Part shown: piece by piece, positions 1 to 64,000 of the stretch | Layout of the letters: each line of letters starts with the position of its first letter | Position numbering within the stretch: the first letter of the stretch is position 1 | NCBI GenBank assembly: GCA_943330705.2 | Contig: CALQIT020000007.1 | Location: 1-64,000 of the forward strand | DNA length: 64,000 bases | Origin: Streptomyces griseus | GTDB taxonomy: Bacteria > Bdellovibrionota > Bdellovibrionia > Bdellovibrionales > Bdellovibrionaceae | Direction: 5' to 3' | Translations under genes and position numbers: made by a program | Notes under the pieces: model-generated | The model's database searches: none | What the model saw: only the letters and a program-made list of their open reading frames with translations | What the model was told of the DNA's origin: nothing

Positions 1-533
1 AGGACATCTTCCATTTCGTCGACCGTGACGCTCTCCAAATCAGCAATCTCTTGCAGCGGAGTGGAAAGGTAGCCGTCTTCGTCGATGTAATTGACGACGA
101 CTTCAGCGACTTTATATTCGTCCTCCATCAAGCCTGACATTCGCGCCTGCCACAGAAGATACTCATGCAAGGTTTGTTGTGTAGAAATCACGTTTTCATA
201 ATTCATGATTTCTTCATTGCCATTGAAGTTTGTCTGCGGCGGTTTGTGTTGGTTCTCTAGGTAGGACTCCCAGTCAAACTCATCTTGCTTTTGCGGATCT
301 TGCACATTGTTGCCGTCGGGCTGGGCCACGGCTTCGGCGGCCTCTTTTACCAAGTGACGATCTTCATCTTTCAGGTCAGCGGTCTCTTCCAAGATTGGAT
401 TTTCATCAAGCTCTTTACGTACAGCTGTTTCAAGCTCCATACGTGACAACTGTAGAAGCTTAATCGCTTGTTGAAGCTGTGGGGTCATCCTCAGCGTTTG
501 GCTTAAGTTCATTGTTTGGCGCATTGTTGCCAC
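1..533 (-). CDS. rpoN: RNA polymerase sigma-54 factor, N-terminal part (runs off the left edge)
   Basis: Partial gene: the 5' end is at 533 and the rest lies beyond base 1. The first ~50 residues match sigma-54 region I, the glutamine-rich activator-contact segment (MTPQLQQAIKLLQLS, then ELDENPILEE). An acidic, variable region II and the start of the core-binding region follow. Sigma-54 directs RNA polymerase to -24/-12 promoters and needs an AAA+ activator; one such activator is encoded at 18741-20009. A GTG start at 533 is preferred because GAGGGG lies 8 bases upstream; ATG codons at 524 and 512 are in frame. It follows lptB by 55 bases on the same strand, the lptB-rpoN order common in Proteobacteria. 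Confidence 0.93.
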   Translation of the reverse strand, partial: MATMRQTMNLSQTLRMTPQLQQAIKLLQLSRMELETAVRKELDENPILEETADLKDEDRHLVKEAAEAVAQPDGNNVQDPQKQDEFDWESYLENQHKPPQTNFNGNEEIMNYENVISTQQTLHEYLLWQARMSGLMEDEYKVAEVVVNYIDEDGYLSTPLQEIADLESVTVDEMEDV

Positions 534-588
534 TAGCTCAACCCCTCTGAAAAAAAGGACCTGCTTTTATTATACATGCAAAAGCACG

Positions 589-1311
589 CTACAACTTAAA
601 ATTTTCGCCTAAATAGAATTTTTTGGCTAGCTCTGAATTGGCAATTTCATCCGCGGTGCCCTGGACCTGGATCCGACCTTCTTTAAGAATATAGGCTTGG
701 TCACAGATTCCTAAAGTTTCACGCACGTTGTGGTCGGTAATTAGAACGCCAATGCCCATGCTTTTTAAGTGGCGAATGATGTCTTGAATATCGGCAACGG
801 CGATTGGATCAATTCCGGCAAAAGGCTCGTCAAGCAGCAAAAATTTGGGCGAGCCCGCCAAAGCCCGTGCAATCTCCACACGACGTCGCTCGCCACCCGA
901 CAGCGAGTAGCCAAAGCTATCTCGAATATGGCCTATGCGAAAGTCCCGTAAAAGCTCTTCCAATCGTTCGGTCTTTCTGGTGTCAGAGTAACCCTGCGCT
1001 TCCAAAGCCACCAAGATATTTTCTTCAACAGTTAGCTTGCGAAAAATACTTGGTTCCTGAGCCAAATAGCTAAGTCCAACTCGAGCCCGACGGTACATTG
1101 GCTCCTGCGCGATGGACTCACCGTCCAACAAAATATCCCCAGCATCCGGCTTAACCAGACCAACGACCATATAAAAGCTAGTGGTTTTCCCAGCGCCGTT
1201 AGGCCCAAGAAGCCCTACAACCTGCCCGGACTCAACCGTAAACGTAACGCCGTCAACAACCTTGCGGCTTTTGTAGGATTTCGAAATCTCGCTGACCCTC
1301 AATAAACTCAT
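589..1311 (-). CDS. lptB: LPS export ABC transporter ATPase LptB
   Basis: 240-residue cytoplasmic ABC ATPase that powers extraction of LPS from the inner membrane by the LptB2FGC complex. Visible motifs are Walker A GPNGAGKT (36-43), the signature LSGGE (137-141), Walker B FLLLDE (157-162) and the switch histidine (194). The [18 protein letters not shown] stretch is typical of LptB rather than of other ABC ATPases. Its start overlaps the stop of the upstream LptC-LptA gene by 4 bases (ATGA), so translation is probably coupled. lptF and lptG, the membrane subunits, are not in this window. Confidence 0.95.
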
Positions 1312-2288
1312 TTATTGTCCACTCTTGCTTTGATGTTCTCTACCTTAACCCGTTTTCCACCATCGAGAAAGACAATTTGATCACCTGTGATCTCATCAGA
1401 GTTCTGGACGACCCGAGGACTTCCATTAAATACGAACTTATTCTCTGCGGGATCAAAATTGACTTGCTCTGCGGTCGCATACTTATCGAAGCCGCTGACT
1501 TTGACCCCGCCCTTTAGCAAAATACTACTAAGAAAATCCGTTCCCGAAGAGTATTCAAACTGGGCCTCGGGGCCCTCCATTTTCAAGGTATCAATCTGGA
1601 TGGTTACTTTTTCCAAAAACTTCGCACTTTTTGATTTACCGCTGAATTCGGCACTTCGACTGCGAATAATAAAATTCTTACCGTCAAGAAAAGCTTTGGT
1701 CGCAGAAACTTCGGCGCTAATTTTCATTAAATTCTGTTCAATATTTGTTTCCATGCCAGTTCCTAAAACAACAAGACCTTTGCCCTTGGTATCAGCTGGG
1801 CCTACCATTTTTACTTTTCCAGGACTGACCAGCAGGCGCTTTTCAGAAAAGTATTCAACCATTGCAGAATTAAATTGATAACCATTGATCGAGGTTGTTT
1901 TCACGTCCCCTTCAATTTTCATATCCTTGGTTTTTGTGTCAATGCGGCCGGCTTTTCCTAAAACCGTGAAATCAACAGCCTCGCCATTGTAAAAAAGAAC
2001 TCTGACATTTTTTAACTCCCAAGCGCCTTTGCCTTCGTAGCCTTCGGCAACTTCGGCAAAGAGTTCCCAATCGCGGCTTCCCTTTCGACTTTCTACTAAA
2101 TGAACGCCTTCCATCTTTTGCTGGGCTCCGGAATAATGGCTAAGATCTTTGCGTGAGCCGGCGGTCTCTGGGTTGTTCTCGGGGTTGTTCTCTGAGGTGC
2201 TTTCCAAGTGAATGGGGAATCCAATCAAGACCTCTAAAAAAAGGGCTACGACAAGAATGCCAAAAAAAATTTGATAAAATTTTCTCAT
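1308..2288 (-). CDS. LptC-LptA fusion, periplasmic LPS transport bridge protein
   Basis: About 326 residues. An N-terminal membrane anchor ([20 protein letters not shown]) is followed by an LptC-like segment ([20 protein letters not shown] and the next ~100 residues), then by a second region of OstA/LptA character (~190-326: sensitive to the repeated pattern of 'AEF..K...KFLEKV.I', '[18 protein letters not shown]', '[10 protein letters not shown]'). In the classical system LptC and LptA are separate and form a continuous beta-jellyroll slide for LPS; here both parts seem to lie in one chain. I chose the ATG at 2288: a frame open to 2354 would run into the previous gene and give a poor N-terminus before the obvious anchor. 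Domain boundaries are inferred by eye. Confidence 0.78.
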
Positions 2289-2304
2289 GGTCTGTGGCGA
2301 ATAC

Positions 2305-2886
2305 CTACGGTGATTCGTGATCTTTAGCGACCGCGAAGTTAATTTCTCCAGCACCCGCCTCGGTCACAGTATACATCACCTTTTTGACGGTCAAGAAGTC
2401 AATTCCCTTGTCCGCTTGGATAGTGACCTTGTTCCAGGGATTTGGATCGTTGTCGGTCTCACCACGAACGGTTTCCATAACCTGGTTGATTTTATTCTGA
2501 AGGTTTCTTTCGTATTCATCTTTAGCGACGACCATGGCTGCTTTTAGCCGAGTCGCTAAAGCATCAATCATCCATGATTCCTGCTGCTTGAGGTCCTCGG
2601 TGCCAATGATTCGTTCTCGATCTAATAAAATTTCTTTACTAGAGATTGTAACTACCACCGCAGGCTTCAGTTCTTTGATACTTTCCGCTTTTGGTAAAAC
2701 AACTTCCTTGGGAATGAAAATGACTTGACCCGTGACATTGTAGTTTTGCAAAAGAAATATAACCAAAACCGTAAACATATCAACCATTGCAGTCAAAGAA
2801 AGTGCGGCAACGACTTCCCGCTTTCCGCCTTTTCGCGACAAAATCTTGTGATAACGAAACTTCTGTCCCGGTCTAAAAATTGGCAT
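2305..2886 (-). CDS. ExbD/TolR-family motor protein (second copy, AglS-like)
   Basis: 193 residues: a short basic cytoplasmic N-terminus, one transmembrane helix (about 28-48) with the family aspartate at position 36 (LTAMVDMFTVLVIFLL), then a periplasmic domain of 140 residues. ExbD/TolR/MotB-type proteins couple the proton gradient to work on the cell envelope with a TolQ/ExbB partner, which is encoded just upstream at 3366-4037. The gene starts one base inside the stop of the preceding TolR-like gene (TAATG). In Myxococcus the corresponding trio is AglR-AglQ-AglS, the gliding motor; assignment to that trio rests on the TPR/FHA/barrel neighbours. Confidence 0.85.
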   Translation of the reverse strand: MPIFRPGQKFRYHKILSRKGGKREVVAALSLTAMVDMFTVLVIFLLQNYNVTGQVIFIPKEVVLPKAESIKELKPAVVVTISSKEILLDRERIIGTEDLKQQESWMIDALATRLKAAMVVAKDEYERNLQNKINQVMETVRGETDNDPNPWNKVTIQADKGIDFLTVKKVMYTVTEAGAGEINFAVAKDHESP

Positions 2887-3362
2887 TAGTTTGGCCCACC
2901 CGTCAGCACAGAAATTTGCGGAAATCCAGATTTCAACAAGACATCCATCCCCTTGATTAGGCGCTCATAGGGCAGACTGTCTGCCATTGCGATCGCAGAA
3001 TCCAGTTTCGTTGGATGTAACAATTTGGCTTTCGCAAGCTGTGCAGCCAATCCAGCCTCATTGTACTGTCCCTCACGAGCAGGCAACTTCACGATTTGCT
3101 GGCCGATTGTCAGCTCGTAGCCTTTTGCCGAAATATCCAACCGCAAGGCCGTTTCCGCATCTGGTGGAATAATCGGCGATGGTTGTTCCGCATTTTTTTT
3201 CCCATACAATGAACTGCCGATTTGAATCATTGAAACCTGTGACCACACGGCTGTAATCAATAGAAAAGTGATGAGTACACTCATCAAGTCAATGAACGGA
3301 ACAAGGTTTAGCTCAATCGCTACCTTCCGCGCACCTTTTCCTCCTGATTCAATATGTGCCAT
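2886..3362 (-). CDS. ExbD/TolR-family motor protein (first copy, AglQ-like)
   Basis: 158 residues with one transmembrane helix near the N-terminus (NLVPFIDLMSVLITFLLI) carrying the conserved proton-carrying aspartate at 25, followed by a TolR-like periplasmic domain. It differs from the next gene in length and periplasmic sequence, so the two are probably distinct subunits rather than a recent duplication. It starts 4 bases after the TolQ-like gene and runs into the second TolR-like gene. A pair of TolR paralogues beside one TolQ is the arrangement of the myxobacterial Agl motor. Confidence 0.87.
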   Translation of the reverse strand: MAHIESGGKGARKVAIELNLVPFIDLMSVLITFLLITAVWSQVSMIQIGSSLYGKKNAEQPSPIIPPDAETALRLDISAKGYELTIGQQIVKLPAREGQYNEAGLAAQLAKAKLLHPTKLDSAIAMADSLPYERLIKGMDVLLKSGFPQISVLTGGPN

Positions 3363-3365
3363 AAT

Positions 3366-4037
3366 CTATTCCTTTAGTTTGTCACGATTTGCTACGACGA
3401 TATTCAATAGACTCATGCTGCTTTCGATAACTTCATTTTCAGCTTTTTGAATCTTTAGCTGAAAGTAGGCGTAAAAAATAATTGCAATAATCGCCACTAA
3501 CAAACCGAACGCGGTACAATTCAACGCGTGGGAAATACCCTTTGAAAGCTCTTCTGCCTTTTTTGCTGGATCCGCATCACCGACGGCGCGAAATGAGCCA
3601 ATCATGCCGATAATCGTTCCAAATAATCCTGCAAGAACCGATATATTGCCAAAGACCGCAAGAAAAGAAGTGTAACCTTCAAAGCGAGGGGTCTCGCGAA
3701 GTACACTGGCATCCATCGCGACCTGAATCTCTTCATCAGGACGCTTATTCATCGCCTGGACGAGTCCAGCCTTCACTGTGTTGGTCAAAGGAGCGGGCCG
3801 CGAGTCGCAAAAGGCTATGGCCTGGCGCAGATCTCCTCGCATTATCATTCCATAGATGTTGTCCATGAAATCTTTGCGATCGACCACCAGATCTTTAAGA
3901 GCCAAGAACCTATTGCCAATCAATAGGACTGTAAATATCGCGATAATTGCAATGGCGTACATTACAAGTCCGCCTTCAGTAAAGGCCCTCATCAAGAAAT
4001 TCAGGTTGTCAGTTGTCGGTGTTGCTATCGGGTTCAA
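3366..4037 (-). CDS. MotA/TolQ/ExbB-family proton channel protein (AglR-like)
   Basis: 223-residue inner-membrane protein with three predicted transmembrane helices (about 22-45, 125-150 and 170-195). The family core is visible at the second and third helices (FGNISVLAGLFGTIIGMIGSF; ALNCTAFGLLVAIIAIIFYA). It would form the stator channel with the two TolR-like proteins encoded next. The start is a TTG at 4037, supported by a strong AGGAGG 5 bases upstream; there is no better ATG. It follows the FHA/TonB-like gene by 9 bases. The family is certain; a specific role in gliding or predation is inferred from neighbours. Confidence 0.9.
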   Translation of the reverse strand: MNPIATPTTDNLNFLMRAFTEGGLVMYAIAIIAIFTVLLIGNRFLALKDLVVDRKDFMDNIYGMIMRGDLRQAIAFCDSRPAPLTNTVKAGLVQAMNKRPDEEIQVAMDASVLRETPRFEGYTSFLAVFGNISVLAGLFGTIIGMIGSFRAVGDADPAKKAEELSKGISHALNCTAFGLLVAIIAIIFYAYFQLKIQKAENEVIESSMSLLNIVVANRDKLKE

Positions 4038-4046
4038 GACGTCCTC

Positions 4047-6083
4047 CTATTTTTGTGCACCAAATACAAATGGATAATACACCACGGCCACAGTGCCCGT
4101 TGGTGGTTCTGGAAAGCGCGCTTCACGTATCCTTGCCGCTACACATTGCTCTACCGCTGCGTTTTTCAATGTGGTGGTGGAAGTTTTCGCTGACTGCACT
4201 CGTCCTTGATCAACAATTTGAAACTCAATAACGACTTTACCTTCTAAGCTGGAATCTGTTCGTAACTGTCTTTCGTAGCAGCTCTTAATTTGATTTAAAA
4301 TCGAACGTATGACTCGACGAACAGCTTCTCGGTCAATGGAACCTTCCCAATTGGCGTCCTCGCCAGCGACATCAATACTGACATTACCTTTTCCGCCCAA
4401 ACCCGAACTTGCGCCATAGGCTTGATTCCCGGAAGAGCGCCCCTTCAGACCAATTCCAGAAATTCCTTGAGTGGCGGTCCCTTTGCCTCCGGCCCCGGTG
4501 TCCTTGAATTTAGATCCGATATCTTTCCCAGAGCGATCTTCATTCTGCCCCGACTTTCCAGTTGCCTTCTCGGCCATACCTAATAACGCGTCGGCCCCGG
4601 ATGCTGTTTTGTCAATTTGCTCACGAATTCCACCACCACCGAAAGTGCCCAATAAGCCAACCTTGGAAACATCTTTGGCTTTCGCGGCGCCGCCTTCGAC
4701 TTTACCGATTTTTACAGCGCCACCCTCTTTTGTGGAGGTGAATTTAACGGGGCGATTAATTTTTTCCTTTGGTTTAATTTCGGCGCTTTTTGCGCCACCC
4801 TTTTGCTTAGCTCCCTGTTTCGTCATATCAGCTACGACGATCTTCTTGGGCTTAGGTGTCGTTGCTGCAACAGGAACCGGTAGCGGCGGAATTGTCACTG
4901 GAGTATCCACAAGAGGCGGTAAGGTTGGTGGTGGTTTTTTGTAAATAAAGGTAGCCATTCTTAATTTTTCATCTGGCGGTTTTTCGGCTTGTTCATCAGG
5001 TGCATAGGTTGACATAAACAACCCCAACAGTCCGACCAAAACAAGCGAGATAACTAAAGCCGTGATCTCAGATGCGGAAAAATCAAATGGCGAAACAAAG
5101 AAGGGCGGGCGAACGGCTTGAACAAATCGAACATATATATGAACAGTACCTGAAAGCGACAAGCAAAGAACTTCACCAGACTCGACTTTAATCGCAAATC
5201 CGCCTGAGTTTAGCTTAAGTGCGCGTCCCATCCGTGCTAACTCAGCAATACCAATAACGGCAGAACCGGTTGTATAAATTTCCGCCGTCATTTCTGGGCC
5301 GGCCAAGATACGACAGCCACCCTTGATCTCAACAAAAGGAAGTGTGGACCGTAAGAAACTGCTTGGTATTGAAATATTCGCATCTGAAGCAGGGCCAATC
5401 GTAAACGTACCCTCTGCAGAAAAATGTTTTGTACTTAAGATGCGCTCTTGCCAAGCGACTATGACTTCGACCGTAGTTCCCTTTGTCGGTCGGATGTAGG
5501 ATCGAAGATCCCTAATTTCACTAGGCGGCGCAAACGTCTTTCGTCCTTTTTTCTTCCTGCGCAAAGACACCTTCGAATCGCCACTGCTCATGGCGCTCTT
5601 GTCAGGCAGAATCGGGGGCCTTGCTGGCGGAAGAGCTGATCGAGTGGGGGGTTCTGTGTTCAACGGTTCGATCTTAATTACAGGCGCCGCAGGTACCGAG
5701 ACAACAATGACCGGAGCTGCTTCTGGTTCGATTTTTGGTTCGATAGCTGGTTCGATTTTTGGGCTAGTTTCTGTTTTGACCTTTTTTGTTTGGATTAGAA
5801 ATTGGACTTTAAAAGGTCCAGCTTCAATGCTATCACCCGAAGAAAGGGGGCCATCCAAAACAGGATTGCCATTCTTTTTTGTTCCTGTTGATGAACCTAA
5901 ATCTGATATGTAATAGCCAGAGTCCCGAAGCTCGATCAAAAAATGAAGTGGCGAAATAGAATCATCTTGAAGCTCGACCTGGACATCACCTTCGCTACCA
6001 AATAAAATCTGCGAGGAGTCAAATTGCTTTACTCCAAGAAAGTTTTCATTTTTAAAGATCCTTAAAATAGCAACTGACTTCAA
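4047..6083 (-). CDS. FHA-domain / TonB-like spanning protein with AgmX-PglI type C-terminus (GltG/GltJ-like)
   Basis: 678 residues. Order of parts: an N-terminal FHA domain (about 5-100, with SDLGSSTGTKKNG), a Pro/Glu-rich linker with repeated KIEP units, a second compact domain (about 195-325), one transmembrane helix (about 345-362), a long Pro/Gly/Lys-rich periplasmic stretch, and a C-terminal domain (about 580-678) with two cysteines (SCYERQL, VEQCVAAR). That tail matches the AgmX/PglI C-terminal family, which resembles TonB. Such proteins link the inner-membrane motor to periplasmic and outer-membrane parts in the myxobacterial Glt machine. The start is TTG at 6083 with GGAG 6 bases before it, overlapping the previous stop by 4 bases. 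FHA domains bind phosphothreonine, so kinase input is possible but not shown. Confidence 0.82.
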   Translation of the reverse strand: MKSVAILRIFKNENFLGVKQFDSSQILFGSEGDVQVELQDDSISPLHFLIELRDSGYYISDLGSSTGTKKNGNPVLDGPLSSGDSIEAGPFKVQFLIQTKKVKTETSPKIEPAIEPKIEPEAAPVIVVSVPAAPVIKIEPLNTEPPTRSALPPARPPILPDKSAMSSGDSKVSLRRKKKGRKTFAPPSEIRDLRSYIRPTKGTTVEVIVAWQERILSTKHFSAEGTFTIGPASDANISIPSSFLRSTLPFVEIKGGCRILAGPEMTAEIYTTGSAVIGIAELARMGRALKLNSGGFAIKVESGEVLCLSLSGTVHIYVRFVQAVRPPFFVSPFDFSASEITALVISLVLVGLLGLFMSTYAPDEQAEKPPDEKLRMATFIYKKPPPTLPPLVDTPVTIPPLPVPVAATTPKPKKIVVADMTKQGAKQKGGAKSAEIKPKEKINRPVKFTSTKEGGAVKIGKVEGGAAKAKDVSKVGLLGTFGGGGIREQIDKTASGADALLGMAEKATGKSGQNEDRSGKDIGSKFKDTGAGGKGTATQGISGIGLKGRSSGNQAYGASSGLGGKGNVSIDVAGEDANWEGSIDREAVRRVIRSILNQIKSCYERQLRTDSSLEGKVVIEFQIVDQGRVQSAKTSTTTLKNAAVEQCVAARIREARFPEPPTGTVAVVYYPFVFGAQK

Positions 6084-6367
6084 TTTTCTCTCCGACTGCG
6101 CTGCAAATCCTCAGATGTCCGTCTCATTTCGGGGATAAAGTTTTCTCGCAATTTGATTAATCGATTATAGTTGAAATTCTTTTTTTGAAACAGGAAAAAG
6201 AGCTCAGGTTTCGAACTGGCACCTTCGACCAGCTCGTCTTCAAAGTTTAGAGTTTGTTTTTTTTCTTTTTTTGCCGGCTGCTGTGCGAAGGTCGAGTCAC
6301 TGTCGAAAAGACCTTGAGCTAAGAATAGGCCTAAAACCAAAATTAAATTTTTCCTATACAATCTCAT
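6080..6367 (-). CDS. Small exported protein of the Glt-like cluster, function unknown
   Basis: 95 residues with a clear signal peptide (basic start, hydrophobic LILVLGLFLAQGLF, probable cleavage near FAQ-Q at ~29-30) and a short, charged, mostly helical mature part. AAGGA is well placed before the ATG at 6367. It overlaps the FHA/TonB-like gene by 4 bases (TTGA) and lies 14 bases after the TPR lipoprotein gene. Myxobacterial Glt clusters also contain a small protein (GltF) in this neighbourhood, but I see no sequence feature that proves equivalence. Confidence 0.72.
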   Translation of the reverse strand: MRLYRKNLILVLGLFLAQGLFDSDSTFAQQPAKKEKKQTLNFEDELVEGASSKPELFFLFQKKNFNYNRLIKLRENFIPEMRRTSEDLQRSRREN

Positions 6368-6381
6368 TTTAGATCCTTCCT

Positions 6382-7257
6382 CTATTTTAATCCTGCTTTT
6401 GCCTTATTCTCCAAAGAAACAATTTTATTCTTCATCTCTGATGAAGGCCCTAGAAATTTAACTTTATTAACTAAATCTAGGCCTTCTTGATTCTTGCCCA
6501 GATGATCTATCAGCAAAATCGAGTAGTTGAACATAATATCGAGGTCACTGGTGGTGTTTCTCAATAGAAATTGATAGATCCCCTCGGCCTTTTCAAATTT
6601 TCGATTTGCGACCAAGGCGATGGCGTAATTCATCATCACGCGGTTGTCCTTCAACTTAGCTGCAGCGATCTCCATGGCAATCAAACCCTTGCCATACTCT
6701 TTTTCACGCAGATACAAAGCGCCAATATTTGCCGCAGCAATGGAATCATTTGGATTGTAAGTAAGAGCTTTGCGAAAATACTTAATTGCTTCACGACTTT
6801 CATTCATGCCTAACTTCACTAAACCCATATTGTTATAGAGATCACTGCTTTTCGAGTTTTCCTTCAACGCTCTTTCCAGCATCATCTGGGCTGCAGTAAA
6901 CTCACCTCTTTTATAGTAAATGACGGCCAAGGCATTTAAAGCATAAATGTCCTTGCTATTCACACTGAGCAAGGAAAAACAAACCCTTGCGACTTCTTCA
7001 TTGTTATTAGATTTAATCGCATCCGAAAGTACTGACCGAGGAGAAACTCCGGCGGCTGTGACCACGGGAGCCATCGGAATAGTCGTTGTCGTTGTTCCCG
7101 CTTTTGGCCGTGGCGAGCTATCCATCTGCTGTTCTCGGACTTCGGTCAAATCCGTAGATCCTGGTGCTTCAACTTGCTTTGGGCTTGAAGAACAGCCTTC
7201 GGTAAAGACAAGGACAAGCATTAAAAATGGGATAATGTATATGCTTCGGGTTATCAT
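6382..7257 (-). CDS. TPR lipoprotein of the Glt-like cluster (GltE-like)
   Basis: 291 residues. A lipoprotein signal (hydrophobic IIPFLMLVLVF then TEGC, lipidated Cys about 22) is followed by a threonine/proline linker and a run of tetratricopeptide repeats (about 95-285; for example KAALTYNPNDSIAAANIGALY-like units). It would be anchored in the outer membrane facing the periplasm and act as a scaffold. Its ATG overlaps the stop of the 1056-residue TPR gene (ATGA). Myxobacterial GltE is likewise a periplasmic TPR protein; the match is by architecture and context. Confidence 0.82.
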   Translation of the reverse strand: MITRSIYIIPFLMLVLVFTEGCSSSPKQVEAPGSTDLTEVREQQMDSSPRPKAGTTTTTIPMAPVVTAAGVSPRSVLSDAIKSNNNEEVARVCFSLLSVNSKDIYALNALAVIYYKRGEFTAAQMMLERALKENSKSSDLYNNMGLVKLGMNESREAIKYFRKALTYNPNDSIAAANIGALYLREKEYGKGLIAMEIAAAKLKDNRVMMNYAIALVANRKFEKAEGIYQFLLRNTTSDLDIMFNYSILLIDHLGKNQEGLDLVNKVKFLGPSSEMKNKIVSLENKAKAGLK

Positions 7258-10200
7258 AAGCCCATCCAGCTTCCAATTTTCATGTCATAACTAATTTCTG
7301 CGCCCTCGTAATACGACTTAGGATCCCACTTAGAAATAAGTTCGCGGGCTTTTTCGTAATACTTTGTATAGGCATCTAACTCTGAAGCTCTAGAAACAGC
7401 CGCCGACAGACTTTCTTTAGCTGATTTAAAATACTTTTCATCAGCTAATTGCTGAACGCTAGCCTTATAGGTCTTAGTCTCAGATTCAGTCAAACCAGCA
7501 GGAAGTGGAGCATTGACCAAAGATTCTCCCATGTGCAAGTTGGTCTGACCTAAAATGGATAGTGCTCCGACGATTTCATCTGGGCTATCAAAATTGATAA
7601 TTTCGGCCAAGGCGCGATTTATCTGTCCCAACATATCGATCTTTCGTTTGACAGCATCAGCTTGCCTTTTTGGATTGGCCGGCAAAGAGATTTCCCGATA
7701 TTGATTGTAAACAACGAGGACGTCTTCAAATTTGATCTTTGCTGCCCACGCTGCACCAACGCCCTTCTTTTCAGGCGCAAATTTTGACTGGATTGCCAAA
7801 GTCTTTCGTTTAAACTCTTCGGCGTCTTTATTGCGCCCTAGCTGGCGTGAAATGTCGAACAACCAGTAAGCAGCTTCGACTTGTTTTTCTGGCTGAGTGT
7901 CACCGACGGTTAGAAACGATCGGTAATACTCGACGGCCTTTGCAAGGGAACTTGTTTTACGATGAAGTGCAGCCACCGCGAAGATGGCATCCCCTCTTTC
8001 TGCTCCACGAATTTTACTAACGTACAATTCGTAACTATGAATAGCTTCCGATTTTTTGCCCATCGCCTCATATAGAATCGCAGCATTGAAAAGAAAATTT
8101 GGAGCCAAAGGGTCGTTGCCGGCGTCTTGGGCGGAAACACTATACATGGCAGCGGCTTCTGAAATCATGCCCGAATCCTGGTACAACTTTGCTAAAATTC
8201 GATGGGATTTGGGTTTCAAGCTATCCGCCGCAGGGACCTTTAAGTTTAATACTGCCACGTGTGCAGAAATGGCTTTCAAACTAAGGCCCGCCCGTTCAAA
8301 GTTAATCGCCGAATTAAAGATGGCGGAAACTGCCAGATTTGACTTCGGATGCTGCTTTGCAAAAGCCTCAAATTGGATTGCGCTACCGCCGTAGTCCTTT
8401 GCAACTTCTAAGTCTTGGGCTTTTTTGAAGCTCGCTTTTTCTAGAACCACTCGAATATCCGCTCCGGCCTTAGAGTTCGCTATATTTGGCATTAAAAGCA
8501 GCTCGCCTGCAGCCTTTTCCAACCCTACATAGTCCTTTTTCAAATTGAAGGCATCTAACAATAGGTTGGCTGAATACTCTGCCTGTTTGGTTTTCGGATT
8601 CTTTGTGATCAATTCGCGGAAATAGGGAATCGCTTGATCAAACTGATTATGCTGATAGAGCATGCGACCAATCTTAAATTTAACTTCAATTCCCTTTTCT
8701 GAATCTGGAAACTTAGCAAGGTACCACTTACCAAGATCGACGAACTTTGCCACCTTTGATTCAAATTGGACCGGAGTCATCGATTGCCCAACTCGGGCTG
8801 AAATCTCGGCGTCTTTGGGAACTTCCTTCTCCAAGGCAATCATAATATTGTCGGCGGCCTTGGCAAAAAACTTACTGTTTTGGCCATTTTCAACAACCCA
8901 CTTGTACTGAAGGCTGGCCTCTTCGAATTTTCCCATATCATAAAGTAACTCGCCGAAGTAGAAGTGCATGTCTGCAACAAATAGACTGGCTTTGAAGTCA
9001 GAAAAATAAAGTCGATACCCCTCGAGCGCCAAATTCTGCGAAAATGGAGCATGTGAGTTCTGTGCCGTTTGGTGTTGTTGAAGAACATAGTTACGCAGTG
9101 TTGTTTCTGTCAGTTTTAGTGCGTTTTCGACCAGCTCTTTGTTTGCCGAATTTGCCTGAACCCAAGCCCCCTCTGGGCCAAAATTCTTAGTCCAATAGAA
9201 AATCTCTTCGCGAAACTCACGTGACTTTTTCGCCGTTCCGTAAAGTTTTACGATTTGGTATTGGTAATCGAATGCTTTTGCCGCGGTCGGATTTGAATTT
9301 ATCAAGTATTTAAAAACATCCTTAGAGCCCTGGCTATTTCCCTTATCAGCATAGTAATACCCTAATTTTTCAAGATACCCCAAAGCGTCTTTGCCGGCTA
9401 AATCCTTAAAGTAAGAAGGCGCCTTAGCTGCATCAGCAACTTCCGCATACATAATCACGATGTCGCGCAGGCCTTCAGATTCTAACCTGACTTTGCTAAC
9501 GCTTTTTCGGCCTTCACTGGCAGCTTGGCTCATTTCACGATTTCTGCGGATCAGAAGTTCCATCCACTTCAAGGCTTCTTTGGTGTCGCCATTGCGAAAG
9601 AAACACCACGCATATTTGTAAAGAGAAAAGCTGTAAAGTCGATGCGAGCGAACGCGAAGCACTGTTGCGTAATTGTCTCTAGCCAAAGTCCATTTTTCAT
9701 TCTCAAAATAATACTCTGCAAGAGCAAACTTTGCTTCAACAACATAGGAACTTGATGGGTATTCTTTCGATAACTTTTCGTAGTAGGCAGTTCCCTTTTT
9801 TAACTCTCCAATTTCGTAATGATTGTAGCCCAGGAAAAAGAGAGCTTGGTCCATTTTTGAGTCTTTTGGAAAATCTCGAACAAAGCCTTCGTAAAGCTGA
9901 ATTGCTTTGCGATTGTATTCGCGCGCATCGCTAAGATCTAACTTCGGTTTAACTTTGCTTTTTCCGTCGTGAAAGTTTTTTAGTTTGGTGTCGAAGTCGC
10001 CCTGTTTTCGAAAGTCGATAAGTCCTGCTTTTTCGACGTAAAGCTCGGCCAAACGGAGCCACATTTCACCACGCTGATTACTACCCCGAAATTTTTGCGC
10101 TAACTTAAATAGTTCACGTATCTGCTGTTCTAAAATCTTTTCCAGTTTTGCCTTGTCATCACCAGTATCAAAGAAGCTATTGGATTTCGGTGGCTTGACT

Positions 10201-10424
10201 TGTCCGAGGTTGATGCTGCCCGATTTTTGTGGTGAAAACACGTCTTGTGTCTTTGGCAGTGCGATACTTTCCTTTTTCCCAAGGTTTACGCCGGCCCCGC
10301 GATTGGCCTGCTGCAAAAGCTCGCCGACTGTTCTTTTCGATGCCGTACCTACGGCAGTAGAAAGACTTCCCCAGAGGTTAAGTGCGAGGATGGCAGTGGT
10401 GGCCCATTTTAATTCATTCATCAC
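7254..10424 (-). CDS. Large periplasmic TPR protein (GltD-like)
   Basis: 1056 residues: an N-terminal signal peptide (WATTAILALNLWGSLSTAVG), a Gly/Pro/Lys linker, then nearly continuous tetratricopeptide-like helical repeats (LFFLGYNHYEIGELKKG, KFKIGRMLYQHNQFDQA and others) to the C-terminus. Proteins of this build are assembly scaffolds. Two starts are possible, GTG 10424 or ATG 10421; both overlap the stop of the upstream TPR gene. Size, place and signal peptide fit the large periplasmic TPR subunit of Glt complexes. No enzymatic motif is visible. Confidence 0.82.
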   Translation of the reverse strand: MMNELKWATTAILALNLWGSLSTAVGTASKRTVGELLQQANRGAGVNLGKKESIALPKTQDVFSPQKSGSINLGQVKPPKSNSFFDTGDDKAKLEKILEQQIRELFKLAQKFRGSNQRGEMWLRLAELYVEKAGLIDFRKQGDFDTKLKNFHDGKSKVKPKLDLSDAREYNRKAIQLYEGFVRDFPKDSKMDQALFFLGYNHYEIGELKKGTAYYEKLSKEYPSSSYVVEAKFALAEYYFENEKWTLARDNYATVLRVRSHRLYSFSLYKYAWCFFRNGDTKEALKWMELLIRRNREMSQAASEGRKSVSKVRLESEGLRDIVIMYAEVADAAKAPSYFKDLAGKDALGYLEKLGYYYADKGNSQGSKDVFKYLINSNPTAAKAFDYQYQIVKLYGTAKKSREFREEIFYWTKNFGPEGAWVQANSANKELVENALKLTETTLRNYVLQQHQTAQNSHAPFSQNLALEGYRLYFSDFKASLFVADMHFYFGELLYDMGKFEEASLQYKWVVENGQNSKFFAKAADNIMIALEKEVPKDAEISARVGQSMTPVQFESKVAKFVDLGKWYLAKFPDSEKGIEVKFKIGRMLYQHNQFDQAIPYFRELITKNPKTKQAEYSANLLLDAFNLKKDYVGLEKAAGELLLMPNIANSKAGADIRVVLEKASFKKAQDLEVAKDYGGSAIQFEAFAKQHPKSNLAVSAIFNSAINFERAGLSLKAISAHVAVLNLKVPAADSLKPKSHRILAKLYQDSGMISEAAAMYSVSAQDAGNDPLAPNFLFNAAILYEAMGKKSEAIHSYELYVSKIRGAERGDAIFAVAALHRKTSSLAKAVEYYRSFLTVGDTQPEKQVEAAYWLFDISRQLGRNKDAEEFKRKTLAIQSKFAPEKKGVGAAWAAKIKFEDVLVVYNQYREISLPANPKRQADAVKRKIDMLGQINRALAEIINFDSPDEIVGALSILGQTNLHMGESLVNAPLPAGLTESETKTYKASVQQLADEKYFKSAKESLSAAVSRASELDAYTKYYEKARELISKWDPKSYYEGAEISYDMKIGSWMGL

Positions 10425-12022
10425 TCACAACTTTGCTTTCCTAAATACTGATAACTGCCAAGCTCATCCAACCAGTACTCACCCTTGAACGGCCAATACT
10501 CGTAGCCATTTTGAATATAGAAACTGCGTTGTCGGTCCTCATCAATTTGTTGGGTTGCTGACCGACCTGCTATTTTCTTCTTTAACTGTTCCTTGCGGCC
10601 ATTGATCATTTCATAGCGGGCGAAGCTTCCTTGTTCAGCTAGATCACCAAGCTCGGCATTCATAATGATCAAATGATCTTTGATCAATTCACCAATTGTT
10701 TGTTTGGAATTTTTTAGCCGGTTGTAAATAATCTTCAATGAATACTGACCGATTGCCGTTTTGCCAAAGGTAGATTTTTCCAATCGATTTTTTTCGATCA
10801 TTAGCAAGCGCAGATACTCCATTGACCGGTGCACATCGCCTTCGTCTAAGATATGTTTTGCAGCATTGAATGGAATTTTAAAATTTATCTTCCCGTGGTT
10901 TTTGCGATACTGTGCTGCGCGCTCAAGTTCTTCAAAAAAGAAAATCGGATCTTTTGTGTCGTTGATAAGTTCAGCGATGGTACTTCGAACCTTACCGTAG
11001 CTTTTTTCAAAAAGGTCGAGAACTTTTTCCATCTCGTCATACTTGCAGATGTAAAGATAGATGATTCCACGTAGCAGTAGGGACTCAGGAAGATAGAATT
11101 CTTCATAGTAAGTCGAATGCAGTGTTTGGAAGTTACTCAAAGAAGAGCGAAATTTTGCAGATTGCAAATAGGCCCAACTGACTTCAAACATTGCATCATG
11201 CCACATCTCTGTATCCCGGGGGACTTTGCGATAAAATTCTATCGATTCATCCCACTTTTTTGCCTGATAGTAAGACCTTGCCAAAGCTAAAATCGTCGAT
11301 ACGCGGTTGACATCCGTTACCTTTGCATTCGACTTTTGCTCTAGCATCGACAAATAGACTTTGATCGCATCAAGTGGCCGTTGGGCTTCGAGCAAGGTTA
11401 GGCCTAACTTAAATCGGGCCTGATCACGATACTTGCTTTGCGCTCCCACTTTCGCAAATGACTTTAGGGCCTCGTCAAACTCGCCATTTTTTAGTTTTAT
11501 TTCGCCAAGGCGAAAAAATAGAATATCCTGGTATGCTGCCGGAAAATCTGCCACTTGGATTTTCGAAAGAGCATAATTCAAAAGAGTCTCGTCACCTAAA
11601 TAATCTGCTGCCACCGAAAGACGCTCTAAAGCTGGTTTTAGATATTGTGAATCGTTGCTCTTAATCACGTGCACGAACTGAAAGGCAGCGACTTGATAAT
11701 ACTTCATCTCGGTCATGGCGACCCCAAGAAGGTAACGCATTCTGGTCGCAAATGGTGCCATTTCCTGCCTGCGCATTAAGACATAAAGAAGCTGAGCGGC
11801 TTTTTCGTAGTTGCCGTTCCCCATAAGACTTGCAACTTCGCTTAGTCTTTGTTTTGGACCTGGAGCAGCTTTCATAGCCAGCGTCGCAGCCCGTGTCGCA
11901 GCCGGCGTCAGCGCCGGGGCAACTCCGCCGCGATTTAGAACACTTCCTTTTTTCGCTTGGGAATAGCCTTGCTGACAAAAAATCATTGCCAATCCAAGTA
12001 GTGCTAGTTTTTGCTTTCTCAT
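10421..12022 (-). CDS. Periplasmic TPR protein of the Glt-like cluster
   Basis: 533 residues with an N-terminal signal peptide (LALLGLAMIFCQQGYSQA) and many TPR-like helical pairs (for example AFQFVHVIKSNDSQYLKPAL; SILALARSYYQAKKWDESIE). An alanine-rich stretch at ~33-50 (GVAPALTPAATRAATLAMKA) is encoded by imperfect DNA repeats. The ATG overlaps the stop of the outer-membrane barrel gene (ATGA). With the other two TPR proteins it probably fills the periplasmic space between motor and outer-membrane barrels. Confidence 0.8.
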   Translation of the reverse strand: MRKQKLALLGLAMIFCQQGYSQAKKGSVLNRGGVAPALTPAATRAATLAMKAAPGPKQRLSEVASLMGNGNYEKAAQLLYVLMRRQEMAPFATRMRYLLGVAMTEMKYYQVAAFQFVHVIKSNDSQYLKPALERLSVAADYLGDETLLNYALSKIQVADFPAAYQDILFFRLGEIKLKNGEFDEALKSFAKVGAQSKYRDQARFKLGLTLLEAQRPLDAIKVYLSMLEQKSNAKVTDVNRVSTILALARSYYQAKKWDESIEFYRKVPRDTEMWHDAMFEVSWAYLQSAKFRSSLSNFQTLHSTYYEEFYLPESLLLRGIIYLYICKYDEMEKVLDLFEKSYGKVRSTIAELINDTKDPIFFFEELERAAQYRKNHGKINFKIPFNAAKHILDEGDVHRSMEYLRLLMIEKNRLEKSTFGKTAIGQYSLKIIYNRLKNSKQTIGELIKDHLIIMNAELGDLAEQGSFARYEMINGRKEQLKKKIAGRSATQQIDEDRQRSFYIQNGYEYWPFKGEYWLDELGSYQYLGKQSCE

Positions 12023-12822
12023 CGGTAATTCGCCTCCGGAAAGAATAAACTATAGCCAATCGTCAGCGAAAGGTTATTGAAATTCTGTGCGGGACGCCCT
12101 GTAGGCTGAGCATTCATAAAGTTCCAACTAAAGTCCCAACGAAAGGCTTGCGATTTACTAAGAACAAAAATTTGTCCAGTTCCAGCATGAAAGGTCGACC
12201 CACCAGTTCCATTCTCAACTTTCGAAACCCCGGGACCAGCTGCGAAATACATATCAAATGGAATAATGCGGTGATTTGATAAACTGATTTTTCCATAAAT
12301 GGGTGTCCAGGTCAGGTCAGCACCAGAATAGCTTTTCACAGTAACCAAGGAAGATGGAGCCACGGCATGCTCGGAATAGAGCTCCTTTGCTGCAACTCGC
12401 TCGGAGGTATTGAGGTTTATATAGTTAAGGTCAATCCCCCAGACTTCCGTGAAGTGATAACCAAGTTTCAAACTCAATCCGAGGCTGGTAAACCATGGAT
12501 CATTAACAATTCCGATCAAGCCGCCAAAGATCTGAAAGCGACCAGTTTTTGGCATATACCTTTTTTGTATAACGGAAACATCACTGAAAGGCGCGAGATC
12601 AACAAGACTTGAGAGGCCTTCCCCGGATGCACTATTTTTTGCCGCTGCCGCAGGGTCCTTTTTTTTGTCTCTACTTTTTTGCAACTCGGCTTCAATCATA
12701 TCTACTTCGGACACATCTTCTTTTGTGTCCGGTGCCGTTAAAATTGATTGGTCATCTTGCGAATAGGCTAGATGTCCAAAAACGTTTAACGCGAAAATGA
12801 TAATTAGCGCAATCCTTCGCAT
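12019..12822 (-). CDS. Outer-membrane beta-barrel protein (GltA/GltB-like)
   Basis: About 267 residues from the ATG at 12822, chosen because AGGGG lies 7 bases upstream and the protein then begins with a normal signal peptide (RRIALIIIFALNVFGHLAYS, cleavage near YSQ). The frame is open further upstream but has no signal-like start. After an acidic/Lys-rich linker (~30-70) the chain shows alternating amphipathic strands with glycines (FGGLIGIVNDPWF, SLKLGYHFTEVWGIDLNYIN, SLTIGYSLFF) ending in an aromatic residue near the C-terminus, as in an eight-stranded barrel. It resembles the myxobacterial/Bdellovibrio OMP family that includes GltA, GltB and GltH. The 254-base gap upstream (12823-13076) may hold a promoter, but I find no convincing hexamers. 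Confidence 0.8.
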   Translation of the reverse strand: MRRIALIIIFALNVFGHLAYSQDDQSILTAPDTKEDVSEVDMIEAELQKSRDKKKDPAAAAKNSASGEGLSSLVDLAPFSDVSVIQKRYMPKTGRFQIFGGLIGIVNDPWFTSLGLSLKLGYHFTEVWGIDLNYINLNTSERVAAKELYSEHAVAPSSLVTVKSYSGADLTWTPIYGKISLSNHRIIPFDMYFAAGPGVSKVENGTGGSTFHAGTGQIFVLSKSQAFRWDFSWNFMNAQPTGRPAQNFNNLSLTIGYSLFFPEANYR

Positions 12823-13076
12823 TTGCAGACCCCTGTACAGACTCCAGTCCGTCATTTCAAAATACCGCCAAATCTCGCATATTTGTAGGAATTGCAAAGC
12901 AATCTGGACCAAGACAATGGTCGCGCGACAAAGTCCAGTTGGAAAATAGCGGCTATGGACCACGCGATAATGGACACCGCCGATCAGCTTTTTAGATAAT
13001 ATATTTTTGAAATATCGACATCGACCAAGAAGAAAAATTGGAGACCTTGATCGGATGCTAGGGCCCTATATCGAAC

Positions 13077-13805
13077 CTAGAAGAGGATAGTCAGTCCAAG
13101 ATCCAAAATAGAGCTCAGTACCCAACGATCACGGAAGTCACTTGGCTCTGGCTTGGGCTGGGTTGGCTGCATCCGACCGCCAAGAAAGGGGCTCGGTGCT
13201 TCAGAATATTGAAACTTGAAATCGGCCCGAAGTCCGAAGCGACTACCAAAATAAACTTTCTGACCAATACCAAAGTCTATGCCTTTATAGCTCTTGTGTT
13301 GGTATCTGGTTTGCCCAATCCCGAAAATTGGATAAATCGTATTGTTCGCGACAAGATCTTTTGTGAAGCTAATTTTTCCGTAAAATATATTTGCTTCGTA
13401 ATGCAGATAGGTCGAATCCAAAATCTTTGGAATTCTTGTGAAGTCCAAATTATTAGGCGCAATTTCAAGGCCATCCGTGTACTGCGTGTTCAAACCACCG
13501 TTCCATTTTGCGTAGTTAAGAACAAGAGCTGCCGTTTCAGTCAAATGGTAGCCCAAGTTGATCCCGAATTTTCCCTGGCCATATATCGGTTCGCTGATGT
13601 TGAATCCCAAATAGGTACCCAGTTCAAATTTTTTGGCGGTTACAACGACCCGATTCTTAACACTTTCTGGGAAATCGAATTTGGGCAAAACCGTTTCTTG
13701 CGAAAGTTCTTCCTCTGGAATTTCAACCACCTCAGCCCTGGATTTCGATGCGGACAAGACTAGAAATAAACAGACAAACAAAGAATAGCCAAAAAATCTA
13801 TTCAC
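13077..13805 (-). CDS. Outer-membrane beta-barrel protein, paralogue of the 12019-12822 product
   Basis: About 242 residues. A GTG start at 13805 is preferred: AGGAG is 7 bases upstream, it overlaps the kdsC stop by 4 bases (GTGA), and the protein then starts with a signal peptide (VNRFFGYSLFVCLFLVLSAS...SRA). The mature part has barrel-type strands such as YLGFNISEPIYGQGKFGINL, GYHLTETAALVLNYAKWNGG and FGSRFGLRADFKFQYSE. The GYH(L/F)TE motif is shared with the neighbouring barrel protein, so the two are paralogues. Probable outer-membrane partner of the Glt-like machine; its coupling to kdsC links it physically to LPS genes. Confidence 0.8.
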   Translation of the reverse strand: MNRFFGYSLFVCLFLVLSASKSRAEVVEIPEEELSQETVLPKFDFPESVKNRVVVTAKKFELGTYLGFNISEPIYGQGKFGINLGYHLTETAALVLNYAKWNGGLNTQYTDGLEIAPNNLDFTRIPKILDSTYLHYEANIFYGKISFTKDLVANNTIYPIFGIGQTRYQHKSYKGIDFGIGQKVYFGSRFGLRADFKFQYSEAPSPFLGGRMQPTQPKPEPSDFRDRWVLSSILDLGLTILF

Positions 13806-14320
13806 GCTTTTGCTCCTTTTACTTGCGACAAAGCCCCATACTGAAAAATCAAATCGCAAACTTCGCGAACAGCACCATTGCCACCGGATCGGACAGTCGT
13901 GTAATCCACCATGTTTTTTACTTCTTCTATTGCCCCAGGAACTGTCGCTGAAAAAGCCACTTGCTTTAAAAGAGGGATATCGAAAAAATCGTCACCAACG
14001 TAAGCCATTTCCGAGGGACTCAAACCTGAATCTTGCTGAAGCTTTTGAAAGCTAGGCTCTTTATTCATAGAACCTTCAAAGAAGTAATCAATCCCCAGAA
14101 CTTTGACCCTGGCCTGAATGTCCTTGGCTTTTGAACCCGTAATAACGGCTGTCTTATAACCATGTTCTTGCAGTCTTTTTATCCCCACCCCATCAAGGAT
14201 TGAAAACATACGTTTCCATTCCCCGTCCGAACCTAAAAAAATTCGACAGTCGGTCATAACACCGTCCACATCCAGAATAAGCATTTTTACTTTTTTAAGT
14301 TTTTCCAAGTCAGGAGCCAT
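13802..14320 (-). CDS. kdsC: 3-deoxy-D-manno-octulosonate 8-phosphate phosphatase
   Basis: Haloacid-dehalogenase phosphatase that removes phosphate from KDO-8-phosphate. It shows the nucleophile motif LDVDGVMTD, the second motif threonine (AVITGS), the motif III lysine (NKEPSF) and the motif IV GDDFFDIP. From the ATG at 14320 it has 172 residues, the usual KdsC size, and lacks the HAD cap, as expected. The frame stays open upstream to a TTG at 14446, which would add 42 residues of no family likeness; no ribosome-binding site clearly supports either start. It sits 3' of kdsD and overlaps the downstream barrel gene. Confidence 0.9.
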   Translation of the reverse strand: MAPDLEKLKKVKMLILDVDGVMTDCRIFLGSDGEWKRMFSILDGVGIKRLQEHGYKTAVITGSKAKDIQARVKVLGIDYFFEGSMNKEPSFQKLQQDSGLSPSEMAYVGDDFFDIPLLKQVAFSATVPGAIEEVKNMVDYTTVRSGGNGAVREVCDLIFQYGALSQVKGAKA

Positions 14321-14470
14321 AAAATCTAGTTTCACGGTGTCGACAGGATTGAGCAACTGCCGCAGATCAAGCCTAGACAGAAGGCCTGCCCTTTTCTCGA
14401 AGAAGTCTAGGACATGTACCCGCTTGCCACTAGCGGTGAGCGACAACTGACGCTTGCTTGATCCGGCCGT

Positions 14471-15445
14471 CTAGCGAACCTTACTTCTTAGCAGGTCTTG
14501 AATATGAACGACCCCAATCGGTTGAGCCGGAGCAAGGGACTTCTTGTCCAAAACAAATAAAACGTTAATTCGAAACTGCTCCATCAAAAACAAAGCTTTT
14601 TCTGAAATCTCATTTGCATCTATGGTTCTAGGATTTTTTATCATCATGTCTTTTGCAGAACCGGCCAGAGGATCAGGACTGAGTTCCAATCGCCGACGAA
14701 TATCACCATCGGTAATAATACCTAAAAGCTGCCCGCTCCCTGCGATAACACCCGCCGCTCCGCGGGTTTCGGCCTGAGACATCAGTGAAAATACTTTTCT
14801 AAGCGGAGTGTCTTCGGTAACTAAAACAAAACCAGTTCCGGTATGCATGTTTTCCCGCACCCGACTTAACTTAAAGCCAAGACTTCCGCCCGGATGAAAT
14901 TCAGCAAAATTTTCTGGCTGGAAGCCTTTTCTATTCATTACAACCATAGCAAGAGCGTCCCCCATTGCCAAAGTGACGGTGGAACTTGCTGTTGGTGCCA
15001 ACTCCAATGGGCAGGCCTCGCGATCGACTTGGATATCCAATACAACCCTTGCGGCTTTAGCTAGTGTTGATTCGTCTTTTCCCGTCATGGCAATCAGTGG
15101 AATATCCTTGCGCGCTAAAAAACCCAGCAAGGCCGTCATCTCAGGAGATTCTCCCCCATAACTAATTGCAATGACAACATCACCCGGCGAAATCATGCCC
15201 AGGTCACCATGGGAGCTTTCCGCTGGATGCAAAAAAACTGCAGGAGTCCCTGTCGAGGACAGAGTGCTTGCAATCTTACGGGCGATCTGGCCGGACTTGC
15301 CGATACCTGCAAGAATTATTTTACCTTGGCAGGCCGCAATTAAATCGACAGCTCCGACAAAGGACTGATCCAGCCTGTCTTTTAATAGCAAGATCGCCTG
15401 GGCTTCGATTTCAAGAACCTGTTTAGCAAGATTTATTTCCGTCAC
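14471..15445 (-). CDS. kdsD: Arabinose-5-phosphate isomerase (KdsD/KpsF)
   Basis: 324 residues. An N-terminal SIS sugar-isomerase domain (about 30-170: GIGKSGQIARKIASTLSSTG, HPAESSHGDLGM, SYGGESPE) is followed by two CBS domains (about 200-322, including GIITDGDIRRRL). It interconverts ribulose-5-phosphate and arabinose-5-phosphate, the first precursor of KDO. The start is GTG at 15445 with AAGGA 6 bases upstream. It lies 9 bases after pyrG and before kdsC in the same direction, so three KDO steps are encoded together (kdsD, kdsC, kdsB). Confidence 0.95.
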   Translation of the reverse strand: MTEINLAKQVLEIEAQAILLLKDRLDQSFVGAVDLIAACQGKIILAGIGKSGQIARKIASTLSSTGTPAVFLHPAESSHGDLGMISPGDVVIAISYGGESPEMTALLGFLARKDIPLIAMTGKDESTLAKAARVVLDIQVDREACPLELAPTASSTVTLAMGDALAMVVMNRKGFQPENFAEFHPGGSLGFKLSRVRENMHTGTGFVLVTEDTPLRKVFSLMSQAETRGAAGVIAGSGQLLGIITDGDIRRRLELSPDPLAGSAKDMMIKNPRTIDANEISEKALFLMEQFRINVLFVLDKKSLAPAQPIGVVHIQDLLRSKVR

Positions 15446-15454
15446 TGAAATTCC

Positions 15455-17912
<2,458 letters not shown>

Positions 17913-17916
<4 letters not shown>

Positions 17917-18560
17917 GATTGCAATCCTTCTTTGATCCAAGCTTCGTAAATAAAATCTTCGACAGCATCGACGCCAACTTTAGTCGTCGAAGAAATTGGG
18001 AACACATTGGTCAATGCCGAGCTTTTGCGAATTCCAGCAGCAAACTTATTCACTTCCGCTTTGGTGCATTTGTCGATCTTTGTCAGCAGCACCGCCATAG
18101 GAATGCCGGATGTTTCGGTAAACTTTTTTAACATTTCTTCTTCTGCCGACCATTTCCTGCGAATATCCATTAAAAGAACCATGCCGGCCAATGTTTCCCG
18201 AGTTGTGACGTAGGTTTCAACCATCTCTGTCCATTGAACAATTTCGTCCCCGGATCGCGAAGCATAGCCATAACCAGGCATATCAACAATTCGGTAGTGC
18301 TTGCCAAAATCAAAGAAGTTCAGCAGACGCGTTTTTCCAGGGGCCTGGCTGACGTGGGCGACCTTTGCATTGGCAATGGCGTTTAAAAATGATGATTTTC
18401 CGGCATTGGAGCGCCCGGCAAGGGCGATTTCGGGTCGGTCCGTATTCGGATAATCTTTTGGTAGAACTGCACTTCTTATATATTTTACTTGGGCTGACAT
18501 GGGCTTGTCTATTAGCCCAGAAAATAGCAAATGCCCAGATTTTAGAGTAAGAATCGACAT
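17913..18560 (-). CDS. engB: Ribosome biogenesis GTP-binding protein EngB/YsxC
   Basis: About 215 residues from ATG 18560 (AAGGGG about 10 bases upstream); a shorter form from ATG 18500 would also keep the whole GTPase. G1 is GRSNAGKSS, G3 is DMPGYG, G4 is TKIDK, and FPISSTTKVGVD is the G5 region. EngB helps assemble the large ribosomal subunit. It is the first gene of the minus-strand kdsB-pyrG-kdsD-kdsC run and is divergent from the FHA regulator at 18741. Confidence 0.95.
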
Positions 18561-18740
18561 GACGATGCGTCCCCTTTGCTTCAGCAAGGACTTCGTATCC
18601 AGAATCCTAGACTAAAAATCCCTGCTCCAGGACGAAAGTGGCGCCAGCTGTGATTAAAACCGATCCACTCACGCCCTGACGGTGGCCCGTCTATTGAAAT
18701 GACGATGCTTTCAACCAATTGTAAAAAGGGGAAATTTAAT

Positions 18741-20009
18741 ATGGAAAATCGGCAAGGTTATTTACACGCAGGCATTGATCCTAAACAAAGCACCCTCATC
18801 GGCAACTTGATAGTTTTAGGCTCTGATGAAGGCTGCGCGGTTCGAATTGATGATATCAGGGTCGATGCGCGGGCAGCAAGAATCGAAAACAAGGGGGCCC
18901 ACTTCTACCTTAGGGATTTGCGCTCGAAAGTTGGAGTTCTGGTCAATGGGAAACCCATATTAGAGGCCATTCTACAAGAAGGCGACATCATTCAAATAGC
19001 AGAGCATGAGTTTCTATTTTCCTACCAAGAAATTTTAGAAACAACCGGTGTTGGGTTACGCAGCAAAAATGAATTCTGGAATGCGCAACTGCAAACCCTG
19101 GGCAATATTGCGCAAACCCAATTTCCGGTTCTAATTCTGGGCCCATCAGGAACTGGCAAAGAAATCATTGCCGACGCCCTACATAAGCACTCAAACCGAG
19201 ATCAGCGGGCCTTTGTCAGTGTCAATTGCAGCGCCCTATCAGAGACCCTGATCGAAAGTGAACTGTTTGGCCACATCCGCGGCTCTTTTACCGGAGCGAT
19301 CTCCGACCGCAAAGGCGCTTTTGAAGCGGCACGTGGCGGAACGCTATTTCTGGATGAAATTGGCGACCTTCCTTATGGTTTGCAAGCCAAACTCTTGCGC
19401 GCTTTAGAAAATAATGAAATTCGACCCGTCGGCGCCGACTATATGGTTAAAACAGATTTGCGCGTGGTCGCAGCAACTCATCAAAATCTGCACCAAAAAA
19501 TTCAAAGTGGTGAATTTCGCGCAGATCTTTATTTTCGTCTGAATGTGGTCACGGTAACGCCCCCTTCTCTGGCGAACCGTATGGAAGATTTCGAAGATCT
19601 GCTGATGACTTTTGCCAAGCAGCTTAAAGTTCGCTTCTCAATTCCGGCCATCCTTCGTTTAAAAAAGCATGGCTGGCCGGGAAATATTCGCGAGCTGAAG
19701 AATACAGTTTCCAGAGCCTCAGCCCTTTTTCCAAGAACCCGCATCGAAGAGACACACATTGAAAAAATATTAGATCACGGGGCAATGGCACTTTGCGCAG
19801 GAATGGCAGCCCCGGTTGACAATGTTTCTGCCGGCCACCTTCCAGTTATCAAAGAAATTGAAAAGCAGATGATCATGAAGCGGCTTGCCGCCAATCATGG
19901 CAACCAAAAACGAACTGCTGTTGATTTAGGAATGCCAAAATCAACACTGCACGATCGGCTCAAATTTTATAATATTGATGCCCGCAGATATTTACCAAAT
20001 TCGTTTTAA
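18741..20009 (+). CDS. Sigma-54-dependent activator with N-terminal FHA domain
   Basis: 422 residues. An FHA domain (about 15-95) replaces the usual receiver, followed by the AAA+ domain (about 108-340) with Walker A GPSGTGKE (134-141), GSFTGA loop (181-186; the usual form is GAFTGA), Walker B TLFLDE (201-206) and an arginine-rich sensor region, then a Fis-type HTH ([20 protein letters not shown]). It should open sigma-54 promoters in response to phosphothreonine recognition by the FHA domain. ATG 18741 is preferred because AAGGGG is 9 bases upstream. FHA-type enhancer-binding proteins are frequent in myxobacteria and Bdellovibrio. RpoN itself begins at 533. Confidence 0.92.
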
Positions 20010-20064
20010 ACAAAAGTCATATTTAATAGCCAGCGAAATTGCGGGAGGGCCAAAGTTAAGAATC

Positions 20065-20133
20065 AGCTTTGGCTAATCGTAAAAGGACAACTTTGGCTAA
20101 TCGCTAAAATATAGCTTTGGGTGATCCTCAAAA
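20065..20133. repeat. Three imperfect ~21-bp direct repeats between convergent genes
   Basis: AGCTTTGGCTAATCGTAAAA at 20065, AACTTTGGCTAATCGCTAAA at 20089 and a degenerate AGCTTTGGGTGATCCTCAAA at 20113, spaced 24 bases apart. They fill most of the 163-base gap between the ends of the FHA regulator and the FliL-like gene. No gene or terminator hairpin is apparent there. Confidence 0.7.
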
Positions 20134-20172
20134 GATGAAGGTCCGATAAAGATGAAGCAGTGGCATGAGGTT

Positions 20173-21174
20173 CTAAGGCTTAATGATGGCCGTTTTTATG
20201 AAGACTTTTTTCAACTGCGCGGTCGACAATTTTGAGTTAATTACCTTCTGCAAGCGCAAACATAACTCACGCTTGCCCTCACCTGACTCCAGCTGATCAA
20301 AGGTAAATTCTTCGATTGAACGTTGGACCAGATCACGAAATTCAACTTCGCGATCTTTGAACTCAATGATGGCTTCGGGAGCGTAGCCTTCAATATAGAA
20401 TTCAAAAGCTGCCATCGGGCCCGGTCCAGAGTTTTTAGATTTCTTTATGTTTACAACCATTTTCTGAATCAATAGCAGATTGGATTCCCCTTTCAGATTT
20501 TCATAAAAAGGTTCACTTTCGGTTACGGGGTCATAATCATAAACTTTGTCGGCTACGGTCTCCAGCGAGGTAATAAAAAGCTCTTCACCTTGTAATACAA
20601 TCCCCTTGGTTGAAACGCGGTAAACAAATAGGGCGGTAAATACTGTGAGTAAAATGGTCGTCAGAAAAAGAAGCTTGCGCCAGAGCGGCAGACGACCAAT
20701 AAACTTCTGCCAAGAGCCGACGCCCTCTTGAGTCGAAACTCGAAATTCCACAAGCTGAGCTTTTGCCTTAGCGAAGCCCACCGTTCTGATGTAATAAACG
20801 AAATTGGCAAGGTGAATTTTTCCAGCCGTCAAACGATCAGAAGCCACGCGGCCGGTCTTACGAATTTTCAAAGTCAAAATTGGCAGAAATGGAATCACCT
20901 GAGAAAGAGTTCGACCTACTTTTCCCAAACGCGACCAGCGCGCCTTTTCATCATCTAAAGCTTGCTGGTCATCATTTAAAATCAATTCCGCCATGGTCAA
21001 CGTTTTATCAGCGGCAATTTCACCGATCTTTGCCAAAAAATCGGGATCTTCTTCAGCAAGGGCCTCGTCAATATCTTCTAGAGAAAGCTCCGGCGACACG
21101 TCAATTTCTATGACTCTTTCACTTTTTTCTGAAGATCCAGGATTTTGTGCCAACTCTTGCCTCCGGTGCAGCAT
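20173..21174 (-). CDS. FliL-domain membrane protein
   Basis: 333 residues from ATG 21174 (a TTG precedes it). A long acidic cytoplasmic region (1-165), one transmembrane helix (about 168-190: KLLFLTTILLTVFTALFVYR) and a periplasmic domain ending in FDQLESGEGKRELCLRLQKV with a C-terminal KVFIKTAIIKP. The periplasmic part has the pattern of FliL, which assists flagellar stator function. It is larger than ordinary FliL (~170 residues) and no flagellar gene lies near it, so it may serve another stator, for example the TolQR-like motor here. That role is inference. Confidence 0.7.
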   Translation of the reverse strand: MLHRRQELAQNPGSSEKSERVIEIDVSPELSLEDIDEALAEEDPDFLAKIGEIAADKTLTMAELILNDDQQALDDEKARWSRLGKVGRTLSQVIPFLPILTLKIRKTGRVASDRLTAGKIHLANFVYYIRTVGFAKAKAQLVEFRVSTQEGVGSWQKFIGRLPLWRKLLFLTTILLTVFTALFVYRVSTKGIVLQGEELFITSLETVADKVYDYDPVTESEPFYENLKGESNLLLIQKMVVNIKKSKNSGPGPMAAFEFYIEGYAPEAIIEFKDREVEFRDLVQRSIEEFTFDQLESGEGKRELCLRLQKVINSKLSTAQLKKVFIKTAIIKP

Positions 21175-21325
21175 CAAAAAGTTTTGCCCTAACGCTCGCC
21201 ATAAGTCGAGTTACCCACTATCAATGCGGGCTTTGATTCACTCATTCTAGAAATGGAAACGCAGACCTTCAAGTTTATTCTAAAATGAGACGATAAGTTC
21301 CTGTCAGCACGAAAAGGGGGCCAGG

Positions 21326-21922
21326 ATGCTTCAAAAACTACTTAAAATTTTCAGTTTATTGGCAATGTGTAGTTGCGCAAGCTTGGAACGCTCAAACCAG
21401 TCAGGCTACTCGAGTTCCAACCGAACTGGCTCGAAATTAACAAAGCGAAGCTCGCTTGTTCAAAGTCGCAATTTCGCTGATGACAAGCCTATCGATTACT
21501 CGCTTAAAAGCCGACTCAAACAGCTTGAAAATGGTCTAATCAGTCGAAAAGATCTAGACCAGTATTCGCGGGCGCTGCCTCTTTTTCATGACGAATCCGA
21601 GAGAACTGAATTTTTAGAAGTTGTTGGCTATGAAGACCGGCAAAAATGGTTAGCAGAAAAAAAACTGGCTTCACGAAGTCAAAGTATTCAATCGCAGTAC
21701 TCAGAAATAGTTGAATCCCAAGATGTCGCGGTTGGCATGCCAAATAACTTGGTACGCAAAGCCTGGGGGGAACCCGAGGCCATTGATGTTTCTGGCAATC
21801 CAAGTTTCAAAAACGAACGCTGGCGTTATCGACGCTATGTCTCAACTCCGGAAGGCTACAAGCAAGAAAAGAAGATTGTCTATTTCGAAGGGGGCCGCGT
21901 CGTAGGCTGGGAGTCCGAATAG
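21326..21922 (+). CDS. Lipoprotein of unknown function with BamE/SmpA-like C-terminus
   Basis: 198 residues. The N-terminus is lipoprotein-like (LLKIFSLLAMCSCAS, probable lipid Cys 17), followed by a Ser-rich linker and a charged helical middle. The last ~65 residues (GMPNNLVRKAWGEPEAIDVS to YFEGGRVVGWESE) resemble the small alpha/beta fold seen in SmpA/OmlA-type lipoproteins, which commonly show G(M/L)..(D/N)V...(L/W)G.P. AGGGGGCCAGG precedes the ATG. It is divergent from the FliL-like gene and convergent with polA. Confidence 0.75.
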   Translation: MLQKLLKIFSLLAMCSCASLERSNQSGYSSSNRTGSKLTKRSSLVQSRNFADDKPIDYSLKSRLKQLENGLISRKDLDQYSRALPLFHDESERTEFLEVVGYEDRQKWLAEKKLASRSQSIQSQYSEIVESQDVAVGMPNNLVRKAWGEPEAIDVSGNPSFKNERWRYRRYVSTPEGYKQEKKIVYFEGGRVVGWESE

Positions 21923-21954
21923 CAATCTGCAGTTTGGTAATTATGCTTGAAAGT

Positions 21955-24588
21955 CTAATGTGCCTCGTCCCAATTAAGGCCTACAAATGCATTCACCCGC
22001 AAGGGAACTCGCAGGCTAGTTACGTTCTCCATGATCGAAATAATTTTCTCTTTGGCTTCATGAACTGCCTCGGCAGTGCCTTCAAAAACCAATTCATCGT
22101 GAACTTGCAGTAGCAGGGCCAAAGGAATTTGCTCTGCCACTTCAAGCATGGCTTTTTTAACAATATCTGAAGCTGTTCCCTGGATCGGAGCGTTTATGGC
22201 GGCTCTTTCCCCAAACTTTTGCACGGCAACATTTTTAGATAATAGCTCGTCCATATAGCGACGGCGGCCCATTAAAGTTTCAACATAACCCTTTGCTTTG
22301 GCAGATTGAATCGTGTCTTCGATGTAAGCTTTGACCCCGGCAAATTTTATAAAATAGCGTTTGATAATGTCCGCGGCCTCGGCCCGTGGAATTCCCAAAT
22401 TCGCAGCCAAACCGAAAGCACCCTGGCCGTAAGCAATACCAAAGTTTACAGCCTTCGCCGCCCTTCGCATCTCAGGGGTGACGTCCTTTACATCCACCGA
22501 AAATACTTCACTGGCAGTTGCTGAGTGAATATCCAATTCAGATTCAAAGGCATGAATCAGTCCCGGATCACTTGAGAAATGGGCCAAAATACGAAGTTCA
22601 ATTTGGCTGTAGTCGACGGAAAGTAGAGTTTTTCCCTGGGCAGCGATAAAAGCCTTTCTTACCCGCGCCCCTCGGGACGTACGAATTGGAATATTCTGAA
22701 GGTTGGGATCGGTTGAAGACAGTCGACCCGTGGTCGTTTGTGCTTGATTGAAATGCGAGTGAATACGGCCGTCCTCCTTTACCATCAATGGTAAAGCATC
22801 AACATAGGTCGACTTTAACTTTGAAAGTTCACGAAAAGCTAACACTCGATCGACAATCACGTTCTGCGTTTTAAGATTTTCCAAAACTTCGTTATCTGTG
22901 GAGAAACCAGTTTTTGTTTTTTTACCAGTCGGAAGCTTGAGTTTTTCAAAAAGAATCTGCGACAGCTGCTTGGGGCTTGCTATATTGAAAACTTCTCCGG
23001 CCAAAGTATGGATTTCCATTTCGATACTTTGCAGTTCAATTGCCAATTCTTTGCCTTGTATCAGAAGCAAGTTTCTATCCAAGCGTATTCCGTTTTGCTC
23101 CATCTTTAGAAGAACCGGCGCCAGCGGAAAATCCAACTCGAATAGTATTTTTTCACTTGCAACATTTTTAACTCGTTTGAGCAACTCTTGCTCAAGCTGC
23201 AGATGAGAACGAATGATATCTTCAGGCGACGGCAATTCCATCGGGGGTTGTCCGGTGACTTGAGCTAAAACTCGCTCAAAATCCATGGACTCACCGGGTT
23301 TCAAAACATAGGCCGCAAGCATCGAGTCCCAAAGAATAACCGGAGACCTTGCGCCAATAAAATGCCACAGAGCTTTCAAGTCAAAACCCTTCCACTTTAT
23401 TTGTAAACGATCCGTCAAGGGCCCCAACATTTGGGGGTCGCCACTAATAGCAAATACAACTCCACTTTTTTCTAAGAATAGACCTCGATCTGAAAGAATC
23501 CCCCAAATCTCGTCGCCGGGACGCAAATATAACTCGAGGTCAGCGACTGAAACCTCGCGAAGCTGCAAAGGGAATTGTGAACTTGCTGGGATTAAATCTG
23601 TGGCAAGCAACGGCGGAAGATTTGTCAAATTTTCTACCGCAGAAGCAGCAGACAGATTTGGATTTGGATTTGGATTTGGATTTGGATTTGGATTTGGATT
23701 TGGATTTGACGAGGAATTATTTTGGTTTATATGTAAGTCAAGAGTATCGACCATTTTTTCTATCGATTTAAAATCAAGCTCCTGCAGTAAAGCATGTAAC
23801 TCTGGCTTATGAAAGCCACGCATACGGTAGCTTTCTAAGTCCGTTGAAATCGAGATATCAGTTACAATTTTAACCAGCTTGCGGGAAAGAAAGGCCTTGT
23901 CCTTTCCGCTACGAATTTTTTCACGTAAAGAATCACTCTTAATTTTTTCTAAACCATCGTAAATCATCTCCAATGATCCAAACTCTTCTAGAAGTTTGAC
24001 GGCGCCCTTTGGGCCAATTCCACTTACACCTGGAATATTGTCTGAGGCATCCCCAACCAAGGCCAAATAATCAATAAATTGCTCGGGTCCTACCCCCCAT
24101 TTTTCTTTAACTTCTTTTGGGCCGTATTTGACGTCTTTCATTGTATCGTAAAGGCTAACTCCCGCGTTTACGATCTGCGCAAAATCTTTGTCACCGCTGA
24201 CAATTAAAACCTGCATTTTTTGCGCAGAACCATAACGTGCCAAAGTCCCAATCAAGTCATCTGCCTCGTAGCCAAGCATTTCAATTCCGGGAATACCTAA
24301 TACCTCTGCAAGTTTTTTGATATAGGGAATCTGCGGAATCAAGTCCTCGGGCATTTGTGATCTATTGGCTTTGTATTCCGGGTAGATATCCTTACGAAAG
24401 GAAGGCTCTTTTCGGTCATAACAAAAAATTAAAAAATCTGGTTTTTCGTCTTTGATCAATTTCAAAATCATACTCAAAAATCCGTAGATAGCATTGGTGG
24501 GAAGCCCTGAAGGCGAGCTTAAGGGGCGTATAGCATAGTAGGCACGAAAGAATAGGGAACTGGCGTCGACAAGATACATCTTTTTCAT
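21955..24588 (-). CDS. polA: DNA polymerase I
   Basis: 877 residues. The N-terminal 5'-nuclease domain (1-290: YLVDASSLFFRAYYAIRPLS, GYEADDLIGT, SGDKDFAQ, GDASDNIPGVSGIGPKGA) is followed by a low-complexity Asn-Pro linker (about 294-312), a 3'-5' exonuclease-like domain (about 330-480) and the polymerase domain (about 500-877: DYSQIELRILAH, RRAAKAVNFGIAYGQ, LLLQVHDELVFE). The first exonuclease DxE motif appears lost (EIWGILSDRG at that place), so proofreading is probably inactive, as in Taq and Bacillus PolA. The start is ATG 24588, which lies in the loop of a hairpin and has no good ribosome-binding site. Confidence 0.98.
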   Translation of the reverse strand: MKKMYLVDASSLFFRAYYAIRPLSSPSGLPTNAIYGFLSMILKLIKDEKPDFLIFCYDRKEPSFRKDIYPEYKANRSQMPEDLIPQIPYIKKLAEVLGIPGIEMLGYEADDLIGTLARYGSAQKMQVLIVSGDKDFAQIVNAGVSLYDTMKDVKYGPKEVKEKWGVGPEQFIDYLALVGDASDNIPGVSGIGPKGAVKLLEEFGSLEMIYDGLEKIKSDSLREKIRSGKDKAFLSRKLVKIVTDISISTDLESYRMRGFHKPELHALLQELDFKSIEKMVDTLDLHINQNNSSSNPNPNPNPNPNPNPNPNLSAASAVENLTNLPPLLATDLIPASSQFPLQLREVSVADLELYLRPGDEIWGILSDRGLFLEKSGVVFAISGDPQMLGPLTDRLQIKWKGFDLKALWHFIGARSPVILWDSMLAAYVLKPGESMDFERVLAQVTGQPPMELPSPEDIIRSHLQLEQELLKRVKNVASEKILFELDFPLAPVLLKMEQNGIRLDRNLLLIQGKELAIELQSIEMEIHTLAGEVFNIASPKQLSQILFEKLKLPTGKKTKTGFSTDNEVLENLKTQNVIVDRVLAFRELSKLKSTYVDALPLMVKEDGRIHSHFNQAQTTTGRLSSTDPNLQNIPIRTSRGARVRKAFIAAQGKTLLSVDYSQIELRILAHFSSDPGLIHAFESELDIHSATASEVFSVDVKDVTPEMRRAAKAVNFGIAYGQGAFGLAANLGIPRAEAADIIKRYFIKFAGVKAYIEDTIQSAKAKGYVETLMGRRRYMDELLSKNVAVQKFGERAAINAPIQGTASDIVKKAMLEVAEQIPLALLLQVHDELVFEGTAEAVHEAKEKIISIMENVTSLRVPLRVNAFVGLNWDEAH
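23655..23708. repeat. Nine tandem GATTTG hexamers inside polA
   Basis: Nine perfect copies of a 6-bp unit, read on the minus strand as alternating Asn-Pro codons in the linker between the 5'-nuclease and the polymerase half. Six-base steps keep the frame, so copy number can vary without breaking the gene. Confidence 0.95.
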
Positions 24589-24608
24589 AGTTGAAAAGAT
24601 GTATCTTG
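24570..24608 (-). promoter_or_regulatory. Perfect 15-bp hairpin presenting the polA start codon in its loop
   Basis: The arms 24570-24584 and 24594-24608 are perfect inverted repeats (CAAGATACATCTTTT in the mRNA sense, then its complement). The 9-base spacer reads CAACTATGA in the mRNA and contains the polA ATG (24588-24586). Codons 2-7 form the 3' arm. No Shine-Dalgarno sequence precedes the ATG. The pairing is seen directly; control of translation is inference. Confidence 0.75.
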
Positions 24609-24653
24609 ATGGACCAGATCAGTCATTAAAAGACGGGGTGAGCAATGAACGAA

Positions 24654-24941
24654 TTAATTGCCAAGAAAGCGGTCAGTAACTGTCTTCAGTTCACATTGTT
24701 GCAATTCAGACTCTTCCAAAAAAACTTCGGCCAAGGCCTGACCTGTAACTTCGTCAGCGGTGGAATCTGCCTGTTTTAGCAGAATATCTAGCTCTTGAGA
24801 AAACACAGCTTCCAAAGGCTCACTGCCCTTTTCCCAACCGGCAACAATGCAGGACTCACAATTTAATCGTCTAGCCAAATCAGAGGGGCTCCAGCCCAAA
24901 CGAAGCCGTAAAGATTTAATTTTATCACTGTCCCAATTCAT
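24654..24941 (-). CDS. Small Xre-type helix-turn-helix protein
   Basis: About 95 residues from ATG 24941, which has AGAGGA about 7 bases upstream; an open frame continues to 24998 without support. The first ~60 residues form an Xre/Cro-type HTH (KIKSLRLRLGWSPSDLARRL, then VAGWEKGSEPLEAV), followed by an acidic tail with a Cys. A DNA-binding regulator is likely; the target is unknown. It lies 65 bases upstream of polA on the same strand. Confidence 0.8.
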   Translation of the reverse strand: MNWDSDKIKSLRLRLGWSPSDLARRLNCESCIVAGWEKGSEPLEAVFSQELDILLKQADSTADEVTGQALAEVFLEESELQQCELKTVTDRFLGN

Positions 24942-25239
24942 AGAGGGTCCTCTCGGTAAGTAAGGTGTGATTCTGGCTTGCCGCAAAAGAAGTGTCAAGA
25001 ATTAGAGCATTTGCTCCAAATTATAATTAGCAAAAAATGAAAAAAATCCCAGTTATATTAATAGCTTGTAAAGATTAGACAGCCCAGGACCTATGGCTGT
25101 GAACGTAAAATACGGGTGGCTGATGTGGCTTAAAAAATGACTGCTTAGCGACATAAATTCAACTATCTGCTTTACCAAGATTGAAACTAGTCATTGAACC
25201 AGTAGCAAACAAGGACCCTCAAATTCACAATTAAAGAAT
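24942..25239. other. Gene-free stretch, 298 bases
   Basis: AT-rich and without a convincing open frame. It separates the HTH gene (minus) from the GAF remnant (plus). I see no tRNA-like fold, terminator or clear promoter hexamer pair. Confidence 0.6.
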
Positions 25240-25569
25240 ATGAAATCAGCCCCGATACATGAGAAAGAAAAATTGCGTTTGGCCGCGCGCGCGGCTGGAA
25301 ATTTTACATACGCTTCCAGAAAAAGATTTTAATGATATCACTCTTATTGCCTCGCAGATTCGCGACACGCCTATCAGTTTGGTCTCGTTGGTTGATGAAA
25401 GCCGCCAATGGTTCAAATCGAGCCACGGACTTGCCGCTTCAGAAACGCCCCGGGAATCACTCGATTAAATATCTTGAAAGTATTCGAAAAGCCTGTCGAA
25501 AATGCGGATTTAATCCAGGAAGTTTTGAAATGGCTGAGCCAATCTAAGCTAACTAAATTGGCAACTTGA
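25240..25569 (+). pseudogene. Remnant of a GAF / receiver hybrid sensor protein
   Basis: Three reading-frame pieces add up to the two ends of one sensor. From ATG 25240: [16 protein letters not shown], a typical GAF-kinase N-terminus. A frameshift near 25290 then continues in another frame as [20 protein letters not shown] and [20 protein letters not shown] to a stop at 25468, the well-known GAF start. Overlapping its end, a third frame gives KVFEKPVENADLIQEVLKWL and stops at 25569; F.KP followed by an amphipathic helix is the end of a receiver domain. The middle (rest of GAF, kinase core, most of the receiver) is missing, so the gene is dead. Confidence 0.75.
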
Positions 25570-25609
25570 ACTAGCGTGTCCTGACTTGAACTAGCGTGTC
25601 CTGACTTGA
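25564..25609. repeat. Two perfect 20-bp tandem repeats across the histidine-kinase stop codon
   Basis: ACTTGAACTAGCGTGTCCTG occurs at 25564 and 25584, and six bases of a third copy follow. The second copy holds the last codons and the TAG stop (25591-25593) of the minus-strand kinase; the first overlaps the end of the plus-strand remnant. Confidence 0.9.
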
Positions 25610-27492
25610 CCCGGCCTAAAGATTGGGAAGCGAAGCTCGAAGCAGGTGCGATTAACGTTTTGATTCAGAACGATCGTGGCATGGTTGCGTTTTAGAATGG
25701 ATCGACAAATAGATAGTCCAATCCCTGTGCCCTTGCCAATTGGTTTAGTGGTAAAGAATGACTGAAAAATGCGATTCTCGTTCTCTTTTGTAACACCCTC
25801 GCCTGAGTCCGTGACTTGAACAAGGACGTCATCACCGTCTTCGAATATGGATATCTTTACCCACCGTTCAGCCTGCTGGGCCACGGAATCGATAGCGTTT
25901 GATAATAGATTAATAAGTACTTGTTCGATCTCAACCTCTTTGCAGATGACCGCGGCATCACTGCGCAGGTCCAATTCCAATCGTGTGGAATTAACTTTAA
26001 ATTTTGCCTCGGACAGAGTTGCTGATTCCTGCACCAGCAAAGCAATTTTTTTTGCTTCAAATTCTGAGGTCTCACTTGATCTTGAGAATCGACCAAGGCC
26101 TTTGATAATTTTTACGATGCGCTCAATGGCTTTTTGGGCAACTATTAATCTGGACCCGAAAACATCGGGTTGATTTCGCGCGCACTCTAATAGAGTCAAA
26201 GACGAAGAAATAATTGCCAGTGGATTACTGATTTCATGTGCTATTTCTGCAGACATTTCACCAAGAGTCGCCAATTTCGAGCTATGAACGACATTTCTTT
26301 CAGCAATTTTTTCTACCGTAATATCTAAAACAGTCAGAATAATTAGACTGACTTGACCGGCTTCGTCTTTGACCGGGGAGTAGGCTAGGCGCCCAATCCA
26401 TTCTCGATTTGTCTTTCTGTTAACAATCAGTGCTTCAAAATTACGAACATAGTCACCGCGAACAGCACGCTGCAGTGGCCATTCTGAGAAGGGAATCAGC
26501 TGGCCATCGAAATTTCGCAGCTCAAAGTTTTTCGCTATTTCACCGGCAGAAAGTGTGCATTGGCTTTCAGACTGAAAATCATAACAACTTAGCGCCGCGC
26601 GATTCATTGACGTGAAATCACCTGAACCAGAAACCAATACAATTCCCATATCGACATTTTCAAAGGCAGCTTTCATCTTATTTTGTTCTTGCTGCAGATC
26701 CATAGCTACTTGTCTATTTTCAGTAATATCCTTTGCTACGCCAACCACTCGGCGCCCTCCCTCGCCTAGGTCAAGCGGCGAAAACGAGCGGTCATGAATC
26801 CAGCGCACGGCCCCATCACTGCGAATAATTCGGTAAAGTTCATTGTAGGTGCCATCCGCTTGCATGGCGAAGGCCTTGACTACGCGGTCTCTGTCTTCGG
26901 GATGAATTGCTGCGAGAAAGGAACGCGGGTCTCGATAAAGACTTTCGCAAGTTAGGCCCCAAATCTTCTCATAACCTGGGCTAATGTATACAATTCTTTC
27001 TCTATCCAAATCTGTCATCCAGAATACTTCGTCGATAACATTCGCGATTTGCTGAAAGCGAAATGCAGACTCATGTTGTTCCGTAATATCCACAGCCACT
27101 GCAAAAAAACCAAAGATCTGATCGACTTCTATCTTTGGCTGCAAATTAAAGCGAAGTCTTCGCGTGAGGCCCCCGGCAGCTTGTACTTGACATTCAAAGA
27201 CGGTCGATTCGCCGTTCAAAGCTTTTTCAATCTGTGCTTGAGCAAGGACAAAACTTGACGCCAATAGGTCTCGAAAATTGGTTCCATTCATCTGCTCAGG
27301 TGTCTTGCCAAAAAAGTTAGCACACAGCCTATTGGTGCTCATGTTCTTCAGGTCAGGGTCCCAATGCGAAATCATTGCAGGCAAAGAATCAATAGTTCCT
27401 TGCAAAAACTCATGTTGCTTCGTAGCGGTTTCGGTTCCCGTTTGAACAGCAGTCGGCTTCACTACCGAGGGTCCTGTGAAATCGGTAACCAT
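25591..27492 (-). CDS. Soluble multi-PAS sensor histidine kinase
   Basis: 633 residues, no transmembrane helix. Three PAS modules (about 30-140, 145-260 and 270-395; the second with YISPGYEKIWGL and IHPEDRDRV) are followed by the dimerisation/phosphoacceptor helix with His 419 (EMSAEIAHEISNPLAI) and an ATPase domain (N box QVLINLLSNAIDSV, G1 DSGEGV, G2 GKGTGIGLSI). It should autophosphorylate in response to a cytoplasmic signal, perhaps redox or small ligands. It has no receiver of its own; the single-domain regulator 100 bases downstream of its start (27593-28012) is transcribed after cheR and is a possible partner. Confidence 0.94.
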   Translation of the reverse strand: MVTDFTGPSVVKPTAVQTGTETATKQHEFLQGTIDSLPAMISHWDPDLKNMSTNRLCANFFGKTPEQMNGTNFRDLLASSFVLAQAQIEKALNGESTVFECQVQAAGGLTRRLRFNLQPKIEVDQIFGFFAVAVDITEQHESAFRFQQIANVIDEVFWMTDLDRERIVYISPGYEKIWGLTCESLYRDPRSFLAAIHPEDRDRVVKAFAMQADGTYNELYRIIRSDGAVRWIHDRSFSPLDLGEGGRRVVGVAKDITENRQVAMDLQQEQNKMKAAFENVDMGIVLVSGSGDFTSMNRAALSCYDFQSESQCTLSAGEIAKNFELRNFDGQLIPFSEWPLQRAVRGDYVRNFEALIVNRKTNREWIGRLAYSPVKDEAGQVSLIILTVLDITVEKIAERNVVHSSKLATLGEMSAEIAHEISNPLAIISSSLTLLECARNQPDVFGSRLIVAQKAIERIVKIIKGLGRFSRSSETSEFEAKKIALLVQESATLSEAKFKVNSTRLELDLRSDAAVICKEVEIEQVLINLLSNAIDSVAQQAERWVKISIFEDGDDVLVQVTDSGEGVTKENENRIFQSFFTTKPIGKGTGIGLSICRSILKRNHATIVLNQNVNRTCFELRFPIFRPGQVRTR

Positions 27493-27555
27493 ATTTTTTT
27501 AGAAGCGATCCCCAAGATGTCCCCCTAACATTCTATTTCAAAAACTCTCAAGAAC

Positions 27556-27591
27556 ACCCAAAAGACGACCCAAAAGAAAACCCAAAAGAAA
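27556..27591. repeat. Three 12-bp tandem repeats beside the response-regulator stop
   Basis: ACCCAAAAGACG followed by two copies of ACCCAAAAGAAA, immediately before the minus-strand stop at 27593. This occupies a third of the 100-base gap between the regulator and the kinase gene. Confidence 0.85.
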
Positions 27592-27592
27592 A

Positions 27593-28012
27593 CTAAGATA
27601 CTTTTCTTAGCCGATAGAATCGTTTCCGAGCGGACTGGACATATTCTTTTCCGTAGTGATATGCATTTTCCATGACCTGAAGCATATTCTTGGTGTTTGT
27701 TGGTTTGTCCAAAAAGTCAAACGCACAAAATCTCCAAGCCATTTTCATTTTTTCCAAACTACGAAAACCCGTTATAAAAACCAAGGGGATTTCTGAACCC
27801 GTTCGATCCAATTCCTGCAGAAGTTGCATGCCGTCCAGCTCAGGCATATTGATATCTGACAAAATAACATCTGGACGTGAATGCTCAATTTGCTGCAAAG
27901 CGATTCTTCCGTTTGCAGCAGTCTGCGTCTGCCAGCCGGCATTTTTAAAATGAATTTCTAAAATAGCTAACAAATCAACTTCATCTTCGACGATCAGAAT
28001 TTTCTTTACCAT
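27593..28012 (-). CDS. Single-domain response regulator
   Basis: 139 residues, essentially a receiver domain: acidic pair ED (10-11), phosphoacceptor Asp 53 (LSDINMPELDG), Thr 81 (FITGF) and Lys 103 (FLDKP). A short basic tail (ARKRFYRLRKVS) follows and no output domain. It ends the che gene run (25 bases after cheR) and could be the CheY-like output or a phosphate sink, or pair with the histidine kinase next door. Confidence 0.92.
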   Translation of the reverse strand: MVKKILIVEDEVDLLAILEIHFKNAGWQTQTAANGRIALQQIEHSRPDVILSDINMPELDGMQLLQELDRTGSEIPLVFITGFRSLEKMKMAWRFCAFDFLDKPTNTKNMLQVMENAYHYGKEYVQSARKRFYRLRKVS

Positions 28013-28037
28013 GGGTATGCCCCTTTATCTGCCAAAA

Positions 28038-28877
28038 TTAAGCGCTCTTTTTCTCTGTTTCTTTGCGACTATATATCGCGACTCCATCGGTCAAAACTTG
28101 TCGAAATTCATTGGATAGACCGATCATACTTTCTCCTGAGCCCATTAGAAAAATACCTTCCGGACGCAAGCACCCACTCAGACGATTGATAATTTGAACT
28201 TTTGCTTCTACCTTTTGATAGATTAAAACATTACGACACAAAATAAGATCGAACGGTCCCGGCAGTGAATTTTGCGAAATCAAATTAAGTTTTTTTAAAT
28301 TCACCAATGCTCGCATATCCGCGTTCAATAACCAGGTGTTTGAATTGTCTGGTTTGAAATAGTTTTTTCTTCTTTCCTCGGACAGGCCCCGGCCCATTTC
28401 TATTTCGCTATAGATTCCAGCTGTGGCCTTCGCTAGAATTCCCTCAGAGATATCGGTCGCCATTATTTTTGGCGGCAGCTGATTGATCTTTTTTCCTAAT
28501 TCGACTAATAGCATGGCCAAACTATAGGGCTCTTGGCCCGACGAGCTTGCGACGGACCATATTTTAATATTTGCAAGACCCCCGCAATCTTTGACTAGAC
28601 CGGGCAGAACGGTCCGTTCAAGACATTCGAAAAATTTGGCATCGCGGAAGAATGAGGTCTCGTTGTTCGTTGAAATATCGATCAACTTGGTGCGAAACTC
28701 TGAGCCACCGCCTGCTTCAACCTTTTTCCACAGGTCGATAGGGGACTCTAATTTGAAATGACGAACAAGCTGATCCAGTCGATCCTGAAGCTGGTAAAGA
28801 TTATGTTCCTGATAAATGATTCCAGTTTCAGATTCAATCCACTTTGAAAAATACGTAAGAATTTCTTTACTATTCAT
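28038..28877 (-). CDS. cheR: Chemotaxis protein methyltransferase CheR
   Basis: 279 residues. An N-terminal helical CheR domain is followed by the SAM-binding methyltransferase (IKIWSVASSSGQEPYSLAML, ATDISEGILAKATAGIYS, FDLILCRNVLIYQ). It methylates glutamates of chemoreceptors, balanced by CheB. The ATG at 28877 overlaps the cheB stop by 4 bases. Confidence 0.96.
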   Translation of the reverse strand: MNSKEILTYFSKWIESETGIIYQEHNLYQLQDRLDQLVRHFKLESPIDLWKKVEAGGGSEFRTKLIDISTNNETSFFRDAKFFECLERTVLPGLVKDCGGLANIKIWSVASSSGQEPYSLAMLLVELGKKINQLPPKIMATDISEGILAKATAGIYSEIEMGRGLSEERRKNYFKPDNSNTWLLNADMRALVNLKKLNLISQNSLPGPFDLILCRNVLIYQKVEAKVQIINRLSGCLRPEGIFLMGSGESMIGLSNEFRQVLTDGVAIYSRKETEKKSA

Positions 28878-29941
28878 CCCACACTTTGTTTCTGACTTTG
28901 CTCATAGCGCAAACTATTCTGCAAAGTCTGAGTAATTTGCTCTAAGTCCTGAATTGAATCATAGGCTGAAGCTTCATAGACCGCCCCAGGCATACCAAAA
29001 ACCACGCAAGATTCGCGATTCTGAATGATGACCGGATGCTTTGCCGCCCGCAAAGCTAGACAACCAGCAAGACCATCACGGCCCATGCCTGTAAGAATTA
29101 TGCCAAGGCAACCAGTTGGATATTCAATTGCAGCGGTTCGAAAAAGTGGATCCACTGCTGGGCGAACAGAATTTTCTTGTTCGTTTTGATTTAATTTAAT
29201 TCGAAGGCCTTTAGCTATTTGCATATGATAACCACCAGGCGCCATATAGATTCTATTTTCACAGATCGGTTCGCCGTCTTCTCCCTCGGCTGCTGGGACT
29301 CCACACAGGTTTCCAATTCGGGTAGCCAGACTTGCAGTAAAGATTGGTGGCATATGCTGAACAATTAAAACAGGACAAGAAAATGGACCGCGTAGACCCG
29401 AAAATATTTTTTCAAGCGCCGTCGGTCCCCCGGTTGAGCAGCCTATGACAATGACCTTCGGCTTAAAATCACGAAACGAAAAGGATGAACTTTGAACGGG
29501 ACGAGGCTTCACGACCTCAGGGACTTTAAAAAGCTCTTTGATTTTGGGTGCCAAAAGTTCACGTAGTAAGATCGCTGGGCTTGCCAATGACTCAGTGACA
29601 AGCAAGCTTCCGTCTGGCTTTGTGACAAAATCAATTGCCCCGAGTTCCAATGCGTCTAAGGTAATCTGTGCGCCCTTTTTTGAAAGCGATGAAAAAACAA
29701 TGACCTTTGTCTTTAGTCCCAACCGCCGAATTTCTTTTAGAGTTTCAATGCCGTTCATTTCCGGCATTTCCAAATCCAAAGTAACCAAGTCCACTTCAAC
29801 GGATTTTAATTTTTCTATGGCAAGACGTCCGTTCGAGGCCACGCCAACTAGATCAATCCAGTCAACACCTTCCAGTGCCGACCGAAGCTGCGAGCGAAAT
29901 ACCACCGAATCATCTACAACCAATACCCGAATCTTTTCCAA
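28874..29941 (-). CDS. cheB: Protein-glutamate methylesterase/glutaminase CheB
   Basis: 355 residues: receiver domain (1-125, Asp 56 in TLDLEMPEMNG, Ser in FSSLS) and a C-terminal methylesterase with catalytic Ser in IGCSTGGPTAL, His in LIVQHMPP and Asp in GMGRDGLAG. It removes methyl groups from receptors when phosphorylated by CheA. The start is TTG 29941 with GGAG 7 bases upstream. Confidence 0.97.
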   Translation of the reverse strand: MEKIRVLVVDDSVVFRSQLRSALEGVDWIDLVGVASNGRLAIEKLKSVEVDLVTLDLEMPEMNGIETLKEIRRLGLKTKVIVFSSLSKKGAQITLDALELGAIDFVTKPDGSLLVTESLASPAILLRELLAPKIKELFKVPEVVKPRPVQSSSFSFRDFKPKVIVIGCSTGGPTALEKIFSGLRGPFSCPVLIVQHMPPIFTASLATRIGNLCGVPAAEGEDGEPICENRIYMAPGGYHMQIAKGLRIKLNQNEQENSVRPAVDPLFRTAAIEYPTGCLGIILTGMGRDGLAGCLALRAAKHPVIIQNRESCVVFGMPGAVYEASAYDSIQDLEQITQTLQNSLRYEQSQKQSVG

Positions 29942-30014
29942 TCCATATCTCCATCAATCCTAAGTTCATGGGCCGGCTGAACTACTGGTTCAGCTGGCTC
30001 GTTTGCTGGCTCAC

Positions 30015-32330
30015 TTACTGGCTTGTTACCAGCGAGTTCAGCTTTACTGCTAATTTCGCAAGATCTTTGCTGGCGGCCAAGGTTTGCTCAGACGCTGCAG
30101 TGCTATTAGCAGACGCTTGAGATACAGCCTTAATTGTTGCAGCAATCGCTTCAACACCCTTTTTGGACTCGACAACAACCCGAGAAACTTCATTGGTCGT
30201 CGCGGTTTGTTCCTCGACGGAAGCGGCTATCACCCCGGAAATTGAGTTCAACTTCTCAACGGCCTGAGAAATTCCCCCAATGGCATCAACGGCGTTTTGC
30301 GTATCCTTTTGAATTGCGCCAATCTTGTTGGTAATTTCATGGGTTGCTTTTGCGGTTTGCTTTGCAAGCTCTTTGACTTCATTCGCCACAACTGCAAAGC
30401 CCCGACCGGCATCCCCGGCACGTGCGGCCTCAATCGTTGCATTCAAAGCCAAAAGATTTGTTTGTTGTGCAATCGAACTAATCACCTTAATCACATCGCC
30501 GATCTCTTGACTACTGACCCCTAGCTGAGTGATTGACTTGTTCGTTTCTTGCGCTCGCAGTAGAGTTGTTTTTGCCATTTCGGAAGACTCTGTGGTCGAA
30601 CGCGAGATTTCTTTAATTGAAGCGACCATTTCTTCGATATTGGTTGCGACGGTTTGTACGCCCGCTGCAACTTCTTCTGCAGCAGCTGCTGCAACCACAG
30701 ATTCTTTACTAGTTTGACTTGCGGTATTTGACATTTCAGTAGCGGTTGTCGTCAATTCTTGGGAAGACGAAGATAAAATCCTGGCGGTCTCTTCGACAGA
30801 ATGAATCATGTTTTTTACTTTGGTAATATCAGTGGCGTACTTGACTACTTTGTAGGGTTTGCCATTGATGTCGAAAATCGGATTGTAAGAGGCATTGATC
30901 CAAACTTCTTTTCCACCTTTACCAAAACGCTTATATTCGCCCGCATCGAGTTCGCCGCGATTTAATTTTTCCCAAAGGGTGCGGTAGGCATTTGTATTTA
31001 CATATTCTGGATCGCAAAAAAGACGATGGTGTTTGCCCTTAATTTCCGACATGTCGTAGCCAAGGGTTTTTAGGAAATTGTCGTTTGCAATCATCACCGT
31101 ACCATCTAAATTGAACTCGATTACTGCTTGAGAACGATCGATCGCTGCAATTTTTCCAGCATTGTCTGCGGCCAGAACTTTTTCTTTTGTCACATCAGTT
31201 GCAATTTTGACAATCTTTTGCACGCGTCCCATTTCATCTTTTACTGGCGCATAAACAGCTTGCAACCAAACTTCACGGCCATCCTTGGTAAAGCGCTTGA
31301 ATATATCATTTTGACTTTTCCCTGCCTTGAGGTCCGTCCAAAATTGCGAATAGGCCAGGGAAACCGCATAGGCAGGATCGACGAAAGTTCGATGATGCTT
31401 GCCCGCCGCTTCTTCTGGAGAATAACCCATAGTTGCGCTAAAATTTTTGTTGAATTTAAGAATGTTTCCGTTGGTATCAAATTCGATATAGGCGTAGGCG
31501 GCGTCGATAGCATCAAAAAGACCCCGTTGATTTTGCCTTTCAATTTCAGCCTCTGTAATATCATAGCGCACACCTAAGTATTTTTTAGGTTTGCCATTCT
31601 CGCCCATGATCGGCGCGATTACCGCATCAACATAATAGGGCGTACCATCCTTTTTTCTATTTTTTACCATGCCTCGAAAAATTTGGCCATGACCTATGGT
31701 CGACCACAAAGTTTTAAAGACCTCTTTTGGCATATCAGGATGGCGGGTGGTATTGTGTGGTTTTCCAATCAACTCGTTAAGACTGTATTGGGAGACCTCC
31801 ATGAATTTGTCATTTACATTTAGAATATTACCCTTGAGATCGGACTCAGAGACAATGCTTGTCAGGTTCATGATGTCAGTTCGAACTTTAAGCTCTACCT
31901 TGGACTGTGTAATGTCGGTTGCAAATTTCACGACTTTATAGGGTTGACCCTTTTCGTTCATGATTGGATTGTATGACGCCAAAAGCCAGATTTCCTTGTG
32001 AGCTCGGCCAAATCTTTTAAATTCACCGGCTACGAAATGCCCTTGGTTCAGTTCTTGCCAAAAGGCTTTGTATTCTGGCGTCGCTACATACTCTGGATCG
32101 CAGAACATCGAGTGGTGCTTACCCCGGACGTCGTCCAGCGTGTAGCCTGTCGTCTTTAAAAAATTTTCATTGGCTGTCGAAATGGTTCCATCCAGTGCAA
32201 ATTCAATCACCGCCTGAGAGCGGTGAATCGCAGTTATCAGCTCAGCTGAATTGTCATCGCCGACAAGCTCCAGGTTTCCACCTTCTGGTTTTTCGATTGC
32301 TTCCCTGGTTTTTCGAGCTACCATATTCAT
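30015..32330 (-). CDS. Soluble chemoreceptor with four PAS domains
   Basis: 771 residues, no transmembrane helix. Four PAS modules lie at about 35-141, 150-270, 275-395 and 400-510; the first and fourth are closely alike (both with SQAVIEF..DGT, GKHH..FCDPEYV, EFKRFG/EYKRFG, YKVVK.ATDIT), indicating internal duplication. The receptor signalling domain follows (about 515-771) with the conserved tip ([33 protein letters not shown]). It would sense an intracellular signal and regulate CheA through CheW. AGGAG lies 6 bases before the ATG. It stands between cheW and cheB. Confidence 0.95.
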
Positions 32331-32375
32331 GTTGTTCTCCTAAAACTAATTAAGGTTAATTGTTTACTTTTAAAA

Positions 32376-32864
32376 TTAAGCTTCACTTGTTCGGTTGAGT
32401 TCTTCGTTCAGTTTATCTAAATCAATAATACTTAGGATCGCTTCTTTTGTTTTGTAGACGCCGCTCATAAACTTTCTGATCTGTCCTTGAACTGTGTCAG
32501 GAACGGGTTCGTAGTCGACATCTGGAATTTCGATGACGTCACCAATGGAATCCACCAACAGTGAAAGCAAGGCACCATCAATTTTGCAAATAACCGTCAT
32601 GCGCGTGGTATCAGGCTGAGATTGACCTAAGCCAAAAAGCTCACGCAGCCCAATGGCTGTGGCAATCTGGCCGCGCAGATTAATTAGGCCGCGCACATAG
32701 TTGGGGGCAATGGGGACTTTTGTCATAGGCAATGAGTTTGTGACCTCTTGTACTTTCATTACATCAATTCCATATTTGTATTCACCCAGCGAGAACGTAG
32801 TTAACTGACGAATACTTTTTACCTGAGAAACAGGTTCGCTGCTCAGCTTTGTAGCTTCGCTCAT
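32376..32864 (-). CDS. cheW: Chemotaxis coupling protein CheW
   Basis: 162 residues with the CheW fold signature (TFSLGEYKYGIDVMKVQEVT, YVRGLINLRGQIATAIGLRE, LLVDSIGDVIEIP). It joins receptors to CheA. The ATG overlaps the cheA stop (ATGA), and the receptor gene starts 45 bases downstream. Confidence 0.96.
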   Translation of the reverse strand: MSEATKLSSEPVSQVKSIRQLTTFSLGEYKYGIDVMKVQEVTNSLPMTKVPIAPNYVRGLINLRGQIATAIGLRELFGLGQSQPDTTRMTVICKIDGALLSLLVDSIGDVIEIPDVDYEPVPDTVQGQIRKFMSGVYKTKEAILSIIDLDKLNEELNRTSEA

Positions 32865-35800
32865 GCAACACCTCTTTCTGACATACTGACGATGGTTTGA
32901 ATTAGTTCTTCAGCGTTCATCTTTTCAAGATAGACGTTAAAGCCCGCCTGATAGCCTTCTTCGACAATTCGTTGATTGGACCGCGTGCTTAATGCAATCA
33001 GGGGGACATGGGCCCAGCGGGTACTGCGGCGAACGGCTTTCGCAAATTCGATGCCGTTCATCTGCGGCATTTCGATATCCGAAAGAATGAGATCAAACGA
33101 ATCTGCATCCGATTTTTCAAGAAGCTCGCAGGCCTCTTTCCCATTATTTGCCATGATCACGACATAGCCTGCGCTTTGCAAAGCCTTGGAAACGTGGCGC
33201 CGAAAGAAGGCAGCATCTTCAACATATAAAATGTTTCGCACCGGCCTTGAAGAACGCGCGGCCGGAAGCTTGGCAAGACTCTGTGGCACAATATTCTTGG
33301 ATGCACGCTTGGTCGTGCTGACTTCCAAACCGATCATCGACTGGATAAGTTTGTAGGGGTCAATAACGACCACGATCTCGTCGTCAGTTATTAGATTTCC
33401 GATAACGCCACCCGGTGTCGTTACCGTCGTATCAAGCACAGAAGGGGTTGTCAGCACGTCTAAGATTTCGTTGACCTCAAGACCGAAAAGGGATCCGCCC
33501 TTTTCAATGACCACAACCGAGATAACTTCAGTGGCAGAATTAACAGTGGTATCCAGTCCGAGGGCTTGATTCAATGAGATCAGGGGCAAAGCTAAATTTC
33601 GATAGCGCACAAGGCGGCGGTGACCTGAAACCTCGACGGCAGACTTTTTAAACTCCTCTAGGCGATGGACGTAGCCCAAAAGAATAGCGTGTTTTGCAGC
33701 AGCCCCGACCCTAAGCAAAAGAAAGTCCTGAAGATCTTCGACGCTTTGTTTGCTGATATCTGAGTCATGAATATGGCGGGTTGGTCCACCACCACCGACT
33801 GTCGAGATATGCTCTTTCACAATTCCTGCAACATCCAAAATTAGGGCAATCGCGCCGTCGCCCAAAACTGTTGCGCCAGAATAAACACCAATGGACTTTA
33901 AAAAACGGGCCAAGGGCTTAACTACGATATCAGCGGTGTCTTGAATTTCATCAACGATCAAACCAAAGCAGTATTGATCTGACTTTAGGACTACAATATT
34001 TGCGACATCTGGCTGATCTCCTGTTGCATCCGAAGAATACAAGACTTTACGAATATTGATCAGAGGCAAAATATTTCCACGAAGGCGAAACACAGGATGA
34101 CCTTGAATTCTCTCGATCCGATTCTCAGAGGAGCTCTGATCAACCCGCACGAGCTCGACCAATTTAAGTTGCGGAATTGCAAAAAAGTCATTCTCACAAC
34201 GCACGATCAAGGCTGGTACAATCGCCAATGTCAGTGGTATCTTTAGACGCAAAGTTGTTCCGCGGCCGGGTTCACTTTGTATTTCAACCGAGCCACCAAT
34301 CTTTTCAATATTTGTTCGAACAACGTCCATACCGACTCCGCGGCCTGAAACATTCGTGACCTTGAGCGCAGTTGAAAATCCAGGAGCAAATATTAAGTGG
34401 ACAATCTCTTGATCGGACAAAGCTGATGCTCGCTCGGCAAGCACAATGCCCTTTTCAATGGCTTTTTTTAACAAGCGATCGCGATGTAGTCCTTTACCAT
34501 CATCGGCGATTTCTATAATCACCTGACCACCCTCATGATAGGAGTTGATGCTGATGCTTCCCACTTCAGACTTACCGGCAGCCTTGCGTTCTGCAGGGGA
34601 TTCAATGCCATGGTCACAAGAATTTCGCACAATATGTGTTAAAGGATCTTTGACGGCCTCAAGCAGGGTCTTGTCGAGCTCGGTTTCACTTCCGGAAAGA
34701 CGCAGCTCAATTTTTTTGCCCAGTTCTTTAGATAATTCCCGGGTTAACCGGGTAAACTTTGTCAGCACATTGCCAATGGGCTGCATTCGGGTTTTCATCA
34801 TTTCGCCCTGAATTTCTCCAGTCACGACATTTAGTCTTTGGCTTAGATTCAAAAATTCTAGGTCATCGGTGCGATTCGAATACTGTATAACTTGATTTCG
34901 CACGAGTACCATCTCGCCCATTAGGGTCATCAACTTATCAAGCAGGACCACGGGCACGCGGATCGTGTTCGCAGAATCTTTATCCGTTTCGGCTGGCGCG
35001 TGCGGCACTGCCGTGGATGGCGCCATTGATTGAGCTGGCGATTGAGCTGGATGTTGAGCTGGCGATTGAGCTGGATGTTGAATTGGCGGAGCGGCGGCCA
35101 CGACGACAGGTTCTACTCTTTCAGCTGCTGGCGCTATGGTCACAGGCGTAGCTAGCGAAGAAGAAATTCCGCCAGCACCTGATTCTTCAGCAAGCAAATT
35201 TAGGATGTCGATGGCCCGAACAATTTGATCTGTGAAGTCCTCAGTTGAATTGTTTTGAATTTTCAACATGGATTTTTCAGCTAAGCTCAAGGAGTCATAG
35301 AGACAATCCAACAATGGCTTGGTCAAACCACCATAATGTTGGCGAAGGCCCTCTAAAACGGTTTCGATTGAATGGGTTAAGTCACCAAGCTGCTTAAACT
35401 TAAAGAGATAAGCCCCGCCCTTTAAAGTATGAACGTCCCGGTACAATGAATCGACGGCATGATCGCTTAAACCTTCTTTTTCAATCTTCTCAAGTTCTTG
35501 AAACGATCTTTGTAATATTTCTTGGCCTTCAGTCAGAAATTCAGCAACGCCATCGCCCAAAGACGGCGTCAGCTCGACTGGATCTTTAGCAACCACTGAG
35601 ATCTCGGCCTGAGCTTCGCCCGCGTCCACGGTACTTGAATCCGTCGATAGTCCTAAAAGGACCCGCGCCGAATCAACGCCTTTGAGAAATTCTTCGATTT
35701 GCTCTTTAGATACGACCTGGATTTCACTGGTCGAATTCAATAGGTTTTCTAAGTGGTGCATCAGCTTGCCAAGCTCGACAAGCCCAAGCATTCCACTTGT

Positions 35801-35953
35801 CCCCTTGAGGTTATGGAAGACTCTGAATATCGAATCAAAATTGGATTTAAAATCCCCGCCACTCTCTAGCGCCAAGAGACTGGCTTCCGTTGATTCTAGT
35901 AACTCTCTAGCCTCGGTGCGAAACTCAGCTAGTTCTTCATCATTCAAACTCAT
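32861..35953 (-). CDS. cheA: CheA-type histidine kinase with two Hpt, two CheW-like and one receiver domain
   Basis: 1030 residues, well above the ~650 of ordinary CheA. Order: Hpt1 (His 47 in FHNLKGTSGM), Hpt2 (His 175 in DVHTLKGGAYLF), a Pro/Ala/Gln linker with HPAQSPAQ repeats (~288-312), dimerisation and ATPase domains (about 328-575; NSCDHGIESPAERKAAG, EIADDGKGLH, GRGVGMDVVR), a first CheW domain (about 576-715), a second divergent CheW-like domain (about 735-875), and a C-terminal receiver (Asp 959 in LSDIEMPQMNG). The build is that of ChpA/PixL-like hybrid CheA proteins. ATG 35953 has GAGGG 6 bases upstream and starts the che operon. Confidence 0.95.
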   Translation of the reverse strand: MSLNDEELAEFRTEARELLESTEASLLALESGGDFKSNFDSIFRVFHNLKGTSGMLGLVELGKLMHHLENLLNSTSEIQVVSKEQIEEFLKGVDSARVLLGLSTDSSTVDAGEAQAEISVVAKDPVELTPSLGDGVAEFLTEGQEILQRSFQELEKIEKEGLSDHAVDSLYRDVHTLKGGAYLFKFKQLGDLTHSIETVLEGLRQHYGGLTKPLLDCLYDSLSLAEKSMLKIQNNSTEDFTDQIVRAIDILNLLAEESGAGGISSSLATPVTIAPAAERVEPVVVAAAPPIQHPAQSPAQHPAQSPAQSMAPSTAVPHAPAETDKDSANTIRVPVVLLDKLMTLMGEMVLVRNQVIQYSNRTDDLEFLNLSQRLNVVTGEIQGEMMKTRMQPIGNVLTKFTRLTRELSKELGKKIELRLSGSETELDKTLLEAVKDPLTHIVRNSCDHGIESPAERKAAGKSEVGSISINSYHEGGQVIIEIADDGKGLHRDRLLKKAIEKGIVLAERASALSDQEIVHLIFAPGFSTALKVTNVSGRGVGMDVVRTNIEKIGGSVEIQSEPGRGTTLRLKIPLTLAIVPALIVRCENDFFAIPQLKLVELVRVDQSSSENRIERIQGHPVFRLRGNILPLINIRKVLYSSDATGDQPDVANIVVLKSDQYCFGLIVDEIQDTADIVVKPLARFLKSIGVYSGATVLGDGAIALILDVAGIVKEHISTVGGGGPTRHIHDSDISKQSVEDLQDFLLLRVGAAAKHAILLGYVHRLEEFKKSAVEVSGHRRLVRYRNLALPLISLNQALGLDTTVNSATEVISVVVIEKGGSLFGLEVNEILDVLTTPSVLDTTVTTPGGVIGNLITDDEIVVVIDPYKLIQSMIGLEVSTTKRASKNIVPQSLAKLPAARSSRPVRNILYVEDAAFFRRHVSKALQSAGYVVIMANNGKEACELLEKSDADSFDLILSDIEMPQMNGIEFAKAVRRSTRWAHVPLIALSTRSNQRIVEEGYQAGFNVYLEKMNAEELIQTIVSMSERGVA

Positions 35954-35981
35954 ATTCGACCCTCAGGATTTTGAGTTACCT

Positions 35982-36005
35982 ATCTGATCAAATTTCTTAT
36001 CAGAT
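35982..36005. promoter_or_regulatory. Inverted repeat upstream of cheA
   Basis: ATCTGAT at 35982-35988 and ATCAGAT at 35999-36005 are perfect complements with a 10-base spacer, 29-52 bases before the cheA ATG. This spacing of about 17 bases centre to centre suits a dimeric repressor or activator site. The remaining sequence of the 368-base gap 35954-36321 holds no gene; the large hairpin at 36167-36314 fills its far end. Confidence 0.5.
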
Positions 36006-36166
36006 CAATGTTTATTTAGGGTCGGAGCAAATGTTCAGAAAGTACAGCTGACCAACAAAACATTAACGGAACACTAGACATAAGTTAAAAAATCTAGCCA
36101 AAGGTAGCTAGCTCAATCCCTAAGACTAAAGTCACTATCGAGGCCATAAATTATTCTAGTTTAGAA

Positions 36167-36314
36167 AATCCATAATCCGTGGAGCTTTAGTGTAGATGTT
36201 CTTCGTGAGCGGGCTCGGCCCGGCAGGATGCCGTATCCAAAGGCCGCCTGAGGGCAAGGATGCCCGTCCCGCTGACGAAGAACATCTACACTAAAGCTCT
36301 ACGGATTATGGATT
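36167..36314. repeat. 148-bp element with near-perfect 47-bp inverted arms and two inner hairpins
   Basis: The left arm 36167-36213 and the right arm 36268-36314 are complementary at 45 of 47 positions. The 54-base centre is GC-rich and folds again: CGGCA-GGA-TGCCG at 36221-36233 and GGGCA-AGGA-TGCCC at 36252-36265, with CGGCC (36216-36220) able to pair with GGCCG (36242-36246). It starts 8 bases after the ftsB-like stop and ends ~210 bases before the cheA start. There is no run of T typical of a rho-independent terminator, no open frame and no evident target-site duplication. It could be a structured RNA, an RNase III-processed mRNA end or a MITE/REPIN-like element. Confidence 0.9.
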
Positions 36315-36321
36315 GAGCCCC

Positions 36322-36621
36322 TTATTCGTCGGCAAAGACGAAAACAAGATCATGCTCGTCAACCAGGTCATACAGATCAAGCGCCTGGCGTTCGATATAC
36401 GAAGGATCCTTAGCCATTTTTAGCTGATACTCTAAACCGCTAATTTGCGTACCAAGAGTCATCATTTGACCAAGTATTAATCCGCGGTCGCGGTGGACTT
36501 GAAAAAGTCGAATAAAATTGCCACTAAAAAGTAAACTACAAAACCCAATGACCAAACAGATAGCCAAGACACGAAACGGACGAAATAAAAATTGATGTAG
36601 CGCCTTGAACCAGTTTGTCAC
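36322..36621 (-). CDS. FtsB/DivIC-type septum formation protein
   Basis: 99 residues: one transmembrane helix (about 17-36), a helical periplasmic segment (FIRLFQVHRDRGLILGQMMT...) and the family ending (KDPSYIERQALDLYDLVDEH). FtsB-like proteins act in the divisome with FtsL and FtsQ. It follows eno by ~100 bases in the same direction, as in many Proteobacteria (eno-ftsB). Confidence is limited by the short, fast-evolving family. Confidence 0.82.
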   Translation of the reverse strand: MTNWFKALHQFLFRPFRVLAICLVIGFCSLLFSGNFIRLFQVHRDRGLILGQMMTLGTQISGLEYQLKMAKDPSYIERQALDLYDLVDEHDLVFVFADE

Positions 36622-36720
36622 CCCTTCAGAGTAACGAAAACAGGGATTCCTTGCCTAGTCCGGACCCAACAAATCTTGACCGTTTAATTGGATCTCTAGA
36701 CTAGGCTTCGGGCGGGTTAC

Positions 36721-37995
36721 TTACCAATTTTGAAAAGCTTCAGCGCCCCAGTATTCGCCAAGACCACCGAGGGCTTCTTCGATCCGCAGCAGCTGGTTGT
36801 ACTTTGCAGTTCGATCACTGCGACAAAGACTGCCGGTCTTGATTTGCTGACAGTTCATACCGACCGCAAGATCAGCAATCGTTGCATCTTCAGTTTCGCC
36901 ACTGCGATGGGACATCACTGTTCGATAGCGATTTCTTTGCGCCAATGAAACTGCTTCTGCTGTTTCACTTAAGGTTCCAATTTGATTTACTTTCACCAGC
37001 AACGCGTTCGCGGTATTTTCCTTAATTCCCCGCGCTAAGCGTTTTGGATTGGTAACAAACAAATCATCACCCACCAGCTGAAGCTTAGACCCCAAAACTT
37101 CGGTGGACTTTTTCCAAGTGGCCCAATCGTCTTCTGAAAAACCGTCCTCGATGCTAATCATTGGATACTTTTCTGACCATTTTTTATAGATGGCAAGCAA
37201 CTCGGTGGGCGCAATTTTCTTGCCTTCCCATTTATAATTTTCGCCATCAAAAAGTTCAGTTGCAGCCACATCCAAGGCCAAGCGAATGTCTTGCCCCGCC
37301 TTGTAGCCGGCCTCATCGATGGCTTCCATTAGCAATTCAAGTGCATCTTCGTTGCAAGACAATTTCGGCGCAAATCCGCCTTCGTCGCCAACCGCAGTGC
37401 TCAAGCCTTTTTTGCCAAGAATCTTTTTCAACGTATGAAAAATCTCACTGCCCGCACGCAAGGACTCGCGAAATGAGTTTTCAACATTTGGCACAATCAT
37501 AAATTCCTGAACGTCCAATCCATTGTTGGCGTGGGCACCACCATTTAATACATTCATCAGCGGCACCGGCAGGCGTTTTGCCTGCGACCCGCCAACATAG
37601 CGAAACAACGGCAATCCGGACTCGAGAGCCCCAGCTTTTGCGCAAGCTAATGAAACCCCTAAAATTGCATTAGCACCCAATGAAGTTTTATTTTCTGTAC
37701 CATCTAAATTTATCAGCAAACGATCTAACGCGACTTGGTCTGTTACGATTAAACCAAGAATTTCTGGGGCAATTTTTTCTTTCACGTTTTGAATAGCAAG
37801 CTGCACACCTTTGCCTTGGTAGCGCTTCTTATCGCCGTCACGGAGCTCGCAGGCCTCATGGGCTCCGGTCGAGGCCCCTGAGGGAACAGCCGCACGACCC
37901 AAATGACCATTTGCAGTGACGATATCAACTTCGATCGTTGGAGTTCCACGGCTATCAAGAATTTCCCGGGCCGTGACACCAATAATTTCAGACAT
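36721..37995 (-). CDS. eno: Enolase
   Basis: About 424 residues from ATG 37995, which has AAGGAG 6 bases upstream and overlaps the preceding stop by 8 bases; the frame is open to 38025 without support. Glycolytic 2-phosphoglycerate dehydratase. Recognised by [17 protein letters not shown] at the start, [45 protein letters not shown] and [11 protein letters not shown] with the catalytic residues. Confidence 0.98.
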
Positions 37996-39001
37996 TTTTT
38001 TCTCCTTCATGTTTTTGTAGATCATTTAAGTTTTGACAGTTTTGCAAGATCTGTCGCGACTGTGAAACAAGAACCGGGAATTGGTCTAAAACGCGCGGCC
38101 AATCCACCTTTTTCATTGCCACTTTAACCTGAGGGCTCATTCGGTCTTGAGCGATCAGCAGAGTAACCAGCTGCTGGGCCCGGACCATATAATCGCCAAG
38201 CCTGGCTAAGTTTTGCTGAATTTGCTCGGCGCCGGTTGCATCGATAAAATCTACATCCTTTAGTTTACCTTGCTGAAAAGTTTCAAGATCCGGTGCATTT
38301 TGAATTCGTTTTTCAATTTGTTTGGCCGCTTTAACTAGGCTTTCATTTTTAGACTGAAGCTCGCGATTTTTTTCTTCTAGCTCCTGTTGATGTTTTTCTA
38401 ACGATTGAACGATCGACTGCATAAGTTCAGGCGAAATTTGCCTTCCCGGATCGACATCGGTGAAAATGGATTCCTGCTCGGTGGACCAATTCATTTTAAA
38501 ATGCAAACCTGCCCAAGAGCAGGAAGCAAGATGCTGGCCGACAAACACGGGCAAACTTTCAAACGCAGCCCGCAGGTAGGAGGTCACTAACGGATACTGC
38601 TCAGACATCACGGGAACATCAAACTCGATTCCCGATATTCCGCGGACAATGTTATCAACGGGCGGCCCTGGCGAAATAAAATAAGATAGAAATCTTTCTG
38701 GTTGATTGAGAATTTCCTGTGGATGGGGAAGCATTCTGAGCACGCTGTCTAAAACCCCCCAGGCACGCAGTTCAGGATTGCTGTGACCAACTAAAGTTAA
38801 AAGATTTTCTTGGCCGCCTTTCGAATAGCGGTTAGTGGCTGTCGCTAGCCAGGCTTCAAGCTCTTGTGAGTTCATCCAATAGCTGGGATCGCGAAGAAAC
38901 TCTTCAGGCAATGTGCTGCCCTCAAGCAAAGGGCTTAGGTCCTCACTTTGCTTTTCTAGAAAAAGCAGTACTGAATTCGGTATTTTACAGCTAAAAAGCA
39001 C
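37988..39001 (-). CDS. Unknown protein with coiled coil
   Basis: 337 residues, not recognised. The N-terminal ~190 residues look globular ([25 protein letters not shown], aromatic-rich), then a strong coiled coil (about 200-245: [20 protein letters not shown]) and a helical C-terminal region (250-335). No signal peptide or membrane span. The layout of a small sensor-like domain plus coiled coil would suit a signalling or scaffolding protein, but I cannot assign a family. The gene overlaps eno by 8 bases, so the two are probably translated from one mRNA. Confidence 0.7.
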
Positions 39002-39110
39002 CGCGGATTGATAACTTAGATTTGCCCATCTTTCACGGGTTTAGTTTCGTTATAGATTTTATTGCCGATTTAACGACTTGAGAATATCAACTGAGCCACT
39101 GGCCCCTAGG

Positions 39111-39272
39111 TTAATGCGTCGCATTAATGCTGGTCTAGGAGGCTAGTGTATTCCCATTGCTAGGTCTTGTTGCGGAGAATAAGATACCTAATCTCCGCAT
39201 ATATTGCGGAGATTAGAGCTTGAGTCGGCGGAGAATAACGCCGATAATCTCCGCATAGGATGCGGAGATTAT
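39111..39272. promoter_or_regulatory. Cluster of palindromes upstream of and over the fic start codon
   Basis: Two near-identical hairpins: 39188-39216 (CTAATCTCCGCA, 5-base loop, perfect complement) and 39244-39272 (ATAATCTCCGCA, TAGGA loop, perfect complement), the second covering the first two bases of the fic ATG. Related half-sites TGCGGAGAATAA and GGCGGAGAATAA lie at 39171 and 39227. A further palindrome TTAATGCGTCGCATTAA is at 39111-39127. The layout suggests operators for a repressor, possibly the Fic protein itself through its C-terminal DNA-binding-like domain. Confidence 0.7.
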
Positions 39273-40407
39273 GGTGCCCTCAAAAAAATATATTCATGAG
39301 CTAAGGAACTGGCCTCAATTCACTTGGGATCAAGCTCAGTTAACTGAGAAGTTAGCCTCGGTTCGCTATCTTCAGGGGCGACTGATTGGGCGCATGGAGA
39401 GCCTAGGGTTCGCATTGCAAGAGGAGGCCGTACTTCAAGCTTTGACCGAAGAAGTTGTTAAAACGAGTGAGATTGAAGGCGAGACCTTAAACCGAGAGCA
39501 GGTCCGATCTTCTGTTGCAAGAAAACTCGGCTTAGATGTGGCGGGCCTAGTGCCCGTGCCACGAGATGTCGATGGCATCGTTGAGTTAATGATTGATGCA
39601 ACTCAGAACTTTAGAAAGCCGCTTACACAGGAAAGGCTTTTCGGTTGGCATGCAGCCCTTTTTCCCAATGGACGAAGCGGAATGACCAAAATAAGAGTGG
39701 CGGCATGGCGTGATGATAGTCATGGACCGATGCAAGTCGTATCAGGGCCGATAGGTAAAGAGAACGTTCATTTTGAGGCCCCTGTTGCGAAGAGGCTAAA
39801 CTCAGAAATGAAGTCTTTTTTAAAGTGGTTCAACGCCAAAGAGTCTGAATATGATCTTGTCGTGAAGGCCGCCGTGTCACATTTTTATTTTGTGACAATT
39901 CATCCTTTTGAAGATGGAAATGGGCGTGTTGCGCGAGCCATTGCCGATATGATGTTGACCGCTTCTGAAAATACCCCTCAACGATTTTACAGCTTGTCTT
40001 CTCAGATCAGCTCTGAGCGTAAAAGTTATTATGAAATTTTAGAGCGTACACAAAAAGGAAATCTCGATATTACCGAATGGCTTTCGTGGTTTTTAGATTG
40101 TCTGGGCCGGGCAATTCAAGGCTCGGAAAAAAATTTGGCTGTCGTCTTGGCCAAAGCTTTATTCTGGAAAAAACATGCGGGAAAAAAATTTAACGATCGA
40201 CAGAAAAAAATCATCAATCGAATGCTCGACGGCTTTGAAGGTAAACTGACCTCTTCCAAGTGGGCGAAGATCGGTAAGTGCTCTCAAGATACGGCTTCGC
40301 GTGATATCGAAGATTTAATTCAACGAAAAATTCTGCGGAAAAATCCAGAAGGCGGTCGCAGTACCAGCTATTCGCTCTGGATTAAATTAGAAACCGTAAA
40401 GGACTGA
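39271..40407 (+). CDS. Fic-family protein (AMP transferase type) with N-terminal autoinhibitory motif
   Basis: 378 residues. The Fic core is unmistakable: HPFEDGNGRVAR (catalytic His, metal and phosphate ligands) at about 211-222. An N-terminal domain (about 1-110) of the type usually paired with Fic carries the class II inhibitory motif TSEIEGE at about 69-75. The C-terminal ~80 residues look like a winged helix (SKWAKIGKCSQDTASRDIED...GRSTSYSLW). Fic proteins transfer AMP or related groups to target proteins and are held inactive by the TxxxEG glutamate. It is on the plus strand amid minus-strand genes, with palindromes over its start, suggesting an acquired, self-regulated cassette. Confidence 0.93.
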   Translation: MVPSKKYIHELRNWPQFTWDQAQLTEKLASVRYLQGRLIGRMESLGFALQEEAVLQALTEEVVKTSEIEGETLNREQVRSSVARKLGLDVAGLVPVPRDVDGIVELMIDATQNFRKPLTQERLFGWHAALFPNGRSGMTKIRVAAWRDDSHGPMQVVSGPIGKENVHFEAPVAKRLNSEMKSFLKWFNAKESEYDLVVKAAVSHFYFVTIHPFEDGNGRVARAIADMMLTASENTPQRFYSLSSQISSERKSYYEILERTQKGNLDITEWLSWFLDCLGRAIQGSEKNLAVVLAKALFWKKHAGKKFNDRQKKIINRMLDGFEGKLTSSKWAKIGKCSQDTASRDIEDLIQRKILRKNPEGGRSTSYSLWIKLETVKD

Positions 40408-40489
40408 TTCGCCGAGAGTTTAAGAGACCTGTGGCGCCTGTGTGATCTCGCTGCCACTTCTTCGCGCCCTTGCAGCCAGGTCGCCCAAG

Positions 40490-41338
40490 TCAGCGCCCAA
40501 CAAATTTAGAATAGTATTTCGAATCGACCAAAGCTGTACGATATGATTTCAAAAAATCAGCTTTACCGGGAACGTCAGGCGGCCAGACCTGATCCACCAG
40601 CTTAAAAGCGAGATTCTCATTGCCGGTAAAGATCAGGTCGGTCATTGCTTGAATGAACGGAGATGGGGGCCATTCCGGATCGCTATGTTTTCGCAACAAT
40701 TTGCGCCATCGCGGGATTTTCGCGTTGAGCGCTTTCAATCGGGCGGGTTTCTTCATTAGTTCAGGCGCAACCAAATAATGGTTGTTCACATATCTTAAAA
40801 CCACGTCTGCTTTCGCAGAATAGGCAAAACTTGAAAAAAGATAAGCCAGAAAATCATCAAGAAGACGGATCTCCGGTATTCCGTCGTGGTCGAGATCGAC
40901 GATTTCCAGGTCGTAGTTGCCTCCATATATCTCATCTATTTTCCTGAACTCGCCCCTCACATCAAAAATCAAAAGCGAGTTGCAACAATGCGCTCCTCCG
41001 GTCCATTTGGAAACAACCAGTTGGGCGCCATGTCCCGTTAAACTCATTAGGAAGTGCTTGTGGTGACCATCCCAATCGCTTCCAAGAGAATAGTGACTAT
41101 CGATGCCTTCCTCTCGATAAACGATTTGACCTTGTCTGAAAATTTCGAGCCGCTGACATATTTGCGCACCGTCATGTGAGATTCTGATGCGATAATCTCC
41201 GGCCTTTTTTTCGACTATTCTTTCGATATCTTTTGAGCACAAATCGGACTCATCGGCCTCGCTTGCGAGAGCCGATTGCGGAAAGCTAAGGGTAAAGACT
41301 CCGAAGATGATGGCGAGCAGAGCTACTTTTTTCCACAT
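40490..41338 (-). CDS. Exported protein of unknown function
   Basis: 282 residues with a signal peptide (WKKVALLAIIFGVFTLSF...ALA-S). The mature part has cysteines (LCSKD, QICQRLE, GAHCCNS) and a segment of the FG-GAP/VCBS sort (LEIVDLDHDGIPEIRLLDD). Such proteins occur in many Gram-negative genomes without known function. A periplasmic or surface role is likely. It stands alone between fic and the small membrane gene. Confidence 0.75.
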   Translation of the reverse strand: MWKKVALLAIIFGVFTLSFPQSALASEADESDLCSKDIERIVEKKAGDYRIRISHDGAQICQRLEIFRQGQIVYREEGIDSHYSLGSDWDGHHKHFLMSLTGHGAQLVVSKWTGGAHCCNSLLIFDVRGEFRKIDEIYGGNYDLEIVDLDHDGIPEIRLLDDFLAYLFSSFAYSAKADVVLRYVNNHYLVAPELMKKPARLKALNAKIPRWRKLLRKHSDPEWPPSPFIQAMTDLIFTGNENLAFKLVDQVWPPDVPGKADFLKSYRTALVDSKYYSKFVGR

Positions 41339-41451
41339 TTCCGAAGGTCCTCGTATCTTTTTTCAAAGTTTTTCATAATACTTCGGGATGGGTTATTACT
41401 TGATGCTCACCATAGGGGCAGGCTCGCCAGAGGTGAAGGGAAGTGTTTGCC

Positions 41452-41574
41452 ATGGGAGAAGGTTTCGATTTCTTCCTGAAGTTTCGAACCTGTTTTTTTG
41501 TCGGGTTTTTCTTTTTCGCCATATTAGGCCTCTTTGCCAAGAGAGTGACGATCGTCAAAAAAATAAAAATTTGA
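41452..41574 (+). CDS. Possible 40-residue membrane protein
   Basis: Open frame starting ATG GGA GAA: an amphipathic N-terminus, one very hydrophobic helix (CFFVGFFFFAILGLF), and a basic C-terminal end (KRVTIVKKIKI), the usual make-up of a small inner-membrane protein with its tail inside. A weak AAGGGA lies ~12 bases upstream. It lies in the otherwise gene-free 41339-41646. The gene is tentative because short hydrophobic frames arise by chance. Confidence 0.35.
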   Translation: MGEGFDFFLKFRTCFFVGFFFFAILGLFAKRVTIVKKIKI

Positions 41575-41646
41575 AGACGAGAGCGAATAAAAATCCGTCG
41601 CTAACATATGTCCCCGTGAATGTTTAAGTCCCCATATTGAGGGGCG

Positions 41647-43125
41647 CTAAGGGATTTGTAACTGCACAACTTTTGGCGTGCCTGACATTTCAACAGAAAT
41701 ATTAGCCGTTCGACCATCAGCCGTGACGGCCTGAACATTGTAAGCACCTGTCTTTAAAACTTTAAAAAAGTTTCCCGCTGCGTTAGTTTGAAATGGCTTT
41801 TCGCCCTGCTTTTGTTGAATCGTCGCAATTTTAATTTGAGCAGCGACTGACTTTCCAGTGCGGGCGTCAAGCACCGTTAGCTTTAGCAAGTTCGCTGTAG
41901 AAAACTGAAGAAACTTTGCCCAGGCCGCACGGTGTTTAATCAAAGTTGGTTCGCGCAAAGAGTAATCGGGTTGAAATTCCTGATTCACTTCCATGGTCAG
42001 CGCCAATGAACCGAACTCAGAAAACATGTAGCTCATTGAATCGCCGTCAACCGGGTAAAGTAACTGCCACGGCGTTCCCGCTCGGTAGTTGCCGGAACCA
42101 GAATCGCTTGGCAAAGCCTTGGCCATCATGGTTGCGACACCAGCCACTAGCTCATTTTCGCCAGTGACGGCGCCCTCGCAGCTATATGGAAACAATACAA
42201 GCTCACTATACGAGTGATAAGAAAGCGAAGCCACCGGCCGCACCATTTGTCCTAGGCTTGATAGGGCTTTGGTTTCAGGTTCGCTACTGGCGCTGGCCCC
42301 GTGATAATCTTGCGCCCCCTTAGAGTTGGAGGACCCACCACAATTGCTCCATCGGTAAGAATAATTCCGGTTTAAATCGACGCCGAAAGCACTGCCGCTT
42401 TCCGCCCGTGCATTTTTTCGCCAATAGCTGTCTTGGGTCCACACAATATTATTGCCATCGACATTCAACATTGGAACAACCCAGATATTCCATTGATCAA
42501 GCATCGCCGTGACTTTTGGCGAAGCCTTTTGCGCCTTAGCCGTTAGTATGGATTCAGCAACGTCCATCACAATTTCAGAAGTCATAATTTCCCGGGCATG
42601 GTGCATTCCATCAAAAATGATAGACGGCTTTTCTAAATACTTAGGGTCTTGTGGATTCGGGGTTGTTGAAATCAGCATTGCTAAAATGGGCCGCCCTTGC
42701 AAGGAGGTCCCAATCTGCTCAATCCGGGTCAGCTGATTATACTGCGCCGCCAGCTGCCTTAGCTTTTGCTCCACTTTTTGTGAGGTCAGGTAACGTGAGT
42801 CGATGCCGGAGACTTCGACACCCACTTGCTTTTGTCCCTTGATAAAACCCTTTATATTTTTTGCCTTTAGCTTTTGCAATCCGGCATCATCTGTAATCAC
42901 TTCGATTTGACCGCGATCCCAGACATAGCCAGCGATATCGTATTCGTTATTTTTTAACCACCGCAAATTATCCAACATTTGGCTGGGCACCTGGGATTGA
43001 ATTTGAATAATAAAGCGATACATCTTTTTTCCATCGCGATTTGTTCGCACCGTTGATACGGCACTTGTCAGACCCGCAACCGCCAAGACCCCAGCTAACA
43101 AAATGAAACGTTTGAACACTTTCAT
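41647..43125 (-). CDS. Secreted zinc carboxypeptidase, M14 family
   Basis: About 492 residues from ATG 43125 (AGGGGGAATCC upstream; then a normal signal peptide FKRFILLAGVLAVAGLTSA). A propeptide-like part (~25-105) precedes the M14 domain: HAREIMTSE (zinc His and Glu, ~176-179), VDLNRNYSYRW, the third zinc His in SLSYHSYSELVLFPY, and the general-base Glu in LALTMEVNQE. The C-terminal ~75 residues form a transthyretin-like carboxypeptidase regulatory domain. Likely exported to digest peptides; in a predator it could act on prey proteins, which is inference. Confidence 0.93.
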   Translation of the reverse strand: MKVFKRFILLAGVLAVAGLTSAVSTVRTNRDGKKMYRFIIQIQSQVPSQMLDNLRWLKNNEYDIAGYVWDRGQIEVITDDAGLQKLKAKNIKGFIKGQKQVGVEVSGIDSRYLTSQKVEQKLRQLAAQYNQLTRIEQIGTSLQGRPILAMLISTTPNPQDPKYLEKPSIIFDGMHHAREIMTSEIVMDVAESILTAKAQKASPKVTAMLDQWNIWVVPMLNVDGNNIVWTQDSYWRKNARAESGSAFGVDLNRNYSYRWSNCGGSSNSKGAQDYHGASASSEPETKALSSLGQMVRPVASLSYHSYSELVLFPYSCEGAVTGENELVAGVATMMAKALPSDSGSGNYRAGTPWQLLYPVDGDSMSYMFSEFGSLALTMEVNQEFQPDYSLREPTLIKHRAAWAKFLQFSTANLLKLTVLDARTGKSVAAQIKIATIQQKQGEKPFQTNAAGNFFKVLKTGAYNVQAVTADGRTANISVEMSGTPKVVQLQIP

Positions 43126-43227
43126 GGATTCCCCCTGCAAGACAATGAGGGGAAATTGCAACTCGGGATAGATAGAAAAACAAGCAAAAACCACTGCGCC
43201 ATTGCTTTTAGGGCTTAGTTGGTCGAG

Positions 43228-44334
43228 CTATGCGGTCTTAACGAATTTGCTTTGCGGAAATGGTAAGTTATTATCAATGATCTCGTTCATAAAGCTGGGG
43301 ACTTCACCGGTGGCCTCGATTTGGCCTTCCAATTTTCCGTCGGTCTTGCGCAGCAATCGTGACATTGTAAAAATTGGCACAACGATGTAACTACCGTCGC
43401 TATTCTGACCGCGGACTTCCGATATTGCGGCAACTCTTCTCGAGCCATCCTGGAATCTTGAAATTTGCACGATCAACTCTACCGCAGACGCCACTTGGTA
43501 ACGAAGGGCCTTTTCACTAATTTTAGCATCGCCGCCTTGGGCTAGGGCCTCTAGGCGCACAATTGCATCTTCCGGGGAATTCGCATGCACCGTGCCCATG
43601 CAGCCCTTGTGGCCGGTATTCATTGCTTGGATCAATTCAAGGGCTTCGCTGGAGCGAACTTCGCCGACAATTATACGATCGGGCCGCAAGCGTAAGGAAC
43701 TCTTCAATAGGTCCTTCATGTTAACTTCGCCCTCGCCCTGCTGATTTGCCATTCTGGTTTCAAAACGAACGACATGCTCATAATTAATTGTTAACTCTGA
43801 AGAGTCCTCAATGATAATCAGTCTTTGACCCCGAGGTATTCGCGAACACAAAAGTGAAAGCAGTGTTGTCTTACCCGACCCCGTGCCGCCACTAACTAAA
43901 ATATTTTTTCCCAGAAACATGCAGATATCCAAAAACTGCGCACCATCAGACGAGATCGACCCCATCTTAATGTAATCTTTGAAGCTAACATTGGATTTTG
44001 TAAATTTGCGAATACTAACGGTGGTCCCATTACGGGCGCACGGAGGAATCACAACGGCAATTCGTGAACCGTCGGGCAAGCGCGCATCCAATCGTGGTTC
44101 GTTTTCATCAATTCGTCGGCCCACACTTTGGGCGATCGAAGTCACGGCTGCGCGCAGAGCGTCCTCGTCTTGGAATGCCGCGGCTGACTTGAAAAGCTTT
44201 CCGCCTTTTTCAATAAAAATCTCGGTTGGCCCATTGATTAAAATTTCTGAAACACTATCGTCTTCAAGCAAGGCAGCAACCGGGCCCAGATACTGACGTA
44301 TCGCCTGCTTAAAAACTCCGTCATTCTGTGACAT
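43228..44334 (-). CDS. CpaF/TadA-type secretion ATPase
   Basis: 368 residues from ATG 44334 (AAAGGG 6 bases upstream). VirB11/CpaF family: an N-terminal domain (EILINGPTEIFIEKGGKLFK, RIDENEPRLDARLPDGSRI), Walker A LVSGGTGSGKTTL (~152-164), Asp box IIIEDSSEL, His box (MGTVHANSPEDAIVRLE) and Walker B-like RPDRIIVGEVRSSEALELI. Such ATPases drive Flp/Tad pili or type IV-like secretion. No tad or pil gene is adjacent, so it is an orphan here; upstream partners are a cupredoxin-like and a 92-residue protein in the same run. Confidence 0.94.
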   Translation of the reverse strand: MSQNDGVFKQAIRQYLGPVAALLEDDSVSEILINGPTEIFIEKGGKLFKSAAAFQDEDALRAAVTSIAQSVGRRIDENEPRLDARLPDGSRIAVVIPPCARNGTTVSIRKFTKSNVSFKDYIKMGSISSDGAQFLDICMFLGKNILVSGGTGSGKTTLLSLLCSRIPRGQRLIIIEDSSELTINYEHVVRFETRMANQQGEGEVNMKDLLKSSLRLRPDRIIVGEVRSSEALELIQAMNTGHKGCMGTVHANSPEDAIVRLEALAQGGDAKISEKALRYQVASAVELIVQISRFQDGSRRVAAISEVRGQNSDGSYIVVPIFTMSRLLRKTDGKLEGQIEATGEVPSFMNEIIDNNLPFPQSKFVKTA

Positions 44335-44345
44335 CAATCACCCTT

Positions 44346-44855
44346 TCACTCAGAAGCTGGCTTGCGCTCGCTTTCGCTATAGACGATGATTCGGCCTTGC
44401 TTGGCAGTTTCAGGACATTGAAAAGAAAAAATTCCATCGGTTTTTGGCGAGATCATAAAACTTTTTGGTGCTCCAAAATAAGTCCCGTGATGCTCGGAAA
44501 ACGCGTCCAATATAAATGAGGTATTCTTTTCTTTGTCGTTGACGTTGACCACTAAGATTTTATAGGGCTGGCCCTTCTTTAGACGAATCGCCTCTGGAAC
44601 AAAGCCCTTTTCGGTATTAAGAATAACGATCTCTTGGGTCGGCTCGGTCACTTGGAAATAGTTGCCAAGTAGTTCTTCGTCTTTTTTTTGCGGCTGATCT
44701 ATTATATTGGCTGGCAGTCGCAAAGACTTAAGTTCTTTCTGCCGACGCGAAATATCCACCTGCCAAGCTTTGACATGGACATGAGTAAAAAAAGTCAGAG
44801 CAAAAACAACAAATCTAATGAAGTTCCGAACGGTCTTGGAATTCTGCGAATTCAC
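44346..44855 (-). CDS. Exported cupredoxin-like protein
   Basis: About 169 residues from GTG 44855, chosen since GGAGG sits 6 bases upstream. A signal peptide (RNFIRFVVFALTFFTHVHVKA) is followed by a linker and a beta-rich domain (VTEPTQEIVILNTEKGFVPE ... IVYSES) typical of cupredoxin_1 proteins. Candidate copper ligands His-His (SEHHGTYFG) and Cys (FSFQCPET) are present, but the usual His/Met next to Cys is missing, so metal binding is doubtful. The 5' end overlaps the 92-residue gene by 41 bases; the stop is 11 bases before the cpaF-like gene. Confidence 0.75.
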   Translation of the reverse strand: MNSQNSKTVRNFIRFVVFALTFFTHVHVKAWQVDISRRQKELKSLRLPANIIDQPQKKDEELLGNYFQVTEPTQEIVILNTEKGFVPEAIRLKKGQPYKILVVNVNDKEKNTSFILDAFSEHHGTYFGAPKSFMISPKTDGIFSFQCPETAKQGRIIVYSESERKPASE

Positions 44856-45093
44856 GGGCCACCTCCAAGGCAATAAAGCTGAGCCTCTTTTTATCCAATG
44901 CTTTCAGGCGCATTAATAATTCCTGGTAGTCACCACTGCAGCTATTCACCACATTCACAGCATCTTCCAATGCTGCCGGGTCACGAACGATCTCGTCGTT
45001 CACTTCAGACCAATCCATTTTTAGAACAGGATCAATAACTCCCATGGCATATAAAGCATCAAAGATAACTTGCAAATTTCCTTGGATAAACAT
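44815..45093 (-). CDS. Small helical protein, unknown
   Basis: 92 residues, acidic and helical (LEDAVNVVNSCSGDYQELLM, LKALDKKRLSFIALEVAREF), no signal peptide. AAGGGG lies 7-8 bases before the ATG. It opens the run towards the cupredoxin-like gene and the CpaF-like ATPase and overlaps the former. No family recognised. Confidence 0.65.
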   Translation of the reverse strand: MFIQGNLQVIFDALYAMGVIDPVLKMDWSEVNDEIVRDPAALEDAVNVVNSCSGDYQELLMRLKALDKKRLSFIALEVAREFAEFQDRSELH

Positions 45094-45288
45094 GATGTTC
45101 CCCTTCGCTATTTCCTCTTCGGAGTTAAGGGGGAATTCCTTGAGTCAAAATGAGGCGCTTCACCTTGGCAGTCCAAAATCTGGACAACTGTCTAGAGGCT
45201 TTTTGACATCTCAACCGCCAACACGAAACAGAGCCGACTTGGAAGGTGTAGTTTAATGATACCTGTGTCTTTTTAATATCTTACAACA

Positions 45289-45313
45289 TGGCACGAGAGT
45301 TGTTAGGTATAAT
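45289..45313 (+). promoter_or_regulatory. Candidate sigma-54 promoter with overlapping TATAAT box before the lytic transglycosylase
   Basis: TGGCACGAGAGTTGTT at 45289-45304 agrees with TGGCAC-N5-TTGC except for GT in place of GC at -12. TATAAT follows at 45308-45313, but no matching -35 hexamer sits at 17 bases. The gene starts at 45341 with AGGAGG. The whole gap 45094-45340 contains no other gene. Confidence 0.4.
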
Positions 45314-45340
45314 AGGCAGAAGCAATCATGAGGAGGACCC

Positions 45341-46054
45341 ATGACCTCATTACAACTTAAATACCTAGCCCTGGTCGGCCTTGCTGCCGTCGCGTTGCTT
45401 TATCAAAACTTTACCTTTTCTGCAGCCTGGGAGGGTCCACCTACGCCAAAAATCCAGGAAAAGTCCCGCAAGGCCCACGCCAAAGAACTGCTTGGAGTTG
45501 CTTATAAGGGCTCATGGGCCCAGCAGGCCGAAAGTCTTTCTTCACTGAACTTGGCGATCCAAGCCGAACTTGAAAGTCAGCTGCCAGCCATTTACAAATC
45601 TCAATCCAAGAAAGTTGCGGCTGCCATTATCTCTGAGGCCTCGTTCTATAAAATGGACCCGGTTTTTGTACTGGCCATGATTAAAACAGAAAGCCGATTC
45701 AACCCAGAAGTAATCGGGCGCCACGGGGAAATTGGCCTGATGCAAATCAAGCCTCGCACGGCAGCCTGGATCGCCAAAAAAACTGGAATTCCGTGGTATG
45801 GAAAGCAAACCTTGCACAACATGGTTGATAACGTCCGACTGGGGCTTGCCTATATGAATTACCTGCGCACTAGCTTTACCAAACGACCGTCACGATACGT
45901 TAACGCCTACAATATGGGATCGCATAATGTTCGGCGATTGCTGGCCTCTGAATCGACACCACGAATCTATTCCGATCGCATTCTGACAAATTACATCCAT
46001 ATCTATTCACGCTTAATCCGCAACCAATCCAACGTGATGATTTCGATGAACTAA
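45341..46054 (+). CDS. Lytic transglycosylase, SLT family
   Basis: 237 residues. An N-terminal hydrophobic segment (YLALVGLAAVALLYQNFTFSA) serves as signal or anchor. The transglycosylase domain (about 90-225) shows the catalytic Glu in IKTESRFNPEV, GEIGLMQIKPRTA, LGLAYMNYLR and AYNMGSHNVRR. It would cleave peptidoglycan glycan strands with anhydro-muramyl ends. AGGAGGACCC precedes the ATG. Predatory bacteria use such enzymes on prey walls as well as their own; the function here cannot be told. Confidence 0.93.
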   Translation: MTSLQLKYLALVGLAAVALLYQNFTFSAAWEGPPTPKIQEKSRKAHAKELLGVAYKGSWAQQAESLSSLNLAIQAELESQLPAIYKSQSKKVAAAIISEASFYKMDPVFVLAMIKTESRFNPEVIGRHGEIGLMQIKPRTAAWIAKKTGIPWYGKQTLHNMVDNVRLGLAYMNYLRTSFTKRPSRYVNAYNMGSHNVRRLLASESTPRIYSDRILTNYIHIYSRLIRNQSNVMISMN

Positions 46055-46092
46055 GCCCTGCGGCCCACAGCTGGGCCGCGACCATCTTGATT

Positions 46093-46224
46093 TTCTGGAC
46101 TGATTTCTGGACTGATTTCTGGACTGATTTCTGGACTGATTTCTGGACTGATTTCTGGACTGATTTCTGGACTGATTTTTGGACTGTTTTTTGGACTGCC
46201 TTTTGGACTGCCTTTTGGGCAGCT
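46093..46224. repeat. 12-bp tandem repeat array, seven perfect and four degenerate copies
   Basis: TTCTGGACTGAT repeats perfectly seven times from 46093 to 46176, then decays through TTTTGGACTGTT, two copies of TTTTGGACTGCC, and TTTTGGGCAGCT to 46224. It lies between the ends of two converging genes (46054 and 46243). On the minus strand one frame reads Val-Gln-Lys-Ser units; on the plus strand Phe-Trp-Thr-Asp. Confidence 0.95.
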
Positions 46225-46242
46225 TTCAGCGTACTTGTGCAG

Positions 46243-46812
46243 CTATTTTTTTTCTTGGTGAGCCAACAATATCTTCTCGGCGACTTCGGACGGCGAAGGT
46301 GCTTTTTTCATCATGCGCAGGGTTCTTTCTTTAGCTGCCTCTTTACTCACAATGATGTCCGCGTCGCGAATTTGCTTCAATAGATTTTTCTCAAACTCGT
46401 TCTCCGCCGCATTTTGCAACAGCTCAGTGATCATATTATCCAGAAAAATCAAATAGGTTAACTGCGCAGCCGATTTAAATTGCTTCGGATTCTTTAAACA
46501 CTGTAAGGACTCTGTCGTCAGGTCCTTAAGGGCTTTTTCCCAGGATTCCTGATCATCCAGCTCGGCGCGCAGTGGGCTAAGAATTTTTTCAATCATGCCG
46601 TCCGTGTTTGGCCTAGAAAAGACAGCTTGAAGAGCCTCTTTCAGTGGCACCACTTTATTTCCCTTTGCGTGCCGGGATTCTTTGATTTTGCTTTGAACAA
46701 TCTTATTAATTTGCTCGAGATCCTTAGTAATCAGGTCAGAGAACGAGAAAAGAAGTCCAGCTTGAGCAGACAGTCCGAAGGAAAACGCCAAGACAAATAG
46801 AACCAGTCGCAC
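46243..46812 (-). CDS. Exported helical protein, unknown
   Basis: 189 residues. GTG start at 46812 with AGGAGG 5 bases upstream. Signal peptide VLFVLAFSFGLSAQA-G, then an all-helical, charged protein with little Cys or aromatic content. The last codons include an A8 run directly before the stop. A one-base slip there would extend the reading frame into the VQKS repeats of the adjoining array. Function not recognised; periplasmic. Confidence 0.75.
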   Translation of the reverse strand: MRLVLFVLAFSFGLSAQAGLLFSFSDLITKDLEQINKIVQSKIKESRHAKGNKVVPLKEALQAVFSRPNTDGMIEKILSPLRAELDDQESWEKALKDLTTESLQCLKNPKQFKSAAQLTYLIFLDNMITELLQNAAENEFEKNLLKQIRDADIIVSKEAAKERTLRMMKKAPSPSEVAEKILLAHQEKK

Positions 46813-47045
46813 CAGAGCCTCCTATTTAGAAAGATATTGTCTCTTGTGATTAGGGTTAGCGCCAGATCAGGAATAACTTTGCAACTTGTAGCTGTCCAAA
46901 GGGCTGGGTCGGACATGATGACTCCCCTGATCATCCTCGACCAACAGCGGTATTTACATTTTCTTCCCTAGAACCAAAGTCTTATGTCAGACTTAGAGGA
47001 CTTTAAAACTAACATTTTTATAAAAACATCTTCAGGAGGATGAAA

Positions 47046-47828
47046 TTGAAAACACTAATTATGGTACTTGCGGGACTTGGTTTTATGATTACGAGCTGTG
47101 CACCGACAGCAAAACAAATTAAAGAGGCCATCGAAAAAGATCCAAGCATCGTTTTTGTGGCGATCGAAAAGGATCCAGAAAAATTCATTGAAGTCGTTAA
47201 CAAAGCGGCTCGTGAAGCACAAATGAAGGGTCAAGCAAAGTCGCAAGAAGATGAAGGCAAAAAAAGAGACGAAGAATTTAAAAATCCTTTAAAACCTGAA
47301 CTTGAAAGTGGCCGAGCGTCGCTTGGACCAGCTGACGCAAAAGTTACCATTGTTGAGTATTCTGATTTTGAATGCCCCTACTGCACTAAGGGATACAAAA
47401 CAATTAAAGAAGTATTACAGGCTTACCCAAATCAAGTTCGCGTGATCTTCAAGCACTTGCCTTTGGACTTCCACCCAAAAGCGCTGCCAGCAGCGAAGTA
47501 TTTCGAAGCCATTGCTAAACAGGGTGCAGAAAAAGCTTACAAATTTCATGACCTTGTTTTCGAAAGCCAAGACAAGCTAAGAGAAAAAGGCGAAGTTTTC
47601 TTGAAAGAGGCGGCTAAAAAAGCAGGCGCTGACATGAAAAAAGTTGAAAAAGACATAGCCAGCCCCGAAGTTGCTGCTCAGGTCAGCAAAGACACTGCCG
47701 AAGCGCAAAAATTCGGTATGTCCGGTACGCCTGGTTTTCTGATCAACGGAGTTTCTCTGCGTGGTGCTTATCCGTTTTCTGAATTCAAATCGATCATTGA
47801 TCGACATCTTGGAACGACTGCTAAATAG
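47046..47828 (+). CDS. DsbA-like thioredoxin-fold lipoprotein
   Basis: About 260 residues. Lipoprotein signal (LIMVLAGLGFMITSC, lipid Cys ~18), a Lys/Glu-rich helical linker (about 19-90), then a thioredoxin_4/DsbA domain (EYSDFECPYCTKGY with the CPYC active site, FKHLPLDFHPKALPAA, MSGTPGFLING with cis-Pro). Expected role: disulfide formation or isomerisation in the periplasm. Start choice: AGGAGG at 47034-47039 abuts the ATG at 47040, too close, whereas the in-frame TTG at 47046 has a 6-base gap; the ATG would add two residues. Confidence 0.9.
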   Translation: MKTLIMVLAGLGFMITSCAPTAKQIKEAIEKDPSIVFVAIEKDPEKFIEVVNKAAREAQMKGQAKSQEDEGKKRDEEFKNPLKPELESGRASLGPADAKVTIVEYSDFECPYCTKGYKTIKEVLQAYPNQVRVIFKHLPLDFHPKALPAAKYFEAIAKQGAEKAYKFHDLVFESQDKLREKGEVFLKEAAKKAGADMKKVEKDIASPEVAAQVSKDTAEAQKFGMSGTPGFLINGVSLRGAYPFSEFKSIIDRHLGTTAK

Positions 47829-47849
47829 TCTTTTCATTCGGACAAATAA

Positions 47850-47882
47850 AAAAACCCAGCTTCGCAAAAGCTGGGTTTTTTT
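47850..47882. terminator. Rho-independent terminator
   Basis: AAAACCCAGCTT, a four-base loop (CGCA) and AAAGCTGGGTTTT form a stem with the T run following on the plus strand and an A run preceding it, so it can act in both directions. It lies between the converging ends of the DsbA-like gene (47828) and the SPFH gene (47901). Confidence 0.9.
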
Positions 47883-47900
47883 GTGTCTAACACGATTTTC

Positions 47901-48824
47901 TTACTCTGCAAGCTTCGGCATCGCCGCCATAAATGAAGACAAGGCTGGGTTGCCTTTGGGAATAACTGTAATTTCAGATTTTGATTCCAATATATTTTGC
48001 ACCTCTAATATTTCAAACAAAGCCGAGGCCACCAGGGAATCTTTTGCGATCTCGCGAAGGGCTTCTCCAACGATTTTAGGGCGCATAGCTCCTGCTTTGG
48101 CAAACTCGACTGCTGCTGTTTTTTCTGCAGAACTGGTAATAATATTCACCTGATTCGCCCCATCTTGCTTGATGGCCGAGGTCACTTGGCGCAATCGATT
48201 GACCACTTTACTTTCAATTTGATGAATCATTTCTGCATCACGAAAATGTACCTTTCGAATGTAGACAGACCCGACTTGGAATCCCCAGGAATCCGATTCT
48301 GGGCAAACCTCTTCGCGCACAACAGAGCTCATTGCGTGGCGGTCCGTCAGCATTTCACCAAGTGGCATATTGCTTAAACTGCGAACCGTAGAATTGCTGA
48401 CGTTGGCAGATAAGGATTCCCGTGGATTTTCATTTTTAAAGATATAGGCCACTGGATCGGTTACATACATTTCGTACCAGACCCCTAAACCCATTGGTGC
48501 GCCCTCTTCTGAGTTCACAGCCAGACCCCTTAAATACTGTTGATCCAAGCGCTGATCAACAATGTATCTTGTGCCAAACCAGTTGATGATCAAAGCCTTC
48601 CAACCAATTTTTGGCCAAAGAAAATGAAAACCAGGCTCAGTTAATACCAACTCCACATTGCCGAAAAGAATGTAAACGTGGGCAAATCGCTCATGCACGA
48701 TCGCAAAAAATCCTAGCTTTGCGATGATCTCTAAAAAAATTGGAATAAGGAAAAAACAGCCGATAAAAGTAGCGACTGCTGAACTCCAAAAACCGTTGCC
48801 CATCTCGCTAATTAGTTCACTCAT
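47901..48824 (-). CDS. SPFH/Band 7 membrane protein (HflC-like)
   Basis: 307 residues: one N-terminal transmembrane helix (about 16-38), then an SPFH/Band 7 domain (FGNVELVLTEPGFHFLWPKI, YIVDQRLDQQYLRG) and a helical C-terminal half. Its ATG overlaps the stop of the other SPFH gene (ATGA), so the two proteins are a pair like HflK/HflC, large cage-forming complexes in the inner membrane. The genuine HflKC-FtsH relation cannot be shown here. Confidence 0.85.
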   Translation of the reverse strand: MSELISEMGNGFWSSAVATFIGCFFLIPIFLEIIAKLGFFAIVHERFAHVYILFGNVELVLTEPGFHFLWPKIGWKALIINWFGTRYIVDQRLDQQYLRGLAVNSEEGAPMGLGVWYEMYVTDPVAYIFKNENPRESLSANVSNSTVRSLSNMPLGEMLTDRHAMSSVVREEVCPESDSWGFQVGSVYIRKVHFRDAEMIHQIESKVVNRLRQVTSAIKQDGANQVNIITSSAEKTAAVEFAKAGAMRPKIVGEALREIAKDSLVASALFEILEVQNILESKSEITVIPKGNPALSSFMAAMPKLAE

Positions 48825-49795
48825 TTTGACACCTCAAGAATGACTCTTTTCGAATGCTTAAAAATTCCCAACCGAATATTCTTCATATAAATATCCAAAG
48901 ATCCTGACCCACTCTTTTTCAATTCGGCAAGTTCATTCGCCATTTGCACCAGGGGCTCAGCCTCGGCCTGGGCCCTAAGGGTTTGAATTTCGACGGCCTT
49001 CCGTGACTGCACAATCGTTTGATCCGCACTGGCCTGAGCCAAACTAATATCGGACGAAACCTGATTGTGGGCCGTATTAATGGCGGCCAAAGCTGACTCA
49101 ACTTCATCAGGAGGTTCAATACCTGTAATTAAAGAGGCGTCCAAAAGAATACCATAGCGGGCCTCTGAAGAGCTGCACTCGCGGGCCATGTTTTCATTTA
49201 AATTGCGCAAATTCTTTCGTAAGTCATTGATTGAAACCCCCACCACATCAGCGCTGATTGGCGAAACCACCCCGGGATCCCGTGGCGCTTCAAAGTTGGC
49301 AATGCGCTCGCGCAAAACCGATACAAAGTATCCCATCACGTGGGAAATTGGACTTTTAATCGCAAAAATATAGGCGTACAAATTTTTGTCTGAAACTCGA
49401 TAGCGAAGCTGGCCAACAAGTCCAGTGTTCAACTGATCCTTAGTTACGGCCTCCAACCGGGTGCCACGACTATTTGCATCTGGCTTTTCAGGGTCGTAGG
49501 CCATATTCAAAGTCTGGGTTGCAATACTTACTTTATGGATACGCTCCCAGGGCATTTTTATATAAGGTCCTCCGGGCGGAATTACCCGAACTTTTGGAAA
49601 AACATAGCGAGCGCGCTCATCTTGCCGCAAAGACTGCGACATTGGATCGTCTGCCGTGGTGCGATCGCCAAACCTTTCCGCACGGCCAAACGAGGTCTTC
49701 ACCGCCCTTTCATTTTGATCAACCGTAAAAAATGAAGTCAGCCCATAACGGACAACAAACCACGCTAGAAAACCGAAAGCGATTCCGATCAACAT
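48821..49795 (-). CDS. SPFH/Band 7 membrane protein (HflK-like)
   Basis: About 324 residues from ATG 49795, supported by GGAGG 4 bases upstream; a TTG at 49819 would be the alternative. One transmembrane helix (about 1-22), then an SPFH domain (FTVDQNERAVKTSFGRAERF, PGGPYIKMPWERIHKVS, GQLRYRVSDKNLYAYI) and an Ala/Glu-rich coiled-coil (QAEAEPLVQMANELAELK). First gene of the two-gene SPFH operon. Confidence 0.87.
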   Translation of the reverse strand: MLIGIAFGFLAWFVVRYGLTSFFTVDQNERAVKTSFGRAERFGDRTTADDPMSQSLRQDERARYVFPKVRVIPPGGPYIKMPWERIHKVSIATQTLNMAYDPEKPDANSRGTRLEAVTKDQLNTGLVGQLRYRVSDKNLYAYIFAIKSPISHVMGYFVSVLRERIANFEAPRDPGVVSPISADVVGVSINDLRKNLRNLNENMARECSSSEARYGILLDASLITGIEPPDEVESALAAINTAHNQVSSDISLAQASADQTIVQSRKAVEIQTLRAQAEAEPLVQMANELAELKKSGSGSLDIYMKNIRLGIFKHSKRVILEVSK

Positions 49796-49898
49796 AAAGC
49801 CTCCTATAAAGAAGGCCAAACTATCTGTTTTTTCAAATCATGCAATTACAAATTCCGATTTGAACCGATATTATTATGTACTCCAGAATGATACACGG

Positions 49899-50657
49899 CT
49901 AAAGGTGAATCGGAATGGTTTTCCCTGTCAAAGCAATCATAGTGGGTGAAAAATCGACGACGGCGGCGGTGACTAAAACCCCTGCCTGATGGGCCTGGCG
50001 CAGTAACTTACCATACTCTGGATCAATGTCATCGGCCGGTGAAAAGACAGAACAATCCGATCTTTGCACGCAGAAGAAGATCTCTGCCTGATGTCCATCA
50101 TTTACCATTTTAATTAATTCGCGCAGGTGCTTTTGTCCGCGCTCTGTGACTGAATCTGGAAATTGCGCAATACCTTTATTGTTTAAAAAATCACCAAGGG
50201 CCAAGCTAACATTTTTAACTTCAAGATATCGTTTGCGTCCCTTGTTTGTATTTTCCAGAACAAAGTCAATTCTAGTCTCGGCATTAAGTTTTACTTCTGA
50301 CTTGAAAGCATCAAAGGCATTCCAGTGGGAAAATGACTTATTCGCCAATGCTTCCTTAACCAAATAATTGGGCCAAGCGGTGTTTACGCCAACCCAAGAG
50401 GCTGCATTGCCTTCACCGGAAATTTCACTGGCAATTTCACTGGGCGCCTGAATGGCCTCCAGGGAAAATTTCAATTTGCGCTCTGGATTTGTCGCTCGAG
50501 ATAACAAACACGGCTGCCCGGGCTGATTGCAGGACTTCATACTACCGGTGTTTGCAACATGTGCGATAACGATCTCGGACCCAAGCTGAATATCAGCAAA
50601 AAATCTTTTATAACGTTTTAAAAAAATTCCTTGAATAAGGGGCACTTCAAATTTCAT
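49899..50657 (-). CDS. sfsA: SfsA family DNA/RNA nuclease-like protein
   Basis: 252 residues with SfsA features (FLKRYKRFFADIQLGSE, VIAHVANTGSMKSC, LEVKNVSLALG, PDSVTERGQKHLREL). SfsA, the sugar fermentation stimulation protein, has an OB-like and a nuclease-like fold; the biological role is unsettled. Cytoplasmic. It follows the lipoprotein gene at 50673-51899 by 15 bases in the same direction. Confidence 0.93.
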   Translation of the reverse strand: MKFEVPLIQGIFLKRYKRFFADIQLGSEIVIAHVANTGSMKSCNQPGQPCLLSRATNPERKLKFSLEAIQAPSEIASEISGEGNAASWVGVNTAWPNYLVKEALANKSFSHWNAFDAFKSEVKLNAETRIDFVLENTNKGRKRYLEVKNVSLALGDFLNNKGIAQFPDSVTERGQKHLRELIKMVNDGHQAEIFFCVQRSDCSVFSPADDIDPEYGKLLRQAHQAGVLVTAAVVDFSPTMIALTGKTIPIHL

Positions 50658-50672
50658 CTTTGCGGCCTCTCT

Positions 50673-51899
50673 TTAATGTCGCGGAATCACGCAATCAGCA
50701 TTTGCCAGACCATAATTTCGTGCAAAACTTTCAGTGCTTACCTTGATTTCAAGATCGCCATTGGTCAATTTTTTCAGCGATAGACTTCGAACCACAGTTC
50801 TTCCTTCAACTTTTAAAGTAGCTGCATTTTCAGAAATAGATCCTTGAAAGCTTGAGGACTCACCCATTTCAAAAAAGGCGCCGGTTAAAGCTTGCCGGGT
50901 TGTCGGTGGATCAACCCTCATATAGTAACTGTAGCCATAGTTACTGGTCAGCATTACGTTTACAAAACAACTCATGCCTAGGGAATTTCTACCCATGTAA
51001 ACGCCTGCGCCAAGTAGCATTCGCAATTTGTCGACATCGATTTCCGAACCCTGCTGTTCATCATTGACTTTCTCTTTCGGCAATCGTGGATTTATAGCAC
51101 GGGAGTCTTCACTTGTTGCTGTTTTTAAAGTCAAAATCGCGCTGACAAATATTTCATCGCTACCGCGAGTAAATTTTGAAACGTAACTCAACTTAACTCC
51201 GGAGCTTGCAGGGCGTTTGCTAATCACAACCCCACCCAATGGCAATTGGGTTTCCCCTGAATTTTGCGTCAAAAGAAAACCAACACCCATTTTTTGATCC
51301 GTCACAGACGGCTGAATGCTGCCGAACTGAATGTCTTTCGCTTTTGAAATTTCTGCTAAAACCGGCTTCCCAAGCTGACGCTGGACTGTGACCTGGTGGT
51401 ATTGATAATTGAGTTTGCCCGTCTTTCCCAACTGAATTGTTTCTGGAACCATGAACTTAATTTCAGCAAATTCTTCGCTGTCACTGTTCCCTTCATGCTT
51501 AATAGACCGTTCTGAATCAGATTTGGCGTCGGGCGGTGGTAGCTTGACACCAATTAGATTGATTGAAGCAGCTGAAAGGGCAGGTGTGCCTACCGAATCA
51601 TTACCTGTTCGTTTTTTTGACTCAATTGTAATTCTGATTTTGCCGGCTTCATAAGTCCCCGCCATGAGATCGGCTAACTTCAAATGCTGTTCCGGGGAAC
51701 TGTCCGCAATTAGCTTTTGATTCTTCTGTAGGTCGAGTTCCTCATCCAAGGCCGGAAGCATTTTTGGAATATTTTCAGCTTCCGCGGATACGGGTTGCGG
51801 AGCGGCGGCTGGCTTGCTGCTGTCTGAGCTTTTTTGGCATGCGATCGAGCTTGCAATAAAACCCAAGATTAAAAATCCTGCGACATATCTATTTTTCAT
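50673..51899 (-). CDS. Lipoprotein, unknown
   Basis: 408 residues. Lipoprotein signal (AGFLILGFIASSIAC, Cys 21), Ser/Pro/Ala linker, then a mainly beta-structured protein with three late cysteines. Not recognised. TAAGGAG lies 6 bases before the ATG. The gap upstream, 51900-52119, is a divergent promoter region shared with lipA and contains TATAAT at 52025-52030, without a clear -35. Confidence 0.75.
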   Translation of the reverse strand: MKNRYVAGFLILGFIASSIACQKSSDSSKPAAAPQPVSAEAENIPKMLPALDEELDLQKNQKLIADSSPEQHLKLADLMAGTYEAGKIRITIESKKRTGNDSVGTPALSAASINLIGVKLPPPDAKSDSERSIKHEGNSDSEEFAEIKFMVPETIQLGKTGKLNYQYHQVTVQRQLGKPVLAEISKAKDIQFGSIQPSVTDQKMGVGFLLTQNSGETQLPLGGVVISKRPASSGVKLSYVSKFTRGSDEIFVSAILTLKTATSEDSRAINPRLPKEKVNDEQQGSEIDVDKLRMLLGAGVYMGRNSLGMSCFVNVMLTSNYGYSYYMRVDPPTTRQALTGAFFEMGESSSFQGSISENAATLKVEGRTVVRSLSLKKLTNGDLEIKVSTESFARNYGLANADCVIPRH

Positions 51900-52119
51900 A
51901 AGCTACTCCTTAACAACTTGTTGGCAATTGCTGTCAGCAAACAATTGGGGCTGACAACTGTCCAAAAAATAATCACCAAGACCCCGTTTTATGCGATCTG
52001 AATGCCATTCCGGACCCAAGATAAGTATAATTTCAAGAATGATGCCAAAAAATCATCAGAAATTCTTGTAAACCCATGTAAAGATGGACTTTACCCGGGC
52101 TTCATCATAAACAGAATTC

Positions 52120-53076
52120 ATGTCAGATACGGTCGGAAAAAAAGCAACTCTTCGTAAGCCCGAATGGCTCAAGGTGCGCGCACCCTCTGGGGAAAATTAT
52201 GCGCGGATCAAAGAACTTTTAGGCAATGTAAAACTGGCAACCGTTTGCCAAGAAGCCAAGTGTCCAAATATGGCGGAATGTTGGAGCGGTGGAACTGCAA
52301 CAATTATGATTATGGGCGACACCTGCACCCGTGGCTGCAAGTTCTGTCATGTTAAAACCGGAAATCCCAAAGGGGTGCTTGATCCCCTCGAGCCTGAAAA
52401 AGTCGGTTATTCCATCGCCCAAATGGGTTTGGAATACGTCGTAATTACTTCGGTTGATCGCGATGATCTTCCGGATCAGGGATCCTCGCATTTTGCGCGA
52501 ACGGTTCGCACCGTCAAAAAACTAGATCAGCATGTTATTGTTGAAATTCTAACCCCTGACTTTCGTGGCGATACCGAATTGGTGCAAATTCTGGCCGAGT
52601 CCAAACCAGATGTTTTTGCCCATAATGTCGAAACGGTCGAACGTCTGCAAAAAAGTGTTCGCGACCCGCGCGCGGGTTATAAACAATCTTTACATGTTCT
52701 TGATACCGTTAAAAAATACGATCCGACTCGTTTCACAAAAACTTCATTGATGCTTGGGCTTGGCGAAACAGATGAAGAATTAATGCAAACATTGCGTGAT
52801 TTGCGAGCCATCGATTGCGACGTCGTTACTTTCGGTCAATACTTACAACCAACCCTTAGGCATTTACCAGTGATTGAATACGTCACTCCAGAAAAATTTC
52901 AGTTCTGGCAAAAAACGGCAGAGGGCATGGGTTTTCTGTACGTGGCATCTGGCCCCTTGGTGCGAAGCTCCTACCGTGCGGGTGAGTTTTTTATGAAGGG
53001 CATGATTGAAAGACAAAAAAAAGACCAAGCTTTAAAAGCATCTCAAATTGAAGGGAACACACAACATGGCAACTGA
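52120..53076 (+). CDS. lipA: Lipoyl synthase
   Basis: 318 residues. Radical SAM enzyme that inserts sulfur into octanoyl groups to make lipoyl cofactors. Auxiliary cluster cysteines are in [12 protein letters not shown] and the radical SAM motif in [16 protein letters not shown] near the end is the conserved terminal motif. It is first in the run lipA-E2-E3-lipB, and overlaps the E2 start by 11 bases. The ribosome-binding site is weak. Confidence 0.97.
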
Positions 53077-54346
53077 TGTAAAGCTTCCAGAACTGGGCGA
53101 AGGCGTTACCGAAGGTGAATTGGTAAAATGGCTGGTAAAAATTGGCGACTCTGTAAAGCCGGATCAACCCGTCGCCGAAGTTATGACTGACAAAGCAACT
53201 GTTGAAGTGCCAACTCCAGTGGGCGGCGTCGTCAAAGAATTGAAATTCAAAGTCGGCGAAGTCATTGCCGTAGAAAAAATTATGCTAACCCTGGACGGAG
53301 TCAGTGCGACAGCAAGTCAGCCGACGACGCACGCTTCGGCCTCGGCTTCTTCTTCAGCTCCGGCTCCGGCCGCAAGTCCAAAAGCCGCTGCTCCTGCTTC
53401 ACTGTCTTTGGCGGTGGCAAGTAGTTCTGGATTTTACCCTCCGGTTGCGGACTCGCAAGTTCTGGCAACCCCTTCAACTCGGCGCCTAGCAAGGGAAGTC
53501 AATTTAGATATTAATCAAGTCAAAGGTTCGGGCCTAGCAGGCCGAGTCACTCGTGAAGACGTGCTTTTGCTGGGCGGCAGCGGCGAACTGGCCCCGCGCC
53601 CGGCGGCCCCGCGCCCCGCTTACAATGGCGCCAACGCAGGCCAGGAAGAACGGGTTCCGCTCAGGGGAATTCGCAAAAAAATTGCCGAGAACCTGCAAAT
53701 GGCAAAACAAATCATCCCCCACTTCACACTGATGGACGAAGCCGACGTTACAGAATTAGTTCTGCTGCGTGAATCGTTGAAGGAGTATGCAGAAAAAAAC
53801 AATACGAAAGTGACATTTCTGCCTTTTGTTATCAAAGCAATGATTTCGTCTATTCGCCAATTCCCAATGTTCAATGCAAGTATTGACGACGCCGCTGGTG
53901 AGATCGTCTATAAAAAATACTTCAATGTTGGCTTTGCTGCCGACACGCCAAATGGCTTAGTTGTGCCCGTAATTAAAAATGCAGACCAAAAATCTATTTT
54001 GCAGATCAGCCACGAAATCATGGACCTGGCAAAAAGAGCTCGGGATGGCAAATTAAAGCCTGACGAAATGAAAGGCGCAACAATCACAATTACTAATATT
54101 GGTTCGGTCGGTGGCACCTATGCGACCCCAATTATTAATCACCCTGAAGTTGCAATCTTAGGCATGTATAAAATCCAAGATAAACTTGTTCTGGGTGAAG
54201 ATAACGAAGTTGACGTAATAAAAGTAATGAACTTCACAATAACCGCAGATCATCGCTTGATCGACGGCGCCGTCGCTGCAAACTTTTTAAAAGCATTTAT
54301 CGGCAAAATTGCCAATCCGGGCATTATGATGCTCGATATGATGTAA
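53066..54346 (+). CDS. 2-oxo acid dehydrogenase E2 (dihydrolipoamide acyltransferase)
   Basis: About 426 residues from ATG 53066 (AAGGGA upstream, inside the lipA end). Single lipoyl domain (1-75, lipoylated Lys in MTDKATVEV), an Ala/Ser/Pro linker, the peripheral subunit-binding domain (~135-170: [20 protein letters not shown]), and the catalytic domain (about 200-426, with [14 protein letters not shown]). It belongs to a pyruvate, branched-chain or 2-oxoglutarate complex; the substrate cannot be fixed because no E1 gene lies in the window. Confidence 0.95.
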
Positions 54347-54358
54347 GGGGAATTTAAA

Positions 54359-55801
54359 ATGGCACAAAACTTTGACGTCGTGGTTATTGGCGCTGGACCC
54401 GGTGGTTACGTTGCAGCTATCCGCTGCGCCCAATTGGGATTTAAAACCGCGGTGATTGAACGAGAATTCTTAGGTGGCGTCTGCCTGAACGTGGGTTGCA
54501 TTCCGTCTAAGGCGATGATTGCCGCAGCTCACTTTTTGCACAAAGCCCAACACGATGCCGAGGCCATGGGAATCACTTTCAAAAGCATCGCTGTGGATAT
54601 GAAAAAACTTGAGGGTTGGAAACAATCTGTTTGCAATAAAATGTCCAGTGGCGTGGGTCAGCTACTTAAGGGAAATGGCATCACCGTTTTAATGGGAGAA
54701 GCCGAATTTAAGTCCAGCAAAGAGCTTTCAGTGAAGTCGAAAAGTGGCACCGAGTCCGTCAGCGCAAAATGGTTTATTTTGGCAACCGGGTCCCGCCCCA
54801 TTGAAATCCCAGGCTTTAAGTTTGATGAAACAGATGTTTTGTCTTCAACCGGCGCCCTTGCCCTGCAACAGATTCCCAAAAAAGTTGTGGTTATTGGCGG
54901 CGGCTACATCGGCCTGGAAATTAGCAGCTATCTGGCAAAACTAGGAAGCGAAGTGACCGTTGTCGAGGCCACAGGTTCAGTTCTGAATGGTGTTGTCGAT
55001 CCGGAATGTGCACAGGTGGTCAGTCGCAAATTAACTAAGGCCGGGATCAAAGTTTTATTGAATGCAAAAGCTAAAAGTCAGAAAAAGTCCGGCACTACTT
55101 TGGAAATCACCATCGACAACAATGGCAAAACCGAAACTTTAAAAGCCGACAAGCTGCTGGTCACTGTCGGTCGCCGACCGAACTCTGATCAAGGCAATCT
55201 AAAAGCTGCTGGCCTGCAAATTGACGAGCGCGGATTTGTTAAAGTCGATGCTCAACGCCGAACTAATATACCAAATATTTTTGCCATTGGTGATATTTGT
55301 GGTCAACCGATGTTGGCACACAAAGCTTCCCACGAAGGTGTTTTGGTCGCTGAAGTTATCAGCGGTAAAAATCGTGTCTTTGACGCCAAATCCGTTCCCG
55401 CGGTTGTTTTTACCGATCCAGAAATTGCAGCGGCAGGCTTGATGGAATCAGAAGCAAAAGCCAAGGGCTATGAGATTACCGTTGGCAAATTTCCATTTGC
55501 GGCAAACGGCAGGGCCACGGCCCTGATGGAAACCGATGGTTTTGTGAAAATTATTGCGGATGCGAAAACCAATATCATTCTTGGTGTTCACATTGTTGGC
55601 CCAGAGGCTTCGAATTTAATTTCTGAAGCTGTTTTGGCCATCGAGATGGGGGCTAGGGTCGAAGACCTGGCTTTGACCATTCACCCACATCCAACCTTAG
55701 GCGAAACAATGATGGAAGCAGCAGAGGCCACCCTGGGCCACGCCATTCATGTTATTCAAAAGCCTTTGGCTCGCAGCAAAGAAGTAGCGGCTCATTCCTA
55801 A
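54359..55801 (+). CDS. lpdA: Dihydrolipoyl dehydrogenase (E3)
   Basis: 480 residues, flavoprotein that reoxidises dihydrolipoamide. FAD-binding VVIGAGPGGYVAAIRC, redox-active disulfide GGVCLNVGCIPSK, NAD-binding VVIGGGYIGLEI, and the C-terminal catalytic His-Glu (TIHPHPTLGE). GGGGA lies 7 bases before the ATG; the gene is 12 bases after the E2 gene and runs into lipB. Confidence 0.98.
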   Translation: MAQNFDVVVIGAGPGGYVAAIRCAQLGFKTAVIEREFLGGVCLNVGCIPSKAMIAAAHFLHKAQHDAEAMGITFKSIAVDMKKLEGWKQSVCNKMSSGVGQLLKGNGITVLMGEAEFKSSKELSVKSKSGTESVSAKWFILATGSRPIEIPGFKFDETDVLSSTGALALQQIPKKVVVIGGGYIGLEISSYLAKLGSEVTVVEATGSVLNGVVDPECAQVVSRKLTKAGIKVLLNAKAKSQKKSGTTLEITIDNNGKTETLKADKLLVTVGRRPNSDQGNLKAAGLQIDERGFVKVDAQRRTNIPNIFAIGDICGQPMLAHKASHEGVLVAEVISGKNRVFDAKSVPAVVFTDPEIAAAGLMESEAKAKGYEITVGKFPFAANGRATALMETDGFVKIIADAKTNIILGVHIVGPEASNLISEAVLAIEMGARVEDLALTIHPHPTLGETMMEAAEATLGHAIHVIQKPLARSKEVAAHS

Positions 55802-55802
55802 G

Positions 55803-56456
55803 GTGGGACCCTATCAAATGCAAGATTGGGGTCCGATCGATTACGAGAAGGCCCTTGAACAACAACTGCTGCTTGTTGACCAGGTCCACAGTCAAAACCT
55901 AGCTGGTATTATCGTATTTTGTACCCACCCTCCTATCGTTACGTTGGGTCGAAAGACTCAAGCTGGTGACGTGTTTGCGTGGCCGGGTGAAATCAAAGAG
56001 ATTTCTCGTGGAGGAAGGGCCACCTACCACGGTCCTTCGCAGCTGCTTATTTATCCAATCATCAATCTAGATCTGGTCCGTCCCCACCGACCCCTTCATG
56101 ATATTGGCAAATTTCTGCGAAACTTTGAGCAAGCCATAGTCAATACACTGAGCAAGTTTGGCGTCGCAGCCCAGGGCAAGTCCTTACAAAAAAAATCCGA
56201 GGTCGACGCCACCAGCGAAGAAACTGGGGTTTGGGTCGAAAATCGAAAAGTGGGATCCCTCGGAATTGGAATTAAAAAATGGGTCACCTATCACGGGGCT
56301 GCGATCAATTTGGATAATGATCCCCAGGCCTTTCAAGGCATGAATCCCTGTGGGTTTTCCGCGCAAACCATGATTTCTTTAGAAGAGCTTATTGGGAAAA
56401 AAATTGATCGAGAAAAATTTCAAAGACTGCTCTTTGAGCAATTGCTGCACCTTTAG
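55803..56456 (+). CDS. lipB: Octanoyl transferase LipB
   Basis: 217 residues. Transfers octanoate from ACP to lipoyl domains. Key elements: TLGRKTQ, RGGRATYHGPSQLLIYPI, GSLGIGIKKWVTYHGAAINL with the catalytic Lys, and NPCGFS with the catalytic Cys. Start is GTG 55803 two bases after the lpdA stop or ATG 55818; the latter starts with MQDWGPIDYEKA and is equally likely. Its 3' end overlaps the convergent MaoC gene by 4 bases. Confidence 0.95.
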   Translation: MGPYQMQDWGPIDYEKALEQQLLLVDQVHSQNLAGIIVFCTHPPIVTLGRKTQAGDVFAWPGEIKEISRGGRATYHGPSQLLIYPIINLDLVRPHRPLHDIGKFLRNFEQAIVNTLSKFGVAAQGKSLQKKSEVDATSEETGVWVENRKVGSLGIGIKKWVTYHGAAINLDNDPQAFQGMNPCGFSAQTMISLEELIGKKIDREKFQRLLFEQLLHL

Positions 56457-56896
56457 ACTTTAACGGCGTCAGCTTTTTTCTTTTCCATGGCAAGAACACC
56501 CTCTTTGGACATAATTGTCGCATCACCTTTGACACAGACTTCGCCAGTGGCCTTCTTTTTTACCAAAGTTTCGATAATTGCGACACCACGGTCTTCTCGG
56601 TAATTTGACACCGTGAGGTTGACCGTAACTACGTCATCGACAAACATTGGCGCTGTAAACTTCAAGGTCTGCGCCAGGTAAATCCCGCCTGGACCCAAAT
56701 TCATTCCTAATGCCCTAGAAATTAAGGCGGCACCCAACATTCCATGGGCAATTCTTTGGCCAAAAGGGGTGGTCTTTGCGTATTCATCATCTAAGTGAAT
56801 TGGATTTTTATCTCCGGAAACCTCGGCAAACTGACGTACCATTTGGTCGGTAATTGTCACTTCGATTTGTAAAGTATCACCTTGTTTGAACGCCAT
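56453..56896 (-). CDS. MaoC-like (R)-specific enoyl-CoA hydratase
   Basis: 147 residues. Hot-dog fold with the MaoC/PhaJ signature (FAEVSGDKNPIHLDDEYA and GQRIAHGMLGAALIS, with catalytic Asp and His). It hydrates trans-2-enoyl-CoA or -ACP in fatty-acid or PHA metabolism. GGAGG lies 6-7 bases before the ATG. Divergent from the Hsp70-like gene across a repeat-bearing gap. Confidence 0.92.
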   Translation of the reverse strand: MAFKQGDTLQIEVTITDQMVRQFAEVSGDKNPIHLDDEYAKTTPFGQRIAHGMLGAALISRALGMNLGPGGIYLAQTLKFTAPMFVDDVVTVNLTVSNYREDRGVAIIETLVKKKATGEVCVKGDATIMSKEGVLAMEKKKADAVKV

Positions 56897-56987
56897 TTTT
56901 TGACCTCCGGCATGAATTCCTAAACGCCTCGGAGTGTTGCCGTTTCAATGCTTTAGGTCAAGTTTCCGCTTGCGCGACGCACACCAA

Positions 56988-57070
56988 CTATTGCGTAGCA
57001 ATGGCCAGTAGCTATTGCGTAGCAATGGCCAGTAGCTATTGCGTAGCAATGGCCAGTAGCTATTGCCCAG
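56988..57070. repeat. 24-bp tandem repeat array, three full copies plus a part
   Basis: CTATTGCGTAGCAATGGCCA followed by GTAG makes the unit, beginning at 56988, 57012 and 57036; a fourth copy at 57060 is truncated. Each contains a small dyad ATTGC-GTA-GCAAT. It lies in the 259-base divergent gap between the MaoC gene (start 56896) and the Hsp70-like gene (start 57156). Possible regulator binding array. Confidence 0.93.
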
Positions 57071-57155
57071 CATTTTTCGCGTGGACCTAGACCTGTAGCT
57101 TGTTACTGGGGCTTTGAGGTGCGCATGGTGAAAATCTAGTTTAGCCTCAAAGCTT

Positions 57156-58415
57156 ATGAAAGCGAGTCTCGCCATTGATTTTGGCACCACTCATTCCTTG
57201 GTCGGTGCGGTCACTAAAGATCGTGTTTACAATTCATTGCCATTGGATCCGATGGCGACGGACCCCACTGTGATGCGGACTCTGCTCTATTTTGCCAATG
57301 AAAAGCAATGCTACTATGGGGCGGAGGCACTTTCTAAATTTATTGAAAATGAGCTCGAGGGGCGCCTGTTTCGGTCTTTTAAAGCGCATTTACCCTCGCA
57401 ATCTTACTTGGGTTCCATGGTCAACAATCGGCCGATTCCTTTGGATCAAATGGTCGGACTTTTTTTGTTGGAGCTGAAAAAACGAAGTGAAGATTTCCTG
57501 CAAACAAAATTTGATCGGGTGCTACTGGGGCGACCTGCCCGCTACAGCATGGATGAAGTCGCACACCAACTGGCAATCCATCGAATGCAAAAGGCCGCTG
57601 AGTTCGCAGGCTTCAAAGAAGTCAGCTTTTTGGAAGAGCCCGTGGCGGCAGCCTATTCCTTGAAACGAACTTGGAGCACGGCAAAAACTGTCCTTACTGT
57701 GGATTTAGGTGGCGGAACTTCTGACTTTTCGGTGGTGAAACTTTATCCAGGTGATGGTGGAAAGGAAGAAGTTCTTGCTGTTGATGGGATTTCGTTGGCC
57801 GGCGATGCCCTGGATGCTTCGATGATGCAGGAAAAGCTAGCAAGCTACTTTGGTTCGGATGTGATCTATCGTGTGCCGATGTCCAGCAATGCTCTGCAAA
57901 TGCCTCCTGGCATTCATCAACGCCTTTGTTATCCCGCCCACATTGCGCATCTCAAGGACAGGGACACCTACGAGTTCCTGCGCAATACGCAAAAATGGGC
58001 CCTGCGTGATACGGACAAAAAAAAACTGCACCGGCTTTTTGTCCTTATTGACGATCAACAGATTTACAATCTTTTCGAAGAAATTGAACGGGTCAAAAGG
58101 GGCCTATCCGATCACGATAGTGAAACTTTTCAGTTCCCCTACCCAGATATTGAATTGGAAACTGCAATATCGCGAACCGAATTCGACCAATGGAGCAAAC
58201 AAACTTTAGATAAAATCATGCGCTGCTTGGATAACTGCCTGGCTCAAGCACAGCTCAAGCCAGAGAATATCGACATGGTCTGTATGACGGGTGGAACGGC
58301 TCGGGTTCCGGCTGTTCGCAAACAGCTGGAACAAAGATTTGGCGCCGAAAAAATATCGACTGCGGCCTTGTTCCACTCCGTTTTGCACGGGTTGGTTGCC
58401 GCAGCCCAAAACTAA
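57156..58415 (+). CDS. Hsp70-like ATPase (YegD type)
   Basis: 419 residues: the actin-like ATPase part of Hsp70 (AIDFGTTHSLVGAV, VLTVDLGGGTSDFSVVKL, CMTGGTARVPAVRKQL) without the ~200-residue peptide-binding domain. This size and sequence are those of the YegD-like branch. It may act as a chaperone or scaffold in ways unlike DnaK. No Shine-Dalgarno is obvious before the ATG at 57156. Confidence 0.88.
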   Translation: MKASLAIDFGTTHSLVGAVTKDRVYNSLPLDPMATDPTVMRTLLYFANEKQCYYGAEALSKFIENELEGRLFRSFKAHLPSQSYLGSMVNNRPIPLDQMVGLFLLELKKRSEDFLQTKFDRVLLGRPARYSMDEVAHQLAIHRMQKAAEFAGFKEVSFLEEPVAAAYSLKRTWSTAKTVLTVDLGGGTSDFSVVKLYPGDGGKEEVLAVDGISLAGDALDASMMQEKLASYFGSDVIYRVPMSSNALQMPPGIHQRLCYPAHIAHLKDRDTYEFLRNTQKWALRDTDKKKLHRLFVLIDDQQIYNLFEEIERVKRGLSDHDSETFQFPYPDIELETAISRTEFDQWSKQTLDKIMRCLDNCLAQAQLKPENIDMVCMTGGTARVPAVRKQLEQRFGAEKISTAALFHSVLHGLVAAAQN

Positions 58416-58422
58416 AACCGAA

Positions 58423-58779
58423 CTAGCGTTTGTACTCTTGCAATGCTGACAATTGATTTTTTCCAAAAATCAAACCGAACTCCAGGCGGCCGGTCAGGCT
58501 ATTAACCAAGGTACAGAAGTTTCCTTTTGGGGAAATCATCACGACATAGTCACCAGGGTTGTATTTTGGATCAACCACCAAAAGAACTTTTTCGTTTCCG
58601 ATCAACGATCCGTGAACAACTCCACAAACTTCGGCAGTGGTGTTGACTGAGTTACCGCGCTCGACGTAGCGAAAACTTTTAATTTCAACGGCGGGTGTTC
58701 CCGGCGGATACGGCGGTGTATTTTGTGCGAATGTCGAAAGCCCCATCAAAGTCATTGCGAATATCATTACTGTTTTCAT
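58423..58779 (-). CDS. Small exported protein, unknown
   Basis: 118 residues from ATG 58779, which has AGGAGG 5 bases upstream. Signal peptide KTVMIFAMTLMGLSTFA-Q, then a Pro/Val/Gly-rich beta-type domain with two cysteines (EVCGVVHGS, NFCTLVNS) likely disulfide-bonded. Not recognised. It follows the PhoH-like gene by 16 bases in the same direction and is convergent with the Hsp70-like gene. Confidence 0.75.
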   Translation of the reverse strand: MKTVMIFAMTLMGLSTFAQNTPPYPPGTPAVEIKSFRYVERGNSVNTTAEVCGVVHGSLIGNEKVLLVVDPKYNPGDYVVMISPKGNFCTLVNSLTGRLEFGLIFGKNQLSALQEYKR

Positions 58780-58795
58780 AAAATCCTCCTTAAAA

Positions 58796-60220
58796 TTATA
58801 AAATGTTTGAAGCCAATTCAGCCAATTCAGATCTTTCACCTTTAGTCAAAATAACATGGGCTGCAATCGTGTGCCCCTTAAATTTTTCAACGGCGTAGGT
58901 CAAACCAGAGTTCGCAGAATCCACATAGGGATTGTCGATTTGATAAACGTCGCCGGTCAAAACCACTTTAGTTCCGCGACCTGCACGGGTAATAATTGTT
59001 TTGATCTCGTGTGGGGTCAAATTTTGTGCTTCATCGACGATCAAATATTGCTTGGGAATACTGCGACCGCGAATATAAGTTAAGGGTTCGATATTCAGCA
59101 TCCCTTGGTTGATCAACTCTTGCGCTCGGCCGGCTGCTTTTTTATCAGCACCCATTAAAAATTCGACGTTATCAAAAATCGGCTGCATCCAAGGATTCAA
59201 TTTTTGTTCAATATCTCCTGGTAAATAACCGATATCACGACCCATTGGAAAAATTGGCCGCGAAACCAAAAGCCGTTGGAATTGACCTGCATCTAAAGTT
59301 TTATGCAAACCGGCCGCGATCGCCAATAAAGTTTTTCCAGTTCCAGCCTTGCCAACCAGCGAAACCATCAGGATTTCATCGTTCAACAAGCAATCCAAGG
59401 CAAAAGACTGCTCGACATTTCGTCCGTGAATCCCCCAGATACTATCAGTTGGGGAAATCAAGGGAACCACCGCCCCCTCCGCCGCACTAAAGCGACCAAT
59501 GGCACTGTGATTTGGATTTCCCGCGTCTTTCATAATGACGTACTGATTGGCATACAACTTAACGTCGGGGACGTAACGTTTGTCTTTATAGAAGGAGTCG
59601 ATTTTTTCTGAGGACAGTTCGATCTCTTGATAGCCTTCGTACAAATTGTCTTGTTTGTGATCCGCCGGCTCGTAGTCATTGGCAGGAACACCCATCACAT
59701 CCGCTTTAATTCGAAGATTGATGTCTTTCGTGATCAACTCAACCGTCGACCGCGGATGTTGTTTTTGCAAAGCCATTGCTGTTGCTAAAATCCGATTGTC
59801 CGCTTTTGCAGCATCAAGCTCGCTGGGTAGGCCGGTTGCCAAAAAATCTGTATTTATATAAATGATGTTTTCACTGTTATCGAGCTGGACCCCCGCCGAA
59901 AGCGAGCCTTTAGCCCGTAGCAAATCGATGAATCTTGAAAATTGACGGGCATTGCGTCCATTTTCGCCTGGATCGCGCTTGAAACGATCGATCTCTTCAA
60001 TGACAGAGATTGGAATATGAATATCGCAGTCACGAAACTTCATGATTGCTAGGGCGTCGAAAAGAATCACATTGGTATCAAGAACTAACTTGCGACGCCG
60101 GTTATGACGAGCTCCGCCAGTTGATTCTTTGGTCGATTCTTTGGCTTCTTTGGCTTCTTTGGCTTCTTTGGCTTCTTTGGCTTCTTTGGCCGAATCTTTT
60201 CCATTCTCTTTGATTGCCAA
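58796..60220 (-). CDS. PhoH-like protein with N-terminal PIN domain
   Basis: 474 residues. A Lys/Glu/Ala repeat segment (about 11-28, 9-bp DNA units), then a PIN nuclease domain (LVLDTNVILFDALAI, ISVIEEIDRFKR, with Asp/Glu ligands), and a C-terminal PhoH ATPase (Walker A GKAGTGKTLLA, Walker B YLIVDEAQNL, LTGDVYQIDNPY). PIN-PhoH proteins (PhoH2/YlaK-like) are RNA helicase-nuclease candidates. The start is TTG 60220 with GGAGGG 5 bases upstream; that site can be hidden in the hairpin 60228-60276. Confidence 0.94.
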   Translation of the reverse strand: MAIKENGKDSAKEAKEAKEAKEAKEAKESTKESTGGARHNRRRKLVLDTNVILFDALAIMKFRDCDIHIPISVIEEIDRFKRDPGENGRNARQFSRFIDLLRAKGSLSAGVQLDNSENIIYINTDFLATGLPSELDAAKADNRILATAMALQKQHPRSTVELITKDINLRIKADVMGVPANDYEPADHKQDNLYEGYQEIELSSEKIDSFYKDKRYVPDVKLYANQYVIMKDAGNPNHSAIGRFSAAEGAVVPLISPTDSIWGIHGRNVEQSFALDCLLNDEILMVSLVGKAGTGKTLLAIAAGLHKTLDAGQFQRLLVSRPIFPMGRDIGYLPGDIEQKLNPWMQPIFDNVEFLMGADKKAAGRAQELINQGMLNIEPLTYIRGRSIPKQYLIVDEAQNLTPHEIKTIITRAGRGTKVVLTGDVYQIDNPYVDSANSGLTYAVEKFKGHTIAAHVILTKGERSELAELASNIL

Positions 60221-60227
60221 GGCATCC

Positions 60228-60276
60228 CTCCAATAGACGTTTGTAAGTCAATCCTATGACCTTTTGTCTATTGGAG
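60228..60276 (-). promoter_or_regulatory. Inverted repeat covering the ribosome-binding site of the PhoH-like gene
   Basis: In mRNA sense CTCCAATAGAC (60276-60266) and GTCTATTGGAG (60238-60228) are perfect 11-base complements with a 27-base loop. The 3' arm contains the first four bases of the ribosome-binding GGAGGG, followed by ATGCC and the TTG start. It could shut or tune translation (for example as a thermometer or protein-binding hairpin) or be a dimer-binding operator at DNA level. Confidence 0.6.
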
Positions 60277-60302
60277 CGAATCCCTGGATAATTGTCTAGG
60301 GA

Positions 60303-60821
60303 TTATGAATTAATTTTTGAAACCGAAACGTCGCCGCTATCATGGCGTAGACTTGCAGACACATTTTCAATGAACTTAATAAAATGATGGAGCGCAACAT
60401 CGTTGATTGTTTCCAGCAAAAACTCTGCCCCGTGGCGCTGGACTCCTTCATCTTCCACCAGGCGCACATTCTTAATCTGCACGATAAACGGAAAATAGGT
60501 TTTGTGATTAAGATAAACCCGCATTGGCACTTCTTCGCCAACCTGGAAGTGACCCCGATGATCTTCGATGTCGAAAGAGACTCCTCTTTCGTTGATGTCA
60601 AAAAGGGCAACCTTCATCAAGCCATTGCCTGGAATGATGGTATGAACCGCAATAAACTCAGTTAAAATGGTCCGCTTGACTTGGCGACGGTCATCCTTGA
60701 GGGCTTCCGTGCGCTTTTCAGTCATATCTAAGACCGGCGCCTCTTGATGCTCAAGAAGACCACTGTGCAAACCTTGCGACCGAGTCTTAATTCGCGAGCG
60801 AATATCGATAACTTTGCTCAT
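60303..60821 (-). CDS. PilZ-domain protein
   Basis: 172 residues from ATG 60821 (a GTG precedes). The PilZ domain covers about 45-155: the arginine motif DRRQVKR near 45, DINERGVSF in place of D.S..G, and YFPFIVQIKNVRLVEDEG. PilZ proteins bind cyclic-di-GMP; here the asparagine/arginine variant of the second motif leaves binding uncertain. GGGGGG lies before the start. It ends 83 bases upstream of the PhoH-like start. Confidence 0.82.
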   Translation of the reverse strand: MSKVIDIRSRIKTRSQGLHSGLLEHQEAPVLDMTEKRTEALKDDRRQVKRTILTEFIAVHTIIPGNGLMKVALFDINERGVSFDIEDHRGHFQVGEEVPMRVYLNHKTYFPFIVQIKNVRLVEDEGVQRHGAEFLLETINDVALHHFIKFIENVSASLRHDSGDVSVSKINS

Positions 60822-61034
60822 CACTTTCCCCCCGTGTTGAACATATCTAGTATCGGCGCAGTTAGTGTTTCTCTTTAGAACATTTTCGCGGAAATGGCCT
60901 AGACCAATATACAGAGTACCTGCGTATCAAAATGGGACTGAGCCGAATTTTGAGCCGAATTTCTAGGCTTTACTTTTTGTACCAAATGGCGATACAATAT
61001 AAGACAAATGGCAAAATTAAGCCCAGGAGAAATC

Positions 61035-61463
61035 ATGGCAAGTCCAGCAAGAGTTGCAAACCTATTAGGTGAAACCGGCCAATTCTTGACTACCACGGAC
61101 CTGATTAAGCTTACCAGGAGAGGAATCCACTCCCGAGGAGTTTCAAAACTTTTAGCAATAATTGAGCTATCTCAAGATGATTTTGCAAAGGCTGTGCGAA
61201 TGAGCGCCAGAACGCTCAGTCGCAGAATGATGAAAGCCAGCAATCTTCTTTCTTCTGAAGAAAGTGAAAAAGCATTACGCTTAGCTCGTGTATTTATTGA
61301 GGCCTCTGAAATTCTCGGTAGCGAAGAAAAGGCGAAACTTTGGATCAAACATGGTAACAAGGGACTTGGTTCGGTGTCGCCACTGCAACTTCTTGATTCA
61401 GATTTGGGTACAGAGCAAGTTCTTGATGTTCTCGGTCGTATTCGTGACGGTGTTTATTCGTGA
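61035..61463 (+). CDS. Xre/MbcA/ParS-type antitoxin
   Basis: 142 residues from ATG 61035 (AGGAG 5 bases upstream, in contrast to ATG 61008 with none). An N-terminal HTH-like region and a C-terminal DUF2384-type segment (ARVFIEASEILGSEEKAKLW...GLGSVSPLQLL) mark the antitoxin partner of RES toxins. It should bind and silence the toxin and repress its own promoter. Its TGA overlaps the toxin's GTG (GTGA). Confidence 0.92.
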   Translation: MASPARVANLLGETGQFLTTTDLIKLTRRGIHSRGVSKLLAIIELSQDDFAKAVRMSARTLSRRMMKASNLLSSEESEKALRLARVFIEASEILGSEEKAKLWIKHGNKGLGSVSPLQLLDSDLGTEQVLDVLGRIRDGVYS

Positions 61464-61906
61464 TTACCCTCTGGAGATTGACAACTCGAGCCCGGCGTGA
61501 AAAAGCTTTCGACGGAGAAGGTGCTAAGAAATATGGTGGACGCTGGAACCCAAAAGGAACTTCCTGCATTTATACTTCAGCATCGACCTCGCTGGCACTT
61601 CTGGAAAATCTTGCACACTTTAGTCTGGATACAGCGCCGAACCTCTATCTTTATTCTATAGTGATCGAAGATAATTTAATTTCGCCACCCCCTGTCTTGC
61701 CAAATGATTGGCAAGACGACCTGATACTTTCTCAAGAAATTGGAAGACGGTGGTGCGATCAGGCACTCTCGCTTGTGCTGCCTGTACCCTCAAGCATTGT
61801 GCCTTCTGAAATGAATTATTTATTAAACCCTCTCCATCGGAAGATGGCCAACATTACGATTGTGGAACATGGCCTATTTGATGTTGATGGCCGATTGCTT
61901 CGATAA
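61460..61906 (+). CDS. RES-domain toxin (NAD-degrading type)
   Basis: 148 residues beginning GTG 61460. RES domain with its namesake residues: Arg in YGGRWNPKGT, Glu in LALLENLAHF and Ser in VPSEMNYLLNP. Characterised RES toxins (for example MbcT) break down NAD+. The pair is a type II toxin-antitoxin module in the usual order. Its last ~19 bases overlap the open frame of a truncated Rrf2-like regulator. Confidence 0.93.
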   Translation: MITLWRLTTRARREKAFDGEGAKKYGGRWNPKGTSCIYTSASTSLALLENLAHFSLDTAPNLYLYSIVIEDNLISPPPVLPNDWQDDLILSQEIGRRWCDQALSLVLPVPSSIVPSEMNYLLNPLHRKMANITIVEHGLFDVDGRLLR

Positions 61907-62292
61907 CTAAAATCACGGTCAAAGATATTTCACAAGGCTTCAATGTTTCCCACAATCATCTGGTAAAAGTTGTACATCGATTGGCTCAGCTGGGTCTTGT
62001 CAATACGGCAAAGGGTTTCAAAGGTGGAGTTTCTTTAGCCAAGGAGCCAAGTAAATATAAAATTGGGGACCTTGTCGCTGCCATGGAACCCCACATGAAT
62101 TTGGTCGAATGCTTTGATGCAAAAACCAATACTTGCCCAATTATCAGTGTTTGCGATTTGCAGCGAATTTTAGTTCAAGGGCGCAATCAGTTTATCAAGA
62201 ATTTAAATGAATACTCGTTGCAAGACTTGCTGGTTTCTAAAAATGCCAAGGAAAAAATGGCCCGCTTAAAAATAACCAAGGCCAGTTTCTGA
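61888..62292 (+). pseudogene. 5'-truncated Rrf2/NsrR-type regulator
   Basis: Reading from 61888 gives ITKITVKDISQGF, NVSHNHLVKVVHRLAQLG and the typical continuation (KGFKGGVSLAKEPSKYKIGD, VECFDAKTNTCPIISVCDL) with the three cysteines that hold the [2Fe-2S] cluster in NsrR/IscR-like proteins. The normal first ~25 residues (MRLT.YTDYALR type) are missing: upstream is a stop at 61885 and the RES gene. The only usable codon inside, TTG 61981, is after the recognition helix. Probably a dead fragment displaced by the toxin-antitoxin cassette. Confidence 0.8.
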
Positions 62293-62421
62293 TATCCCAA
62301 GCGCATGATTACGATCATGGCTGCTCGCTTAGCAGCGGCTTAGTTCTAAAAAGAGCCCGCCTGAGCTAGTTAGTGGTGACTCCTGCCAGGCTCTTCAAGG
62401 GCTCAAATTTTTGCAAATTTA

Positions 62422-62451
62422 TGCCACAAAAAGTTAATATATTTTGTGGCA
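62422..62451. promoter_or_regulatory. AbiE operator 1 (inverted repeat)
   Basis: TGCCACAAAA, ten bases of AT-rich spacer, TTTTGTGGCA: perfect 10-bp arms. Same half-sites as at 62466-62495, 44 bases apart. The stretch 62293-62421 before it holds no gene, only a small GCTGCT/AGCAGC hairpin. Confidence 0.75.
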
Positions 62452-62465
62452 AATTATATGGACAT

Positions 62466-62495
62466 TGCCACAAAATATTGATATATTTTGTGGCA
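62466..62495. promoter_or_regulatory. AbiE operator 2 (inverted repeat)
   Basis: TGCCACAAAA at 62466-62475 and TTTTGTGGCA at 62486-62495, 17 bases before the abiEi start at 62512. AbiEi antitoxins studied in other bacteria bind paired inverted repeats in their own promoter, which fits. Confidence 0.75.
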
Positions 62496-62511
62496 TGGAG
62501 AGCGCTTAATT

Positions 62512-63120
62512 ATGTCCCAAAGCATTGTAAATGCAGTTAAAAACAGAATCCTAGGTCACGGAAGGGGTTGGTGTTTCACCCCGAAACACTTCCTAGACTT
62601 TGATAGTGATACAGGTGTTAGAAGCGCTTTATCACGTCTTCAGCGGGATAAAATGATCAGACGGCTCACACAGGGGCTTTATGAATATCCTCGAGAACAT
62701 GAAGTCTTAGGTCTTCTCCCTCCTCAGGTTGAAGAGGTAGGAAAAGCTATTGCCGAAAAAAATGGAATTCGTATTCAGCCTTCCGGGGCTTATGCAGCAA
62801 ATCTTGTTGGTCTTTCAGAGCAAGTTCCTGGGCGTATTATTTTTTTAACAAACGGGCCGTCGAAGAAAGTCAAAATCGGCAAGCTCGAAATAATCTTTCG
62901 AACAACGAGAGAAAAAACAATGCATGCGGCGGGCACGAAAGCAGGCCTCGTGATCCAAGCGCTTAAGAATCTTGGGAAGGATCACCTTGATGATGTCGTG
63001 CGCGCGCGTGTGAAGCGATTTTTGAGTGGAACAACAGCGGCAGAGCTTAAGAAAAATTTGAAGTATGCACCTCAGTGGGTTCGCGCTTTTGTTATTCGTA
63101 TTATGGAGGATGCAAAATGA
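62512..63120 (+). CDS. AbiEi-type antitoxin (DUF6088)
   Basis: 202 residues from ATG 62512; an open frame to 62488 would start inside the operator. An N-terminal winged helix (FLDFDSDTGVRSALSRLQRD, IRRLTQGLYEYPR) is followed by the antitoxin domain (GIRIQPSGAYAANLVGLSEQ, PGRIIFLTNGPSKKVKIG). It pairs with AbiEii and represses the operon. Stop overlaps the next start (ATGA). Confidence 0.93.
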   Translation: MSQSIVNAVKNRILGHGRGWCFTPKHFLDFDSDTGVRSALSRLQRDKMIRRLTQGLYEYPREHEVLGLLPPQVEEVGKAIAEKNGIRIQPSGAYAANLVGLSEQVPGRIIFLTNGPSKKVKIGKLEIIFRTTREKTMHAAGTKAGLVIQALKNLGKDHLDDVVRARVKRFLSGTTAAELKKNLKYAPQWVRAFVIRIMEDAK

Positions 63121-64000
63121 TGGAGCTTCATCTTTTATCTGCGGCAGACCGCAGACCCTTTTTTGAATCTGCGGCCTATGATCTGCAAATTCCTTTTGAG
63201 ATCATCGAAAAAGACTATTGGGTTGTATGGACATTGGAGCGGTTGTTTTCTTTGCCGGATTTGAAGTCGCATCTAACTTTTAAAGGTGGAACGTCGCTGT
63301 CTAAAGTATTCGGTCTCATTGATCGCTTTTCAGAAGATATTGATGTCTCAATCGAGCGTGATTTTCTAGGATTCGACGAGAATAAAAATCCAGAAATGCT
63401 TTCGACACGGAGTCAGCAGCGATCAATGCTTGAGGACCTCTCCAAAGCTTCATCAAAATATATTCAAAACGAAATGCTTCCGAATTTAAAAGCAAGTGTC
63501 GCACAAAAATTGAAAACATCGGATGGATGGCAAATTCTAAATGATGCAGACGACACAAGCGGACAAACACTTTTGTTTGAGTATCCGAGTATCACGCCAA
63601 AGGGCGGTTACATCCGACCTTTTGTGAAGATAGAAATGGGCGCACGGGCAGAACACTGGCCGGTTAGCGATCATCCCATTCAAAGCTACGCGAAAGAAGC
63701 ACTCAAGGAAAAGATCCATGAACCGCCGACGACAGTGCGCGTGCTTAACGCCGAAAGAACCTTTTGGGAGAAGGCCACGATCCTTCATCAGTATGCTCAC
63801 TTGCCTACCGATAAACCTTTGCCCTCTAGACTTTCACGTCATCTTTATGACTTTTTTCGGTTACTTGAATCTAACGTAAAGGAAAAAGCGCTATTGGAAG
63901 TCGATCTGCTTGAGCGCGTGGCAAACCACAAGAAAGTTTACTTCGCTTCTGGATGGGCGAATTACGATACGGCTCGCAAAGGGACCTTAAAGCTGTCTCC
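63117..64000 (+). CDS. AbiEii-type nucleotidyltransferase toxin (runs off the right edge)
   Basis: Open from ATG 63117 to the window end (294 codons and more). The DNA polymerase beta-like motif HLTFKGGTSLSKVFGLIDRF and SEDIDVSI (the GS and DxD signature region) is present, then VKIEMGARAEHWPV, and VLNAERTFWEKATILHQYAH, as in the AbiEii/MenT family. Such toxins add nucleotides to tRNA acceptor ends. The 3' end is missing. Confidence 0.92.
   Translation, partial: MMELHLLSAADRRPFFESAAYDLQIPFEIIEKDYWVVWTLERLFSLPDLKSHLTFKGGTSLSKVFGLIDRFSEDIDVSIERDFLGFDENKNPEMLSTRSQQRSMLEDLSKASSKYIQNEMLPNLKASVAQKLKTSDGWQILNDADDTSGQTLLFEYPSITPKGGYIRPFVKIEMGARAEHWPVSDHPIQSYAKEALKEKIHEPPTTVRVLNAERTFWEKATILHQYAHLPTDKPLPSRLSRHLYDFFRLLESNVKEKALLEVDLLERVANHKKVYFASGWANYDTARKGTLKLS

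Follow-up and report, generated by a model that had tools for sequence, protein, structure and literature searches.

A giant hairpin between cheA and ftsB is one copy of a phylum-wide family of giant hairpins in Bdellovibrionota

The presence of a very long hairpin between a cheA-type and an ftsB-like gene raises the question which kind of genetic element is found at this locus and which of its two strands matters. The hairpin lies in the window, i.e. the whole 64,000-nt stretch of DNA analyzed here, and its parts and neighbors are given in Table 1. Its arms of 47 nt each are 96% complementary at a spacing of 54 nt, and it is by far the top inverted repeat of the window; read on the + strand, the arms mismatch twice, at a G.T and at a G.G. 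The RNA folding energy of positions 36150-36330 is -106.8 kcal/mol compared to -51.1 +/- 4.15 kcal/mol for shuffled sequences (z = -13.4). Hence, the 148-bp hairpin described in a first-pass annotation of this DNA is real, its arms are complementary beyond chance as was claimed, and the two inner hairpins of its head are present. The neighboring genes, both on the - strand, are also those named there, with the restriction that the DivIC match of the FtsB-like protein in Pfam (25.5 bits) is below the curated cut-off of 28.9. Likewise, the stated absence of a T run behind the hairpin was found to be correct for the window copy, and no transposase or target duplication was found.

Table 1. Position of the giant hairpin, its parts and its surroundings in the window
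Feature	Position	Strand	Characteristics
Whole giant hairpin element	36167..36314	+	148 bp; own-genome head subfamily A; + is the R strand with the fold signature
5' arm of the long stem	36167..36213	+	Inverted-repeat search; double-sided changes in 33 of 46 long-stem pairs, 9 copies
Conserved branched head, 54 nt	36214..36267	+	Invariant or near-invariant among own-genome copies
Head hairpin 1	36216..36246	+	Outer CGGCC/GGCCG around CGGC-AGGAT-GCCG (inner 36221-36233)
Head hairpin 2	36252..36265	+	GGGC-AAGGAT-GCCC
3' arm of the long stem	36268..36314	+	End 7 nt short of the ftsB-like stop codon
DivIC/FtsB-like gene, 99 aa	36322..36621	-	3' end abuts the element; Pfam DivIC E 1.1e-5
CheA-type hybrid kinase gene	32861..35953	-	Other neighbor of the window element
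213-nt gap on the R-5' side	35954..36166	+	Required place for any + strand promoter; none predicted

The hairpin does not stand alone. A blastn search with the window element revealed about 14 additional places in its own draft genome, and about 20 own-genome copies were counted with two covariance models, R1 built from nine full own-genome copies and R2 from relatives, when truncated copies and those cut by contig ends are included. The models R1 and R2 place the window element at 36162-36317 on the + strand with 156.6 and 138.1 bits, respectively. In the following, the strand reading GCAGGATGC is called the R strand and the opposite one the F strand; in the window the R strand is the + strand. 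The copies of head subfamily A, to which the window copy belongs, have near-identical heads and strongly different yet complementary arms. A second head subfamily of the same genome is characterized by CCGCCCCCGCAGGATGCGG or CCGCCCCCGCCACGATGGCGG and by ...GGGCGG...GGCC..., and 102 of 103 elements display a [GC]GA sequence in at least one head loop. A literature search of partial coverage found no description of such a family. The hairpin is one copy of a previously undescribed, phylum-wide family of giant hairpins. The first-pass annotation had been prepared to give up its reading if a second copy, conservation in close relatives and a transcript were all missing; further copies and conservation exist, and the repeat family was not visible to it. 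As a side observation, assembly breaks of the own genome fall inside element copies (contigs C96/C63, C53 and C61), and the end of C96 and the start of C63 resemble two halves of one copy.

Regarding the distribution, the family was detected with R1 in 20 of 99 other relatives searched. With R2, 23 of the 24 genomes of the genus taken as Bdellovibrio were positive (1-26 matches per genome), and matches occur in 53 of 291 genomes across the phylum; a genome of another genus (G011) has at least 42 copies. Most of the heads inspected at 20 distant loci follow the same plan of a long perfect stem with hairpins like GCAGGATGC, GCACGATGC, CCATGGATGG and GGGCAGGATGCCC. Viral contigs, phages and plasmids gave no match to the element, and pattern matches in unrelated phyla were dismissed as chance, because the covariance model gives no head or stem there. 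An Rfam search with the element returned no family at gathering score; weaker matches were microRNA precursors and were discarded, because they matched through the long stem alone. Among related genera, the copy numbers range from 0 to 42 or more and the head subfamilies are lineage-specific. Such a pattern would suit a non-autonomous mobile palindrome, either MITE-like or a transposon of single-stranded DNA hairpins, which has no RNA function. According to this explanation, the head would be the recognition site for a recombinase on the folded single-stranded R strand, and template switching would keep the arms palindromic. We regard it as rather unlikely, since no transposase is linked to the element. 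Apart from this, in G011 (locus L231 on contig C168, beside N runs) head and 3' arm occur in tandem without the 5' arm, which looks like a local tandem duplication of the element unit.

The comparison of copies provides information on how the arms evolve. A covariation analysis revealed double-sided changes in 33 of 59 pairs among the nine own-genome copies, a number that none of 500 shuffles reached, while slid structures gave 9-14; the 13 head-helix pairs are invariant in these copies and uninformative on covariation. The covariation supporting the fold lies far above both controls. Furthermore, flanking-gene matching found for 14 of 19 loci in one species (G080) a counterpart among 17 fetched from another (G081), and several are also found in G076 and G070. 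Comparison of these orthologous loci in sister species shows mostly good conservation of the head, whereas arm similarity spans everything from identity to large differences, with pairing maintained throughout; the four-fold sites of G080 and G081 are 0.69-0.88 identical. The head orientation was kept at every orthologous locus compared, and a search of these loci for head flips, as spacer inversion during template switching should produce, found none. The finding that orthologous loci keep the element while its arms are replaced with compensation supports a structured non-coding RNA, and so does the constant head orientation. For a mobile palindrome, by contrast, the retention of element and orientation at the G080 loci with G081 counterparts is unfavorable, because it suggests constraint.

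Among similar arms, two-sided and one-sided changes amount to 71 and 30, and in G011 with fixed anchors to 155 and 52, in both cases counted on non-independent copy pairs. Independent mutation alone is expected to give more one-sided states; hence, template switching between the arms, a mechanism described in PMC8794818 and PMC8604942, probably contributes. The same excess would also be in line with a mobile palindrome, as if one arm serves as template for the other. A similar ambiguity applies to the loss of copies. At locus L101, a full element in G080 corresponds to different remnants in G081 and G076. The initial impression of an insertion in G080, based on an apparent empty site in the two relatives, was abandoned, because the remnants end at different positions and retain the basal part of the arms, which makes loss by deletion more likely. 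As judged from this locus, element loss proceeds by internal deletion, a behavior that could likewise be claimed for mobile palindromes. However, neither a clear target duplication nor a clean empty site was found; at the single locus compared, two different internal deletions are seen in place of such a site.

It is important to decide which of the two strands folds. Among the arm errors read on the R strand, 57 G.T were counted versus 11 A.C, and after deduplication (87 elements) the ratio is 38:11 (p = 1.4e-4). Because strand-symmetric mutation would make both numbers equal, the R strand is regarded as the folding strand. Counting from a fixed anchor in the head gave 21 versus 5 for the arms of G011; for the own genome alone the numbers are 9 versus 4, which is not significant, and for 21 distant loci 5 versus 4. 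Moreover, mismatches of the type A.G/G.A are found 96 times on the R strand versus 8 of the type C.T/T.C, and the unpaired head bases of this strand are two-thirds purine (A 36%, G 31%, C 17%, T 15%). A folding R strand fits RNA, and single-stranded DNA would fit too. In the window, the R strand runs opposite to ftsB and cheA, which makes a function as terminator or mRNA end of ftsB less likely.

In this regard the genomic position of the family has to be considered. The elements are intergenic, the nearest gene on the R-3' side is usually convergent with its stop codon often 2-30 nt away, and the gap on the R-5' side is usually at least 100 nt (both ORF-based hand counts). Where two elements are separated by less than about 1 kb, their arrangement is nearly always (-,+) with the R-5' sides facing each other; one tandem exception occurs in G295. 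This position could indicate an element of gene 3' ends, in which the F strand forms a 3' UTR hairpin for the convergent gene (ftsB in the window) that terminates transcription, blocks exonucleases or is cleaved by RNase III. Of 28 close 3'-end neighbors (<60 nt), about 23 read this way, often 2-30 nt past the stop codon (hand count), and the own-genome copies of subfamily A are T-rich directly after the hairpin on the F strand. This was our initial view, which was downgraded with the result on strand asymmetry, because the signatures favor the R strand. In addition, T runs of at least five within 25 nt of the hairpin are present on the F strand in only 13 of 87 elements (R strand, 8 of 87), some copies follow a separate intrinsic terminator (L101, L113), and the paired elements between rplL and rpoB sit within co-directional essential genes. 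Given this balance, we consider the explanation by gene 3' ends improbable, and the intrinsic terminator found no support as a general role, because T tracts are restricted to few elements and missing at the window copy. The RNase III-processed end of the ftsB mRNA put forward in the annotation is thereby weakened by the opposite strand, although copies do lie at gene 3' ends.

Several sites are conserved. Besides the element pair between rplL and rpoB, an element lies a short distance ahead of the SRP RNA gene and another one beside a c-di-GMP riboswitch RNA. At locus L103, the SRP RNA gene (RF00169, 1701-1799) lies about 45 nt downstream of an element, an arrangement common to at least four Bdellovibrio species. 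Locus L113 harbors a c-di-GMP-I-GGC riboswitch at 1309-1382 (54 bits, slightly below gathering score); downstream of it lie an intrinsic terminator and, behind this, an element. A genome taken as B. bacteriovorus HD100 also carries copies, among them those at 423,470-423,604 (+), 1,191,818-1,191,979 (-), 1,515,845-1,516,002 (-), 2,307,492-2,307,653 (+) and 3,086,118-3,086,256 (-). Its c-di-GMP riboswitch falls within the published merRNA coordinates on the matching strand, in line with this identity and with Bdellovibrio as the genus; the riboswitch at L113 is likely an orthologue of this merRNA. The copies of HD100 do not coincide with any of the eight attack-phase sRNAs of PMC3627812. The unit repeated in G011 is asymmetric. 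Conservation extends R-5' of the hairpin over tens of nt (about 150 nt in some copies), and on the R-3' side there is a short tail with a T run about 15 nt past the hairpin on the R strand. This asymmetry lends support to an RNA read from the R strand. Conversely, sigma-70-like promoters were not predicted over 35900-36700, and this result weakens the view of a non-coding RNA, as do the lack of overlap with the attack-phase sRNAs, the non-significant G.T excess of the own genome and the clustering of copies at gene 3' ends with opposite reading direction; the strand signature itself could also be given by single-stranded DNA. The sole terminator-like site in the same region, at 36111-36094 on the - strand, belongs to another, small hairpin.

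The head loops offer one more explanation, namely a decoy RNA for CsrA/RsmA, in which the two GGA loops of the head bind a CsrA dimer. The window loops CAGGATG and CAAGGATG are close to the CsrA consensus, and CsrA was found in all genomes tested. However, CsrA is present in 40 of 40 genomes and the element in 17 of these 40, while GGA occurs in both loops of only 54 of 103 elements and CGA is common. Hence, the decoy was rejected as a class-wide role, because GGA is not invariant and the presence of CsrA is not matched by that of the element, and it appears very improbable for the window copy.

Collectively, the many copies, the covariation, the strand-specific fold signature and the missing Rfam family support the structured RNA that the annotation had named among its options. 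The giant hairpin is most likely a non-coding RNA, as far as can be concluded from DNA sequences, and we give an even chance to the more specific reading that the window element belongs to a dispersed family of genes for structured non-coding RNAs in Bdellovibrionota. In such a gene, the R strand would be transcribed from a promoter on the 5' side toward the 3' end of the convergent gene, in the window from between cheA and ftsB toward ftsB. The long helix, whose sequence varies freely while remaining complementary, bears the conserved branched head presenting the [GC]GA loops. A protein or RNA might dock at the head, and the stalk, being long and double-stranded, might provide stability and an entry point for RNase III. 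Selection on the fold would maintain the complementarity of the arms, probably aided by template switching from one arm to the other when the DNA is replicated. The units may spread within lineages and may be lost through internal hairpin deletions.

It is worthwhile to compare the family with known systems. ERIC, NEMIS/Correia and YPAL are intergenic hairpins of 100-170 bp that fold as RNA, some of them being processed by RNase III, and their arm sequences are common to the copies of a family. The giant hairpins share with them the long intergenic hairpin that would fold as RNA and differ in that the head is constant and the arms are replaced. The element is most like the long intergenic palindromes that other bacteria carry as repeats, with the conservation reversed. 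The copies share with REP, BIME and REPIN sequences a palindromic form, dispersal over intergenic regions, a frequent location close to gene 3' ends and an occasional arrangement in inverted pairs. However, REPs are described as 20-40 bp long with a GTAG/CGTC tag (PMC3733652), while the element, at about 150 bp, combines a branched head that is conserved with arms that are not, and inspection of the ends of the window element revealed no such tag. The RAYT transposase domain PF01797 (Y1_Tnp) gave no match in the own genome (94% complete), which also speaks against a mobile palindrome; it is present in 49 of 60 relatives regardless of element presence. Thus, a REPIN/RAYT system was rejected on grounds of size, tag and transposase. 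Terminal inverted repeats shared between copies, as in MITEs, were not found, since the arms differ strongly while the head is conserved. The MITE/REPIN-like element of the annotation hence holds with regard to dispersal and lineage-specific amplification, and finds no support with regard to Y1 transposase, size and tag; no target duplication was seen. The interpretation of the annotation is partly supported in total, with the structured RNA standing best. Like the RNA hairpins created and maintained by replication template switching that are described in PMC8794818, the arms stay perfectly paired via coordinated changes; unlike the hairpins described there, the present ones belong to a large family in bacteria whose asymmetric head is conserved and constant in orientation. 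Covariation and a strand-specific fold are features shared with the structured non-coding RNAs of Rfam.

The family is large and phylum-wide, lacks an Rfam match, and its arms are almost completely replaced at orthologous loci of sister species with conserved heads. Therewith, the long-standing question whether pairing in long RNA/DNA stems is kept by independent compensatory mutation or by template switching becomes directly testable by genome comparison. If transcribed, the elements would represent a new abundant class of structured RNA in predatory bacteria, located beside rpoB, the SRP RNA gene, ftsB and the merRNA-type c-di-GMP riboswitch RNA. Tentatively, and with slightly less than even confidence, we propose a phylum-wide class of giant-hairpin non-coding RNAs in predators and their relatives with tens of copies per genome, whose conserved branched head sits on a stalk that is continually rewritten under enforced complementarity. 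If true, this class would be a natural system for the joint action of template switching and RNA-level selection in compensatory evolution.

Finally, other symmetrical sequences were observed in the window. The dyad ATCTGATCAAATTTCTTATCAGAT at 35982-36005 is situated directly upstream of the cheA start and might be an operator. Two alike palindromes, TAATCTCCGCATATATTGCGGAGATTA and TAATCTCCGCATAGGATGCGGAGATTA, are found at 39189-39271 directly upstream of a Fic-like gene (39271-40407, + strand), and an inverted repeat of 32 nt (TTGCCACAAAATAT...) with a loop of 12 nt is located at 62421-62496.
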